64,000 nucleotides of DNA, taken from the NCBI RefSeq assembly GCF_030253575.1, contig NC_080561.1:6771001-6835000 (forward strand), read 5' to 3'. This stretch comes from Rhododendron vialii. Taxonomy: Eukaryota; Streptophyta; Magnoliopsida; Ericales; Ericaceae. The translations under genes and the position numbers were made by a program. The notes beneath the pieces are model-generated. The model was given only the letters and a program-made list of their open reading frames with translations, did no database searches and was not told where the DNA came from. Within the stretch, counting starts at the first letter, position 1. Each line of letters starts with the position of its first letter. Positions 1-64,000 of this stretch are shown piece by piece.

Positions 1-175
1 CCGCAAGCATTTGTTTTAATTGAAAAAAGAATTTCTATTAAAACCGTTCTTCAAAGAACGGTTTTTTCTTCACGAGAACCGGTTCGAACCCAATAGAGGC
101 GGTTGCCCTAACCTAATAACCTACCTCCTTCATTTTCCCTCTCATCCCCTGCCGCGACCAAAGCGAGCCTAGACA

Positions 176-234
<59 letters not shown>

Positions 235-333
235 ACCCCTTGCTCCGCCATCTCCTACTGACTCCACCATCTTCCACCAGTAGCGCCGCCACCCTCCACT
301 GCAAGTCTCGCCATCCCAGATTCAACACCGTTG
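1..333 (+). promoter_or_regulatory. Putative promoter and non-coding first exon of NMD3
   Basis: The region upstream of NMD3 ends in a good splice donor, CCGTTG|GTGAGT, with the last exon base at about 333. A pyrimidine-rich leader holds a (TC)n-(AC)n microsatellite at about 179-235, followed by CT/CCA-rich sequence that looks like plant 5-prime UTR. The matching acceptor lies just before the NMD3 ATG. The transcription start cannot be fixed from sequence alone. The exon assignment is inferred from the splice signals. Confidence 0.55.
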
Positions 334-1286
334 GTGAGTGTTGATTCCTTTGTTTTCCGTATTTACGGTATTTACGGTCTTAGCTAGGGTTTTGAGTTAG
401 ACTTCTCTAGTGTCTTGAAATCCGTATTGGAGATTTGCTTTTTAATCTGATTTAGCAATTTTTTTTTTCTGCTAGTGTCCGAGTATCTGATTTAATGTGT
501 CCACGTGGTGAGTTTTGTATTCTCTCTTAAGGGTTTTTGTGTTGTTCCTTAACAGAAACACAAGTTTTCAATTGTTGTATGGATATGTGGATGCTTGCTT
601 AGTTAAAGAATCCGATGTCATTTTGGCAAAATCAGAAGTGGTTTATTAAGGTTTTGTTGGGAAAATTAAGGTTTTTTTTGGTTTGTCTAGTTCTTTACTC
701 TTTAATTGTGCTGACACCATGGTTATTTATCTTGCCCTCAGTATTGAAGAACAAGAATACTTGATAGTTGGTGTTTAGGCCTTTATGTTCAATTACGTGA
801 GTATCTGATATTTTGATATTTATTCGGGCTCTCTGGGGGTTTATTTGATGAATACGTGAGAATTCCTTATTGATAGAATTGAACTTCATGAAATTTGGGG
901 ACAAGCTGTTGCTGTAATAAGTTATGTTATATGGATTTTTTATTTTGGCTCAAATATCCGTGTCGATGTGTCCGACACCTGTTTCCTTTTGGACACTTGG
1001 ATCCTCTACTTGTTAAGATACTTACAGAAAATGAATATCATATTAGCTAGAAAGCGATAATTCGAGTATTTCACATAGACAGGAAATAGGGAAATAGTAA
1101 AAACATAATTTTTTGAACCATTTCTTGTTTAAACACATTTGTAAACATAGTTTACGGTACATAATCTGAGAAAATTATGTAATGTATGTATAATACAAAC
1201 AAGAGTTCAAGACGTGTCCCCGTACCCGTACCCAAGTTGGGGACACATATCCATGTGTCCTAAGATTTAAGTTTAGGAAGGTCACA

Positions 1287-2209
1287 CCAGTGTTTTAAAA
1301 GGCGTGAGAAGAGCGCACTATGGCGCGAGGAGCAGCGCAGCGCAAGGAATGCGCTTCGAAAATGTGGACTATGGTGCGGAACCCAAAGGCGCACGAAAGG
1401 CGCTGAGGCGATGCCTTTCGTCTATGAGCCAAAAAACGGATCTGACGGTTCTCACCCATACATAAGTCGATTGCGATGCACTGAATAATTGTTTTTTTTA
1501 AGTCAATCTCAGCCCTAATCGATCATAGCAGCAGCGGATAAAAAAGAAGAAGAGATCAGCGACAGCTTCAGTCAATGAGATCTCAGCCCTAGTCAATCTC
1601 AGCTCCTCCTTCTTTCTTTCTTCTTCTCGTAGGCGACTCCTCCTCCTCCTTTCTTCCAGGTAACCTCCTCCTCCTCCTCCTTCTTTCTTTCTTCTTCTCT
1701 GTCAACCGACTCTGTCCAGAACAGAGGTATCTTCTGCTGTTACATGTTGGAGCTTCTGTCTTTTGTTCTTCTTCTTCTCGTCCATTTCTTTATACCGATA
1801 TGTATGAGTTGGATTTGGAACTTCTTGTTTTGTTTTTTGATCAACGTATGAGTTGGAACTTGAAAAAAAATGCCTTATAAACCAACCAGTAAAAAGAGTA
1901 ACATTGTAACAAAGAGTTCATGGTAATTTTTCTGCCAATCTGCCCAATACTAATTTCTTTTTGTTTATGGTATTTTTTCTTCTTGTGAATTGTAGATGAC
2001 ATCTGAAAATCATAACAAAAAGGACCCTGGTTGGAAGTATTTTTTCTACAAGTGTTTGTTTGTGTTGAAAATTTGTTCAAATAAAATTTGCCTCGTTGTG
2101 AAGAAAAAATAAATTGCGCTTCGCGTCAATAAAGTGCGCGCTGCGCCTTGCGCTAAAGCCCTAGGGGACTGTTGTGCCTCGGTGTGCCTTTCGCCATTTA
2201 AAACACTGG
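1287..2209. mobile_element. Non-autonomous DNA transposon with CCAGTGTTTTAAA termini
   Basis: The left end CCAGTGTTTTAAAAGGCG pairs with the right end CGCCATTTAAAACACTGG as terminal inverted repeats. Both subterminal regions are rich in GCGC/GCGCTT motifs. The termini resemble plant hAT MITEs. No transposase ORF is present. I could not see a clean 8-bp target duplication, so the superfamily is tentative. Confidence 0.6.
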
Positions 2210-2518
2210 CTTGGACTTGCACCCGCACCTGATACTTGCACCCGAGTCCATGTAACATAAGTCATTTTAGTTTGAAAATCATGTCTTTCAGCTGAACTAG
2301 TCCTATTGAAGGTTAAAACATCATGAGCATGATACGCTGCAAAATTTAGGGCTAAACTAGATTGTAATTATTATTATTATTTTTTATTGATTTTGGGCAT
2401 AGGGCGCTATTTGCTTGTTCCAATTTAGCTTCACTTTGTTGTTTCATTACGATAATTCTTGATGTTATTTCTTCGTCTTCATGTACTTTCTTTTTTAATC
2501 AAAAGCAGGTACTACTTA

Positions 2519-3080
2519 TTTCGTATTTTTTTGGTGGAGTTTAAGTGGATGTGAAATCAAAATATGGCAGAATGAAGTTAGTTTATTACTCCTTGTCCTG
2601 TTATGGCAGTAATGATTATGATAATGGTACTTGCTTATGATAATTGAGCAAGTGTTGGTTTTTGAGAGCCCGTTAATGAGGAATGGGGACACCCCCGTTA
2701 ACCTCATTTCACGAGCCTTCACTGCATCCGCTTTCGTATTTTTTTTGCTGGAGTTTAAGTGGATGTGAAATCAAAATATGGTAGAATGAAGTCTCCTTGG
2801 CCAGTTATGGCAGTAATGATTATGATAATGGTACTTATGATAATTGAGGAAGTGTTGGTTTTTGAGAGCTGTTGATGAGGAATGGGGACACCCCCGTTAA
2901 CCTCATTTCATGAGCCTTCACTGCATCCACTTTCGTATTTTTTGGCTGGAGTTTAAGTGGGTGTGAAATCAAAATATGGTAGAACGAAGGAAGTTTATTG
3001 CTTCCTGTCCTTTTATGGCAGTAATGATTATGATAATGGTACTTGCTTATGATAATTGAGGAAGTGTTGGTTTTTGAGAT
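2519..3080. repeat. Three tandem copies of a roughly 200-bp unit
   Basis: Units start at about 2519, 2731 and 2931. Each begins TTTCGTATTTTTT, continues with GGAGTTTAAGTGG and GTGAAATCAAAATATGG, and carries a GCAGTAATGATTATGATAATGG block. The first two units end in a shared segment with GAGGAATGGGGACACCCCCG. The third is truncated near 3080. The array lies inside the NMD3 leader intron. Confidence 0.85.
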
Positions 3081-3306
3081 TTCATTTGATCGTGTTTCAT
3101 GAAAATCCTGTGGACACACATGTACCATTTTAATTTTTACTTCAGCTTGTAATTGGGTTGAACCGTTGAAGGACTGGTTTTCAGTTAACTCATACCATGA
3201 GATAAGAAAAAATATGGATTCTATCTTTTTTGGTATGTATGTAGTCACTTTCGAATCTGAAGCTATTTGCTCTTAAATTTTCTCTTGGATGCTTTGGTAA
3301 ACAGCC

Positions 3307-4845
3307 ATGGCCGAGGAAGCAGGTATGTTCGTGGTTCATCAAACCATCGGTAGTGTTCTATGTTGCAAATGTGGTATTCCGATAGCACCAAATGCTGCCA
3401 ATATGTGCGTGAAGTGCTTGCGTTCTGAAGTTGACATCACAGAAGGTTTACAGAAAAATGTCATTATAATCCATTGCCCAGAGTGTGACACCTACTTGCA
3501 GCCGCCAAGAACTTGGATTAGAGCCCAACTAGAATCGAAGGAGCTCTTGACGTTCTGCGTGAAGAGATTGAAGAACTTGAACAAAGTAAGGCTAGTACAT
3601 GCCGAATTCATTTGGACTGAACCTCACTCTAAGAGGATTAAAGTCAAGCTTAAAGTTCAGAAAGAGGTCCTCAATGGAGCAATACTTGAACAGACTTATA
3701 CGGTTGAGTACGTTGTTCAGGACCAAATGTGTGAATCTTGTACTAGGGTCCAAGCTAACCCTGACCAGTGGGTGGCTGCTGTACAACTGCGGCAACATGT
3801 TTCTCACAGGCGGACTTTCTTCTATTTGGAGCAGCTTATTCTTAGGCACGATGCTGCAGTCAGAGCCATAAGAATCAAGCAAATGGATCAGGGAATAGAT
3901 TTCTTTTTCGGGAATCGTAGTCATGCTGTCAAGTTTGTGGAGTTTCTGGGAAAAGTTGCTCCAATTAAGAGTCGTAACGACAAACAACTTGTTTCTCATG
4001 ATACCAAGAGCAATAACTACAATTACAAGTTCACTTTCTCCGTTGAAATCTGTCCAGTATGCCGTGAGGATCTGATCTGCCTCCCGCCGAAAGCTGCTAT
4101 TAGTTTGGGAAATCTTGGCCCACTTGTCATTTGCACAAAAGTGACCAACAACATTGCTTTGCTGGACCCCTTTACCCTTAGGCACTGTTTCTTGGATGCC
4201 GATCAGTATTGGCGGACATCTTTTAAGTCTCTGCTTTCTAGTAGGCAGCTTGTGGAATATATTGTATTGGATGTGGAGGTTGTTGCTGCTGAAGTTAATG
4301 TCGGTGGGTCGAAGTATGCTTTAGCTGATGCTCAAGTTGCTCGTGTATCAGATTTTGGAAAAAATGACACGATTTTCAATGTGAGGACACATTTGGGCCA
4401 TCTTTTAAACCCTGGGGATTATGCTCTTGGATTTGACTTGTATGGAGCTAACAGTAATGATATTGAACTCGACAAGTACAAGGGTATGGTCGTCCCTGAT
4501 GTGATTTTGATGAAAAAGAGCTATGAAGAGAAGCGACAGAGGAAACGTGGGAAGCCTCGTGCATGGAAGCTTAAGTCTCTTGGCATGGAAGTTGATGATA
4601 CTACAGCCAAAGGAAGAAATGAGGAGGAAAAGAGGGATTCAGAGTACGAACAGTTCTTGAGAGACTTGGAAGAGAATCCTGAAATGAGGTTTAATATATC
4701 GCTATATCGTAATGAGGAATACCAGCCATCGGAAATGGCCTCTGTGACTGATGGGGAGGATCTGCCTTCTGTGCCTTTGGATGAGTTGCTTGCTGATCTT
4801 GATTTAAGTGATGAGGAAGATGGCGAAAGTAGCATGAGAGAGTGA
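3307..4845 (+). CDS. NMD3: 60S ribosomal export protein NMD3
   Basis: A 512-aa uninterrupted ORF that matches eukaryotic NMD3 in length and layout (the human and yeast proteins are about 500-520 aa). NMD3 binds the nascent 60S subunit and bridges it to the exportin CRM1/XPO1 for nuclear export, and is released in the cytoplasm. The sequence shows the N-terminal zinc-binding CxxC series (about residues 19-22, 34-37, 57-60, with further CxxC at 142-145 and 249-252). A basic nuclear-localisation segment follows (about 409-424, KRQRKRGKPRAWK). The tail is acidic and leucine-spaced (LDELLADLDL, 491-500, then DEEDGE), as expected for the CRM1-dependent export signal. The ATG sits two bases after a splice acceptor, so the coding region is in one exon behind a long leader intron. 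No frame damage is visible. It is the only clear housekeeping gene in the window. Confidence 0.97.
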   Translation: MAEEAGMFVVHQTIGSVLCCKCGIPIAPNAANMCVKCLRSEVDITEGLQKNVIIIHCPECDTYLQPPRTWIRAQLESKELLTFCVKRLKNLNKVRLVHAEFIWTEPHSKRIKVKLKVQKEVLNGAILEQTYTVEYVVQDQMCESCTRVQANPDQWVAAVQLRQHVSHRRTFFYLEQLILRHDAAVRAIRIKQMDQGIDFFFGNRSHAVKFVEFLGKVAPIKSRNDKQLVSHDTKSNNYNYKFTFSVEICPVCREDLICLPPKAAISLGNLGPLVICTKVTNNIALLDPFTLRHCFLDADQYWRTSFKSLLSSRQLVEYIVLDVEVVAAEVNVGGSKYALADAQVARVSDFGKNDTIFNVRTHLGHLLNPGDYALGFDLYGANSNDIELDKYKGMVVPDVILMKKSYEEKRQRKRGKPRAWKLKSLGMEVDDTTAKGRNEEEKRDSEYEQFLRDLEENPEMRFNISLYRNEEYQPSEMASVTDGEDLPSVPLDELLADLDLSDEEDGESSMRE

Positions 4846-5169
4846 ACTGAAGCAGCAGGTTGTATTAATTAAAGAGTTTTCAACATCTCATCAAAAGTTT
4901 GTTGGTATGAGATTTCTACCATCTTTTTTATTCTGTTCTTTTTGTGTTTCTCTTCCTCATTATTCTTATATGGAACTAGAAGAGTTTCTTTCTAAGCTTG
5001 TTAATGACTTTATGAACATGTGGGAAGTGGTATTTTATGATAGTTTTCTTTTCACAGTAGACTCTGTAATGCTCGTGCTTCCAAGACTTTGATCTTAAAT
5101 GTTAAGAAATGATTTACATCAAAAAAGCATAAATAAGAGATCTTTATTTTATGTAGTTTTTTTAATAGG

Positions 5170-5277
5170 CGAAAATCAGATTGTTAGAAGAGTTAGATTA
5201 GCACATTGAAAGAGAGGTTAACACGAAAATCGGATTGTTAGAATAGTTAGATTAGCACGTTGAAAGAGAGGTTAACT
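5170..5277. repeat. Tandem duplication, 54-bp period
   Basis: Two adjacent copies (5170-5223 and 5224-5277), each starting CGAAAATC and ending GAGAGGTTAAC, differ at only a few positions. Confidence 0.9.
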
Positions 5278-5933
5278 CTTGACCCCTTTTCTCCTGGCAC
5301 CTAAGTGCACACCTGATGACGTTGGGCCAAAGGTCTCTTGGCTGTGTCTAAAAGCATAATCAAATTCTTATGGAAAGTTTATGCATTATGGGCGTAGTTA
5401 TCTTCATTACAAAGCCATTAAATCAACATCTTCCAGATAAGTGGATGGGTATTTTTTTTACCATTGTGATGGTTTTCATACTATCTGTATGTTTCTGATG
5501 GTGTGTTTCTAGACTAATTTGTGCGTGTAGCATTACACAAGTTGTAATGCATCAAACTTGAAGTATGTTTGTGAAGTTTTTCGATTGCTCCTTTACGTAG
5601 GATCAACTTGGTGAACTAAATATTACAGGCATAGGGATGATTTTCAAGCATAGAACCGTGTAACCGAACCCGGAACAAAATAGTTCTCAAGTTTGAAACT
5701 ATAGGGATCGCTTTCATTCTTGGAAGCACTATGAGTTGAAATTCTACTTGTAGCATGTCCAACCTAAATTTGAGGCAAACTTGAAAATTTTCTGCTCAAA
5801 CCAGAAGGTACACCAAGAAACTATTCAACGTTACATGGACCATCAACTATTATCAAGACTAGTTAGGAAACTCTTCTACATTATGTGGTACAACAAATTT
5901 TACCAAGAATCGTTAGGCCTCTGGACCGGAGAT

Positions 5934-6122
5934 GTAACCCGGGAATTGGGTAGCTGATCAGACGGACCTAAGTAGGATTTCTGGCCACGGAGCGAGTAAC
6001 CTAAGTTGGATTTCAGGCCACGGAGCAAGTAACCCGGCAATTGGGTAGCTGATCAGACAGACCTAAGTAGGATTTTGGGCCACTGGGCGAGTAACCCGGC
6101 AATTGGGTAGCTGATCAGACGA
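5934..6122. repeat. Tandem repeats with GTAACCCGG/GATCAGAC motifs
   Basis: Units contain GTAACCCGG, AATTGGGTAGCTGATCAGAC, ACCTAAGTAGGATTT and GGCCAC. Three imperfect copies occur, the middle one internally deleted. The function is unknown. Confidence 0.8.
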
Positions 6123-6980
6123 CTGGCATCCGGCTTGTACCGCTAGCATTTTTGCATTTGAAGATGTGGGGTTGAATAATTTGAACATGACAAGTAAACA
6201 ACTTAACAAGAAGTAGAAAAATTTGACTTTCAGGTCATTGAATCTGACTTTGAATGGAAATATGGTTAATAGATCATTTTTTTTTTTTAAATTATCGGAT
6301 GTCCGCACCAGCTTGAGCGCACCCTGACCACCCCGACTAATTCCGGGGCTCTAAAATTAACGACTGGGCAAACCCTCAAGTGACACCAAGGTTTGAAATG
6401 TTATTTCATTTCTAATTCCCACTTGCCAAATCCCTTGGGTTAATATGAACTCATATTTTCAAAGCACCTATACGAGAAATGGTGTTTTTGAAAACCTTTT
6501 AGTAATTGGGGAAGTTTGTCCTCTTCATTCCAAAACTCATTTTTGCATATCCGCTGGCGGATTCACAACCTTAACAACCAAGAATCCAACATATGTTTAA
6601 GTAAATTCATAGTAGCTTTCGACTGGACGTGGATGGGTCTGCCTTTGACTGGACCGGGGAGGGGATTAGTTAAGGTATGCATAAGCTGGCCTAGACAACC
6701 CTGATTGTCTAACCAAACAACAACAACAAAAAATCTTCGTAGCATTCATAAGTCAATGGCTACCCTCAACTAGTATCATGAAATTGTAAAATTTTCATGC
6801 GCCAAAGCCAAGAAAGAAAGATCAATTACAACAAAATAACTCATAAACAGCATAATATATAGCATAAGCAAGCATAGGAGCTCCCAATAATCCTTGCAAG
6901 AAAACTTATAGAATGGCAAGACATACACATCAAACCACCAAATAGATCAGAGGAGGTAAAGAAGAGGACTTCTTCTCTTC

Positions 6981-7668
6981 TTAAAGCCTCAATGTGAGAT
7001 CTGGTGCACGCTCATCTGCGTCCGCAGCTGGAGTTGCCTCTGAGAAATTCACGAGGGAATGGGCAATAAGGCGTCGTCGGAAGCTACCCAGCCACATAAG
7101 CTCGGTCTCATCATCCTCCAGGAAAATAGGCATACCTGAATGCCCTAGTTCACGCCTCCCACTTCCTCTAAATTCAAACGACCTAACTGGCGGCACAAAG
7201 CTTTGGTGCACTGAAGAATGCGCTTCGATTCCCAAAGACCGAAATGCCAAACCATGGAGAGGCAGTGTTGCCAAATTGGCATACCTCTCCGCGAATACCC
7301 CCATTCGCATGGTGCGTTTTGCTAGGGTTCTCTCTCTCTCTCTTGTGTGCATTCTGATGGCCGCCAAGTGCCTGTGAGCTGAAGAACTTCCGGTGACAGA
7401 AATTGCAAGGGAAAACTCGTGGAATCGATGAAGAAGCCCTGGCGTTGCTACTTTCTCTATAGCTTGATATCGAAAATCCTGCCGAGTCCTTTGTCGGTAG
7501 ATCTTCTGTGGTAATGGTGGAATTGAAGGTGAGAGTTAAGTCTAGGGAAAGTGGTTCAGAAACTGACCGAGTCGCGATGGAATTTGTGGAGGCAACTTGG
7601 CTGCTGATGTCTTCCGAGTCGTTTTCAGAGGAGGGCTCCGCTTCAAGATCAATGGCATGCGGTTTCAT
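6981..7668 (-). pseudogene. Single-C2H2 QALGGH zinc-finger repressor gene with a frameshift
   Basis: Reading from the ATG at 7668 gives an N-terminal part with an LxLxL-type stretch (LSLDLTL, residues 40-46). One C2H2 finger follows (C88, C91, H104, H109) with the plant-specific QALGGH core, then the conserved NAHKRER stretch. This is the ZFP1/3/4/7 class of Arabidopsis-like transcription factors. Right after the finger the frame is lost in a (GA)7 tract (7329-7342, minus). The continuation lies in another frame and ends at 6981 with DLTLRL, a classical C-terminal EAR repressor motif. In this frame the protein instead ends at 161 aa (stop near 7183) with no EAR motif. A GA-unit number differing by one or two would reconnect the frames to about 225 aa. 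This may be a slippage allele, an assembly error in the repeat, or a recent pseudogene. The rest of the C-terminal frame is clean, so the lesion is young or artefactual. Confidence 0.85.
7329..7342. repeat. (TC)7 microsatellite inside coding sequence
   Basis: Seven TC units on the plus strand (GA on the coding strand) encode the alternating Arg-Glu just after the zinc finger. The number of units sets whether the finger and the C-terminal EAR motif are in one frame. Confidence 0.9.
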
Positions 7669-10243
7669 GACTTGATTCTGTGAGTAATCAGAAGAGCGAA
7701 CTTACATTCTGAATGAGCAGGAGAGTGATACGCTTTTTCTGTTCTTTCGGTGCTTCGGAAATGAGCAAGAGAGTGAGCTACTCCCAGCATAACAGACGAC
7801 CGTATTTTCTTGTGCTGCATTTGTGAGAAATAGGGGAATTCAGTGCATGAAAACAGAGTCTTACTTATTGAAAGCAGAAAAACAAAACCAGAATGATTTG
7901 ATGTATGAAATTAGAGTTAAATGAAAAGCTTCTTAAAATAGATAGCTCATGGCAGAAAGAAAAGGATCTAGTCCATGAGGGTTTACTAACCTAACCTCAA
8001 AGAGAAATCAATGTCTTATACATGCAAGAAGAATTCTCTTCGATCTGCTTCCATCTAAGACTTTATTCTACGTCGCTCACCTAAGTCACCCAAGCTTGGT
8101 TAATATAATTCCTATGTTACTATACGTATTGCCAATTGATTTCAGGTTGGAGTTAGTTTTAAAAATAGGCCGCTACGTACGTAGTGGTTTTTTTGGACCC
8201 CCGGTACTGCTACACTCTGCTATACCTGTGCCACCCAAAATTCATCCACGTATCGGCTAGTTCCCGCTACGTATCGCTTTGTATCCAATTTTTTGCCCGC
8301 TCAACAAGCACTACGGTCGCTATGTGACCGCTATTGCTACTACAGGGTGCTTTGGCACCAAAAACGATATTAAAAAATTCACAACCGCTAAACATGATTC
8401 CCGCTACGTATCATTCGATACTCCCCCTACGCCTATACCGCTAATGCTACTCAGTTTGCTACCGCTATTTAAAATCCGTTGGACCGCTCCAAGGATTCTT
8501 ACATGGTAATCAAGCTAGGTTTTGGATGACCTCACTTAATGTGATTGAGGGATGAGTCAATTGCATCACCTACAATATCAACCAAGATATAAAAAACAAA
8601 TCTCACTTGAAACGTTTAAGCATGAAGACTGAACTACATATACCCCAGGGGTGCCATGACACGTACACCTGCTTTTAAAGAAACACATGTATATATTTCT
8701 TGCACACAATGACATTTATGAAATTAAATTCTATACAGTAGCTCTACCATGTATAACAAAATAGATACAAACTTAACATATACTGTATTCTACAAATGTG
8801 TCAAAAATGCCCTTCGTTTTTAGTACTACTAATCTATCAAACCGCAGAAGATCCTAATCGCAGCATTTATCAATGAAAAAGATTTAGCTGTACGTCATGA
8901 CTTTTTATTTGCTCTTCGAAGGTCTGAAGGATTGTGTGATGCAATATGATCTGATAAAAAGACTCCTATCCTGTATACCGACGGGGAGAAGGGGAAGAGG
9001 GACTCGGGAGAGGACACTGCTTTGGCACCCGCTATGGTACAATAATCCTACTTCTGCAACTGTGAATGTGCATGGTACAGGTTTCTTAAAAAAGTCCTAA
9101 CCAGTAGCACCTAACTCGGTACAACAAAGCCGCATTTATACCCGGTTTATGTGCCTGCTCCATACAATTAGTTCGATATAGGGATAGATGATTAGATTAT
9201 AATTCAGCTAAATTTGTGCCCTTCAACCAACATGACCGTTAGGTGGTAATCTCTCCCACTGGCCTCCACTGGATCCTTCTCAAATCTATGATTTAAGAAC
9301 ACCACCACCATTCAAGATGTAGACATACTGAAGTGAGTGAAAGAAATCAAGAAACTAACAAGTTGATCACTAAGAGCAGGTTCTCAGTTTGACGTCTTAG
9401 TACGTTACTGAAAATCTGGTCAAATCTGGACACGTACAGTTGTGTCGAGATTCGATCAGATTTTAAGCAACTACGCAAGCTGAACATGGCCCTAAATGAA
9501 GGTTTAGACCTCAATCCATCTTCTGCCACCTTGTTTATTTCACAGTTTCACAAAAAAAAAAAAAAAAAACATTACTAGAACATGTGAAAAATTCATCAAG
9601 CAGTTGGTGATGAAGCCAGGAACAAGAAAAGTGCTTTACTGTACTTACTAACCAATCAAAAGAGAAAACAAAAGGAGCTTCATGCAAGAAGACAATAGTC
9701 TTTTAGTCCAATATATTCCTACAATTCCCACTCCCTACAAGATGTATGACAAATTGGCCTATGCAACAACACGAAGAAGCTGGTCCCAGACATCCGATTA
9801 TAAAAAAAAAAAATTCACAAATATACAACTAAAATGAAATAAATTCACTATTGGTCCAGATTCAACCAGATTCTAAGTAAATAAATAAGCAAATAGGACT
9901 CCAATCAAACAGGACACATGAAGATTTTTAATTCAGTACACAACATATGTGAGCTATTTGAAGCCTTTTATTCCAAAAACATCAACTAAACTCTAGCAAA
10001 CAAGAGAATTAGGACCCGTTCGTTCCGCTAAGGTTCTTATTTTAGTTAGTAGAGCCTATGTACAAACCATTCCAAGATAATCATACATATAGCATAGCCA
10101 GTGTTGGGTAGGAAAATAAAACAAGAAAAGTAGACAGTACCAAAACCTCATCAAAATCAAGAGAGAGAAAACTAGTGAGTGGATTGGATTCACAAACATA
10201 CGTGCCAGTGGACTTCTTGTAGACATCTGATTCGTTTGTGCAA
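7669..10243. other. Intergenic: no gene recognised; possible MITE
   Basis: This stretch holds the upstream region of the zinc-finger gene and then AT-rich sequence without coding signals. At about 8157-8478 a segment is rich in CCGCTA/CGCTACGTA motifs. Its ends (TTTTAAAAATAGG on the left, CCGCTATTTAAAATC on the right) look like degenerate inverted repeats, suggesting an old non-autonomous DNA transposon. A poly(A) run occurs near 9551-9569. Nothing else is supported. Confidence 0.4.
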
Positions 10244-10391
10244 TTTTGGTACGCCTTACGATCAAGAACAAGCTCACGAGTCAGTACTAGAATGTTTTTT
10301 AGGCCATAGATGGGAGGTTTTGGTACGTCTTACGATCAAGAACAAGCTCACTAGTCAGTACTAGAATGTTTTTTAGGCCAAAGATGGGAGG
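10244..10391. repeat. Tandem duplication, 74-bp period
   Basis: Copies at 10244-10317 and 10318-10391 begin TTTTGGTACG and end GATGGGAGG. They are nearly identical, so the event is recent. Confidence 0.92.
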
Positions 10392-10603
10392 TTCTGATAT
10401 TATCCAGGAATGTAACACACGATTTAAACATATGTATATAGGTTGTATGTAGTCTGGTGTGTATATGGTCTGTTCTTTCTTTTCTGCCCCATAACTTATC
10501 CATATCCGACACTACGATTACACATGCAAATGGAACAATAATTGTGGTACTTCTGTACTGAATTTTCTCTCATAATAGTATTTGAATTTTATTCTTTATG
10601 TAG

Positions 10604-11186
10604 ATGGCTAAAGATCGAAATGATGCAAATGCAATTCAAGTTGCAGTACTTGGAGCTGCGACATTAGTAATAGCTACCGGGGTTGGAATCATAGAAACTG
10701 TAAAGTATGGGAGCCATAACAAAATCATGACTCCAGTGATATCTATCGGGGTTGCATTAATGCTAGCCTTGGTTTCAGTGGATGCAAAATACAACTAAAG
10801 GAACAAAAAAATGGACGAGGAAAATACCGGACAACAGGAAGCCAAACTTGATCTTTAGCTCGAAGGAATCAATGGAAGAAGTGCAAGCAAAAGATGAAAT
10901 GAACGACAACATAGATGAGGAGTTTAACGGACAACAGAAAGCTAAACTCAATGCTAGTTTGAAGGAATCGAAGGAAGAAGGAAGGACTAGTAGTACTTGT
11001 AGTAGTGAAGAGTTTCAGAGCTTGGAAGCTAAGTACCGTGCCGAGTACGAAAACCTACTCCAAAAAGACTTTGATGGGCGCCATGGATGGGAGGAAGAGA
11101 GAAGCCTACTGATGAACGAGCTTGGTGCTGCTAGGGCATCATCTGAAATCTACAGAGAGCTTCTTCATGGTTCAGATGATTTTTAA
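10604..11186 (+). pseudogene. Four-TM/coiled-coil family, orphan exon 2 (broken)
   Basis: Preceded by the family's acceptor (TTTATGTAG|ATGGCTAAAG), the sequence starts like intact exon 2 copies: MAKDRNDANA, then two hydrophobic segments. It hits an in-frame TAA at about 10796. A second in-frame stop follows, created by one extra T near 10857 that also shifts the frame. The rest (KESKEE, SLEAKY, HGWEEERS, ending ELLHGSDDF) is readable in another frame up to 11186. The tail is of the long type. No exon 1 is seen upstream. It is a clear pseudogene of the family whose intact members start at 20191, 22822 and 48084. Confidence 0.88.
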
Positions 11187-11339
11187 CCTTAATAATTAGT
11201 AATTTGCATGCTTAATCAGTTGCTTAATTACTACCACTTTTTTTGCATCTTCTTGTGGCATGGCTTTCATTTGGAAAGTTGGATTCAGCGATCTTCGATT
11301 CTTCATAGTTTGAAGGCAACGCATATCAGTTCGTTTGCC

Positions 11340-11682
11340 TGCTTGCTGTTTGGTTTTGGGTGTTTGGGCTGTTTGCTGTTAAGATTGGGCTGGTTTGGGC
11401 TTTTTGCCCATTTGGTGGTTGGGTTTTGGCCCTTTAGGTGTTTGGGCTTTGGCCCTTTAGATGTCCTGTTGGCTTCTCCCCAATAGTTTGTGGGTTTTTT
11501 AAAGGTTTTTCCTCCTGGTTTAGCCTGAGCCTATTAGGCCTAAATCAGTTTCCTCCTTGTGGTTAGGAGAAGAGGCCGTCTTGGGTGGGGTGGTCAGACC
11601 GTTGTACCCAAGCTCCTATTATCTCTATACTTTGTGTTATGAGTTAATGAAATTTATTTTTGCTGATTAAAAAAAAAAAAAA
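11340..11682 (+). mobile_element. Poly(A)-tailed retroelement 3-prime remnant
   Basis: A T/G-rich segment ends in TTTTTGCTGATT followed by a 14-A run (11669-11682). Paralogous flanks at about 24910 and 49845 run uninterrupted from GCCTGC to AAAGCTTTC, so this segment is an insertion. The structure (3-prime end plus poly(A), no ORF) suggests a truncated LINE-type or SINE insertion. A truncated second copy lies at 17946-18157. Confidence 0.65.
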
Positions 11683-11782
11683 GCTTTCCTCAAAATCAAA
11701 AGAAAACACAACCTAGATCTGTTGACGGTGTCATCGTGAGAATAAAATAATAGTATAGTGTTCTTAAAAAAAGAGTGAAAGG

Positions 11783-11815
<33 letters not shown>

Positions 11816-12156
11816 AAACAGAGCGATTTTTGTCTATACGTGTAAATCCAGCACCCTCTACAACTGTCCGATTAATATTTCATGTTAGTTGTAGCCGTTT
11901 GATCGAGAGAGTACTTTCTAATATAAACTCTCCTAACCTTATGACCGATAAATCCTTTCAATTAATTGCTTTTACGTTGTTTCCTTAAGAAGGTTTTCCT
12001 ATTTAATTTTCCTACATCCAACTCAATAATTTCCTTTTAGGTTGATTTTTTAACATTCAAAAACGAAACAAACCTTTTTTGATTCATATACTAAAAGAAA
12101 ACATCCTTTGTTTTTTAAAGTTGATAATTACGTTGTTTCCTTAAAACGGAGTAGTA
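11683..12156. other. Flank with (CA)n(TA)n microsatellite and old repeat
   Basis: After the poly(A) tail, the unit-specific flank (GAAAACACAACCTAGATCTG, then GTGAAAGGACA) runs into (CA)n(TA)n near 11783-11814. A segment beginning TATAAAACAGAGCGA then follows. A related sequence occurs inverted near 42770-42870. The paralog near 18495 lacks everything from here to about 15040. Confidence 0.5.
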
Positions 12157-15033
12157 TCTATCTATATAATATGACAAGGAAGTTTTCAAATCCCCTAAAT
12201 TTCCTCCTATATTTTGGACCCTAGGATCGGTACACATTTTTTCTACGGCTGAGATTAACGGATAGTATGGCTAAAATTATATTTGGAAACCTACTATTAA
12301 TTCCTTATTGCATTTTTACGGCTGATTGTATTTTAAATCCCACGTATTTGAATTCATTCCTTTAATTATAGGCTCTAAAGGTAATATTTCCAAATTCCTT
12401 TCAATCTCCGAAATCTTTTCCACCTTCTACAATATCAATTACCCGAACTATGATTTCGGGTAATTAGAAGTATGTTTTTGCATTTGTACCATCCTTTCCA
12501 AATATGTCGTTAGCCTTTCTACCTGTAGATCTCAGCCGTTGAAAAAATATGTACCTTCTATAATATCAATTATGCCATCCATCATTATTATTTTTTGTAT
12601 CTATTAGTTTTGCGTCAAATTTGTAGACTATTGGTGCGTCTCGATGAGAGAAATCAAAAAAGTAAAAAATTATGATCCAAACTCAAAATTTTCTTTCTTT
12701 TTCAAAAAATTTAAATGTGGATCATAATTTTACTCTTTCAATTCCTTCATTCGAGACTAACTAATAATAATTTACAAAAATTAACACAAAATTGATAAAT
12801 GCGAAAATACATTGAGTAAAGGAAAAAAAAATTAGCCAACCCGGATTGTGAAGCCAAACCACGTGTTAATAACTTACAGTATACATTTTCGATTAGCATA
12901 CTAACTTGGAAATAGAATTTTTTTCAAAAATTGCATGAAGATTTATAAAATACTTTTTCGATCAGGAATATTACCTAAATGAAAATACAAGTTTTCCTCC
13001 CAAGTCCCAATAAATCCTCTGTTCATCGTTCATCATTTAGGAATATTACCTAAATGAAATGTTTCTCCCTGTTACCTTTTGCAATTGATTTTCCTTTTTC
13101 CAAATACTCATCACCACGTCTCTCTCTGGTTCAAACCAGATCATTCAAAGTTCAAGTGCCGCTCCTCGCTCGCCATCACTACTAAACTCCGATCAGCACC
13201 TTTCGGAAGTTACCACAACCATTGCCACCAGTACCATCGTACACCACCGCAAACCACCATCGTCTGCTATTGGATATCTCTACCTTTTAGTGATTTCTGA
13301 TCGACGGCGCGGCGGTGTTAAATCCAAAAAGGTGAGTTTATTGATTTATTCTCTATCATAGTTTTCTGTGATTACTTTTATTTAGTTTAAAACCCTAAGC
13401 AAAATAATGTGATTGGGTTCCTATCCAACTTATATATATCCAGTGTGGTTAGCTTCTCTCTCCTTCACAAACTCAAGAAGGGGACTTGATTCAAGACAAT
13501 TTCAACGAGACTGATTTCACAACAATCGTCGATGCGGCCATCATCAACGACAGTTCCGTATGCACCCCAACGCTATGTAATTTCAGCCTTAGGGATAAAA
13601 GTGTTAAACTATTTGTTGTTTAATCGGATGGGTTGGGTAGATGAAGAGTAATGCAGAATTGATACTTGCTTAGAAGTTTAATCTGCTTGGGTAAAGTCAG
13701 TGTTATTGTACAGTGAGTTGGTGTTGGTCTGAAGACAAAAATAATTTTGGATCAGCAAAAGGAAGTTAGAGTTTTGCTCGCTCAAAAGGTATTGTGTTCT
13801 TTAGTTTTGAACTTCATTGTGCGATCATAAAGCAGGAGCTATATGTTGTTGCCTCCTAATTTTTGGACACATATCTCTTTCATAAGCTGAGCTTCCTACT
13901 ACTTCCGCGCACGGCCCTAGATTCTTCTAATACTGATGTTTTTTTATTTTTCATGCAGCTATGTCATCAGTTTTTGGGGTTCTTGCTATAACTGAAGGTA
14001 ATACATTTTTCCTTTCTTCATGTACACGATTGAGCATGTCTATTGTGAACGTGTATAAACGAGAACATACGAGACAATTTTTTGCTCTTTGTATATAGGT
14101 ATAAATAACTTGATCACAATCGTCTTAGCATCAGAAGTCTCAATTGTTGTGTTATTGCTAGGGCTTCCCATTCGTTGTTGGAGTTGGACCTTATATTCAT
14201 GCAGCCACGTTCCCTTTGTTCAGTAGATTAGATAAAACCTTTTACTAAGGGATGTACTTGAAGGGAGCTGGTTGATGAAGCTAAGGTTTTACTGTAGGAG
14301 GATGGGCGGGGAAGGGATTTGGAGGTTTATGACGGGTAGGAAGGAGTAGGAGGGAATTAGGGCTCAGATGATGGTGGCATTGGGCGACTGCATTGATCCG
14401 GCCGGCGAGGTTGGAGACTAAAAAAAAATTAACTTGATTAGAAATTTCATTTGATTATACATTTTTTGTTGTTTTGACTGTTGCGCTTATTTTGTAAACT
14501 GTTAGTTTTTTCCTTCTAAATTTCATTTACTGAAATTTTGAAATTTGTTAGAAAGACCCTCTTTGAAGTTTATTAACAAGAAATAGAATATTTTTAGAGA
14601 AATTAGAATTGTTGGAGGGGTGGTCAATATTATGGCACCACAGTTAATTTAGGTTGGGTTTCGAATTAATTATGTTACGTCTTGCCTTTAGACAGGTCCT
14701 ACAATCATTCTGAAATATGATGTTGCATTTGTTATGTTATCTCATTCCATTTGAAATAAAGATTTGGTATCTACCGTATCTTCATGATTTTATTTTACAG
14801 GTGTGGATTAAATGGCTTCGTTTGGCATGGGTGTTACGCAATGATTTTGTGTTTGTTCCATTGCAGTGAATTGGAATGGAGATTCGGCCGATTATGTGTT
14901 GTTTCGGGTAGAAACTTTAAAGGCCTTAATAGACACAAATCGGGTAGGAACTTTAGAGGCCTTAATTGACACAGATCCTTCATCATATCAATTTCATATT
15001 CGAGCCGTGCCTTCAGGCACGGGCAATTTCTAG
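12157..15033 (+). mobile_element. Candidate non-autonomous Helitron
   Basis: The 3-prime end has the Helitron signature: a stem-loop (CCGTGCC 15005-15011, loop TTCA, GGCACGG 15016-15022), seven bases, then CTAG at 15030-15033 followed by T. A plausible 5-prime start TCTATCTATATAATATG at 12157 is preceded by A, matching insertion between A and T. The paralogous locus near 18500 (GAAAGGACATATAGGGGAA) lacks the whole insert. No Rep/helicase ORF is present. Internal sequences with splice-like junctions (for example AAAAAGGTGAGT near 13330 and TTTTTCATGCAGC near 13950) suggest captured host exons, but none is recognisable. The 3-prime end is secure; the 5-prime boundary is less so. Confidence 0.65.
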
Positions 15034-15320
15034 TATATATATATAGGGGAATAAAAGCAGGGGAACTCAAAGTTATACTAGCACTTTTTTGCCTTCACTG
15101 GTTATGATGAATAATTATCAGAAATGCTAGAGACAAATAAAATTTATCCCGAAAGTACCCCGAAAAGATCAACTAGTGGTTGAGATTCACTTTGATGTGT
15201 AATTGAATCATAGTAAACTACTCATTTTGATTTGGGATGGTATAATAGTACAAGTTTTTTTTCATTATTACGTTTTCTTTTAAGTTACTTTTGACAGTTC
15301 AATAGTTTTAATTTGAATTT
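15034..15320. other. Unit flank, recombined relative to paralog
   Basis: Homologous to 18500-19018 but missing the exon-2 fragment and foldback found there. The sequence jumps from AACTCAAAGTTA to ACTAGCACTTTTTTGCC. Confidence 0.55.
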
Positions 15321-15478
15321 GGACTTAGAGAGATAATTATTCAATGCTCATACGACACATGGTGCCCTGGGCCCTGTTCGTCATATACATTGTGGTGGAA
15401 TTTACACAATTGTCGTGGAGCCCATACCAAACGTGTATTGCAAACGTGGTAGTGTCCCAAGAGAATTTAATAATAGGG
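15321..15478 (+). repeat. Promoter-associated module, copy 1
   Basis: This is the first of nine copies of a 160-210-bp module, best recognised by GAGAGAT.ATTCA.TGCTCAT, a G-box-like CACGTGG (CACATGG here) before TGCCC, GGAA.TTACACAATTGTCGTGG and GCAAAAGTGGC. In complete units the module lies about 350-550 bp upstream of exon 1, and a TATA-like TGTATATTCCCC occurs between the two. Its recurrence suggests promoter-proximal sequence carried with each duplicated gene. Confidence 0.7.
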
Positions 15479-15578
15479 CAAAGTTTACTTTGACCCCATG
15501 TGGATTGAGTCTTGTGTGGATATATCTCATATGATTCAAAAGTGTGCATATAATAACACTCAATTAAGTATATGAAAG

Positions 15579-15611
<33 letters not shown>

Positions 15612-16021
15612 AATAATCTCGCGATTCTACTGCACCATTCTCCGGCGATTCTCAACGACTACTATGTACCTGCGATTGCTTCAGCACCACACTTCCATTC
15701 TAGATTTTGAAAAAATCCTCCGCCATTTTTTATATTGTGCTTGATATATGTGTCTTAAAATTAAGCATATTTATGTATATATGTACGTAGTTCTGTTCTT
15801 CCATCTAGCCCTATTTATGGATATATTGTGGCTTGATAGTGTATATATAGGTTGTATATAGTTTGATGTGTATATGGTCTGGTCTTTCTTTTCTGCTCTG
15901 ACCCATAAATTATCCATATCCGACACTACGATTACACGTACAAGAAAATGGAACAATAATTGTGGTATTTCTGTACTTAATTTTCTGCAATAATTGTGTT
16001 TGGATTTTATTCTTGATGTAG

Positions 16022-16465
16022 ATGGCTAAAGATCAAAATGATGCAAATGCAATTCAAGTTGCAGTACTTGGAACCGCGACATTAGTGATAGCTATCGGGG
16101 TTGGAATCATTGAAACTTTTAGATATGGGAGCGCTATGCAAGTCATGATTCCAATGATAGCCATCTGGGTTGCATTAATCGTAGCCGGGGAATCACTGCA
16201 TGCAAAATACAAAAGGAATGGAAATATGGACGAGGAAAATACCGGACAACAGGAAGCCAAAGTTGATCTTAGCTCGAAAGAATTAAAGGAAGAAGTGCAA
16301 GCAATTGATGAAATGAACAACAAAACAGATGAGGAATTTATCGGACAACTGAAAGCTAAACTCGATGTTGTCCATGGATGGGAGGAAGAGAGAAGCCAGC
16401 TGATGGACGAGCTCGGTGCTGCTAGGGCATCATTGGAGATCTACATGCAGAGAGCTTCTTCATGA
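16022..16465 (+). pseudogene. Four-TM/coiled-coil family, orphan exon 2 with frameshift at the end
   Basis: Preceded by the conserved intron end (CTTGATGTAG|ATGGC). It encodes 147 aa: MAKDQNDANA, TM segments at about 11-31 and 37-58, then a charged tail with KESKEE-like and HGWEEERS motifs. It belongs to the short-tail type, which lacks about 38 residues between AKLDV and HGWEEE. An extra ATGC after the EIY codons shifts the frame, so it ends MQRASS instead of the family's RELLHD. No exon 1 is found within the preceding 1 kb. It is most likely a decaying orphan, though the ORF itself is largely clean. Confidence 0.8.
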
Positions 16466-16630
16466 TTTGCATCATCATCATCATCAGCCTTAATAATTTG
16501 CTTGCTTAGTTGCTTACTTCCACTTTTTTGCATTTTCTTGTTCTGTTGAATTAAACTAAAATAAACTCTTTCTTCCTTGGGAAGGCAATAGTACTAGTTA
16601 AGTTACTTGTGGCTCTTCCTTACATTTGAG

Positions 16631-17054
16631 TAGGGCTGCAAACGATCCAAGCCGCTCGCGAGCGGCTCGGAGCTCGGCTCGACAACGGCTCGACTCGGCT
16701 CGGTTCGAGACACAAACGAACGAGCTCGAGCTCGAGTCCTGGGCTCGTTTCGTAAACGAGCCGAGCTCGAGCTAGTCGAAACTCGGCTCGAATTGGCTCG
16801 CGAGCTCAATTATATTATATATATTTATATTTAAATATATATATATATATTTATATTTTTTTTTTTACATATTTATATTTATTTATATATATATTTATAT
16901 ATATTTGTTTCATTAACGAGCCGAACGAGCCGAGCTCGAGCTCGAGTTCTGTAGCTCGTCACGAGCTCGAGCCGAGCTCGAGCCAAGGTAAATTAAGGCG
17001 AGCCGAGCCCGAACATGTTAAAACTCGGCTCGGCTCGGCTCGTTTGCAACCCTA
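16631..17054. mobile_element. hAT-type MITE with exact TSD and empty site
   Basis: The ends TAGGGCTGCAAACGA and TCGTTTGCAACCCTA are terminal inverted repeats. The 8-bp target duplication CATTTGAG is perfect (16623-16630 and 17055-17062). The paralogous site near 22120-22140 reads straight through (CTTACATTTGAGTAAG). The interior is GAGCTCG/GAGCCGAGC repeats around an AT core, so the element can fold on itself. Confidence 0.95.
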
Positions 17055-17061
17055 CATTTGA

Positions 17062-17226
17062 GTAAGTTTTTGACATTCTATTTAGGGAGATCATTTAGTT
17101 CTCATCGGACATAACAACGTAGAGCCCTAGACCCATTTTTTATCATACATTGGCCGGGTGAAACTTACATTGTTATTGTGGACCGACACCAAATATGTGG
17201 TGCAAAAGTGGCCTCAACAATACCAT
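17062..17226 (+). repeat. Promoter-associated module, copy 2
   Basis: Begins GAGTAAGTTTTTGACATTC and contains AACTTACATTGTTATTGTGG and GCAAAAGTGGCCTCAACAATACC. Followed directly by copy 3. The same doublet occurs at 22127-22605. Confidence 0.7.
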
Positions 17227-17340
17227 TTTTTCCATTTTCTTGTTCTGTTGAATTAAACTAAAGTAGACTCTTTCTGATTTGGATGGTAATAGTACTAGTT
17301 AAGTTTTTCTATTAAGTTTTATTTAGTTACCTGTGGCTCG

Positions 17341-17555
17341 TTGAATAAGTTTTTGACTTTGAAATTAGAGAGATTATTCAGTGCTCGTTGGACACCATCA
17401 CGTGGTGCCCCAAATCCATTTTTCATCATACAATATTTGTGTAGAACTTACACATCTGTTATGGACCCAAACCAAATGTTTAGTGCAAAAGTGGCTTCCA
17501 CAATACCACAAGGCCGTTTCCCGGATGGATTGAATAATATTTCCTGGGATTGTGT
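17341..17555 (+). repeat. Promoter-associated module, copy 3
   Basis: Begins TTGAATAAGTTTTTGACTTT and contains ATCACGTGGTGCCCC (a CACGTG G-box). Lies about 200-400 bp upstream of the exon-1 remnant at 17759. TGTATATTCCCC follows at about 17595. Confidence 0.7.
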
Positions 17556-17701
17556 TCTAAAGGTTTTATTCCAACACTTTACTATATTTTCTCTGTATAT
17601 TCCCCCCAACAGTTTCCTTACTAGTAACGGAAATTGGCAATCAAAAAAAAAGTAACGGAAATTAGCTCCAATTTCTCTCCGTGCTATACACACCCGCAAC
17701 A

Positions 17702-17739
<38 letters not shown>

Positions 17740-17758
17740 TTGATTTGCGTGAGCATCA

Positions 17759-18028
17759 ATGGCGAAGGAGCAGGTAGATAGAGCAGAGCCGCCGCCTCCT
17801 CCTCCTGAAGTGAATGACAGTAGCAAATCTCGACAAATCGCCGAACACCTTGTGTTTCTAGCTTTCTTGATGGAACGATGCACCGCAGCCATGTGGGTGT
17901 TGTCGATCTATTGGGTTCCCCCACCAGACGTTTGGGCCAGACAATTCTCTCCTGTTGGCTTCTCGCCAGTAGTATTTGGGTTTTATAGGATTTTTTCTTC
18001 AGGTTTGAGCTCAACTTATTGGGCCTAA
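17759..18028 (+). pseudogene. Four-TM family exon 1, truncated and fused to retroelement
   Basis: Starts like the intact copy at 22822 (MAKEQVDRAE, Pro run, first TM segment, through VPPPDVWARQ). At about 17946 it breaks into the poly(A) retroelement seen at 11340-11682, giving a chimeric ORF to 18028. The second TM segment and the splice donor are lost. The junction looks like a recombination deletion joining exon 1 of one unit to the 3-prime flank of another. Confidence 0.85.
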
Positions 18029-18157
18029 ATCAGTTTCTTCTATATGGTTAGAAGAAGAGGTCTTGGGTGGTCGGACTAATGTACCCAAACTCCTATAATC
18101 TCTGTATTTCATGTTATGAGTTAATGAAATTTATTTTTACTGATTAAAAAAAAAAAA
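17946..18157 (+). mobile_element. Poly(A) retroelement remnant, second copy
   Basis: Matches the last part of 11340-11682 (CCTGTTGGCTTCTC, GGCCTAAATCAGTTTC, GAGTTAATGAAATTTATTTTT) and ends in an A-run. The same 3-prime flank follows (GGCTTTCCTAATAATCACAAG). Confidence 0.75.
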
Positions 18158-18228
18158 GGCTTTCCTAATAATCACAAGAAAACACAACCTAGATCTATTG
18201 AAGGTGTCATCTTGAGAATAAAATAATA

Positions 18229-18462
18229 CTCCTTCTGTCCCAAAAAGAATGACAATTTTTGAAATTCGTGTTATTTTTCATTACTTATATCTTTCAATCT
18301 ATAATATTTTTTATGAGTTTGAAAACTTTGTATAATAAAACTAATCGAGAACTATCAAACAAGATTCATATTGCATATTTTTTGAGATCCATATTGAAAG
18401 ATATAATGAATTGAAATTTACACGGATATCAAAAATTGTTATTCAATATGAGACGGAGGGAA
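18229..18462. mobile_element. Stowaway-like MITE with TA target duplication
   Basis: The ends CTCCTTCTGTCCCAAAAAGAA and the reverse complement of ATGAGACGGAGGGAA form inverted repeats. They are flanked by TA at 18227-18228 and 18463-18464. The paralog near 11746-11760 (AAAATAATAGTATAGTG) is the empty site. Confidence 0.9.
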
Positions 18463-18544
18463 TAGTATAGTGTTTTCTGAAAGAAAGAGTGAAAGGACAT
18501 ATAGGGGAATAAAAGCAGGGGAACTCAAAGTTAGTTTGAGGGAA

Positions 18545-18660
18545 TTCGAAATAGTAGTTTGAAGGAATTGAAGGAAGCGAGAAAGCCAACTGATTTATGA
18601 GCTGGGTGCTGCTAGGGCATGAATGGAATTCTACAGAGAGCTAGCACTTTCTCCATGATT
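18545..18660 (+). pseudogene. Four-TM family exon 2, 3-prime fragment
   Basis: Retains GAAGGAATTGAAGGAAG, GAGCTGGGTGCTGCTAGGGCA and CTACAGAGAGCT from the exon-2 tail, with an in-frame TGA in place of the usual Ser codon. The N-terminal half is missing. Confidence 0.75.
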
Positions 18661-18701
18661 TAATTTGCATCATGATCATCACCCTTAAAAAAAAATTTTG
18701 G

Positions 18702-18832
18702 GGAAAATGACGGTTCAGGACGTGTTTTGATAATTAATACATGCCAAGGATATGCTAAGAATGTTTGCTAATGCTGAAAATATCTTTGACGGATATTAAT
18801 TATCAAAACACATCATTGACCGTCATTTTTCC
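18702..18832. mobile_element. Small foldback MITE (about 130 bp)
   Basis: Arms of about 42 bp: GGAAAATGACGGTTCAGGAC plus GTGTTTTGATAATTAATA on the left pair with the reverse complement on the right (ATTAATTATCAAAACACATC, GACCGTCATTTTTCC). No ORF. Confidence 0.8.
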
Positions 18833-19018
18833 AATTTTAGTTTCTTTCTTAGTTACATACTAGCTAGCACTTTTTTGCCTTCACTTGTTATGTTGAATAG
18901 TTGAACTATAGTAAACTACTCGTTCTGATTTGGGATGGTACAATAGTACAAGTTTTTTTTTTTTTCATTATTACGTTTTCTTTAAGTTACTTTGACAGTT
19001 GAATAGTTTTAATTTGAA

Positions 19019-19170
19019 TTTGGACTTAGAGAGATAATTATTCAATGCTCATAAGACACATGGTGCCCTGGGCCTGTTCACCATATACATTGTGGTGGAA
19101 TTTACACAATTGTCGTGGAGCCCATACTAAACGTGTATAGCAAAAGTGGCAGTGTCCTAGGAGGATTTAA
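19019..19170 (+). repeat. Promoter-associated module, copy 4
   Basis: Closest to copy 1 (TTTGGACTTAGAGAGATAATTATTCAATGCTCAT). Sits upstream of the intact gene at 20191, but separated from it by about 1 kb that includes unrelated AT-rich sequence (19260-19760) and a SINE. Confidence 0.65.
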
Positions 19171-19841
19171 TAATAGGACAAAGTCTACTTTGACTTCCTG
19201 TGGATTGGGTCTTGTGTGAATATACCTCATATGATTCAAAAGTGTGTATATAACACTCAATTACGTCTATTTATTTTAATGGAGGTGTATCTCACACGTC
19301 TCTTAAATCTAACCCAAATCTAATTTGAGCCGTTCATAGATCATGTATTAATGAAAAAAAAAAGATCATTTCTGTAAATAAATAAAAAAAAAACAACTCG
19401 ATCAGATATATATAAAATTCTTGTTAAAATAAATGGTAAATTTAAATTTCAAAATTTTTTTCATAATAAATTTGATTCGACCATGAGGTTTTCATGTTTT
19501 AATGGACTTGAATTTTGATATGAATGTAGTATTCGTCAAACTCTACAACATCAACGGTTTAAATACTCCGTACAATTTTTGACACAAAGGATGGATTAGT
19601 TGGATTCAATGAAGAAAGATGAATCAAGAGAGAATATGAGTGCATATCGCACTTTAATTGTGTGCCCGTCACACCTGACATTAATATGAATGGAATTAGG
19701 TATTATGTGCACACTTTTGACCCATAGGAAAGTATTTGACCCAAATCACAAAGGGTGAAAGTGAATTTTTAGAATTGTGTTTCTAAAATTTTTTTAATCC
19801 AGGCACGACTCTATTTTTCATGGGTCTAAACTCTTGAATGG

Positions 19842-19992
19842 GAGAGAACCATGGAGTTGATAACTCATCTCCCGTCCCTCCCCTGGCGGCAATCATGGTT
19901 CGAGTCCCACAAAAGCCAGGACTTTTGAGACTAGGGCCTCTGGACGTGCTAACCCTAACCCGAACTGATGTATATCGTCTAGAAAAGAAAAC
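19842..19992 (+). mobile_element. tRNA-derived SINE with 12-bp TSD
   Basis: A 151-bp body contains a Pol III B-box match (GGTTCGAGTCC) and ends A-rich (GAAAAGAAAAC). The target duplication ACTCTTGAATGG is perfect (19830-19841 and 19993-20004). The paralogs near 47905 and 62635 read GTCAAAACTCTTAAATGGAATCTC-like sequence without it, giving empty sites. It sits in the proximal promoter of the gene at 20191. Confidence 0.9.
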
Positions 19993-20135
19993 ACTCTTGA
20001 ATGGAATCCCTGTCCATAACGGTTTCCTTATCAGCAACGGTTTCCTTATCAGCAACGGAAATTAGCTCCAATGCATATCCATAAAATCTCTTCTCTCCGT
20101 GTTATACTTATACGCACCCTCAACAAGAAAATTAA

Positions 20136-20161
<26 letters not shown>
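20136..20161. repeat. (TC)n leader microsatellite
   Basis: A pure TC run about 30 bp upstream of the ATG. The same run at the same place precedes every exon-1 copy (17704, 22762, 46037, 48040, 62753), so it is ancestral to the family and not an independent expansion. Confidence 0.85.
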
Positions 20162-20166
<5 letters not shown>

Positions 20167-20190
20167 TTTGATTTGGGTGATCGAACATCA

Positions 20191-21982
20191 ATGGCGAAGG
20201 AGCAGGCAGAAAGTGCAGTGCCGCCGCCTCCACCTTTTTTAGTGAATGGTCGGAACAAACCTCAAGGAATGGCCGAAAACCTAATTGAGCGACATGCGTT
20301 CTGGATTGAACGAGTCGTAACCTTGTTGGTGTTATTCTACAGGGTTCCCCCAGGCGTTTGGGACAGCTTCTTGGTTTTAGTCGCCTTCCTTCTTATTTTC
20401 TCCAACTCTCTCTACCTCATCGCATTCATCTCCTCAAGACCACTTCTACCAATGGTACGTATACCTACATGCATCAAAACCCTATATACATACATAAGCG
20501 TAAGTACGTCTTCAATTTGCATGTCAAGCTATGAAGCACAAATATGAAAACGGAATACGAGGAACGACAATGACAGGATTATACCTAAAATCAATTGACA
20601 GTAGGTGGAGTAACCTTTAGAATATTTAGAATATATTAACCAAATTTGAGTGGCTTAAATGAGCGATGTGAGATTAAGTCTAACACTCCCCCCCCATGTG
20701 CAATCCGAATGCACGTGGAGGTACGAATTGAGAAAATCAGGAGATTTGACTCGGGTGATCCCTCACATGCAGGTTAGATGCACGTGGAGAGTATGAATTG
20801 ATGAGGTGAGATTAGATGATTGACTCAGGCGACGGAGACTTATCTCTGTGAGGTGAGGCCATTCAAAATCTAGCGCTGATACCATGTTAGATTTTTTTGG
20901 AGGATTCCAACCTAAAATCAATTGGCAATGGATGGAGTAACCTCTAGATTTTATTAACAAAGTTTGGGTGACTTAAATGAGCAATGTGGGATTAAGTCTA
21001 ACACTCTCCCTCACGTGCGACCCCTGACTCGCAAGTGGAGAGGTTAACAAAGGATCCGAAACACATGGATCATAATGAAATAAAGTGAAATTATGACACA
21101 AATAAAAGGAAAAAGCCTCCGAAAATAAAGTGCGATGTGAGATTAAGTCTAACCATCACAGCAAGTGGATTGGTAGGCACTATATTTTAAGACTTGTTTT
21201 TCTAGTAAAAGTATACATTGTAGACAATGTATATACATATTGTGTGATTTTGTCAGTGTGATTGTGTTACATTCCTGGATAATATAAAATTAGACATATG
21301 TATGTAAATGTACGTAGTTCTGTTCTTCCAGTCTAGCGTACGTACGTGTTCAATTTGATAGTTTGATGTGTATATGGTCTGTTCTTTCTTTTCTGCTCTG
21401 ACCCATAATTTATCCATATCCGACACTACGATTAAACATGCAAATGGAACAATAATTGTGGTATTTCTGTACTTAATTTTCTCCAATAGTTGTGTTTGAA
21501 TTTTATTCTTTATGTAGATGGCTAAAGATCGAAATGATGCAAATGCAATTCAAGTTGCAGTACTTGGAACCGTGATATTAGTGATAGCTACTGGGGTTGG
21601 AATCATTGAAACTTTAAGATATGAGAGCGTTATGTGGGGCATGATTCCAATGATAGAGTTCTGGGTTGCATTATACGTAGCCGGGGAATCATTGAGAGCA
21701 AAACACAGAAGGAACAAAATAATAGACGAGGAAAATACCAGACAACAGGAAGCCAAACTTGATCTTAGCTCGAAAGAATCAGAGGAAGAAGTGCAAGCAA
21801 ATGATGAAATGAACAACAAAACAGATGGGGAATTTACTGGACAACTGAAAGCTAAACTCGATGTTGTCCATGGATGGGAGGAAGAGAGAAGCCAGCTGAT
21901 GTATGAGCTCGGTGCTGCTAGGGCATCATTGGAGATCTACAGAGAGCTTCTTCATGATTTGCATCTTCATCATAAGCCTTAA
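20191..21982 (+). CDS. Four-TM/coiled-coil family protein, complete copy A (two exons)
   Basis: Exon 1 is 20191-20454 (88 codons; donor ATG|GTACGT). Exon 2 is 21518-21982 (acceptor TTTATGTAG|ATGGC). The phase-0 join gives 242 aa. I do not recognise the family. Exon 1 has a short polar N-terminus (MAKEQAESAV), a Pro run, then two hydrophobic segments (about 41-52 and 59-82) around VPPGVWD. Exon 2 adds two more (about 99-119 and 125-146), then a Lys/Glu-rich, probably coiled-coil tail with HGWEEERSQLM and ELGAARASLEIYRELLHD. Topology suggests a small membrane protein with a soluble tail. It is the short-tail type. The leader carries a (TC)n run just before the ATG and TGTATATT-like sequence is absent or altered, the SINE having inserted upstream. 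The intron holds a TRIM element. All indels relative to the copies at 22822 and 48084 keep frame, which supports coding function. Confidence 0.75.
20578..21003 (-). mobile_element. TRIM-type mini LTR retrotransposon
   Basis: A 119-bp LTR at 20885-21003 runs TGTTAGATT...AAGTCTAACA. Read on the minus strand, it is followed by TGGTATCAGCGC at the canonical primer-binding position, a tRNA-iMet-like site. A second, truncated LTR at about 20578-20685 shares CCTAAAATCAATTG, GGAGTAACCT and GATTAAGTCTAACA. Total length is about 430 bp with no coding capacity, as in TRIMs. It lies in the intron of the gene at 20191, antisense to it. Confidence 0.85.
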
Positions 21983-22126
21983 TAATTTACTTGCTTAGTT
22001 GCTAACTTCCACTTTTTGGCATTTTCTTGTTCTGTTGAATTAAACTAAAATAAACTCTTTCTTCTTTGGGAAGGCAATAGTACTAGTTAAGTTTTATTTA
22101 AGTTACTTGTAGCTCTTCCTTACATT

Positions 22127-22293
22127 TGAGTAAGTTTTTGACATTCTATTTAGGGAGATCATTTAGTGCTCATCGGACATAACAACGTGGAGCCCTAGAC
22201 CCATTTTTCACCATACATTGGCCGGGTGGAACTTACATAGTTATTGTGGACCGACACCAAATATGTGGTGCAAAAGTGGCCTCAACAATACCA
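22127..22293 (+). repeat. Promoter-associated module, copy 5
   Basis: Near-identical to copy 2 (17062-17226), downstream of exon 2 of the preceding gene. Confidence 0.7.
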
Positions 22294-22395
22294 TTTTTTG
22301 CATTTTCTTGTTCAGTTGAATTAAACTAAAGCAGACTCCTTCTGATTTGGATGGTAATAGTACTAGTTAAGTTTTATTTAGTTACCTGTGGCTCG

Positions 22396-22605
22396 TTGAA
22401 TAAGTTTTTGACTTTGAAATTAGAGAGATTATTCAGTGCTCGTCGGACATCACCACGTGGTGCCCCAAACCTATTTTTCATCATACAATATTTGTATGGA
22501 ACTTACACATTTGTCATGGACACGAGCCAAATGTTTAGTGCAAAAGTGGCTTCGACAATACCACGAGGCTGTTTCCCAGGAGGATTGAATAATATTTCTT
22601 GGGAT
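22396..22605 (+). repeat. Promoter-associated module, copy 6
   Basis: Contains CACCACGTGGTGCCCC (CACGTG). Near-identical to copy 3 and upstream of the gene at 22822. CTGTATATTCC follows at about 22649. Confidence 0.72.
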
Positions 22606-22758
22606 TGTGTTTAAAAGGTTTTATTCCAACACATTACTATATTTTCTCTGTATATTCCTCCTAACAGTTTCCTTACTAGTAACGGAAATTGGCAATCAAA
22701 AAAAAAGTAACGGAAATTAGCTTCAATTTCTCTCCGTGCTATACACACCCGCAACAAC

Positions 22759-22802
<44 letters not shown>

Positions 22803-22821
22803 TTGATTTGCGTGAGCATCA

Positions 22822-23275
22822 ATGGCGAAGGAGCAGGTAGATAGAGCAGAGCCGCCTCCTCCTCCTCCTGTAGTGAATGACAGTAACAAATCTCGACAAA
22901 TCGCCGAACACCTTGTGTTTCTAGCTTTCTTGATGGAACGATGCACCGCAGCCATGTGGGTGTTGTCGATCTATTTGGTTCCCCCACCAGACGTTTGGGC
23001 CAGACAATTGTCTGCGGCCGCCGGCCTTCTTATTTTCTCCAACTCTCTCTACCTCATCTCACTGCTCTCCTCACTTCTAAAGGTACGTACGTGCATGCAT
23101 CAAAACCCTATATACAAATAAACATGACCGGCTCTGAGTTTAATTTCCATGGCCCAACCGGGAACTTTTTCAAATGAGGCCATTTTATATAACTCAAAAA
23201 AAAATTTCAAATTTAAAGAAGGTGCTACAAGTATTCGAAACCGTTTAGATTGTGCCATTTTTCAGATTGTGCTTG

Positions 23276-23340
<65 letters not shown>

Positions 23341-24299
23341 TTCTTGTAATAACTACCTTATTTTAATAAAATGCGGACTTCCCTTTCCTGATCGAATTTC
23401 GATAATTCGAGCCGATCAATGTGTTTAGAACGTGATTTGAAAGGTATTTGCGAGAAATCAGCAAAAAAAAGGATCGGAAAGATCTTCATCCGAGCAGTTT
23501 TTGTTTGTTTTTTTATCTAACGGTTCATGGCTTGATTATTTGTGGCTTCATTGCGTGTAGGTTGTACATAGTTTGATGTGTATATGGTCTGTTCTTATTT
23601 TTCCGCTCTAACCTGTTATTTATCCATATCCGACACTACGATTACACATGCAAATGAAAGAATAATTGTGGTACTTCTGTACTTTTCTCCAATAATTGTG
23701 TTTGAATTTTGTCATTTATGTAGATGGCTGCCGATCAGTATGATGCAAATGCAATAGAAGTTGCAGTAATCGGAGCCGTGACATTAGTGATAGCTACCTG
23801 TGTTGCAATCATTGAAACTTTAAGAACTGGGAGCCTTATCAGAGGCGTGACTTCAGTGATAATTATTGGGGTTGTAGTACTTGGAGCCGCACTCATAGCG
23901 GAAGATGAAAGGAAGAATCAAATAGAAAAGGAAAATACCGGACAACAGGAATCTAAACTTGATTTTAGCTCGAAGGAATCAAAGGAAGAAGTGCAAGCAA
24001 AAGAAGATGAAAAGAACGAGAAAATAGACGAGGAATTAACCAGACAACAGAAAGCTAAACTCGACGTTAGTTTGAAGGAATCGAAGGAAGAAGTAAGGAG
24101 GCGGAGTAGTTGTAGTAGTGAAGAATTCCAGAGCTTGGAAGCTAAATATGATGCCAAGTACGAAAACCTACTTCAAAAATACTTGGATAGGTGCCATGGA
24201 TGGGAGGAAGGGAGAAGCCAACTGATGAAGGAGCTTGGTGCTGCTAGGGCATCATCTGAAATCTACAGAGAGCTACTTCATGGTTCAGATGATTTTTAA
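22822..24299 (+). CDS. Four-TM/coiled-coil family protein, complete copy B (two exons)
   Basis: Exon 1 is 22822-23082 (87 codons; donor AAG|GTACGTAC). Exon 2 is 23724-24299 (acceptor TTTATGTAG|ATGGCTGCC). Phase 0, 278 aa predicted. Hydrophobic segments lie at about 31-53, 62-84, 98-118 and 124-146. The remaining 130 residues are Lys/Glu-rich. They contain a tandem duplication of about 34 residues, each ending KESKEEV, then SEEFQSLEAKY, a YENLLQKY heptad-like stretch, HGWEEGRSQLM and the terminal GSDDF. This is the long-tail type. The 0.64-kb intron holds a hAT remnant near 23123 and a (TA)(GA) microsatellite (23278-23337). The first 87 residues are nearly identical to the broken copy at 17759. 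No known family is recognised; coding potential is supported by in-frame indels among copies. Confidence 0.77.
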
Positions 24300-26712
24300 C
24301 CTTAACAATTAATTTGCATGCTTAATTAGTTGCTTACTAAAGTACCACTTTTTTGCATCTTCTTGTTCTGCTCAATTTAAATAAAGGACACAGTTTTTTT
24401 ATTTTAGCATGGTAGTAGTAATTAATAGTTCAGTTTTTCTTATTGAGTTTTGTTTCAGTTGCCAGTGGCTCTTCTTGACTGATGAATACTTTTGGATTGG
24501 CATTTTAGTAGAAGTTTTTATTTATTTCCATGATAATTGCGTTGCTTGGTTTGTCCGGTCTGTGGAAGTCTCAACTTTCTGATGTTTTGGCTTTCGCCCC
24601 CCAGATAAATAAAATGTCCTCTCTTTCTGTAAAAAAAAACAGAGAGAGAGAGATGCTATCATGGAAACATGTTTCTTGCTTTGATCTCCCTAATGGCACG
24701 TTTGTTTACGAGTAATATAGTCTCAAAAGGAATGTAAATTTCTTCGTCATGTAAACAGAATAAAAAGACTCTATTTCAATAATACATAATGCTTATTCGC
24801 CAGGTTATTTCATGTAATAATGAGAAAATGTGGCATGGTTTTTATTTGGAAAGTTGGATTCAGCAATCTTCGATTCTTCATATTTTGAAGGCAACTCATA
24901 TCAGTTAATTTGTTCGCCTGCGCTCCTAAAGCTTTCTAATAATAACAAGAAAATACAATCTCTAGGGGGGGGGGGGGGGGGGGGGGAAAGAGTGAAAAGA
25001 CATGAATCCTGGCAAATTTCTAGGGAAAATATAGGGAGATAAAAGCAGGGGAATTCAGAGGAACAAAGAAATCGATCATAATATATAAAATCATAAATGG
25101 ATAGAAAGGAGAGAAGACATTTAGATCGTATTGTTCTTGCAGGATTCTGGTAAAGTAGATAACAAGGAAATCAGTCAAGCGAAAACTGAACTTGATGTTA
25201 GCTTGTAGGAAGAAGAGAAAAAAATACATGGAAGGGGGGAAGAATTGAAGACATTGGAAGCTACACAAGAGTCAAAGATAGGGTCCATAAACGAACCGAA
25301 CCGAACAAGCAAAGCTGGTTAAGCTTGGCTTTAAAACTCATCTGAGTTTTATTAAAGTGTTTGAAATTGGTTTGTTACTAGCAGAACGATGCTCTGAACA
25401 AGCTTCACGAAACTAGCCCGATCAGCTTTGCTTGTTCAAGATTAGTTTGCAAACTTAACGAACCCAAAACATGCATCCAACTTTGGCTTACTTAATTCTT
25501 GGATGAACCGATCTTAAGCGAACTTCTGGTAGCTCAAGCAATTTGGTCCATTTAACATTCATTCGCGGAGGAAGGCATGTACTGCAAAGAATGAAATTCC
25601 AGAAACCGGAAGCAAAATATATAGAGAGAGGGGAATAGTACCAAGATACGGGCCAATTATTGGGTACTTTTGAAGTATCATGTGGTGTTAAGACACGTGG
25701 TACTCTCCGCAAATAAGAAACCACCACACAATGTGTTCACTCCTTATCTTTCAATCATCTAACAAAAGGAGTAATTATATAATAGTTTGGGAGTACCATC
25801 ACATGATACTAACCACTTTACGACCACACGTTTCTATAGGATTCATACACTTAGTGGTAGACCTTACAAGAAGAGAGTGTGGTTGTAAAGTGGTCCAGAG
25901 TATCACGTGGCGATACTCCCGGACTATTATATAATTTTACCAACAAAAGTGCATAATAATATTCCTATCACATTATTTATCGCTACGTAAATAGTTGGGA
26001 GTACCACGTAGCCAACTCTACCCGATACTCCGGAAGCGTTGAATAAATTACTCCAAGATACATGATCCAGCTGCTTGACAGATTTCATGTGGAAAGCTCG
26101 AGAAAACCAATCACTGGGTGAAAAAACATCGAGAGAAAACTAGAGGATCAGCTCAAATGGGAGGAAGAGAGAAGCCAACTGGTTGCCAAATTATCTGCTG
26201 CCACTGACCTGTTGACGACCCATTTCGTGTCTTTTTTTCAATCCCCATTTTGCCCACTAATCTATTTCGTATCTTTGTTACTAAAAATATTCTAAATATC
26301 GACCACTATCTCCTAAATATAGCAAGGCAGAGAACTTCTGTTCATTGGAGCCAAAAGATCTCCCATTTCCAAAATTGGACTTGGGAAGATTGGAGGCTGG
26401 CTCCATTCCCATTTACTGGCTTTAGCAATGCCCAACATGATTTAAGTTGGTGGGTTTGCGCACACGAGGGAGAGCGCTTATCAGTAGTTAACGGAAGAAA
26501 AGTGCAAAACATTTAAACAATTTAAGAATCTCAAACACCACGGCCAATGGAAAGATAACACACAGTTCAACTTCATAAGAAAACAGATGGTACAGTTTTG
26601 TTATCTCCCAGACGCCACATATATCTACTAACATAAACGAAATGTGTATGAAGCAGCTTTCAAAAAGATGGAAATCCTCTGATACTAACATAATGCCCAT
26701 CCCTTTTTGTTT
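24300..26712. other. Intergenic: unit 3-prime flank, poly-G, decayed fragments, SKP1 3-prime region
   Basis: Contains a 22-G run (24965-24986). A degraded exon-2-like trace lies near 25170-25265 (AACTTGATGTTAGCTTG then GAAGACATTGGAAGCTA), and another near 26155-26190 (TGGGAGGAAGAGAGAAGCCAACTG). A degenerate repeat sits at 25280-25470 (GAACCGAACAAGCAAAGC...GCTTTGCTTGTTC). The last 200 bp are conserved with 51530-51742 and probably form the SKP1 3-prime UTR. Paralogous to 49443-51742. Confidence 0.55.
24965..24986. repeat. Homopolymer of 22 G
   Basis: An uninterrupted G run in AT-rich surroundings. The paralogous flank near 49880 lacks it. Confidence 0.9.
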
Positions 26713-29700
26713 TCACTCAAATGCCCAAGCATTCTCCCTGCGAACCTCTTCTTCCTCCGGAGTGAAATAGCTCATGTTGTTAAGGATTTCCTCTGGAGTA
26801 ATTCCCTCGATCATGTCCGCCACAGTCTGGCATGTCAAATCTTGCAGGCTCTTGATGTTAAGATATTCTGCCGCCTGTAAAGAAAGATAAAACAAACTAA
26901 AGGATACGAGAAAATAAGTAGTCTTACATACACAGACAGACATGCATGTAAATGCAACAAGAGGCAGCTTAACATTATATGGCTGAACTCTCATCCACAG
27001 AAAATCATCAAATAAAGCCCATTCACGCAGTTAGATGGGAGTCGTGGGACTCATACACATTCACTGAAGCTCAGGAGAAACTGGCATAACATTGCGCAAG
27101 AGACGTAGCTTCAGAAGTCAGCACAATGGCCATTGACCCATAGTCAAAAAGTAAACCAATGACTTGGGCTGGGCACTGGACACTCCCCAAATGGGTACTA
27201 CCAAGCGACTCAATAACTTCAACATGAGGAACTAAAGAACTCAATCACTTGCTGCAAATTTCAGGCACTCACTGTCAACACTCCCTATTTCATTTCATAA
27301 GACCATGTTACGTCCCAAGACTCCCAATTGATAGCCTAATCTCCAAAGCTATCAATAATTATAGAAACACAAATTTCATCAATGAATTTGTGTGTTAGTG
27401 CATAAAAAAGAAGCATCATTTAAATCCATGTGTACTGTCAACCAAAGGTGTACTGACACCAGCAACACATGCTCCATAAAAGTATGTGCAAATGCTCTGT
27501 ATCAACATCCCAACGCAAGTTGTTCATAGAGGACCAAAATTCATTTCCTAACTCTTTCCAGAAACGCTTTTACGCAATACAAAGAACAGCTATACAGGGT
27601 AATAGTTCCTAAAGATGTCCAAGTATCGCCTATACGGTATCTCATTTCCCCCATGCCGGCATATAGTAAACCCAAACCCCATATCTATTTATCTAATATC
27701 CACAAACAAGAATAGAACCCCATAAAACTAATGCTATCAGTTCAATAATAAGAATGTGCACAACGACGTAGCAAATCATGAATACAAACCTCGTCAACTG
27801 TTTCTAGACCCAAAAGAGAACATCATAGTCACAAAATAATTGAACATTGCTTCTGATGATTGTAGACAATACTTGATCCCATAAAAAAACTCAGAGTTAA
27901 AACAGAAGTAGAGAATGCATCAAAACAAAAAATCAGTAACAAAAACTAATGGAGGTATCCATACCACTAGCAAAAGAAAACACAGAACGCATTAGATAAT
28001 CAAGCACTTAAGATCTAGAAAATCATCAGATACAGTTCTTAAGCCTTCCCAGAAACCAGAACTACATCCAAATGATTTTGCTCAGAAGACAGAAGCAGTT
28101 TAGTATACAATTTAAAAGACAACCTGATTTAGTCCAAATTATCCCAGCGTGATCGATAATCAGTAAAACCTTATGATACGGCATGTGTATCTTACGATCC
28201 GTATCTTCTCCTTCCAAAAACAAAACATATCCCACCCCGTATAATTTTTTAATTGAAATTCCACGTATGCAATGACGTATCCAACAATCACATATCCTGA
28301 TTCGATAGGTATCCTACGGTTACTCCTTGTAAAAAAAAGTCAGACCATAATTTAAGAAGCGGAATCCAAAATGCATTCTAAATCATTTGATCTAAATTAT
28401 AATGATGGTGAATGCAAACAATTTAAAGAATAACAAACCTCAATCCATTATTAGGGCTTGAATAGAAGAAAGAACATATAACAATCATGTCTTGCATGAA
28501 TACACTAAGGGCTCTTCTTCTCTTTCCTTGACCAAGAAATCAAAAGCCTCAATGCAAATACACCCCACTAGGGAGACTTGGAATCTTTCATCCTAAAAAT
28601 AGGTTTTTTTTTTTTTTTTAATCCCCTAAACAATGCACATTTTTCCTACTTCGTCCTTGAACAACTAATTTGACGATTTCATCCCTTCAACTTCTAGATC
28701 GCTACCTATGTCTTGAATAGATAACGGTTGTGATCATTTTGGACGGAAAACGTTTCACGTGCCTATCACGTGCGATCCTATCCCTAATAACGGGCAAAAA
28801 TGCCGTTGTACCTGTAAACCAAAAAACCCTCCTCCCTCGCCGCAAAAAAACCCCCTCAATTCTCAATCTTAAAACTTGACTCAACCCAAGAAAATAAAAA
28901 TTAAAACCTAAGAAGAAACCAAGATCAACAAACCAAAACCTTGCAAATCAGAACCATAAAACTCAGAAATTTGAATGGAACGAAACCTATAGTCAATCAA
29001 AATTGTCTTCTTCGATTTATGACGTTCGGCTACCAGAACCGAACAAAGTGAATGCTCGGACCTCAGGTCAGGCGCCGAACATAGGGCTTTAGTTCGGAAA
29101 CTCGCGAGTCACGACGAACATAAGGACTTTGTTAGGAAACTTTGCGACGAATTGAAGTGTTCAGGTGTAGAGCTCCAAACGCGAAGCACTTGTTCGTTAG
29201 TTGATATGCAAACAAAAGAAGATTGTTCGACCGCGAGCTCCGAAAACAAAGCCGAATCAAACCTTGGCCAATGCTGTGAATTCAGTTCGCTACAAACCTT
29301 GGCCAATGCTGTCGTAATGTCAAACAAAATTCAAAGATTGAGACTTCTGTAGATTGAACGAGACGGTGTACACTGGGGACGGGTCAATTGGGGTTATATA
29401 ATCGATTAATCCGGGGCAACGAAGTCAGGGTCAATTATATGGTCATGAAGTGGTTGGGATGAGGATGTGAAATGCTCCAAATATGGAGTGGGTTGCTGGA
29501 TATGGAGGGGGGCTGCCGGAATTGGGGATAGGATCGCACGTAATAGTTACGTGAAACGTTTTCCGTCCAGAATGTTCCCAGCCGTTATCGATTGAACGAC
29601 ATAGTTAGCGATCAGGAAGTTGAAGGGATAAAATCATTAAATTGGTAGTTTAGGGATGAAGTAGATAAATGTGCATAGTTTAAAAGATTAAAAAAAAAAT

Positions 29701-31402
29701 ATAAGTCTATAATAAAACAAACTGACTAACAAAACCCATTATATTATACTCGACTCTCTAAACAAAACATTTCTACTTTAAAAAAAACACGGATTTTAAG
29801 ACATAGGTCATTCTTCTCACGTATATCAACTAAGCAGAAATAACTTGTCTAAAAGACCATAAGCTATAGACGAAATTTTTATGGGAAACTCACCGCAGAG
29901 TACACAAATAGAAATACACAATAAATACATGCATCAACATAACAAATCCATCACAAAAACTAGAAAGAAGGCGTAATCTCCGCACCACAAACCGAAACAA
30001 AACACACATTCAAATGAGGATAGTTTTGTTCACCCACCTTTAAAAAGGGTAAACATTACTCTCTCTGAGATTAGTGGAAATTGTATAGGGCCCACAGAAT
30101 CAATACACTTTTTTAAAATAATGGGGGTTAGTTTGTGATAGGACCTACACAATTTTCACCAATGAGAGGGTAATGTTTAAAGAGGGTGAACAAAATCATT
30201 CACCAATCAAACTAACAATGCATCGAAAAACCAACTACTCGGCTAATTTTAATCTAGGCGTTGGAACTCCGCCTAGTGCCAAATAGTCGACCATCTGCAA
30301 TAAACCATCAAAAACCTGAAGAAATCGTTAAAAAAAAAAAAAGGCACGGAGATCAAACCAAGATGAGATCGAAGAGCACGCCCTGGTCGACGTTGACGAA
30401 CTCCTTGTCCCACTTCTTGAGAGCCTCGTCGTCGGCCGCGTCCTTGCCGAGGTCGTTGGCATTGCTGGAGCCAGAGGCCTCGACGTGCTTCCTGCAGTAC
30501 TCGATGACCTTGGCGAGGATCTTGCTGTTGACGTTGGGGAGGGGGATGGTGTTGTCGGCGCAGTTGTCCTTGATCATGTGCTTGATGGTTTGGGATTTCA
30601 GGCCCATGGTCTCCTCAACCTCGAAGGTCTCACCGTCGGAGGATTTCAGGACGATTTTCTTTGGAGTTGACATGGTTTTTGGTTCAGTGTTTGATAACCC
30701 TAACCCTTCGTTCATACCATTTGGGTTGTCATTGATGTGGCACCCCATCAGATGCCCCGCAATCTTGGCAGGACCTACGCGCGGTCGAATTAGATTCCTG
30801 GAGGGTGGTACAAAGCCTTCCCCACCGCCACCGGCCACGCTAGGCCAGTTCCACACAAACCTACCTGCATTACGAAGGGCAGATGAAACACCCACCCCAG
30901 AAGGAATGACAAGAATCACCGTATAGCCGCGTTGACCTAGTATGTGTAGAGCCGGAGCAAAGTCAACATCCCCAGAGATCAGCATGATGGAAGATGGTGG
31001 AGGGTTGTCAAGGGCAAAAAGAAACATATCAATCAATATGGCCTTGTCAGCGGCATCTTTTCTCCCATTTGGTACATCTATGAGTTTGACACCAGTTCTT
31101 TGGCATCCCTCCCTCAGGTTCCTAGAGAAGACATTAAAATCCCCATAGGCAGAGAACAAGGTAACAGGTCCCTTAATAATCGGATGGACCCGTACGGCCA
31201 TCCTGATGTTGCCAGCCACGTCTTCTGGGCGTACATCACGAGGGACACGACAGTTCTCAATGTCCCAAAGAATAGCCACAGGACCTTGCGAGGAGTTTCC
31301 GCTCTGTTGTGAAGGTGGTGTGTTTGAATTTTCACCATGTGCCCCGCTTTGTTCTGAGGTTCCAGAAGACAACATCAATTCTGATGCACTTGTACTAGCC
31401 AT
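26713..31402 (-). CDS. NYN domain-SKP1 fusion protein (two exons)
   Basis: Exon 1 is 31402-30359 (348 codons; donor CTCATCTTG|GTTTGA). Exon 2 is 26874-26713 (acceptor CTTTACAG|GCGGCA). The join [11 protein letters not shown] is phase 0 at the usual plant SKP1 intron position. The predicted protein is 401 aa. Residues about 40-190 form a NYN (PIN-like, LabA/MARF1-type) ribonuclease domain. It has [10 protein letters not shown] (D47), KDAADK (116-120) and ISGDVDF (D145, D147), so the expected acidic residues are present. Residues 244-401 are SKP1: [15 protein letters not shown], the BTB/POZ fold, [21 protein letters not shown], then the F-box-binding C-terminus ending WAFE. SKP1 normally starts at M244, so this is SKP1 with a 243-residue N-terminal extension in one open frame. 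Exon 2 is 4 codons shorter than usual: in-frame losses in the [15 protein letters not shown] region ([14 protein letters not shown] here), which could alter F-box binding. Either the fusion is translated, or SKP1 starts internally at 30673. Transcript data would decide. Confidence 0.82.
28600..29701. mobile_element. Mutator-like element in the SKP1 intron, copy 1
   Basis: Long terminal inverted repeats of about 180 bp (28600-28785 and 29522-29701) share GGACGGAAAACGTTTCACGTG and CACGTGCGATCCTATCC with their inverses. The left flank TCCTAAAAA (28591-28599) is one half of the 9-bp duplication still intact in the paralog at 53702-54986; the right half is lost here. The interior is non-repetitive, with no transposase. 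Part of the right interior is deleted relative to the paralog. Confidence 0.9.
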
Positions 31403-32213
31403 CACTCACTTGTCGAAAACTCAAATATTCCTGCTGCTGGACAAGACAAAGAAGTATATATAAGCAACTATACAACAAGGTGCTCCCATCACGAATAAGA
31501 AAGATACTAAGGTACAAAGTTCGGGGGCCTTGACAACCCGGCCGCCTTATACTTGGATACAGCCTTTCGGTACCAATTGGCCTACAAGACACACGTTCAT
31601 CTATTTACCAAGATCACTTCCATGACGCAAACCTAGCTTGCAAACAACCGATCAAAAAAAAACAAAGGGACTTCCACATCTGCGTAGTTACTACTCTAGC
31701 AGTAAACTCAAAGATAATTCCCAAATGCACACACGACATAAGCCACGTACTAGAATTTCAGTTTGAATTATTCTTATTTTCCGTTTCCGCTAAACTAAAT
31801 GGGCTAAAATCCATGTTTTCCCTCACATCTATTAACTAAAATACTACCATTTAACGAAAATAATTTGACGATTGTCATTAAGGTGTAGTCTAATAATATA
31901 GCGGAAAGGCACCCTCCAAAGAAACTGTAAAGATTCACAACAAAAAAGAACAAATGGAAAAGGGAACCAAAAAGAAGCCATACCTTTGAGAACCAGAACT
32001 GAATAGACAAAAACAAGAACTAATCCAAAAAGAGAGAAGAAAGTTAATAAAGATACCTGATTTTTTTTCGTCTAAATTTTCTGATATGCAGCTTCCGATG
32101 GAGATTTTACTCTTCTTTTCTCTGCAAGAAAACTAGATCAACTGAAATCGAGTACCCAGGGAAGAGAGATCACAATTTTCCAAATCTTATATATGTACAG
32201 TCACACAAGCATA

Positions 32214-32218
<5 letters not shown>
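31403..32218 (-). promoter_or_regulatory. Probable leader, leader intron and promoter of NYN-SKP1
   Basis: Upstream of the ATG (minus strand) a pyrimidine-rich acceptor CTTTGTCTTGTCCAGCAG lies at about 31432-31450. A donor AAATCAG|GTATCT at 32057-32056 sits upstream of it, so a non-coding first exon near 32057-32160 with a roughly 600-bp leader intron is plausible. In the paralogous gene the homology stops at 56163, so that copy has lost or replaced this upstream part. Confidence 0.45.
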
Positions 32219-32253
<35 letters not shown>

Positions 32254-32362
32254 GAAGAAGCAGAGCGTGAAGTTTCTTTGGGAGTACGTACGCTAGAGAG
32301 AGAGAGAGAGAGAGAGAGTTGAAGAAGCAGAGCGTGAAGTTTCTTTGGGAGTACGTACGCTA
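32219..32362. repeat. Tandem duplication with (GA)n, about 70-bp period
   Basis: Two copies of a (GA)n tract followed by GTTGAAGAAGCAGAGCGTGA and TTTGGGAGTACGTACGCTAG. The GA lengths differ (about 17 and 13 units). Confidence 0.9.
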
Positions 32363-33453
32363 GCTGAGATTTTAGGAACAACGCTGCTACACAGTTTTTT
32401 TTTTTTTTCGGCTAAGCTGCTACACACAATTTTTTGCACACAAATAGTGCACAGATTACAGTGTGGGGCCTACTAAAGATTTCACACAAATGATCCGATC
32501 CGTTAATTAAATATGAAATATTTTTTGAAAGACTGTCTCAAAAAATCAACTCAATCTGATAGATATATGTTTTCGATCCAATCATCTAACTTTTCATGAT
32601 GATTTTCAGATAATGAAAAGTTAGATAATTTGATCGAGTACTTATGAGTATCGGATTAAGCTGATATTTGCAAAAACACTTGAAAATTTATTTTATATTT
32701 AATGAAAAGTTCGAATTGTTTAAATAAGACCCGTAGTGTGCCTCATACCATAATCTGTACACGATTTGTGTGCACAAATCCGTGTGTAGACTTACTTTTT
32801 TATGGAATTGTCTCTCTCTTAGTTTTACAACCAAACAGTTTCAAATTTAATTAACTTTTCTTCCCCCTCATTTTTCCCTATTTTCTCAACCCCAATTCAA
32901 CTACTCACTTCATTTTTTTTTCGAATGTGAGAGTTAAATTAAAAGAAAAGTACAACAATCAATAACCAGGAATATCTGTAAAATAAATTGTGGAAGAGAT
33001 CAATTTTAATTAATTAATTAATTACCCTACTTATTGGAAAAAAAGAACAGAAAAGGTGTACTTAAAAAGAAAGTGGAATGGGCCCTTACTTTACTTTACT
33101 CTCCCTCTCCTCTCCTCTCCTCTCTCCATACTAGAGACCAGAGGGGGACCACCACACGCATTATAACTCATTAGAGCGTTCACATCAGTCTGTTGATTTT
33201 GGACCAAATTAACCTTCAAATGCTACTTTTCTATTTTAACTAGTTATTTTTTATAATTACAAAAAATCAAGCTCTTTACTCTTGTTCTCTTCTTAATTAA
33301 AATAATATAATATAATAATAGGGGTTGGAGCTTTTTCTTTTCTTTATTAAAGTAATGTAAGGCTTCTCCTAAACATGGGAGGCAGTGCAAATAATTGGGG
33401 GACCTTTTGATAAAAAAAAATAATAATAGAAGGTGGGGCTAAGAATAACAGTA
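32363..33453. other. Intergenic: AT-rich, no gene seen
   Basis: No convincing ORF or gene signal. TACACAG/GTGCACAGATTACAGT-type sequence near 32390-32460 and the inverse near 32750-32795 (CATAATCTGTACACGATTTGTGTGCACA) suggest the inverted ends of an old MITE. Confidence 0.4.
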
Positions 33454-33503
33454 CTCCTTCCATCCCAAATTTTTTGTCCGGTCCGCAAAACGGAGGGATA
33501 AAA

Positions 33504-35972
33504 TGTAACGACCCGGATTTTTTCCCTATTTTTTTTTAATACAAATTTGAAATGTTAAAACTAATTCAATAATCAGTTAGATTTATTAATTAAATTACAT
33601 TATTATGTGTATATTTGATATTACAAAAAAAAAAATCGTATTCGAAACATATTATACTTTAGAGATATACATTTATCTCTTATCCTTCGTATCTAAACGC
33701 TAATTGGAATTCTATTGAAACTATATCTCTCTCTCCTACCGAATTCCACCACCTCTATACTTCTCCTCTATAAATTCCTCTCTCCTCTCTCACAATACAA
33801 CACTCCTAGTCCTCTACAAAAACAAAAGAAAAAGAAAAGAGGGATCACACCCTTTCGATTTTCGTCCATATCACGTCCCTCTATTCACGGCCTGTTTCCT
33901 CGTAGTTGCTGTCGATTTTAGGCCTAAGTTTCTTCACAAAAGTTGTAGAGGGCGTCGAGAGCTTCAATTTCGACCCAAGAATCGCCCAAAACAGTCAAGA
34001 ATTGATAGAGTTATCGCCATTCAAAGTTAGGTAAAATTTTCTCGGATTCTGATTTCCAGGCAGATTTAGCGATCCTTCTAAACTTCCATTTTTCTACTAC
34101 TTAGAGTGGTTTTCGGGCTTGGACTTCTTCATGAAAGTCGTAGAGCGTTTCAAGATCTTCGCGAGAGACACAAGAATCATCCGAAACGGCAGATGTTTGG
34201 TCAAATTATTCCAGCCCTAATTTGCTGCTAGAATATCAATCTTTCGCCACCAAACGAAAACCCACCGAACTCCACCGAATCGCCTTGTCCGGATTAAAGA
34301 TATTATAATCCTTCTCCTACTCTCTCCTAAGTATATTTAGTGTTTGCGTATTGGTGTTTAACATATCAGTGTAGGAAGAATTAATCCCGACGTCGCACGA
34401 ACAGAATTCGGGATCCTCTTCTTTTTTTTTTTTTGCCGTGAACAGTAGTAATACGTAGTGGGTTTTGATTCCTTTTGGAAAAATCACACTTAAACCCTTC
34501 TAATTACATTAGTGTGTTATTGCGGCCCAACTAATAGATTAACTTTACTAAAATTCCATTCAACGTCCCCCTAGCGTTTTAAGAGTTATATTTTGGCCCA
34601 TGATTCACTTTCTTTAGCTATAACCGGTGTAACAAAAAAAAGAAGAAGTCATGATTAGTGTTGTTAAAATTACAAAATTGATAATTTACGTATTTAAATA
34701 ATTACTCTCACATTTTGATAACGTAAGGGCATCGGCCCAATCATAAAACGCTATGTGTTTTACTTATTTGCACAATATCAATTGTTATGTTGGCTTTCAC
34801 GTAGAAACGTATCATGATTATTGATTACGTTATTATGGATTCTTGATTGTTGTATTTGTTGGATCAGAACTTGGTTCGCTTGGTGGTTTCAAATGAGAAT
34901 TTTGCAGACGTTGTAATTGTTAATGAAAAAGGAAAAACAGATGAAGGTTGTAGCCTGGTAGGACCTTGAGGGTAGCCTGAAAGACCCGGTGTTGCTAGGG
35001 TGGCCAAGCAGGACCTCAGAGGTTGCCTGGCAGGACCTCAGGTATTGAGGATAGCCTAGCAGGACCTTGAGGGCAGCCTGATGGACCTAGAATTATGAGG
35101 GTGGCCAAGCAGGACCTCAAGGGTAGCCTGGCAGGACCTCAGGTATTGAGGATAGCCTAGCAGGACCTTGAGGGCAGCCTGATGGACCTAGAATTGTGAG
35201 GGTGGCCAAGCAGGACCTCAGGGGTAGCCTGACAGGACCTCAGGTATTGAGGGTAGCCTAGTAAGATCTTGAGGGCAGCCTGATGGACCTGAATTGAGTG
35301 GATAGTCTACTAATACCTCGTGATATTGAAGGTAGCAGGATATTTAAATATGAGTTCGTAAGACGATGGATACTATGGTGCAGGTATAATTATGAAATGT
35401 GAGATTCAAAAGAAGGTAATTTAAAGGCTTGCTAATAGATTTACTTATTTAATGCTGGTCGTTCTATTATTTCCATATGAATTGTGATAAGACTGCTTAG
35501 CTGTAAAGTAAGGGGTTGGTAGGGTTAGGATTATTCTACTGAGTGAATTATCACTCACGGATACATTTGTATCCTGGTAAATCGATTGCTTCGGCGATCA
35601 ATTTGCCAGAGTATGCAAGATTCAATGGTGGAGCAGTTTGACACATGAAGAATACTATGGGCGGAGACCGAGTATGCTTGGGATCTATATCAAGACTAGA
35701 GTCGCTCTGAAGTTATTTCAATAAATTGCTAGATTTTATTAAGGTTAAATAATTTTATTTTTTTTTGAGTCAGTATCTTCCACGAGAAGTCGGCTCAATG
35801 CTTGTCAGACCAATGTTTACCTTTGAATAAAAGTTTTGTATTTTCAATTTGAGTTGAAATAAAGAAATCCCTATGTTGATACTTCTGTGTTTTTTTGGTT
35901 GACTAAAGAAATCTTTTTCAAAAAATAATAATTAATGCTGCCGATATTCGATTAAAATATCGGGGCGTTACA
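33504..35972. mobile_element. Putative solo LTR (2.47 kb) with 5-bp TSD
   Basis: Begins TGTAACGACCCGGAT and ends ATATCGGGGCGTTACA, so the ends are TG...CA with a 16-base imperfect inverted terminus. It is flanked by TAAAA on both sides (33499-33503 and 35973-35977). No gag or pol ORF. Plant Ty3/gypsy LTRs of the TGTAACxCCCC type have such ends; the class assignment is inference. It contains the minisatellite at 34949-35338. Confidence 0.75.
34949..35338. repeat. Minisatellite of GTAGCCTGGCAGGACCT-type units
   Basis: Units alternate GGTAGCCTGGCAGGACCTCAG, TAGCAGGACCTTGAGGGCAGC, CTGATGGACCTAGAATT and GGGTGGCCAAGCAGGACCTCA in a higher-order period of about 120 bp, repeated about three times. 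Confidence 0.88.
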
Positions 35973-36141
35973 TAAAAATAAAACAATTTTTGCAAGAAAA
36001 AATCAAAAGTTTTTCAACAAGTTACTAGATATCAATGAAGATTTTTAATTTATGAAAAAAGTTTGAATTTTTTCTTCAAAAAATTGCATTATTTTTAACA
36101 CTTCATTTTGCGAACCGGACAAAGAATTTGGACGTAGGGAG

Positions 36142-36484
36142 TATTATATAGAGTGACTAATGAATAGTTCCTCGGCTGACTAAACGAGGAATTGTTCCTC
36201 TTTCATATTGCAGGGTCATTATAGCAAGTCTGGTGCAGAGCAAATTTTGGAGTTTTTTTGGATTTCCCTCGCTACTTTAGTTTGCATGGATTTTTAACAA
36301 GCCTGAGAGCAAATTTACTAGTTGTTGGATAAAAATGCTAATAAACAGTGCAATTTTTTTTATTTACTTACATCTTTTTCAACACCACACTAATACTATC
36401 TATTTAACCTATTTTCTATTAAAATATCATTACCTTTATTTTCCATTTTTCTTTTGTGATGTACAGCTTCAATCTGTCAGATGT

Positions 36485-36517
<33 letters not shown>

Positions 36518-36870
36518 AGAGAATAATAAAGAAATAGTAAAGCTCATGTACAGTCCTTCAATACATTTACCTAAGAATTGTAGCAAAATTAGTTGGTTAG
36601 GTACTTTTGCTATTCTAGTAGAGGTGGGTTTTTGGGTTGAGCTCTCTTTTTTACCTACACAAAAGTAAATACAGAAGCCGATGCACTTGCTCTAATACAG
36701 ATGCTCTTACCTCTCTATCTGATTCACTACAGAAACCATTTTGACTCCTCTCCAATTCATGAGGAATTGGAGGATTCTCTAATTCTAATCTTACAGCTAA
36801 GAATATAACATTGAAGATAACTTATGTAAATGGTATGAGGATGAGCACACATAATTAATCCCCCCCCATA
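36142..36870. other. Intergenic: AT-rich with (GA)n
   Basis: A (GA)n tract at about 36484-36519; no gene seen. Confidence 0.5.
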
Positions 36871-37131
36871 TAGGGATGGCAATTCGAACCGAACCGATGG
36901 GTACCAAACCGATAAGCAAAATTATCCCAGAACCATAACTAAAATTTTCCCTGTGGGTACGGGTATGGTTGGCACAAAGGATACCCGAATGGGTTTCGGT
37001 CCGAATCGAACTAGTAAATTACAAAATTACCCCTGCCTATATATTTACGTTTTAGGGTTTTTCAGTCTTATTTTTACTTATCACTTCTCAGTGAGGGTCC
37101 TAAGGGAGGCGGCGAAGGCCGAAGGCGATTT

Positions 37132-37197
<66 letters not shown>

Positions 37198-37626
37198 CCT
37201 CCTGCTCCTGTTATTCTTTGCGTCGAAGACTCGAACACGAACAGCTCTCGCCTCTCTGATGCTCGAATGCTCGATCATTCAAGAAACCCATATTAGTTCT
37301 ATTCAAGACCCTCCATTTCTCCAAGGTAATCTTTCTCTCCCTCTCTCTCTTTCTCTACACAGAGATAGACATTTAGATTCTCAGAACCCATTTCCTGTTT
37401 GCTCTTATTTGGTTTCATTCTTGATTTATGTTTATATACCCATGGATGTCCGATTTAAGTCTTTAAGAGCATCCATTCTTGATTCGGTTACCCATTCGGT
37501 TACCCGAAATCCGAATGGCTCGGAAATGGTTTCATTCTTCCCTCCCCATTCGGGGCAAATATGGGCGGAAGTTCGGGTTCGGGGATCGGGGACAGAATAC
37601 ACATTTTCCGCCCCGAATGCCATCCC

Positions 37627-37628
<2 letters not shown>
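36871..37628. mobile_element. hAT-like non-autonomous element with TAGGGATGGCA termini
   Basis: TAGGGATGGCAATTCG at 36871 pairs with CGAATGCCATCCCTA ending at 37628. The interior has two ACCCGAAT/CATTCGG-rich arms and a large (CT)n at about 37135-37193. The ORF through this region is low-complexity repeat and is not a gene. Target duplication is unclear because the right flank is a (CA)n tract. Confidence 0.65.
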
Positions 37629-37697
<69 letters not shown>

Positions 37698-37748
37698 ATT
37701 GACAATTTTTTTTATGCATCAACTATTTCAACTACTGCTTCATCAGTA

Positions 37749-37964
37749 CTTCATCCATTCCAAAATGTTTGTTTGATCCATAAAATAACTTAAAAATTAG
37801 TACATTTTTTTTCGAAAAAAATTCTAACTTCTTAAACAAATCAAAAGGTTTCACTGTACAGAGTAAATATATTGTCCAAAAAAATTGAAATTTTTCTTGA
37901 AAAAAGTGTATTATTTTTAAGATCCCCTTTTACGAATCGGACAAACATTTTGGAATGAGATGAG
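37749..37964. mobile_element. Stowaway-like MITE, intact
   Basis: TA-flanked (37747-37748 and 37965-37966). Left end CTTCATCCATTCCAAAATG; right end inverse CATTTTGGAATGAGATGAG. Shares internal ATCGGACAAA with the split MITE at 33454-36141. Confidence 0.85.
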
Positions 37965-39512
37965 TAGTTCATAATTTTACCTCCAGAAAACATGGCCGCT
38001 AATTGGTTTTTGTTGACCGTGATGATTAAAGATTTGAGAGTTAGGGTTGGGCTATTGCGGGGAAGGGGTAGTGGGCATTAGGGAGGGATTTGTCGGAGGA
38101 GAAAAAAGGGGATGGAAGAGGCGGAAAAGAGTGGTGATGGCTAGTGGAGGGTTGGACGGAAATGGAGGGAAGGGGCGGTGATTTTGTCAGGAATAATGAA
38201 GGGGAAGTGAAATTATTTGGTGTTTCACTAGATGACAAGGATTATGTGGCCATTAATAATTTTGGCTGTCAAATTTTATAGCGGACATGTGTCGCCTTAA
38301 CAATAGGACTTTGAGGATCCTCCAATTCCCTTAGGATTGGAGAGGAGCCAAACTCCATCACACAACCCACCAAACTCCGAAGAGGAGTGTTAGGAACAAA
38401 AAAAATTGGCAAAGAAAAGACCCTTAAAGTGTACATGAACGGCCCAGATTCACTGTGTAGTGCATCTGAGCCATTCATGTACACTTAAAGGTCTTTTCTT
38501 AGCCTATTTTCTTTGCACTTAGCATTTCTCAACTCGGAACCCTCATAAACCCAACTCCATTTCCTTTCCAATTTTCAAGATTTCTCCAATTCAGTGAGCA
38601 CCCAGATAAGAAAACCCAGTTTACGGGGTTTTCAAAAGCGTTGAAACTGTGATTTTTGGCCGTATTGGTGGGAAAATTGAAACCCAGTTGAGGTTTTGAG
38701 TGGATTTGGGGAATTTAGAGGAAACCCAAATGGAGTGAATGAGTTGGGATTGTTTTGGGGATCGGAGAGATGAGTTGAAGAGTGTTGGGTTGTTGAGCAA
38801 GTGTAGTTGGATGAATAAGAAGATAGCGATGTGGGTTTGGATTGACAGAGGAGTCGAAGCATGATTTGTTGGGAGGATACATATTCTGGCGAGGGTTTGC
38901 AGATTCCGGCAAGGTTCCGCCAAAATTCACGTAGTTTCCGATCTCTATTTTCTGGTAAATTTCAGTTGGGATTAATGAGGTGTCAAGGATGAGTATAGTC
39001 ATCCTTGGTTCGAAATATGGGACCAGGTATGGAACTTTGCCATTATCCAACTCTTTTCCCATCACCATTGGAGCCTCAAGTTCTATATTTGGTGTCGTAT
39101 TATAGATATAGATGCCGAGCAATCGGATTTTTACAATATTTTTGTAAAAATACTTATCACCTATTGTTTGATCAAATTTGCACAATATTACTTATTGTTT
39201 GATCAAATTTTCATAAATATTGTGAAAATTAGACTTGCACATGCATCACGTGTGCCATAAGTAAATGTAGGAGTTGGTTTTATTTTATTTTATTTTTTTT
39301 GATTTGTGAGCAAAAATTGCATGAATGTAATTTTTTTTTTTAAACAAAAAAAAAAAAAACAAAAGCCAATCCACAAAACGACCCTACCCTGCCTTTCCCA
39401 TACCAGTTTAATGGAAAAGGAAAAGGAACAGGAAGCATCTATCTACAAAGCAAAAGAAGTAAAAAAAGAAAGTGATACTAGTAGAAAAAGAAAGTGACAG
39501 GTGTGCCATTGA
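37965..39512. other. Intergenic: no confident gene
   Basis: Contains the hairpin at 38408-38504. A G-rich stretch near 38040-38190 and the region 38600-38920 give small minus-strand ORFs with no recognisable domain. Two AAATTTG-rich repeats with TATTGTTTGATCAAATTT lie near 39160-39215. Confidence 0.45.
38408..38504. repeat. 97-bp imperfect palindrome
   Basis: Arms GGCAAAGAAAAGACC, TTAAAGTGTACATGAACGGC and CAGAT (left) pair with ATCTGAGCCATTCATGTACA, CTTAAAGGTCTTTTCTTAGCC (right) around a short loop near 38456. Probably a tiny foldback MITE; the stem size is also like a miRNA precursor. Confidence 0.8.
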
Positions 39513-41926
39513 CAGGCCGGCCTTGAAAATTTAGAAACTTAAAGCGATTTTTAAAATTAAGGCCTTAGGTTTTCTATAAAAAAAAAAAAATCAATATAGG
39601 TGGTTAATATAAGGTAAAAATATTGAACATGGTATTTTAGTTTTGTAATTTAACTAAAATAAAATTTTTAAATATTTTATACCATTAAAAAAAATCAAAC
39701 ATAACGAAATACCACTCATATACTTCATTTTTTTAACTAATCATGTTATTAACTTTAACCATAAGAATGCAAAAGATGTAAGAGCTGTATATTATTTATT
39801 CTTAAAAGGAAAAAAAAAAAGGAAAAAAACCTTTGTCAAAAGAAAACCTCCTTAGGAGTTGAACCAAGGATATACCCTATCCCAATTTTCCGTACCTCAC
39901 ATAGACCACTTGTGCTAGAATTGACATTATGTTGAAACACGAAACATTTATATAAATATAATATATTTGATTTTTTTTTTTGGAAAAATGAGACCCTTGT
40001 TTTTCTGAAATTTCGGAGGCCTAAAGCGTCGGCACCTCGAGCTTTAGCCCAAGACCGGCCTGATGAGCACCCAATATTGTACTTCCTCCGTCACTTTTTA
40101 AATGTCCCGCTTAGTAACTCCAATTTATTAAAAAAATATCATCATTACACCTTTCATATTAACTTTTATCTCCACTTTCCCTATTTACCTTTTATGGAGA
40201 CATCATCATTACACTTTTACTCATTAATTTTTAAAATGGAATCTACTTTTAGGGGCAAAATGAAAAATGTACCAATTTTTACCCATTAACTTTACAAAAT
40301 GGACATTGATTAAAGGACAATCCAAAATGAAATACTGGACTTTAAAAAGGGGACCGAAGGAGTAGATATTTGGTGCGACTAGTCTCGTTTTATGTTGCTT
40401 TAACTTGCGTTTATTTAGTTTTTATAGCGATATTGTACGTAAGGTATTTTTGTAAGCGTTTCAGGTAAAATGTGTTAATAAGGCGGTTTTGAACGCCAAG
40501 GGACGTTCTGGGATGTAACCAAGTGTTCAAGTGCCCGGCGGCATGCGTTTCATTGTCATCGGAGCCTTACAGTGTTGCAAGAAGTGAATTCAATGGACGG
40601 CCAGTGGTCAAGAATGTTAGGAAGCGTGCCAAGGCTTCGGAAAGAAGGCAAATGCATCGAACATGGCCCTCAAGGGTATCCAAGAGACCAAGGGCACGTG
40701 GCATACTTTTGTCAAGTCCCGTTGATCAAGTATTGAAGAATTGGTGAGAGACACCACAAGGCCTGAAATGCCAAGCTATACCCATTCTGCAGTTTTGGAG
40801 CAAAGGTACCAATACCTCAAAAACATGGTACCGGTACCATGTTGCTGATATGGGAGACAGTTGAGTTAGTAGCAATACCTCATTTTCTAGGTACCGGTAC
40901 CAATGCCCTTTGACCAGCCTTTTATGCTGAATGTATCAACCTTCCATTTATGAAAAGTGCCTACTTTAGGCATGTTTTTGGAATATTTTGGGGGTCTTTT
41001 GGTCTATTGTAGGGCTAATTATTTAGCCTTATAAATAGCCTTTTATGCCATATATGGCACATATGTAATCTTTTATACTTTAAGTCTTTTGAATTCCTAG
41101 AGCTCCTTTGGTAAGTTTCAAGCTTTATTTCTCTTGTTTCCTTCAAGAACACTAGCAAGCAATTGTATTACGTTAATTTCTCGAGTATTAAAGTTGGTTT
41201 TGTGGTTTGGATCTTCTATAAATTCAAGTTTATTTTCGTGTTTATCGGTGAATCATGTTTTTTACGCTTAACTCTTTTTTTTCTAGTCTTTTTACCATGA
41301 GTAAGAAGTTCACAGGTTTGGTCATGGGGTGAGGTTCACTCTATGACTTAGTGGTTTTAATGGTTTCTCTTATCTTTGGCTTAAGTTCAAGGTTTTTGAA
41401 TGAATTAAACCCATGATGTTTAATATTGATCATGGGGTTAATAGCTTCTTTGATCATGAAGTTTATCGCCTTTTGCTACATGCTTGATAATCCTACGCGT
41501 GCGAACGATTCTTTTTCGTCTCTCACCTGCATTAAATGAGTTCAATTTGAATCAGAACTTTGAGTTAAGTTATAAGTAGTCTTCAGCTTTTAATTTTTCT
41601 AGTGGAATCCGGATGGTTTCGGTCCACTCTTGAGTTAGATGAAGGAACCATTTGACGGCTAAGTTGTGGGTAAATCAATCCCTTTGACTCGACCATCTCT
41701 AATCTAGTTTAAATTCCAAGTTAAAATATCATCATTCAAATCGAATACAAAAGTTGGCCGCTTGAACGCCGCAACTCTTACGCTACATCTAATCTGAATT
41801 CGCTTAAGAAGATTTCTCTGTGGGAACGATTCTGGTCTTACCGGTTATTATACTTTCAACGACCTAGCCCTATGCTTGGGGTGTGAACCTTTCTAAGAGG
41901 TTAGGTTGCGATGAAGCACGGCCCTA
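39513..41926. mobile_element. Composite insertion absent from the paralogous locus
   Basis: The paralog near 58705-58730 reads GTGTGCCATTAATACAGTGTAAAT straight through. Here the same sequence is split, with GCCATTGA (39505-39512) on the left and GCTATTGA (41927-41934) on the right, a 7/8 match to an 8-bp duplication as in hAT elements. The left end is CAGGCCGGCCTTG and the right end GAAGCACGGCCCTA, a weakly similar inverted pair. Inside are a second CAGGCCGGTCT-type end near 40062, a Stowaway-like MITE (40082-40362), and a segment with a TTATAAATAGCC TATA-like box near 41029 that resembles an LTR. No transposase or pol ORF. The assembly order is inference. Confidence 0.6.
40082..40362. mobile_element. 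Stowaway-like MITE (CTTCCTCCGTC family)
   Basis: TA on both sides (40080-40081 and 40363-40364). The ends CTTCCTCCGTCACTTTTTAA and TTAAAAAGGGGACCGAAGGAG are inverted. The same family lies inverted at 63375-63645. Confidence 0.88.
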
Positions 41927-42134
41927 GCTATTGATACAGTGTAAATACGGGAAGGAACGAAAAGTGAAGAAGGAAATGTAATTGTTGTAGAGTTAACAAA
42001 AAATTCAGAGAAGTTGCAGACATTGAGAAATGAGGTAAAAAGGAAAACTTCTGGTACCAGTTGGGGAGAAGAGCAAAGAAAGTTGTGTATGTAGTGGGGT
42101 GATAATTGTTTTTAGGTGGTTTCTTTGTGTTAAA

Positions 42135-42639
42135 ATGTCAAATACTAGCGTATGCCCATGCCTCAAACAATCAGCACACAGAAACAAATATTGAACTCAC
42201 GTGCAATATACGGCTCAAATAATCACCACACGCAAATTAAAACTAACTTGCATGCAATAAACCAACCCATGTCCAACAAATTCAACTATGTGATAAACAA
42301 TAACGCATAGTAAAGAAGAAGAATGAGAAAATCATATGAACGATGTATAGAAAATTCTATCTTCGGTGATTTCCGTGATGTTCGTTTGACAGCCTAGAAA
42401 TAGGAAAAGGAATGTTTGGCTTTGATTTCGGTACGTGATCCCGGTGGCTTTGATTTCGGTTTTGTACAAGGTTATATATGAATTTGATTTTCATTTGAAT
42501 AATGCTCATTTGAATAATGCCTTAATAGGTGGTTTTGAATACAATACCTTAATAGGAGTAATTTATGAAGAGAGAGAGAGATTTGAATAATGCCTTAATA
42601 GGTGGTTTTGAATACAATACCTTAATAGGAGTAATTTAT

Positions 42640-42693
<54 letters not shown>

Positions 42694-43111
42694 TGTGTGT
42701 GTGTGTGTGTGTTTAATGTAGGTTAATACTTAATAAATTAGGAAACCTTCATTTCTTTAATCCAACGGCTATAACCTTATCACTAAAAACGATCGAACGA
42801 CTGTAGATGAATCTATGTTTGTATGTGTACACATTTTGGTAAAAAACTGCTCTATTTTATAATATAGAATATTATCACTATTAATTGTTTTGTATTGTGT
42901 ATTTTTCTCTTAGGAGGATATTTATGGGGAAGGAAAAAACATGACAAGGGAGACACCAAAGTGGTGCTCCCCCTTTATATATTAAAATAGATAACACCGG
43001 TTTTTCAACCCCATTGGACTTGCCCAAACAGGTTGGGATGAGGTTTAGGTGGCACATTTATAGAGGGGATAAAAAAAAGGAGTAACTAGTTTGGATAATG
43101 TATTAAAAAAA
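42135..43111. other. Flank with insertion and (GA)n(GT)n microsatellite
   Basis: About 42135-42885 has no counterpart near 58920. It includes a duplicated segment (GAATAATGCCTTAATAGGTGG, twice) and (GA)n(GT)n at 42640-42712. The sequence after it (TTAATTGTTTTGTATTGTG) resumes homology. Confidence 0.55.
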
Positions 43112-43463
43112 CAGAAATGATTCGTGCACAGCAGCCTTTTTCTCCCGCCTCGGGTCGCACAAAGATGATCGGAGCCGCTCATTTTGTTCAAAATATATCG
43201 TTTAAGGTCTCTGTAAAAAATGAGCTTCGTTCGATATCGTTTGAGGCGTTAACAAAACACCCAAAATCACTTCAAAAGCTAAATTCTGAAGTGATTTTGG
43301 GTGTTTTGTTAACGCCTCAAACGATATCGTACGAAGCTCATTTTTTACAGAGATCTTAAACGATATATTTTGAACAACATGAGCGGCTCCGATCATTTTT
43401 GTGCGACCCGAGGCGGGAGAAAAAGACTGTTGTGCACAGCAGTCTGTGCACGTAGCACAGCTC
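43112..43463. mobile_element. Foldback MITE with 9-bp TSD and empty site
   Basis: Almost the whole 352-bp element is one palindrome. Arms 43124-43280 and 43281-43437 pair with very few mismatches (for example TCTCCCGCCTCGGGTCGCAC against GTGCGACCCGAGGCGGGAGA). The target duplication TTAAAAAAA is perfect (43103-43111 and 43464-43472). The paralog near 60125-60140 lacks it. A 9-bp duplication points to a Mutator-type origin. Confidence 0.93.
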
Positions 43464-43472
43464 TTAAAAAAA

Positions 43473-45274
43473 GGGGATAAAATATGACATAGTTAAACTT
43501 TGGATGTTTGGATGAGAGATAAGTTGGGTGGATGATGTAAAAAGCTATCATATGCCTTTGTACAGTCCCAAATTATATTTTTAAAATATTGCTTTTTTAA
43601 TTTTTGTCCAAATGTTTAGAAAAATAGCCGTGAAACCCCCAAAATCTATTAATATGACTTGGTTTTTTTTAATATGACTTGATTTGTTTGTTTTCCGTCC
43701 GAATATTAGAACCCACCTCTCTCTCTCACACACACGCATAGACACACTGACAACTAGAGCAGCTTCAGCAACAAGTATGGCTTTAACTCACACACACACA
43801 CTGGTTTTCGGAAAGATATGGTCAATGGCGTAGCCAGAATATAAGTTGGTGGGGACACATTAACCATGGTCTTACAATTTCTTTTTCTTTTTCTTTTCCA
43901 TTCTTTTGATAGCAGGATGTTCGGACCAACTAGTTCATACATCATCGAATTCCGGACCATGAAATTAATGGCATGACAAACCCTCTGGTGGCTTCAAGGC
44001 TTACAATTTCCTATCTTTTACTCACAATGAACAACAATTATCTTTAAAAAAATGAAATTGAAATGTAAAATTTACTACAATGCATATATAGGTAACAGGT
44101 CTTTATGTAAAACAAATAAGTTAAAAAAAACAACTTTTTTGAAACTTGACAAAGATAAGGATATAAGTGATATAAAAGAGAAATGTGTATAATTTTTTAG
44201 GATACAAATGTCATGACCATTATAAGTTAGGGATAAAAATGAAATAATTCAAAAATGCATTGCCCGTGCCCCGACTGGTCCTACTTTAAATCAGCCATTG
44301 GATGTGGTGGTTCTGGTTTTGCAGTGGTGGTCTATGTTGGGGGCGGGTAGGGGACGAAGAAGGGTGTTTTGGTCAAAAATACACTTGGATTAGCCCGAAT
44401 AATTTATGGACTGGTTGAAAGCCATCCTAAATTCATCCGCCTGTGCCTAGCTTCGTTCGAATAAGTTTATCAGGGGATGACTTTGTCTGGGTGAGTTTTG
44501 GTTGATCCAAACCAAGGTAAAGGGTGGGCCCTGCTTCTCTCATCCGGGCGCAAGAGTCATCTGCTCTCGACGGATCCAATCGGGCCCTAAATGTTAAGTT
44601 ATTTATTGAAAGAAGTACACATGTTCTAAGATTAACCATGCGTATTGACCATGGTTTCAATCTCAAATAGTTGAACTTGTTATTTTCCACAGACACTGCC
44701 AATTTGTTGGAGTCAAAATCTGGTCGGTCAATATAAGCTCCATCTTCAAAGAGTTCTGCAAAACAAGTCTTGGTTGTTTTCAGTCGTGGACCCTCCGATG
44801 ATAAGTTAGAGCGGTGTTCGAGAGAAGTAAACCCTGTCAATTGAGAAAAGAACAGAACACATACCTTTCCTTCTCGTTATCATTGATATTTATAGGCGAA
44901 TTACCGGTGTCAGATAATCCCTGAGATCATGGACTTAGATCGTGGGAGTGGATGGCGGTTGCTTCATCGTGGACGGCAGTTACTCCACGAGTGGGTGAGA
45001 GCTGTGTGCCCTGTGACTTGTGAACCGTTAGTCAAGGAGTCGGGGGGAGTTACAACTGCCTCCCATGATGCTCGAGTCGCGAAACAAAGATACTCGACCG
45101 AGCAAGCGCTTCCGAACAGACATCGTGCCATTTCGAGCAAGGCTCACTGGCCGACCAGAGTAGTAGGACCGAGTAATTATTAGCTACGCATGGCTGCTTC
45201 TCCATGCTCGGTTATTAGTGTCCAAAAACGTACTCATCAATCATCGTAACATATTGCCAATCCCTTTCGGTGTT
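43473..45274. other. Non-coding duplicated region
   Basis: Highly similar to 60135-61944. A minus-strand ORF of 135 aa (44433-44840) has no recognised domain and is disrupted by deletions in the paralog, so I do not call it. The segment around 44880-45180 (GATATTTATAGGCGAATTAC, then ATGGACTTAGATCGTGGGAG) could be LTR-derived. Confidence 0.5.
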
Positions 45275-45448
45275 TCACTCAAACGCCCAAGCATTCTCCC
45301 TGCTAACCTCCTCTTCTTCCTCCAGAGTGAAATCGTTCTTGATGTTAAACGTCTTGCGGATTTCCTCTGGACTCTTTCCCTTGATCATGTCCGCCACCGT
45401 CTGACATGTAAAATTTAGCAAGCTCTTGATGTTCAGAAAATTTGCCGC
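45275..45448 (-). pseudogene. Orphan SKP1 exon 2 (copy 3)
   Basis: A complete exon of 57 codons plus stop with acceptor TTTACAG|GCGGCAAAT. It encodes [20 protein letters not shown], then [20 protein letters not shown] and ends WAFE. It keeps the canonical length that the 26713 copy has lost. No SKP1 exon 1 follows: homology to the SKP1 intron stops after CATTCACTGA at about 45597 and joins the four-TM promoter region. The frame is intact but it cannot make a SKP1 alone. Confidence 0.85.
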
Positions 45449-45679
45449 CTGTAAATGCGCAGACAGACGTGCATGTAAATGCGACAAGAGGGGCAGTTTA
45501 ACATTATATGGCTGAACTCTCATCCACAGAAAATCGTCAAATAAAGCCCATTCATGCAGCTAGATGGGAGTCGTGGGACTCAAACGCATTCACTGATCTC
45601 ACGAGATTATTCAGTTTTTTATTAATTACTAGCTTTTTAATTAAGTTTTATTTCAGTTACTTGTTTCTCTTCCTGACTG

Positions 45680-45875
45680 TTGAATAAGTTTTTTACTTTG
45701 GAATTAGTGAGATTAGTCGGCGCTCATCGGATATCACCACACGGTGCCCTGAACCCATTTTCCATCATATACTGGGTGGAACTTACACAATTGTCGTGGG
45801 CCCACGTCAAATGCGCGGCGCAAAAGTGGCCTAGACAATACTACGTGGTGGTGTCACAAGAAGATTGAATAATAT
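45680..45875 (+). repeat. Promoter-associated module, copy 7
   Basis: Upstream of the pseudogene at 46090. CTGTATATATATTCCCC follows near 45935. Confidence 0.7.
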
Positions 45876-46032
45876 TTCCTAAAATCGTGTTTTAAAGGTT
45901 TTATTCCAGACATTACTCCATTTAATTAGTACTGTATATATATTCCCCATAACAGTTTCCTTACTAGTAACGGAAATCAGCTCAAATATGCATTCCTCTC
46001 TCCCTGTGTTACATATACACACCCGCAACAAC

Positions 46033-46072
<40 letters not shown>

Positions 46073-46089
46073 ATACTTGATTTGGGTCA

Positions 46090-46195
46090 ATGGCGAAGGA
46101 GCAGGTAGATAGAGTTCGGATTCTTCGGAAGTAAAGCGCCTTGCCAAGGAAAATCGCAAACTTTTCCACTTACCCCAATCTTCATTAAACCCAAG

Positions 46196-46278
<83 letters not shown>

Positions 46279-47482
46279 GCTTTTTCTGGGTGCCGCCGCC
46301 TGGGTGGGGGGAGGAGCCCCTCCTTCCCTCCTTCCCCGGGAGCCTCTTTTCCTCATTCATCTGCCCCTCCCCCCTCTATCTCTCTCCTCTACCTTCACCT
46401 TTTCTCCATCTCTCTTTCCTCCGTTTCTGTTTGTTCGTTTTTCACCGCCCTCCCTTGTGTGGGAGAGTGGGGCGGTTAAGCTTTACTTTTTCCGCCTCTC
46501 CGCCTCCGGTCGAAGGTTCCTTGGTTCCTCCGAGAGCCTAGCGGTGTTGGGTGGTGCTAGGAGATTCGGGGGTGTGGCGGTGTTTTGGTGGGTGGTGGTG
46601 CGGAGGTGTTTATTGGGTGATGTCCAGTAGATTGTTTCCTCTAATCTTTTTTTGCAGGTTTCTCAAAAAGTCCAAAAATTGATCGACAAAGTTAAGGTTT
46701 CAGTTGGTGACTGTATCTTTCCGGTGGTGGTGTGGTGGATATGGTTCCCATGGCAGATTTGCTTTGGTCGCTTTGTGTGCCGAAGTTCGGTCAGTGGCTA
46801 CTCCGTGCTTCTCAGTCGGGCGAGGGATCAACATTTCGTTGCTTCGGGTTTTGCTATTGCTGATTGAGATTTAGTGCTGTTGGGGTCTTGCTGAGGATTG
46901 TTGGTGGTGGTGGTGTGCTCCTCTTAGCCTGACTGTCTTCGATTTTCATCTTCGTAGGCCGGTTTCCGCTACCGGTCTCTACATCTAGGAGAGGCCGGCT
47001 TGGCTTAACGGCGAGGCTGGGATCTGGTGGTTTGTGCGGCAGTGGTTGTTGAAGATAGTTAGGGTTTGAGGGATGGTTTGGGTGGGCCGGTCCAAGGGTT
47101 GGACCGGATTTAGATGTTATGGCTTTCAATGTATTTTTTTGGGTATAGGGTTGGGCTTTATTGTTTATCTGTTTTGGACCCTTGTAGACCTTTGGGTGTT
47201 CCAGGCTTTGCCCTATTGTCTAACTCTTTGTTGGATCCCCCTTTCTCTTTTTTCTGCTTTTAATAAAATTTACATTTGCCGATAAAAAATAAAAAAAAAA
47301 GGCGCCTTGCCAAGATCAAAAAAAGAGTGGACCGACTTCGAAAAAGCTTCGATAAATTCCATGGATGGAAGGAAGAGAGAAGCCAGCTGATGCATGATCT
47401 AGGTGCTGCTAGGGCATCAATGGAAATCTACGGAGACCTTCTCCATGATCTTTCATCAGCCTTAATAATTTGCTTTGCTTAG
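46090..47482 (+). pseudogene. Four-TM family pseudogene split by a retroelement
   Basis: Begins like other exon-1 copies (MAKEQVDRV, 46090 on, behind the TC-rich leader), then reaches a stop after about 14 codons (RILRK, stop). After the 1.15-kb insertion the sequence resumes with an exon-2 tail (47325-47482: FHGWKEERSQLMHDLGAARA, then SMEIYGDLLHDL). The TM-encoding parts and the intron are missing, so the locus was already rearranged before the insertion. Confidence 0.85.
46149..47301 (+). mobile_element. Poly(A)-tailed non-LTR retroelement with 13-bp TSD
   Basis: The target duplication GCGCCTTGCCAAG is perfect at 46136-46148 and 47302-47314. The insert starts with a G/C-rich leader containing a roughly 39-unit (TC)n (46200-46276). 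It ends TTTTAATAAAATTTACATTTG then CCGATAAAAAATAAAAAAAAAA. The ends match plant L1-type LINEs, but no reverse transcriptase ORF is present, so it is a non-autonomous or internally deleted copy. Confidence 0.92.
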
Positions 47483-47634
47483 TTGCTTACTACTGCCACT
47501 TTTTTGCATTTTCTTTCTCTTTTGAATTGAACCATAGCAGTGTACTCTTTCTGATTTGGGATCGTAATTAATAGTACATGTTAAGTATTGTTATTAAGTT
47601 TTATTTCAGTTACTTTTGTGGCTCTTCCTGATAG

Positions 47635-47845
47635 TTGAATAAGTTTTTGACTTTGGAAATAAAGAGATTATTTAGTGCTCATCGGACACCACCACGTGGA
47701 AATCATATATATAGACTTGTTTTTCACCACACATCGGAGTGAAACTTACACATTTGTCATGGACCCAGACTAAATGTGTGGTGCAAAAGCGGCATGGACA
47801 ATACCACGTGATGATGACCCAAGAGAATTGAATAATTTTTCTTTG
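47635..47845 (+). repeat. Promoter-associated module, copy 8
   Basis: Contains ACCACCACGTGGAA. Upstream of the gene at 48084. CTGTATATTCCCC follows near 47920. Confidence 0.72.
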
Positions 47846-48083
47846 AGAAATGTGTTCTAGAGGTTTTATTCCAGGCATTAGTCTATTTTTCGTGGGTCAA
47901 AACTCTTAAATGGAATCTCTGTATATTCCCCATCACTGTTTCCTTACTAGTAACCTAAATTAGCTCCAATATACATACCCATAAAATCTCTTCTCTCCCT
48001 GTGTTACATATACACATTACACACCCGCAACAAACTCTTCTCTCTCTCTCTCTCTCTCATTCATTTGATTTGGGTGAGCATCA

Positions 48084-49442
48084 ATGGCGAAGGAGCAGGT
48101 AGATAGAGCAGAGCCTCCTCCTCCTTCTGTAGGGAATGATAGTAACAAATCTCAAGGATTCGCCGAAAACCTTGGGTGTCTAGCTTTCTGGATCGAACGA
48201 GGCGTTGCAGCCTTTCTAGTGTTACGGTTGTACTGGTTTTCCCCAAACGTCTGGGGCAGGATCTTGTTTACAGCCGTCAGCAATCTTATTCTCTCCAACT
48301 CTCTCTACCTCATCTCACTCTTCTCCTCACTTCTACCGGTACGTGCATGCATCAAAACCCTATATACATAAGCGTACGAGTGCAATATTCATGCCAATCC
48401 AGTATATTCTTATGCATGTCAAGCTATAAACAGGGCCAGCTCTGAGTTTTCCATGGCCCGACGTGAACTTTTTCAAATGAGGCAATTTTATACAACTCCC
48501 AAATTAGAATTTTTCAAATTTAAAGAAAATACTACAAGTATTCAAAATTAACCATAATATAAAATTTCAATCCTCTGCCATTTGTTAGATTGTGCTTGAT
48601 AAATGTGTTACATTCTTGTATATGTAAAATTAAACACATGCACATTTGTAGCTCTTTTCTTCCATCTAGCTCTATTTATGGCTTGATTTGTGGCTTGATT
48701 GCGTATGGTTTGTACATAGTTTGATGTGTATATGGTCTGTTCTTATTTTTCAGCTCTAACCCGTGATTTATCCATATCCGACACTACGATTACACGTGCA
48801 AATGAAAGAATAATTGCGGTACTTCTGTACTTTTCTCCATTAATTTATGTTTGAATGTTATCATTTATGTAGATGGCTGCCAATCGGTATGATGGAAATG
48901 CAAATGAAGTTGCAGTAATCGGAGCCGTGACATTAGTGATAGCTACCTGTGTTGCAATCATTGAAACTTTAACATCTGGGAGCCTTATCGTAGGCGTGAT
49001 TTCAGTGATACGTATTGGGGTTGCAGTAATCGGAGCCGCACTACAAGACAAATTGAAGAAACAAATAGACGAGGAAAATACCGGACAAAATGAAGTTAAA
49101 CTTGATTTTCGCTCGAAGGAATCAAAGGAAGAAGTGCAAGCAAAAGATGAAATGAACAATGAAATAGATGAGGAATTAACCGAACAACAGAAAGCTAAAC
49201 TCGACGCTAGTTTGAAGGATTCGAAGGAAGAAGTAAGGAGTAGTAGTAGTTGCTGTCCTAGTGAAGAATTTCAGAGCTTGGAAGCTAAATACCATGCCAA
49301 GTATGAAAACCTGCTTCAAAAATACTTTGATAAGTGCCATGGATGGGAGGAAGAGAGAAACCAACTGATGAAGGAGCTTGGTTCTGCTAGGGCATCATCT
49401 GAAATCTACAGAGAGCTTCTACATGGTTCAGATGATTTTTAA
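48084..49442 (+). CDS. Four-TM/coiled-coil family protein, complete copy C (two exons)
   Basis: Exon 1 is 48084-48338 (85 codons; donor CCG|GTACGT). Exon 2 is 48873-49442 (acceptor TTTATGTAG|ATGGCTGCC). Phase 0, 274 aa. Architecture is as in the 22822 copy: hydrophobic segments at about 31-50, 58-82, 96-116 and 122-143, then the long charged tail with two KESKEEV-type repeats, SEEFQSLEAKY and terminal GSDDF. Exon 1 differs strongly from the 22822 copy (FAENLGCLAFWIERGVAAFL against IAEHLVFLAFLMERCTAAMW) and resembles the 62815 copy. Exon 2 is close to the 22822 copy, so the two exons have different histories. The intron is 0.53 kb and contains the end of a hAT-like remnant (CAGGGCCAGCTCTGAG near 48431). 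The function is unknown. Confidence 0.77.
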
Positions 49443-51742
49443 CCTTAATAATTAATTGCATGCTTGATTAGTTGCTTACTACCACTTTTTTGCATCTTCG
49501 TGATTAGTTAAGTTTTTCTTATTGAGTTTTGTTTCAGTTACTAGTGCCTCTCCTTGACTGCTGAATACTTTTGGATTGGCATTTTAGTAGAAGTTTTTAT
49601 TTATTTCCTTGATAATTGCGTTGCTTGGTTTGTCCGGTCTGTAGACGTCTCAACTTTCTGATGGCTTTCACCTCCCAGATGAATAAAATCTTCTCTTTCT
49701 GTTAAAAGAAGAAGAAGAAGAAGAAGAAGATGCTTTCAAACATGTTTCTCGCTGAAGATGTGGCATGGTTTACATTTGGAAAGTTGGATTCAGCGATCTT
49801 CAAGTCTTCATATTTTAAAGGGCATCAGTTTGTTTGTCTGCTCCTAAAGCTTTCCTAATAATCACAAGAAAACACAGCCTCTGTTGCCGGTGTCATCATG
49901 AGAATAGAATAATTCTACAGTGTTGTGGAAAGAAAAAGAGCGAACAATATACGAATCCTCGCAAATTGCTACTGAAAATATAGGGAGATAAAAGCAGGGG
50001 AAGGCAGAGGCACAAATAAATTAGTAGATAAAAGCAGGGGAATTCAGTCAAGCGAAAGCTGAACTTGATCTAGGAGCAGTGCGTCTCCTCTTTTTCTCTC
50101 TTGAATAGAGAGTTTTTTCTTCACCTAGGTTTTCTTCTTTCCTCTGTCGCCGCCCCCCTCTATACCCCACCTTTCCATCTCAAATCTCTTCCTCCATTAC
50201 CTCCTCTCCCCCCTTCTTTTCTGATTGACGTTGTGGGGGTGGGGTTGCCGGCCTCTCGCCTCACCCCCACCCGGTTCCATACTAGCCTGTCACCCCTTTT
50301 CAACCTCCCGTCGACCTATCTCTAGACTCCACCACCAGATTGCGGCCCCTCACCACCGTCCATCCCCTCCACCCATCGTCCATCCTCTCCACCTTTTCCA
50401 TATACCGCCCTTCGGCCCTTTGCTCACCACTATCACCTCCATCACTTACCTTCCTCTGCCATCTGATTCGTGGCCACTGGAGTAGATTTGACGAAGGGTT
50501 GAACTCGGGTGGTTTTGGCCCCCTCCAACGCAATAAAGCTCTTAAACCGCAGGCGGCCGGCGATGGAGCTTGGTTCTCATTCTGAAGAAGCGGCTGGTTT
50601 GTTCTCGGTTCAACCCGATCCAACACGGTGAGAAGAATCGGTGGTTGTTTTGGGTGGACCATTTGAGCCCAGATTAGCTGTTTTTTGTTCTTTTTTTGGT
50701 TTTGTTTGTTGGTTAGTTCTCTTGATTACATATGTGCTAGATTGTGTTACGGTTTGAGCTGGGTATCCGTAGGGATGCTCTGCTGCTAATCGTTGATAGG
50801 ATTCATAGTCCCGCCCCAAAGGTGTCGGGTCTGCTTTGGCAGGTGTGTCTGCGAGCCGAGAGCCCCTTGAAAGCCTTACCATGCCGCGCTCATTTCAATT
50901 GTTAGCAGCTTTGGTTTCATTCCTGTCTTTTGATGTAATCGTTGCCGGATGGCGTTATGAAGACATTGGAAGCTAATTAGCTAAACAAGAGTCATAGATA
51001 GGGCCTATAAACGAACCGAACAAGCAAAGCTGGTTAAGCTTGGCTTTAAAACTCATCTGAGTTTTATATTAGTGTTTGAAATTGGTTTGTTATTAGCCGA
51101 ACCGACATTGGACAAGCTTCACGAAACTAGCTCTATCAGCTTGGTTTTTCCCACGGTAAAAATTCATCAAGACAAGTAATAAGTTGTTCAAGATTAGTTT
51201 GCAAACTGAACGAACCCAAAACATGTATCCAACTTTGGCTTACTCCTTGGATGAACCGATCCTGAACTTACTTCTGGTAGCTCTAGCAATTTGGTCTATT
51301 TAACATCCATACGCGGAGGAAGGCATATACTACCAAAAATGAAATTGCAGGAACCGGAAGCAAAATATCGAGGAATAGTACTCCTGAACTTGGGAAAGAC
51401 GCCTTTTCTCAGAAGATTGGAGGCTTGCCTCATTCCCCATTTACTGGCTTTAGCAATGCCCAACATAGTTTAACTTGGTTTTGGGCTCGCGCAAACGAGG
51501 GAGAGCACTTATCAGTAATTAACTGAAGAAAAGTGCAAAACATCTAAACAATTTAAGAATCTTAACTCCACGGCCAATGGAAAGATAACACACGGTTCAA
51601 CTTAATACGAAAACAGATGGTTCAGATTTTTTATATCCCAGACGCCACATATATCTACTAAAATAAACGAAATGCGTACGAAGCAGCTTTCAGAAAGATG
51701 GAAATCCTCTGATACTAACATATTGCCCATCCCTTTTTGTTT
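49443..51742. other. Intergenic: unit flank, retro-insertion, SKP1 3-prime region
   Basis: Contains (GAA)n near 49705-49730. At about 50070-50945 a C/T-rich then G-rich segment interrupts sequence that is continuous in block 1 (AACTTGAT... / ...GAAGACATTGGAAGCTA), so it is an insertion, possibly retroelement-derived. No ORF with a known domain. The last 200 bp match the SKP1 3-prime region of block 1. Confidence 0.55.
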
Positions 51743-54700
51743 TCACTCAAATGCCCAAGGATTCGCCCTGCGAACCTCCTCCTCTTCCTCCGGAGTGAAA
51801 TGTCCCTTGATGTTAAAGGTCTTCTGGATTTCCTCTGGAGTCTTTCCCTTGATCATGTCCGCCACACTCTGGCATGTCAAATCTACCAGGCTCTTGATGT
51901 TAAGATAATGTGCCGCCTGTAAAGAAAGATTAAACAAGCCAAAGGATACGAGAAAATAAGTAGTCTTACATACACAGACAGACATGCATGTAAATGCAAC
52001 AAGAGGCAGCTTAACATTATATGGCTGAACTCTCATCCACAGAAAATCATCAAATAAAGCCCATTCATGCAGCTAGATGGGAGTCGTGGGACTCATACAC
52101 ATTCACTGAAGCTCAGGAGAAACTGGTATAATATTGCGCAAGTGACGTAGCTTCAGAAGTCAGCACAATGGCCATTGATCCATTATCAAAAAGTAAACCG
52201 ATGACTTGGGCTGGGCACTGGACACTCCCCAAATGGGTACTGCCAAGCGACTCAATAACTTCAACATGAGGAACTAAAGAACTCAATCACTTGCTGCAAA
52301 TTTCAGGCACTCAATGTCAACACTCCCTATTTCATTTCATAAGACCATGTTACGTCCCAAGACTCCCAATTGATAGCCTAATCTCCAAAGCTATCAATAA
52401 TTATAGAAACACAAATTTCATCAATGCATTTGTGTGTTAGTGCATAAAAAAGGAGCACCATTTAAATCCATGTGCACTGTCAACCAAGCAAACCAGAAAC
52501 AGACTACTAATTTGGGATGCCTAGAAAAACAAATGTGCACTGACACCAGCAACACATGCTCCATAAAAGTATGTGCAAATGTTCTGCATCAACATCCCGA
52601 CGCAAGTTGTTCATAGAGGACCAAAATTTATTTCCTAACTCTTTCCAGAAACGCTTTTACGCAATACACAGAACGGCTATACAGGGTAATAGTTCCTAAA
52701 GATGTCCAAGTATCGCCTATACGGTATCTCATTTCCCCCATGCCGGCATATGGTAAAACCCAAACCCCATATCTATTATCTAATATCCACAAAACAAGAA
52801 TAGAACCCCATAAAACTAATGCTATCAGTTCAATAATAAGAATGTGCACAACGACGTACCAAATCATGAATACAAACCTCTTCAACTGTTTCTAGACCCA
52901 AAAGAGAACATCATAGTCACAAAACATTGTGGTTCTTTCAATTGAACATTGCTTCTGATGATTGTGGACAATACTTGATCCCATAAAAAAACTCAGAGTT
53001 AAAACAGAAGTAGAGAATGCATCAAAACAAAAAATCAGTAACAAAAACTAATGGAGGTATCCATACTACAAGCAAAAGAAAACACAGAGCGCATTAGATA
53101 ATCAAGCGCTTAAGATCTAGAAAATCATCAGATACAGTTCTTAAGCCTTCCCAGAAACCAGAACTACATCCAAATGATTTTGCTCTGTAGACAGAAGCAG
53201 TTTAGTGTACAATTTAAAAGACTACCTGATTTAGTCCAACTTATCCCAGCGTGATCGATAATCAGTAAAACCTTATGATACGGCATGTGTATCTTACGAT
53301 CCGTATCGTCTCCTTCCAAAAACTAAACATATCCCACCCCGTATCATTTTTTAATTGAAATTCCACGTATGCAATGACGTAGCCAACAATCGCATATCCT
53401 GATTCGATAGGTATCCTACTGTTACTCCTTGTAAAAAAAATTCAGACCATAATTTAAGAATCGGAACTCAAAATGCGTTCTAAATCATTTGATCTAAATT
53501 ATAATTATGGCAAATGCAAACAATTTAAAGAATAACAAACCTCAATCAATTATTAGGGCTTGAATAGAAGAATGAACATATAACAATCATGTCTTGCATG
53601 AATACACTGAGGGCTCTTCTTCTCTTTCCTTGACCAAGAAATCAAAAGCCTCAATGCAAATACAACCCACTAGGGAGACTCAGAATCTTTCATCCTAAAA
53701 AGAGGTTTTTTTTTTTTTTACTTTTATCCCCTAAACAATGCACATTTTTCCTATTTCGTCCTTGAGCAATTAATTTGAAGATTTCATCCCCTCAACTTTT
53801 AGATCGCTACCTATGTCACCGAATAGATAACGGCTGTGATCATTTTGGATGGAAAACTTTTCACATGCCTATCACGTGCAATCCTATCCCTGATAACAGG
53901 GGCAAAAATGCCTTTGTACCTATAAACCAAGAAACCCTCCTCCCTCACCGCAAAAAAAACCTCTCAATTCTCAATCTTAAAACTTGATTCAACCCAAGAA
54001 AATAAAAATTAAAACCTAAGAAGAAACCAAGATCAACAAACCAAAACCTTGCAAATCAGAACCATTAAACTCAGAAATTTGAATAGAACGAAACCTATAG
54101 TCAAACAAAATTGTCTTCTTCGATTTATGACGTTCGGCTACCAGAACCGAACAAAGTGAGAATGCTCGGACCTCAGGTCAGGCGCCGAACATAGGGCTTT
54201 TGTTCGGAAACTCACGAGTCACGACGAACATAAGGACTTTGTTAGGAAACTTTGCGACGAATTGAAGTGTTCGGGTGTAGAGCTCCACGTGAAGCACTTG
54301 TTCGTTAGTTGATACAAACAAAAGAAGATTGTTCGACTGCGAGCTCCGAAAACAAAGCCGAATCAAAGAGTAACTGTGAACCCAGTTCGCTACAACCCTT
54401 GGCCAATGCTGTCGTAATGTCAAACAAAATTCAAAGATTGAGACTTCTGTAGATTGAACGGGACGGTGTACACTGGGGACGGGTCAACGAAGTCAGGGTC
54501 AATTATATGGTCATGAAGCGGTTGGGATGAGGATGTGAAATGCTCCAAACATGGAGTGGGTTGCTGGATATGGAGGGGGGCTGCCGGAATTGGGGGTGGT
54601 GACGGGAAATAACCAATTGGGTTTATCTTTAAAACTCTGTCCAAATTTTGCCGAAACCGTTGCTCCCCTTTGATTTCTGTTCCAGATTCAAACTCTAAGT

Positions 54701-56056
54701 TTGATCGCACCAGAGGAGAGATAGAGAGGAGGTGTGAAAAATGCCGTACTAGGGGTGGCCCTATATTTCATGAGACCTAGAATGACATTTTTGCCCCTGT
54801 TATTTGGGATAGGATCGGACGTAATAGGTATGTGAAACGTTTTCCGTCCAAAATGTTCCCAGCCATTATCGATTGGACGACATAGGGAGCGATCAGAAAG
54901 TTAAGGGATGAAATCATCAAATTGGTAGTTCAAAGACGAAGTAGAAAAATGAGCATAATTTAGAAGATAAAAAGAAAAAAAAATTCTCCTAAAAAACTAT
55001 AATAAAACAAACAAACGAACAAAACCCATTATACCATACTTAGTTCTCCAAACAAAATAATTCTACTTCAAAAAAAAACATGAATTTCAAGATATAGGTC
55101 ATTCTTCTCACGTATATTAACTAAGCAGAAATAATTTGTCTAAAAGACCCTAAGCTATAGACGAAATTTTTATGGAAAACTCACCCGCAGAGTACACAAA
55201 TAGAAATACACAATAAACATCAACATAACAAATCCATCACAAAAACTAGAAAGAAGGCATATCAAGCGAGGATAGTTTTGTTCACCCACCTTTAATGGGG
55301 ATGAAAATTACTCTATCTGTGATTAGTGGAAATTATATAAGGTCCATGGAATCAATACACTTTTTAGTAATAATTGGGTTAGTTTGTGGTGAAACCTACA
55401 CAATTTCCACCAATGAGAGGGTAATATTTAAAGAGGATGAACAAAATTATTCACCAATCAAACTAACAAAACATCAAAAAACCAACTACTCGGCTAATTT
55501 CAATATAGGCATTGGAACCCCGCCTAGTGCCAACTAATCAACCGTTTGCAATAAACCATCGAAAACCTGAAGAAATCGTTAAAAAAAAAAAAAAAAAAAA
55601 GAGGCACGGAGATCAAACCAAGACGAGATCGAAGAGCACTCCCTGGTCGACGTCGACGAACTTCGCGTCCCACTCCTTGAGAGCCTTGTCGTCGGCCGTG
55701 TCTTTGTCGAGGTGGTTGGCATTGCCGGAGCCGGAGGCCTTGACGTGCTTCCTGCAGTACTCGATGACCTTGGCGAGGATCTTGCTGTTGACGTTGGGGA
55801 GGGAGATGGTGTTGTCGGCACAGTCGTCCTTGATCATGTGCTTGATGGTTTGGGATTCTAGGGCCACGGTCTCCTCAACCTCAAAGGTCTCACCATCGGA
55901 GGATTTCAGGACAATTTTCTTTGGAGTTGATATGGTTTTTGGTTCAGTGTTTGAAAACCCTAACCCTTCGCTCATGTTTGAATTTTCCCCATGTGCCCCA
56001 CTTTGTTCTGAGGTTCCGGAAGACAACATCAACGTTGATGCACTTGTACTAGCCAT
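51743..56056 (-). CDS. N-terminally extended SKP1-like protein (two exons)
   Basis: Exon 1 is 56056-55619 (146 codons; donor CTCGTCTTG|GTTTGA). Exon 2 is 51916-51743 (57 codons plus stop; acceptor TTTACAG|GCGGCAC). Predicted 203 aa. SKP1 is the adaptor linking CUL1 to F-box proteins in SCF ubiquitin ligases. The SKP1 part (from [14 protein letters not shown] to WAFE) is full length, with the canonical [20 protein letters not shown] region. The first 41 residues match the fusion at 31402 ([23 protein letters not shown], then [11 protein letters not shown]), but 202 residues (606 nt) of NYN domain are cleanly absent. The usual SKP1 ATG is ATA here (55933-55931), so translation must start upstream. 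It ends at WAFE without the C-terminal tail typical of SSK1 proteins. The intron of 3.7 kb holds a Mutator-like element. Confidence 0.88.
53702..54986. mobile_element. Mutator-like element in the SKP1 intron, copy 2
   Basis: Terminal inverted repeats of about 200 bp (53702-53917 and 54782-54986) extend inward to AGGGGCAAAAATG and its inverse. The 9-bp target duplication TCCTAAAAA is perfect (53693-53701 and 54987-54995). The interior of about 860 bp has a 96-codon minus-strand ORF (54420-54710) with Pro-rich sequence, possibly a captured host exon (Pack-MULE type), not identified. Confidence 0.93.
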
Positions 56057-57000
56057 CACTCACTTGTCGAAAACTCAAATATTCCTGCTGCTGGACAAGA
56101 CAAAGAAGTATATATAAGCAACTATACAACAAGGTGCTCCCATCACAAATAAGGAAAATACTTAAGAAAAATAAAAGGAAAGCAGAAAGAAACACTCTGT
56201 GGCTGAACATTACAGAGTATGTGATGGTAATTGATGATCACTACTAGAGGTGGAAAGAAACAAGTAAATAAACATACAGCAAGAAAGAGAGCAGCATGAG
56301 GAGGGAAGATGATCAAGTAAATAAACAAGTAAATTACCTCTATTATGTGAGATTTTCCTGAGAGTGAAAACAGAAACGACACCCAATTCGCAAATGTATA
56401 TATATAAATCTGAGAAAAAGCAGATGAAGTGGTATGTGATGGTAATTGATGATAAGAAAGAAATGTTAAGGTCTCGTTCCCGAACGGGTTTTTAAGTCCT
56501 TATTTTTAAAAGGAATTGATATTCGCGCTTCAAGATTTACTGCAGGCGTTCCATCTTTTTGTTTTTACACTGTGATGTTGTCAGCAATATCACAGTGTAA
56601 AAACAAAATACACACTGATGTTGCCAGCAACATCACAGTATAAAAACAAAAAGGTGGAGCGCTTGCAGTAAATCTTGGAATGCGAAAATCAATTCCCTTT
56701 TTTAAAAAGACAATTTTAAGCTAAAAAATTATGTATTTATTGAAATTCAAAAATATTCAGTATGGATCTTGTTTGAAAATTTTGAATGAAATCTTTTATA
56801 CGATACCAAAAAAAATTAAAAAATTATTTTTATTTATATTATTTTTAAGTTTAAAAATATAAAATAAACTGTTTATGTTTAAAAAAAAATTTGGAACGGG
56901 GCCTGAAGCATGGTCATTCATGGTCTGTGGATTAATTTTGTGAAATGTCATCAGTCAATTCTACTTTAGTCCTTTCAAAAATAAAGTTCTACTTTAGTCA
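56057..57000. other. Upstream region of extended SKP1 and unrelated sequence
   Basis: 56057-56163 matches the upstream sequence of the fusion gene, including TATATATAAGCAAC and the CCAGCAG acceptor. After that the homology stops, so the promoter of this copy is different or lost. A foldback at 56500-56710 follows. Confidence 0.5.
56500..56710. mobile_element. Foldback element (about 210 bp)
   Basis: Arms run from TTAAAAGGAATTGAT (left) to ATCAATTCCCTTTTTTAA (right). Inside, GCGCTTCAAGATTTACTGCA pairs with TGCAGTAAATCTTGGAATGC, and GTTTTTACACTGTGATGTTG pairs with CAACATCACAGTATAAAAAC. Centre near 56604. No ORF. Confidence 0.85.
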
Positions 57001-58139
57001 ACAGGGTCAGAAAACTTCGTTAGGAAGTTTCCGTAAAGTAAGTTTACGGGAAAGTGAATTGCAATCATACAAAAGTGTTTTGAACGGTCCAAAACTGAAA
57101 TAAGCACGCGAGATTGAACAGTTCCGTGAACATACATCTTGTTCACGGAGGCTCCAACAGTGATGTAGAACACGTGGAGGCCCAATTCCATAACCAGCTA
57201 GACCGTGCCAAGTCTCGGAAGTCCAAACGGTATTTAATTTCAGATTATCTGATTTGGCAAAATTCAGACGTACTTGGAATGGACCCAAACTTAGTATATT
57301 TTTCGGGCTGCGATCAAAGTTCACGTCTTTAAACATGAGCCCTAGTGTTTTTCGACTTAATTCATTCGTTTATACCTTCAATTTACGTTTTTTGCCGTTT
57401 TATAAAAGTTTTGTTTCGTTAATAACTCTTAGACCGTAATTCGATATTAATTAGTTCTTTTTGAAAAAGTCAGGTTTTTCTTTCCCGTTTTCAATTTTAG
57501 AAAAAGCCCCAATTTTTTGGACTTTTTATTTTTCGACTTATTTTTAGGGTTTCGTGGGTTTCGGGCTTATAAAAGAGTTGTAACTTAATGTTTGTATCAC
57601 TTTTTCATCAATAATATTACAGACTTTGTTTTTTTCTTGTGGATTAAAGAAATTGCTCGTTCCTACGAGTTACTATCTCGTTTAGATTAGTACGCTAACT
57701 AATCTTTTTTAAATTTTGCTGCGTCAAGCAAGATATGATGTCTTATGTCTCGTGAACATTTTCTTATGTAAAATAAAACATCATTATTGCACCTTAGAAA
57801 TAAAGGCTCCGTTTGTTAATAGGTATGGGTGAAGGGATTGGATTATGAAAATAGTGGAATTCCTAATACTATGTTTGGTTTCACAAAATTGAAATGGACT
57901 ATTAAACCGATGTGAGTATGAATCCCCCAAAATGTGGGTATTAGGAATCCCTTGGGGGAGGTGGTATTGCTAGTCCACTCCCAGCACCTTTTTCTACATT
58001 GACCAAAATGTCACCATTGGACACAGGTAATGCTTGGAAAAAAAAAATTTGGAGAAGGGCAATTTTGAAAATTCCATGTTTTAATCATATCCTACTTGTA
58101 CAAAACAAACATGATATTAATATGACTTCTTCTTTTTTT
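57001..58139. other. Possible LTR-like sequence; no gene
   Basis: TTATAAAAGAGTTGTAAC near 57568, a following TATCACTTTTTCATCAATAAT and T-rich downstream sequence resemble the promoter/R/polyadenylation arrangement of a retroviral-type LTR. I cannot place its ends. The ORFs here are short and unrecognised. Confidence 0.35.
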
Positions 58140-58620
58140 AATAAGACTTGTTTTTTTTTAATATGACTTGGTTTGTTTATTTTTCGTACGAATATTAGAA
58201 CCCACCCCTCTCTCTCTCACACACGCATAGACACACTGACAACCAGAGCATCTCTAGCAACAGATATGGCTTTAATTCACACACACGCTGGTTTTGGGAA
58301 AGATATGGTCAATGGCATAGCCAGATAATAATTTGGTGGGGACACCATTAATACGGTCATTTTCTTTTTCTTTATCTTTTTCTTTCTTTTGATAGTAGGA
58401 TGTTTGGACCAATTAGTTCATACATCAACTAATTTTGGGACCATAAAATTAATGGCATGACAAACCCTCTGGTGGCTTCAAGGCTTATAATTTCCTATAT
58501 ATCTTTTACTCACAATAAACAACAATTATCTAAAAAAAGTGAAGTTAAAACATAAATTTTACTTCAATGCATATATGGGTAACAGGACTTTATGTAAAAC
58601 AAATAACTTTATAAAAAAAA
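58140..58620. repeat. Third partial copy of the 43650-44150 segment
   Basis: Shares AATATTAGAACCCACC, ACACGCATAGACACACTGACAA and TGGCATGACAAACCCTCTGG with 43700-43995. It precedes sequence matching 39430 onward, so the repeat unit is circularly permuted here, as expected in a former tandem array. Confidence 0.75.
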
Positions 58621-59110
58621 ATTTGAAACTTGACAAAGATAAAGCAAAAGAAGTAGAAAAAGAAAGTGATAAAGCAAAAGAAGTAGAAAAAAAAAAAAGA
58701 AGTAACAGGTGTGCCATTAATACAGTGTAAATATGGGAAGAAACGAAAAGTGAAAAAAGGAAAGGTCATTGTTGTAGAGTTAACAAAGAATTCGGAGAAG
58801 TTGCAGAGATTGAGAAACGAGGTAAGGTAAAAAGGAAAACTTCTCCTACCAATTGGGAGCAGAGAAAGTTGTGCATGCAGTGGGGTGATAACTGTTTTTG
58901 GATGATTTTTTTCTCTTAAAATATCTAATATATCCTCACAATTAACTATTTTGTATTATGTGTTTTTCTCTTAGGAGGGTATTTATAGAAAAAAAAAATA
59001 CATATGACAGGAGAGACACCAAAGTGGTGCTCCCTCTTTACATAATAGAATAGATAGATAGATATTAAAACAGATAACACCAGTTTTCGAACCCCATTGC
59101 ACATTTATAG

Positions 59111-60075
59111 GGACCTGGAGACCCTGCCAAGCACCCCTGCTTGGCAGGGGTGCCGAGCACATCTCGGCCGTTCAAAAGTGTTTTGGACAGCCTAGATGTA
59201 AAGGTACCGAACTGATGTAAAAAAAAAAAAAAAAAGGAAAAGGAAAAAGTTGTTTCGATCCGGGTCGTTGATTCCAAGATGAACGGCCGAATTGGCCGCT
59301 CGGCACCTGTTATCAAAAATTCTTGTTTTCTTTCCAATCGACGGAGAATCGACGGGAAACTGTATCGTAAAGCTTGCTGGAATGTGGATGTGAAAAGTGG
59401 AGTTTGGTTCCTTGCCGTATTTCAGGACTTCTTTGGAAACAAACAATGAAGTGGGTGAAGTATGAAAGAAGATTAACAAAATGGACTTTATTAACCCTCA
59501 AAGTAGAAGAACAATCAATCGAGATGATTGAGTGAACAATTACAAGTTAATTCTACTCCTAGAAAAGAAAAGATAAAGGCCTGATTGGCGTTGTTTGTGT
59601 GTCCCTGAAACTGCTATTAACTTGTACTTAAATAGGCCTCCTCACATTACATTTGAATTCAAAACTTCCCTCCAAAGTGGCAGTTGAACTTTCCCTCGAA
59701 TTCTGATTAAGAACTTTCTCTAACTGCCGATCATGCCCACGTTGAGAAAGTTGCCCTGTTAATTGCGGTTTCCATCCTCTTCAATCGTGGAAACATGGGA
59801 TCCACGTCCATTTGACATCTGTCACTCGATCGACGGTCCAAAATACCACAGGAATACGCCACGTGGAGGCTAATCGATGGACAAGACTTTTTATAGTTTC
59901 GCCATCGATTCACCTTCACGCTGAATCATTACGTTAAGTCCATTATATCCTCACATTTGCTCATATTTACCCCCGCCACGTGTCATCTAATCGACGGGTA
60001 AAAATAGAAATCTTAATTGTGGCACAAACAGCACCCGCTCGGCAGGGGTGCCGCTGGACAGGGTCCCCGGGTCCC
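59111..60075. mobile_element. DNA transposon (965 bp) with 8-bp TSD and empty site
   Basis: Target duplication ATTTATAG at 59103-59110 and 60076-60083. The paralog at 43056-43063 has one copy (CACATTTATAGAGGGG). The inverted termini (GGACCTGGAGACCCTG against CAGGGTCCCCGGGTCCC) continue into CACCCCTGC/GCAGGGGTG. The 8-bp duplication suggests hAT. No transposase ORF is recognised. Confidence 0.92.
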
Positions 60076-60083
60076 ATTTATAG

Positions 60084-61944
60084 AGGAGATATAAATAATA
60101 TAAAAAAGTAGTAGTTGATGATGTATTAAAAAGGGAGGATAAAATATGACTTTAGTTTGGATATTTGGATGAGAGATAAGTTGGGTGCATGATGTAAAAA
60201 GCTATCAAATGACTCTTTTGTCCTTGTGCAATTCCAAATTATATTTTTAATTTTTTTAATTTTCGTCCAAATATTTAGAAAAATAGGCATGAAACCCCCC
60301 AAAATCTATTAATATTACTTTCCTTTTTTTAAATATGACTTGGTTTGTTTGTTTTTCGTCCAAATATTAGCACCCACTTCTCTCTCTCACACACACACAC
60401 TGATTTCCCAGGATCAAAAAGGAGGGAAAGATTTGGTCCGGCTCCGTTAAATGAAGCAGCTCCGGCAACAGGTATAGCTTTAACTCACACACACATTGGT
60501 TTTGGGGAAGATGTAGTTAGTGGCGTAGCCAGAAAATAACTCGGTGGGAACACCATTAAACATGGTCTTAGAATTTCTTTTTCTTTTTCTTTTTCTTTCT
60601 TTTGATAGCAGGATGTTCCGACCAACTAGTTCATACATCATCTAATTCCGAACCATGAAATTATTGGCATGACAAACCCTTTAGTGGCTTCAATGCTTAC
60701 AATTTCCTTTCTTTTACTCACAATGAACAACAATTATCTATAAAAAATGAAGTTAAAACGTAAAATTTACTACAATGCATATATAGGTAACAGGTCTTTA
60801 TGTAAAACGAATAAGTTAAAAAAAAAAAACTTTTTTGAAAGTTGACAAAGATAGGGATATAAGTGATATAAAAGAGAAATTTGTATAATTTTTTAGGATA
60901 CGAATGTCATGACCATTATAAGTTAGGGATAAAAATGAAATAATTCAAAAATGCAGTGCCCGTGCCCCCACTGGTCTTACTTTAAATCCGCCATTGGATG
61001 TGGTGGTTCTGGTTTTGCAGTGGTGGTCTATGTTGGGGGCCGGGAGGGGATGAAGAAGGATGTTTTGGTCAAAAAAACACTTGGATTAGCCCGAATAATT
61101 TATGGACTGGTCGAAAGCCATCCTAAATTCATCCGCTTGTGCCTAGCTTCATTCGAATAAGTTTATCAGGGGACGACTTTGTCAGGGTGAGTTTTGATTG
61201 ATCCAAACCAAGGTAAAGGGTGGCCCCGCTTCTCTCATCCGGGCGCAAGAGTCATCTGCCCTCGACGGATCCAATCAGACCCTAAAGGTTAATTTATTTA
61301 ATGAAAGAAGTACACATGTTCTAAGATTAACCATGCGTGTTGACCATGGTTTCAATCTCAAATAGTTTAAATTGTTATTTTCCACAGACACTGCCAAACT
61401 GTTGGCGTTAAAATCTGGTCGGTCAATATAAGCTCCATCTTCGAAGAGTTCTGCAAAACAAGTCCTGGACCCTCCAATGGTAAGTTACAGCGGTGTTTGA
61501 GAATAGTAAAGTGAGAAAAGAACAGAGCACATACCTTTCCTTCTCGTTATCATTGATATTTATAGGCCAATTTACGGTGTCAGATAATCCCTGAGATCAT
61601 GGACTTAGATCGTGGGAGTGGATGGCGGTTGCCTCATCGTGGACAGCGGTTACTCCATGAGTGGGTGAGAGCTGTGTGCCCTGTGACTTGTGAACCGTTA
61701 GTCAAGGAGTCGGGGGGAGTTACAACTGCCTCCCATGATGCTCGAGTTTCGAAACAAAGATACTCGACCTAGCAAGCGCTTCCGAACAGACATCGTGCCA
61801 TTTCGAGCAAGCCTCACTGGCCGACCAGAGTAGTAAGACCGAGCAATTATTAGCTACGCATGGCTGCTTCTCCATGCTCGGTTATTAGTGTCCAAAAACG
61901 TACTCATCAATCATCGTAACATTTTGCCAATCCCTTTTGGTGTT
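60084..61944. other. Duplicated non-coding region
   Basis: Collinear with 43067-45274 apart from the foldback. Small in-frame ORFs are not conserved between the copies, so no gene is called. Confidence 0.55.
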
Positions 61945-62118
61945 TCACTCAAATGCCCAAGCATTCTCCCTGCGAACCTCCTCTTCTTCCTCCGGAGTGA
62001 AATCGTTCTTGATGTTAAACGTCTTGCGGATTTCCTCTGGACTCTTTCCCTTGATTATGTCCGCCACCATCTGACATGTCGAATCCAGCGGGCTCTTGAT
62101 GTTCAGATAATTTGCCGC
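61945..62118 (-). pseudogene. Orphan SKP1 exon 2 (copy 4)
   Basis: 57 codons plus stop, acceptor TTTACAG|GCGGCAAAT. Encodes [20 protein letters not shown], then [20 protein letters not shown] and ends WAFE. Lacks an exon 1, with the same breakpoint after CATTCACTGA (about 62289) as the copy at 45275. Substitutions at normally invariant sites (SLLDLT to SPLDST) indicate relaxed constraint. Confidence 0.85.
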
Positions 62119-62372
62119 CTGTAAATGCACAGACAGACTCGCTTGTAAATGCGCAGACAGACGCACATGTAAATGCGACAAGAGGGGCAGCTTAACATTA
62201 TATGGCTGAACTCTCATCCACAGAAAATCGTCAAATAAAGCCCATTCATGCAGCTAGATGGGAGTCGTGGGACTCATACACATTCACTGATCTCACGAGA
62301 TTATTCAGTTTTTGATTAATTACTAGCTTTTTAATTAAGTTTTATTTCAGTTACTTGTTTCTCTTCCTGACA

Positions 62373-62570
62373 GTTGAATAAGTTTTTGACTTTGGAATTA
62401 ATTAGTGAGATTAGTCGGCACTCATCGGATATCACCGCATGGTGCCCTGAATCCATTTTTTATCATATACTGAGTGGAACTTACACAGTTGTCGTGGACC
62501 CACGCCAAATGCGTGGCGCAAAAGTGGCCTAGACAATACTACGTGAATGTGTCCCAGGAAAATTGAATAA
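62373..62570 (+). repeat. Promoter-associated module, copy 9
   Basis: Upstream of the gene at 62815; CTGTATATTCCCC follows near 62652. The G-box position reads GCATGGTG. Confidence 0.7.
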
Positions 62571-62747
62571 TATTTCATAGAATCATGTTCTAAAGGTTTT
62601 ATTTCCAGGCATTACTCCGTTTTTCGTGGGTTAAAACTCTTAAATGGAATCTCTGTATATTCCCCATAACGGTTTCCTTACTAGTAACGGAAATTAGCTC
62701 CAATATACATTCCTCTCTCCCTGTGTTACATATACACACCCGCAACA

Positions 62748-62797
<50 letters not shown>

Positions 62798-62814
62798 GAT
62801 TTGGGTGAGCATCA

Positions 62815-63072
62815 ATGGCGAAGGAGCAGGTAGATAGAGTAGAGTCTCCTCCTCCTCCTTCTGTAGGGAATGATAGTAACAAATCTCAAGGACTCACCGA
62901 AAACCTTGTGTGCCTAGCTTTCTGGATCGAACGAGGCGCTGCAGCCTTTCTAGTGTTATCGTTCTACCGGTTTCCCCCAAACGTCTGGGGCAGCATCTTG
63001 TTTATAGCCGTCAGCCTTCTTATTCTCTCCAACTCTCTCTACCTCATTGCGCTCTTCTCCTCACTTCTACAG
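62815..63072 (+). CDS. Four-TM/coiled-coil family exon 1 (gene partial in window)
   Basis: 86 codons ending at donor CAG|GTACGTAC, preceded by the family promoter module, TATA-like box and (TC)n leader (about 62753-62793). Encodes MAKEQVDRVE, a Pro run, and hydrophobic segments at about 31-52 and 58-83. Closest to exon 1 at 48084. No exon 2 is found in the remaining 928 bp, although other copies have introns of 0.5-1.1 kb. It may lie beyond the window, or the intron may have been replaced by MITE sequence. Incomplete as seen. Confidence 0.7.
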
Positions 63073-63374
63073 GTACGTACATGCATCAAAACCCTATATA
63101 CACAAGCATACACGTTCCTTGGCGTATGCCCAAATCTGGCTATGAAGCACAGATTTGAAAACCGAATACGAGGACGACAAAGACAAGATTACAGTGATAT
63201 GGCAATTTTTTCTAAGCAAAATAAGAGGCCGTCGGATAAACTGGGTTAGGACAATTGTTGGTCATACTTCCTCCGTCCCACAATGTTTGGGCTTTTTGAA
63301 GAATCCAACTCTTCAAGAAGCATCATCATTACAAATGAAACATAATTTAATTTCCCAAAGTACCTTATTTGATA

Positions 63375-63645
63375 CTCCCTCCGTCCCTTTTTTGTGTCCA
63401 GTATTCCATTTTGGGCTGTCCCTTAATAAGTGTCCATTTTGTAAAGTTAGGAAGGTAAAAGTTGGTGTATTGTCTATTTTGTCCCTAAAAATAGATTTTA
63501 TTTTGAAAAGTTAGTGAATAAAAATGTAATGATGATGGGTAAGTAGGAAAAGTGGAGGAAAAAGTTGATGTGAAAGGTGTAATGATGATGTCTTTTTAAT
63601 AAGTTGGAGTTACGAAGCAGGACACTTAAAAAGAGACGGAGAGAG
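63375..63645. mobile_element. Stowaway-like MITE (CTTCCTCCGTC family, inverted)
   Basis: TA at 63373-63374 and 63646-63647. Left CTCCCTCCGTCCCTTTTTTG, right inverse AAAAGAGACGGAGAGAG. Shares AGGTGTAATGATGATG and GTTGGAGTTACGAAG (inverted) with 40082-40362. A partial second end lies at about 63270-63290. Confidence 0.88.
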
Positions 63646-63647
63646 TA

Positions 63648-64000
63648 GTATATTGAATGAAGTCCTCTCTTTTTTATCTTTTTAACATCTTGAATGAAGT
63701 CAAAAGAAAGGGCAACATAAAAAATGCACTCCATCATGTCCATTGAAAAGTAAAAATGGACATACATTTTGGGATAACAAAAAATGTAGTGATATATTGC
63801 AGCAAGTGGAGTGGTAACCAAGTAATAGATATCATAATAGAAGAGTTGTTTTTAGTAATGTATGGTTGACGGTGTATATAGAGCGTGTGTGTGCGTCCGT
63901 GTGTGAGATCGTGTATCTGAGAGGCAGACAAAGAGTGCAAGAGAGAGAGAGACTAAATGCTCTGTTTGAAACTTATGAAAAAGTGAGAGCCTAAATGCCC
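63648..64000. other. Window end: AT-rich, no gene
   Basis: No family exon 2 or other gene recognised up to the end. (GT)/(GA)-rich short tracts near 63884-63950. Confidence 0.5.

What the first reader, a model, noticed from the sequence alone, without database searches (positions are those of the whole stretch)
26713..31402. NYN ribonuclease domain fused in frame to SKP1
One 348-codon exon holds a NYN domain with all visible acidic motifs (LWDIENC, KDAADK, SGDVDF) and then a complete SKP1 N-terminal half. It splices at the standard SKP1 intron to a SKP1 C-terminus. A natural joining of an endoribonuclease-type fold with the SCF adaptor would bring a nuclease to a ubiquitin ligase, or place the nuclease under F-box targeting. 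I know of no described protein of this architecture.
Basis: partly seen in the sequence, partly recalled or inferred. Interest (0 to 1): 0.9.

Follow-up and report, generated by a model that had tools for sequence, protein, structure and literature searches.

The report
RNA-cutting domain fused to SKP1
In rhododendrons, the front half of a gene for an RNA-cutting enzyme was copied onto the start of a gene for a protein-disposal adaptor, giving one open gene for a two-part protein that two distantly related species share; what the protein does is untested.

Summary
One open frame (31402-30359, minus) encodes a NYN domain then SKP1, and splices to a SKP1 3' exon (26874-26713). The window is from Rhododendron vialii. 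A database holds the identical 401-aa protein as one gene, and a 90%-identical orthologue in R. molle; a published clock implies a split about 47 Mya.

The origin is visible at base level. A DNE1-like gene (NYN + LOTUS; DNE1 is a DCP1-associated endoribonuclease) lies 3.86 Mb away. Its TATA region, 5'UTR exon, part of the 5'UTR intron and about 235 codons were copied as DNA to within 33 bp of a SKP1 start codon. The linker is former SKP1 5'UTR; a 1-nt deletion bypassed its in-frame stop. A second copy (56056-55619) kept leader and linker, lost NYN in frame, and changed SKP1's Met to Ile.

Four catalytic Asp and the POZ half persist; the F-box-binding half is degraded and the NYN part evolves fast. 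I infer one chimeric protein, possibly a CUL1-docking SKP1 with a built-in partner-binding arm. A relaxed chimera without important function is not excluded. No transcript, protein or activity evidence was available. My paper searches listed no description of such a fusion.

The parts
32186..32372 (-). Promoter region copied from the DNE1-like gene; TATA-like CATATATAAG begins at 32195 and is identical in the parent
   Evidence: blastn to L009, alignment, coordinates
32057..32165 (-). Predicted 5'UTR exon copied from the DNE1-like gene, ending at donor CAG|GTATCT (start estimated as TATA + 30)
31437..32056 (-). Predicted 5'UTR intron, shortened relative to the parent (about 2.3 kb of parental intron absent); acceptor at 31437, 31434 or 31431
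30707..31402 (-). Codons 1-232: DNE1-like leader and NYN domain (Pfam NYN at residues 42-180); D47, D88, D119, D145 align with Asp of the MARF1 NYN structures
   Evidence: list of four catalytic MARF1 Asp from PMC10226599
30674..30706 (-). Linker [11 protein letters not shown]: former SKP1 5'UTR, read through after a 1-nt deletion that bypasses an in-frame TAG
30359..30673 (-). SKP1 first coding exon from the ancestral Met (M244); POZ half
26875..30358 (-). SKP1 intron at the position shared with the unfused paralogues L032-L036 (L037 is intronless); holds an inverted-repeat element (about 28599-29710)
26713..26874 (-). SKP1 second coding exon with stop; RKTFNIKND replaced by LNNMSY and one Glu lost
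55619..56056 (-). Second copy, exon 1: DNE1-like leader (27 codons) + linker + SKP1 exon 1; NYN deleted in frame; SKP1 Met changed to Ile (ATA at 55933)
51743..51916 (-). Nearest downstream SKP1 exon 2 of the second copy, with stop
45278..45448 (-). SKP1 exon 2 copy used by the database protein P0125 (R. vialii SKP1-like 1A isoform X2), stop codon not included
   Evidence: 100% identity

Best explanation
This is a real chimeric gene in Rhododendron that encodes one polypeptide, a DNE1-type NYN domain joined to a SKP1-like domain. SHOWN: the DNE1-like gene's promoter region, 5'UTR exon, part of the 5'UTR intron and 5' coding half were duplicated as DNA and joined 33 bp upstream of a SKP1 start codon; a 1-nt deletion put the two in one frame; the arrangement is shared by R. 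vialii and R. molle; the SKP1 part lacks the upstream region of its unfused neighbour. INFERRED, likely: transcription starts at the DNE1-derived promoter and translation at M1, giving one protein. INFERRED, tentative: the POZ half still docks to CUL1 while the degraded F-box-binding half has lost or narrowed F-box binding, so that the NYN part acts as a built-in partner-binding arm. The complex would then ubiquitinate, or be sequestered by, partners of the NYN part such as mRNA-decay factors. Whether the NYN part still cuts RNA is open.
For: One ORF and domains. Identical database protein and R. molle orthologue, the only 2 of the 120 listed hits (694 found) that carry both domains. Genome: of 22 Skp1_POZ matches one, and of 9 NYN matches one, lies in this 350-codon frame. 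Parent with NYN and two OST-HTH stretches. Parent match over promoter, 5'UTR exon and CDS, ending at 30706. Unfused SKP1 homology beginning at 30706. 1-nt deletion and bypassed TAG. No AUG in the predicted 5'UTR, with G at -3 and +4 of M1, and 19 AUGs (7 in frame) from M1 up to M244, which makes leaky scanning to M244 unlikely. The six coding indels counted in the family are multiples of 3, against 2 of 6 in an intron stretch: (biased towards open frames, see full report). The second copy needs an upstream start because SKP1 Met is Ile. Catalytic Asp intact. POZ 94.7 and 102.1 bits but dimerisation domain 45.7 and 38.1 bits, against 108.4 and 108.1 in P0124.
Against: No transcript, peptide or activity evidence. 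In the junction-spanning search, no listed hit (120 of 1248) apart from the gene model P0125 covers more than 64% of the query, so no read-assembled ORF across the junction was seen. At 123 family-invariant NYN-region columns the fusions have 6 (R. vialii) and 7 (R. molle) changes, against 0 in the parent and a mean of 0.62, at most 4, in 113 family members. The fused lineage gained 18 replacements against 6 in the parent (p 0.023), and omega = 1 on that branch is not excluded (P 0.08-0.18). Fused SKP1 vs SKP1-A omega is 0.50 (0.27-1.03); fused exon 2 vs the 51.9 kb exon 2 is 1.16 (0.32-6.00). R. vialii changes VALESQ to MGLKSQ in the POZ part. A copy in the same array lost the NYN part. No fusion appeared for R. 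simsii or R. williamsianum in the listed hits, although absence from gene models is weak evidence. CUL1 docking was not tested.
Confidence: 0.58

Rival explanations
1. A relaxed chimera: the fused gene is open but evolves nearly neutrally and has no important function; it survives because woody plants accumulate mutations slowly.
For: 6 and 7 changes at family-invariant columns against 0 in the parent. Fused NYN vs parent dS 0.119, dN 0.054, ratio 0.46 (0.25-0.80) averaged over both branches; most replacements lie on the fused branch and omega = 1 there is not excluded. SKP1 C-terminal half degraded, and repeated in R. molle.
Against: If all 29 replacements were neutral, the chance of no stop and no frameshift is about 0.016 (rough, and biased because broken copies would not be found by a protein search; the no-stop part alone is 0.375). 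Fewer hits at invariant columns than random (11 of 29 against 53%), but only p 0.07. Four catalytic Asp intact in both species.
Confidence: 0.28
2. The SKP1 part is the working product and the NYN part is a passenger: the fusion mainly gave a SKP1 duplicate a new promoter and N-terminal extension.
For: Copy 2 keeps leader, linker and SKP1, lost NYN in frame, and both SKP1 domains are strong in the database model P0125 (99.3 and 95.4 bits); copy 2 SKP1 exon 1 vs SKP1-A omega 0.24 (0.12-0.56).
Against: In the NYN-bearing copy it is the SKP1 C-terminal half that is degraded, whereas the NYN score stays near that of intact DNE1-like proteins (92.7 and 94.0 in the fusions; 95.1, 95.0 and 95.2 in P0006, P0005 and the parent). 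Copy 2 does not have the DNE1-derived promoter.
Confidence: 0.18
3. Two genes merged on paper: SKP1 is made separately from M244 from an internal promoter or by splicing.
For: The ancestral SKP1 Met is kept in both NYN-bearing proteins.
Against: The upstream region of the unfused SKP1 is not found beyond 33 bp; 19 AUGs precede M244; in copy 2 the SKP1 Met is Ile, so that copy cannot start there; the annotations of the two species each model one gene.
Confidence: 0.07
4. Assembly artefact joining two loci.
For: None seen.
Against: HiFi/Hi-C assembly (PMC10338486, passages), the same fusion in R. molle, and a derived second copy about 25 kb away with the same leader and linker.
Confidence: 0.01

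Closest known systems
DNE1 (DCP1-associated NYN endoribonuclease 1, Arabidopsis AT2G15560), a MARF1 homologue
   Same: NYN domain with four catalytic Asp; the Rhododendron parent has the DNE1 layout, one N-terminal NYN and two OST-HTH/LOTUS stretches (DNE1 layout from PMC10226599)
   Different: The fusion has no OST-HTH domain and carries SKP1 in its place. Orthology of the parent to DNE1 is inferred from layout; no tree was built and the Arabidopsis sequence was not compared.
Plant SKP1 / ASK proteins (ASK1 type)
   Same: POZ domain, intron position shared with most unfused paralogues examined, C-terminal WAFE
   Different: 232-residue DNE1-like extension and 11-residue linker at the N-terminus; RKTFNIKND region replaced and shortened; Asn to Glu in the AANYL motif
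CUL3 BTB adaptors (recalled comparison, not tested)
   Same: Would work alike if the POZ part docks to a cullin and a second domain of the same chain binds partners
   Different: SKP1 family and presumably CUL1; no comparison with these adaptors was run
Chimeric genes formed by segmental duplication (general class, recalled)
   Same: Copied 5' half with promoter placed before another gene
   Different: This domain pair was not seen outside Rhododendron in the 120 listed hits

Membership tests
NYN endoribonuclease (DNE1/MARF1 type) | NYN domain over the Pfam cut-off | tested here: met
   92.7 bits in R. vialii, 94.0 in R. molle, cut-off 24.2
NYN endoribonuclease (DNE1/MARF1 type) | Four catalytic Asp (mouse MARF1 D178, D215, D246, D272) | tested here: met
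   D47, D88, D119, D145 align with Asp in MARF1 5yaa and 6fdl; same residues in R. molle. The residue list is from PMC10226599; pairing by order and spacing is mine
NYN endoribonuclease (DNE1/MARF1 type) | C-terminal LOTUS/OST-HTH domains | tested here: not met
   No OST-HTH in P0001 or P0002; present in P0005, P0006 and the R. vialii parent
NYN endoribonuclease (DNE1/MARF1 type) | RNA cleavage activity and DCP1 binding | not testable with these tools
   No assay; the paper on DCP1 binding (PMC8825452) is not held
SKP1 adaptor | Skp1_POZ domain | tested here: met
   94.7 and 102.1 bits, cut-off 21.9
SKP1 adaptor | Intact C-terminal (F-box-binding, Pfam dimerisation) domain | tested here: inconclusive
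   Over the cut-off but much reduced: 45.7 bits (R. vialii) and 38.1 bits with 25 of 48 positions in the best stretch (R. molle), against 108.1 in P0124
SKP1 adaptor | Binds CUL1 and F-box proteins | not testable with these tools
Retrogene | Loss of introns and promoter of the parent | tested here: not met
   Parental promoter region, 5'UTR exon and part of the 5'UTR intron are present

The most novel reading that the evidence does not exclude
A plant lineage has turned a SKP1 into a single-chain CUL1 adaptor: the POZ half docks to CUL1, F-box binding has been given up, and the attached DNE1-type NYN domain selects the partner, so that an mRNA-decay complex is linked directly to a ubiquitin ligase without an F-box protein.
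Probability: 0.2. Interest if true: 0.85.

Novelty: new variant of a known kind. Interest (0 to 1): 0.62.

Why it matters
A nuclease domain and the core adaptor of SCF ubiquitin ligases in one chain would connect mRNA decay with protein ubiquitination directly. DNE1 is reported to cleave mRNAs of the F-box proteins EBF1/2 (PMC10888710, passages), so a DNE1-SKP1 chimera is a natural place to look for such a link. Even without a new function, the locus is an unusually clear record of chimeric gene birth: parent, unfused recipient, junction, frame-making deletion and a secondary derivative all lie on one chromosome.

Tried and rejected
Retroposition: rejected, because the parental promoter region, 5'UTR exon and part of the 5'UTR intron are present. 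Separate SKP1 gene with its own promoter: not supported. Assembly error: rejected by the R. molle orthologue and the second copy. Wider occurrence of the pair: of the 120 listed hits (694 found), 2 carry both domains; proteins outside 0.55 to 1.75 times the query's 349 aa (about 192-611 aa) were not candidates. The next two hits (P0003, P0004) have two NYN stretches each and no SKP1 (read from their sequences). Junction-spanning fragment: no further fusion among the listed 120 of 1248; proteins over about 300 aa, the fusions included, were outside it. Exon-versus-intron divergence as a sign of positive selection: not used, because divergence along the copies is patchy and gene conversion is a simpler reading. 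A mixed alignment of LOTUS-bearing and SKP1 proteins mixed unrelated parts and was dropped; alignment A3 was made for a structure prediction that could not run and served only for reading residues. A search for a paper on the SKP1 Asn at the F-box contact found none. Papers: searches for NYN domain with SKP1 (with 'plant': 0 papers; 2 papers, both on Regnase/MCPIP ribonucleases by title), Rhododendron with SKP1 (13 papers, 10 listed) and chimeric SKP1-like genes (3 papers) showed no such fusion in titles and abstract starts; I did not open those papers, and the library is open-access only.
Full report
OBSERVATION. The minus-strand frame 31405-30353 is open for 350 codons, with M1 at 31402. Pfam finds NYN at residues 42-180 and Skp1_POZ at 248-307 of exon 1, both far above the cut-offs. 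Exon 1 (31402-30359) joined to exon 2 (26874-26713) reads to a stop without interruption. The product equals P0001, an R. vialii protein of 401 aa annotated as one gene, LOC131327269. The window lies in a 532.6 Mb assembly at C5:6771001-6835000; the size fits R. vialii haplotype A, 532.7 Mb (PMC10338486, passages).

A SECOND SPECIES. P0002 from R. molle (426 aa, Rhmol05G0065400) is 90% identical over the whole query and has the same domains and a linker of the same 11 residues' length. Among the 120 listed hits of 694, these two are the only ones with both NYN and SKP1 domains. R. vialii is in subgenus Azaleastrum (PMC10338486, start of abstract). A pangenome paper dates the split of Tsutsusi and Azaleastrum from the remaining Rhododendron species studied to 47.4 (39.9-56.1) Mya (PMC13326988, passages). 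That R. molle is on the other side of that split (subgenus Pentanthera) is recalled. Seven replacements relative to the parent are shared by both fusions, so the fusion most likely arose once, before that split. No fusion was listed for R. simsii or R. williamsianum, whose SKP1 proteins were listed; I could not search their genomes.

ORIGIN AT BASE LEVEL. The genome search gave 9 NYN matches; the best, above the fusion itself, is a 526-aa single-frame coding region on the same chromosome at C5:10.66 Mb, 3.86 Mb away. It has one NYN and two OST-HTH stretches and is 90% identical to P0006. This is the layout of Arabidopsis DNE1, one NYN and two LOTUS domains (PMC10226599, passages). Parent and window match in pieces from 32372 to 31504 (promoter, 5'UTR exon, intron parts; 73-89%) and from 31481 to 30706 (acceptor, leader and coding, 90.6%), with about 2.3 kb of parental intron absent. 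The TATA-like motif, donor and acceptor are conserved. Homology to the parent stops at 30706. Homology to the unfused SKP1 gene next door (SKP1-A in L032, exon 1 at C5:6839.4-6839.7 kb) starts at 30706. Two unfused SKP1 genes (L032, L033) have an in-frame TAG in this 5'UTR stretch; the fused copies lack one base downstream of it, which moves the upstream frame onto SKP1 and passes the TAG by. The linker [11 protein letters not shown] is therefore former 5'UTR. This is a DNA-level duplication, not a retrogene.

SECOND COPY. At 56056-55619 lies the same leader, linker and SKP1 exon 1, with the NYN domain deleted in frame. The parent reads ATGAAC at both deletion edges, so a short direct repeat may have guided the deletion (inference). 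The SKP1 start codon is ATA, so this copy must start upstream, at M1 or M28. It matches P0125, annotated as SKP1-like 1A isoform X2, which uses the exon 2 at 45448-45278. Both copies share the 1-nt deletion, so the in-frame state came before they separated.

IS THE FRAME SELECTED? Six coding indels were counted in the family: 15 nt and 6 nt in the R. vialii fusion, 9 nt and 3 nt in its exon 2, the NYN deletion in copy 2, and a 63-nt repeat inferred from the R. molle protein. All six are multiples of 3; in an intron stretch compared between copies 1 and 2, 2 of 6 are. One third each by chance would give 0.0014, but this overstates the case: the R. molle indel was seen only in a protein, the copies were found through open frames, and the 1-nt deletion in the linker is left out because that stretch was then untranslated. 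Against it: at 123 family-invariant columns the fusions have 6 and 7 changes, the parent 0, and 113 family members (of 116 ids P0005-P0120, those longer than 450 aa) a mean of 0.62 and at most 4. The R. vialii fused lineage has 18 replacements and the parent about 6 (p 0.023); 11 of 29 fused-lineage replacements hit invariant columns where 53% would be expected (p 0.07). Pairwise omega is 0.46 (0.25-0.80) for the NYN part against the parent, 0.50 (0.27-1.03) for the SKP1 part against SKP1-A, and 1.16 (0.32-6.00) for fused exon 2 against the 51.9 kb exon 2. Omega = 1 on the fused NYN branch is not excluded (P 0.08-0.18). If all replacements are charged to neutrality, the chance of no stop is 0.375, of no frameshift 0.043, jointly 0.016. 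These numbers are rough: synonymous changes could not be polarised. I read them as fast evolution with the frame maintained; neutral evolution of the NYN part is not excluded.

DOMAIN STATE. Residues D47, D88, D119 and D145 align with Asp of MARF1, with the spacing of the four catalytic ones, and are kept in R. molle. The POZ half scores 94.7 (R. vialii) and 102.1 (R. molle) bits against 108.4 in unfused P0124; the C-terminal domain scores 45.7 and 38.1 against 108.1. In both species AANYL has become AAEYL and RKTFNIKND has been replaced by a shorter LNNM(S/N)Y; R. molle carries a 21-residue repeat here. That this half contacts the F-box is established knowledge, recalled. R. vialii also has MGLKSQ for VALESQ in the POZ part, which counts against an untouched POZ surface.

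EXPRESSION LOGIC. The predicted 5'UTR has no AUG and M1 has G at -3 and +4; 19 AUGs (7 in frame) lie from M1 up to M244. The upstream sequence of SKP1-A is not found beyond 33 bp. So a transcript from the DNE1-derived promoter should give the full protein. No transcript evidence was available: in the junction-spanning search no listed hit, the gene model P0125 aside, covers more than 64% of the query.

EXPLANATION AND RIVALS. I hold the chimeric gene as shown, one protein as likely, and the single-chain CUL1 adaptor as a tentative mechanism. The main rival is a relaxed chimera without important function. Copy 2 supports a third view, in which SKP1 with a new leader is the working part.

NOVELTY. 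The parts are known, and the pair was not seen outside Rhododendron in the listed hits. Paper searches showed no description in their listings (open-access library only). I file it as a new variant of a known kind: a chimeric gene with a new domain pair.

Noticed in passing
23724-24299 (+), 48873-49442 (+) and L032 about 625-1569: A small open reading frame (191 and 189 aa) lies beside SKP1 copies in what looks like a tandemly repeated two-gene unit; L032 has matching DNA beside the unfused SKP1.
   Followed up: partly
45448-45278 and 62118-61948 (-): Further SKP1 exon 2 copies without an adjacent exon 1; the database isoform P0125 joins copy 2 exon 1 to the one at 45 kb, past a nearer exon 2 at 51.9 kb.
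   Followed up: partly
26385-30715 vs 51412-55975: Divergence between the two copies is patchy: often 1-5% per 100 bp in the middle of the intron and about 4-12% in exon windows, up to 19% elsewhere, as gene conversion would leave.
   Followed up: partly
28599-28810 and 29516-29710: Inverted repeat with arms of about 190 bp in the SKP1 intron, also present in copy 2; looks like an inserted mobile element.
   Followed up: no
P0002 (R. molle), residues about 375-415: A 21-residue stretch of the SKP1 C-terminal half is repeated in tandem.
   Followed up: partly
P0003 (Brassica cretica) and P0004 (Olea europaea): Proteins with two NYN stretches in tandem and no OST-HTH in their listed Pfam domains.
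   Followed up: no
upstream of 56212 (-): Copy 2 shows no match to the DNE1-like promoter; its upstream DNA has a TATA-like stretch and a possible donor of unknown origin (by eye).
   Followed up: no
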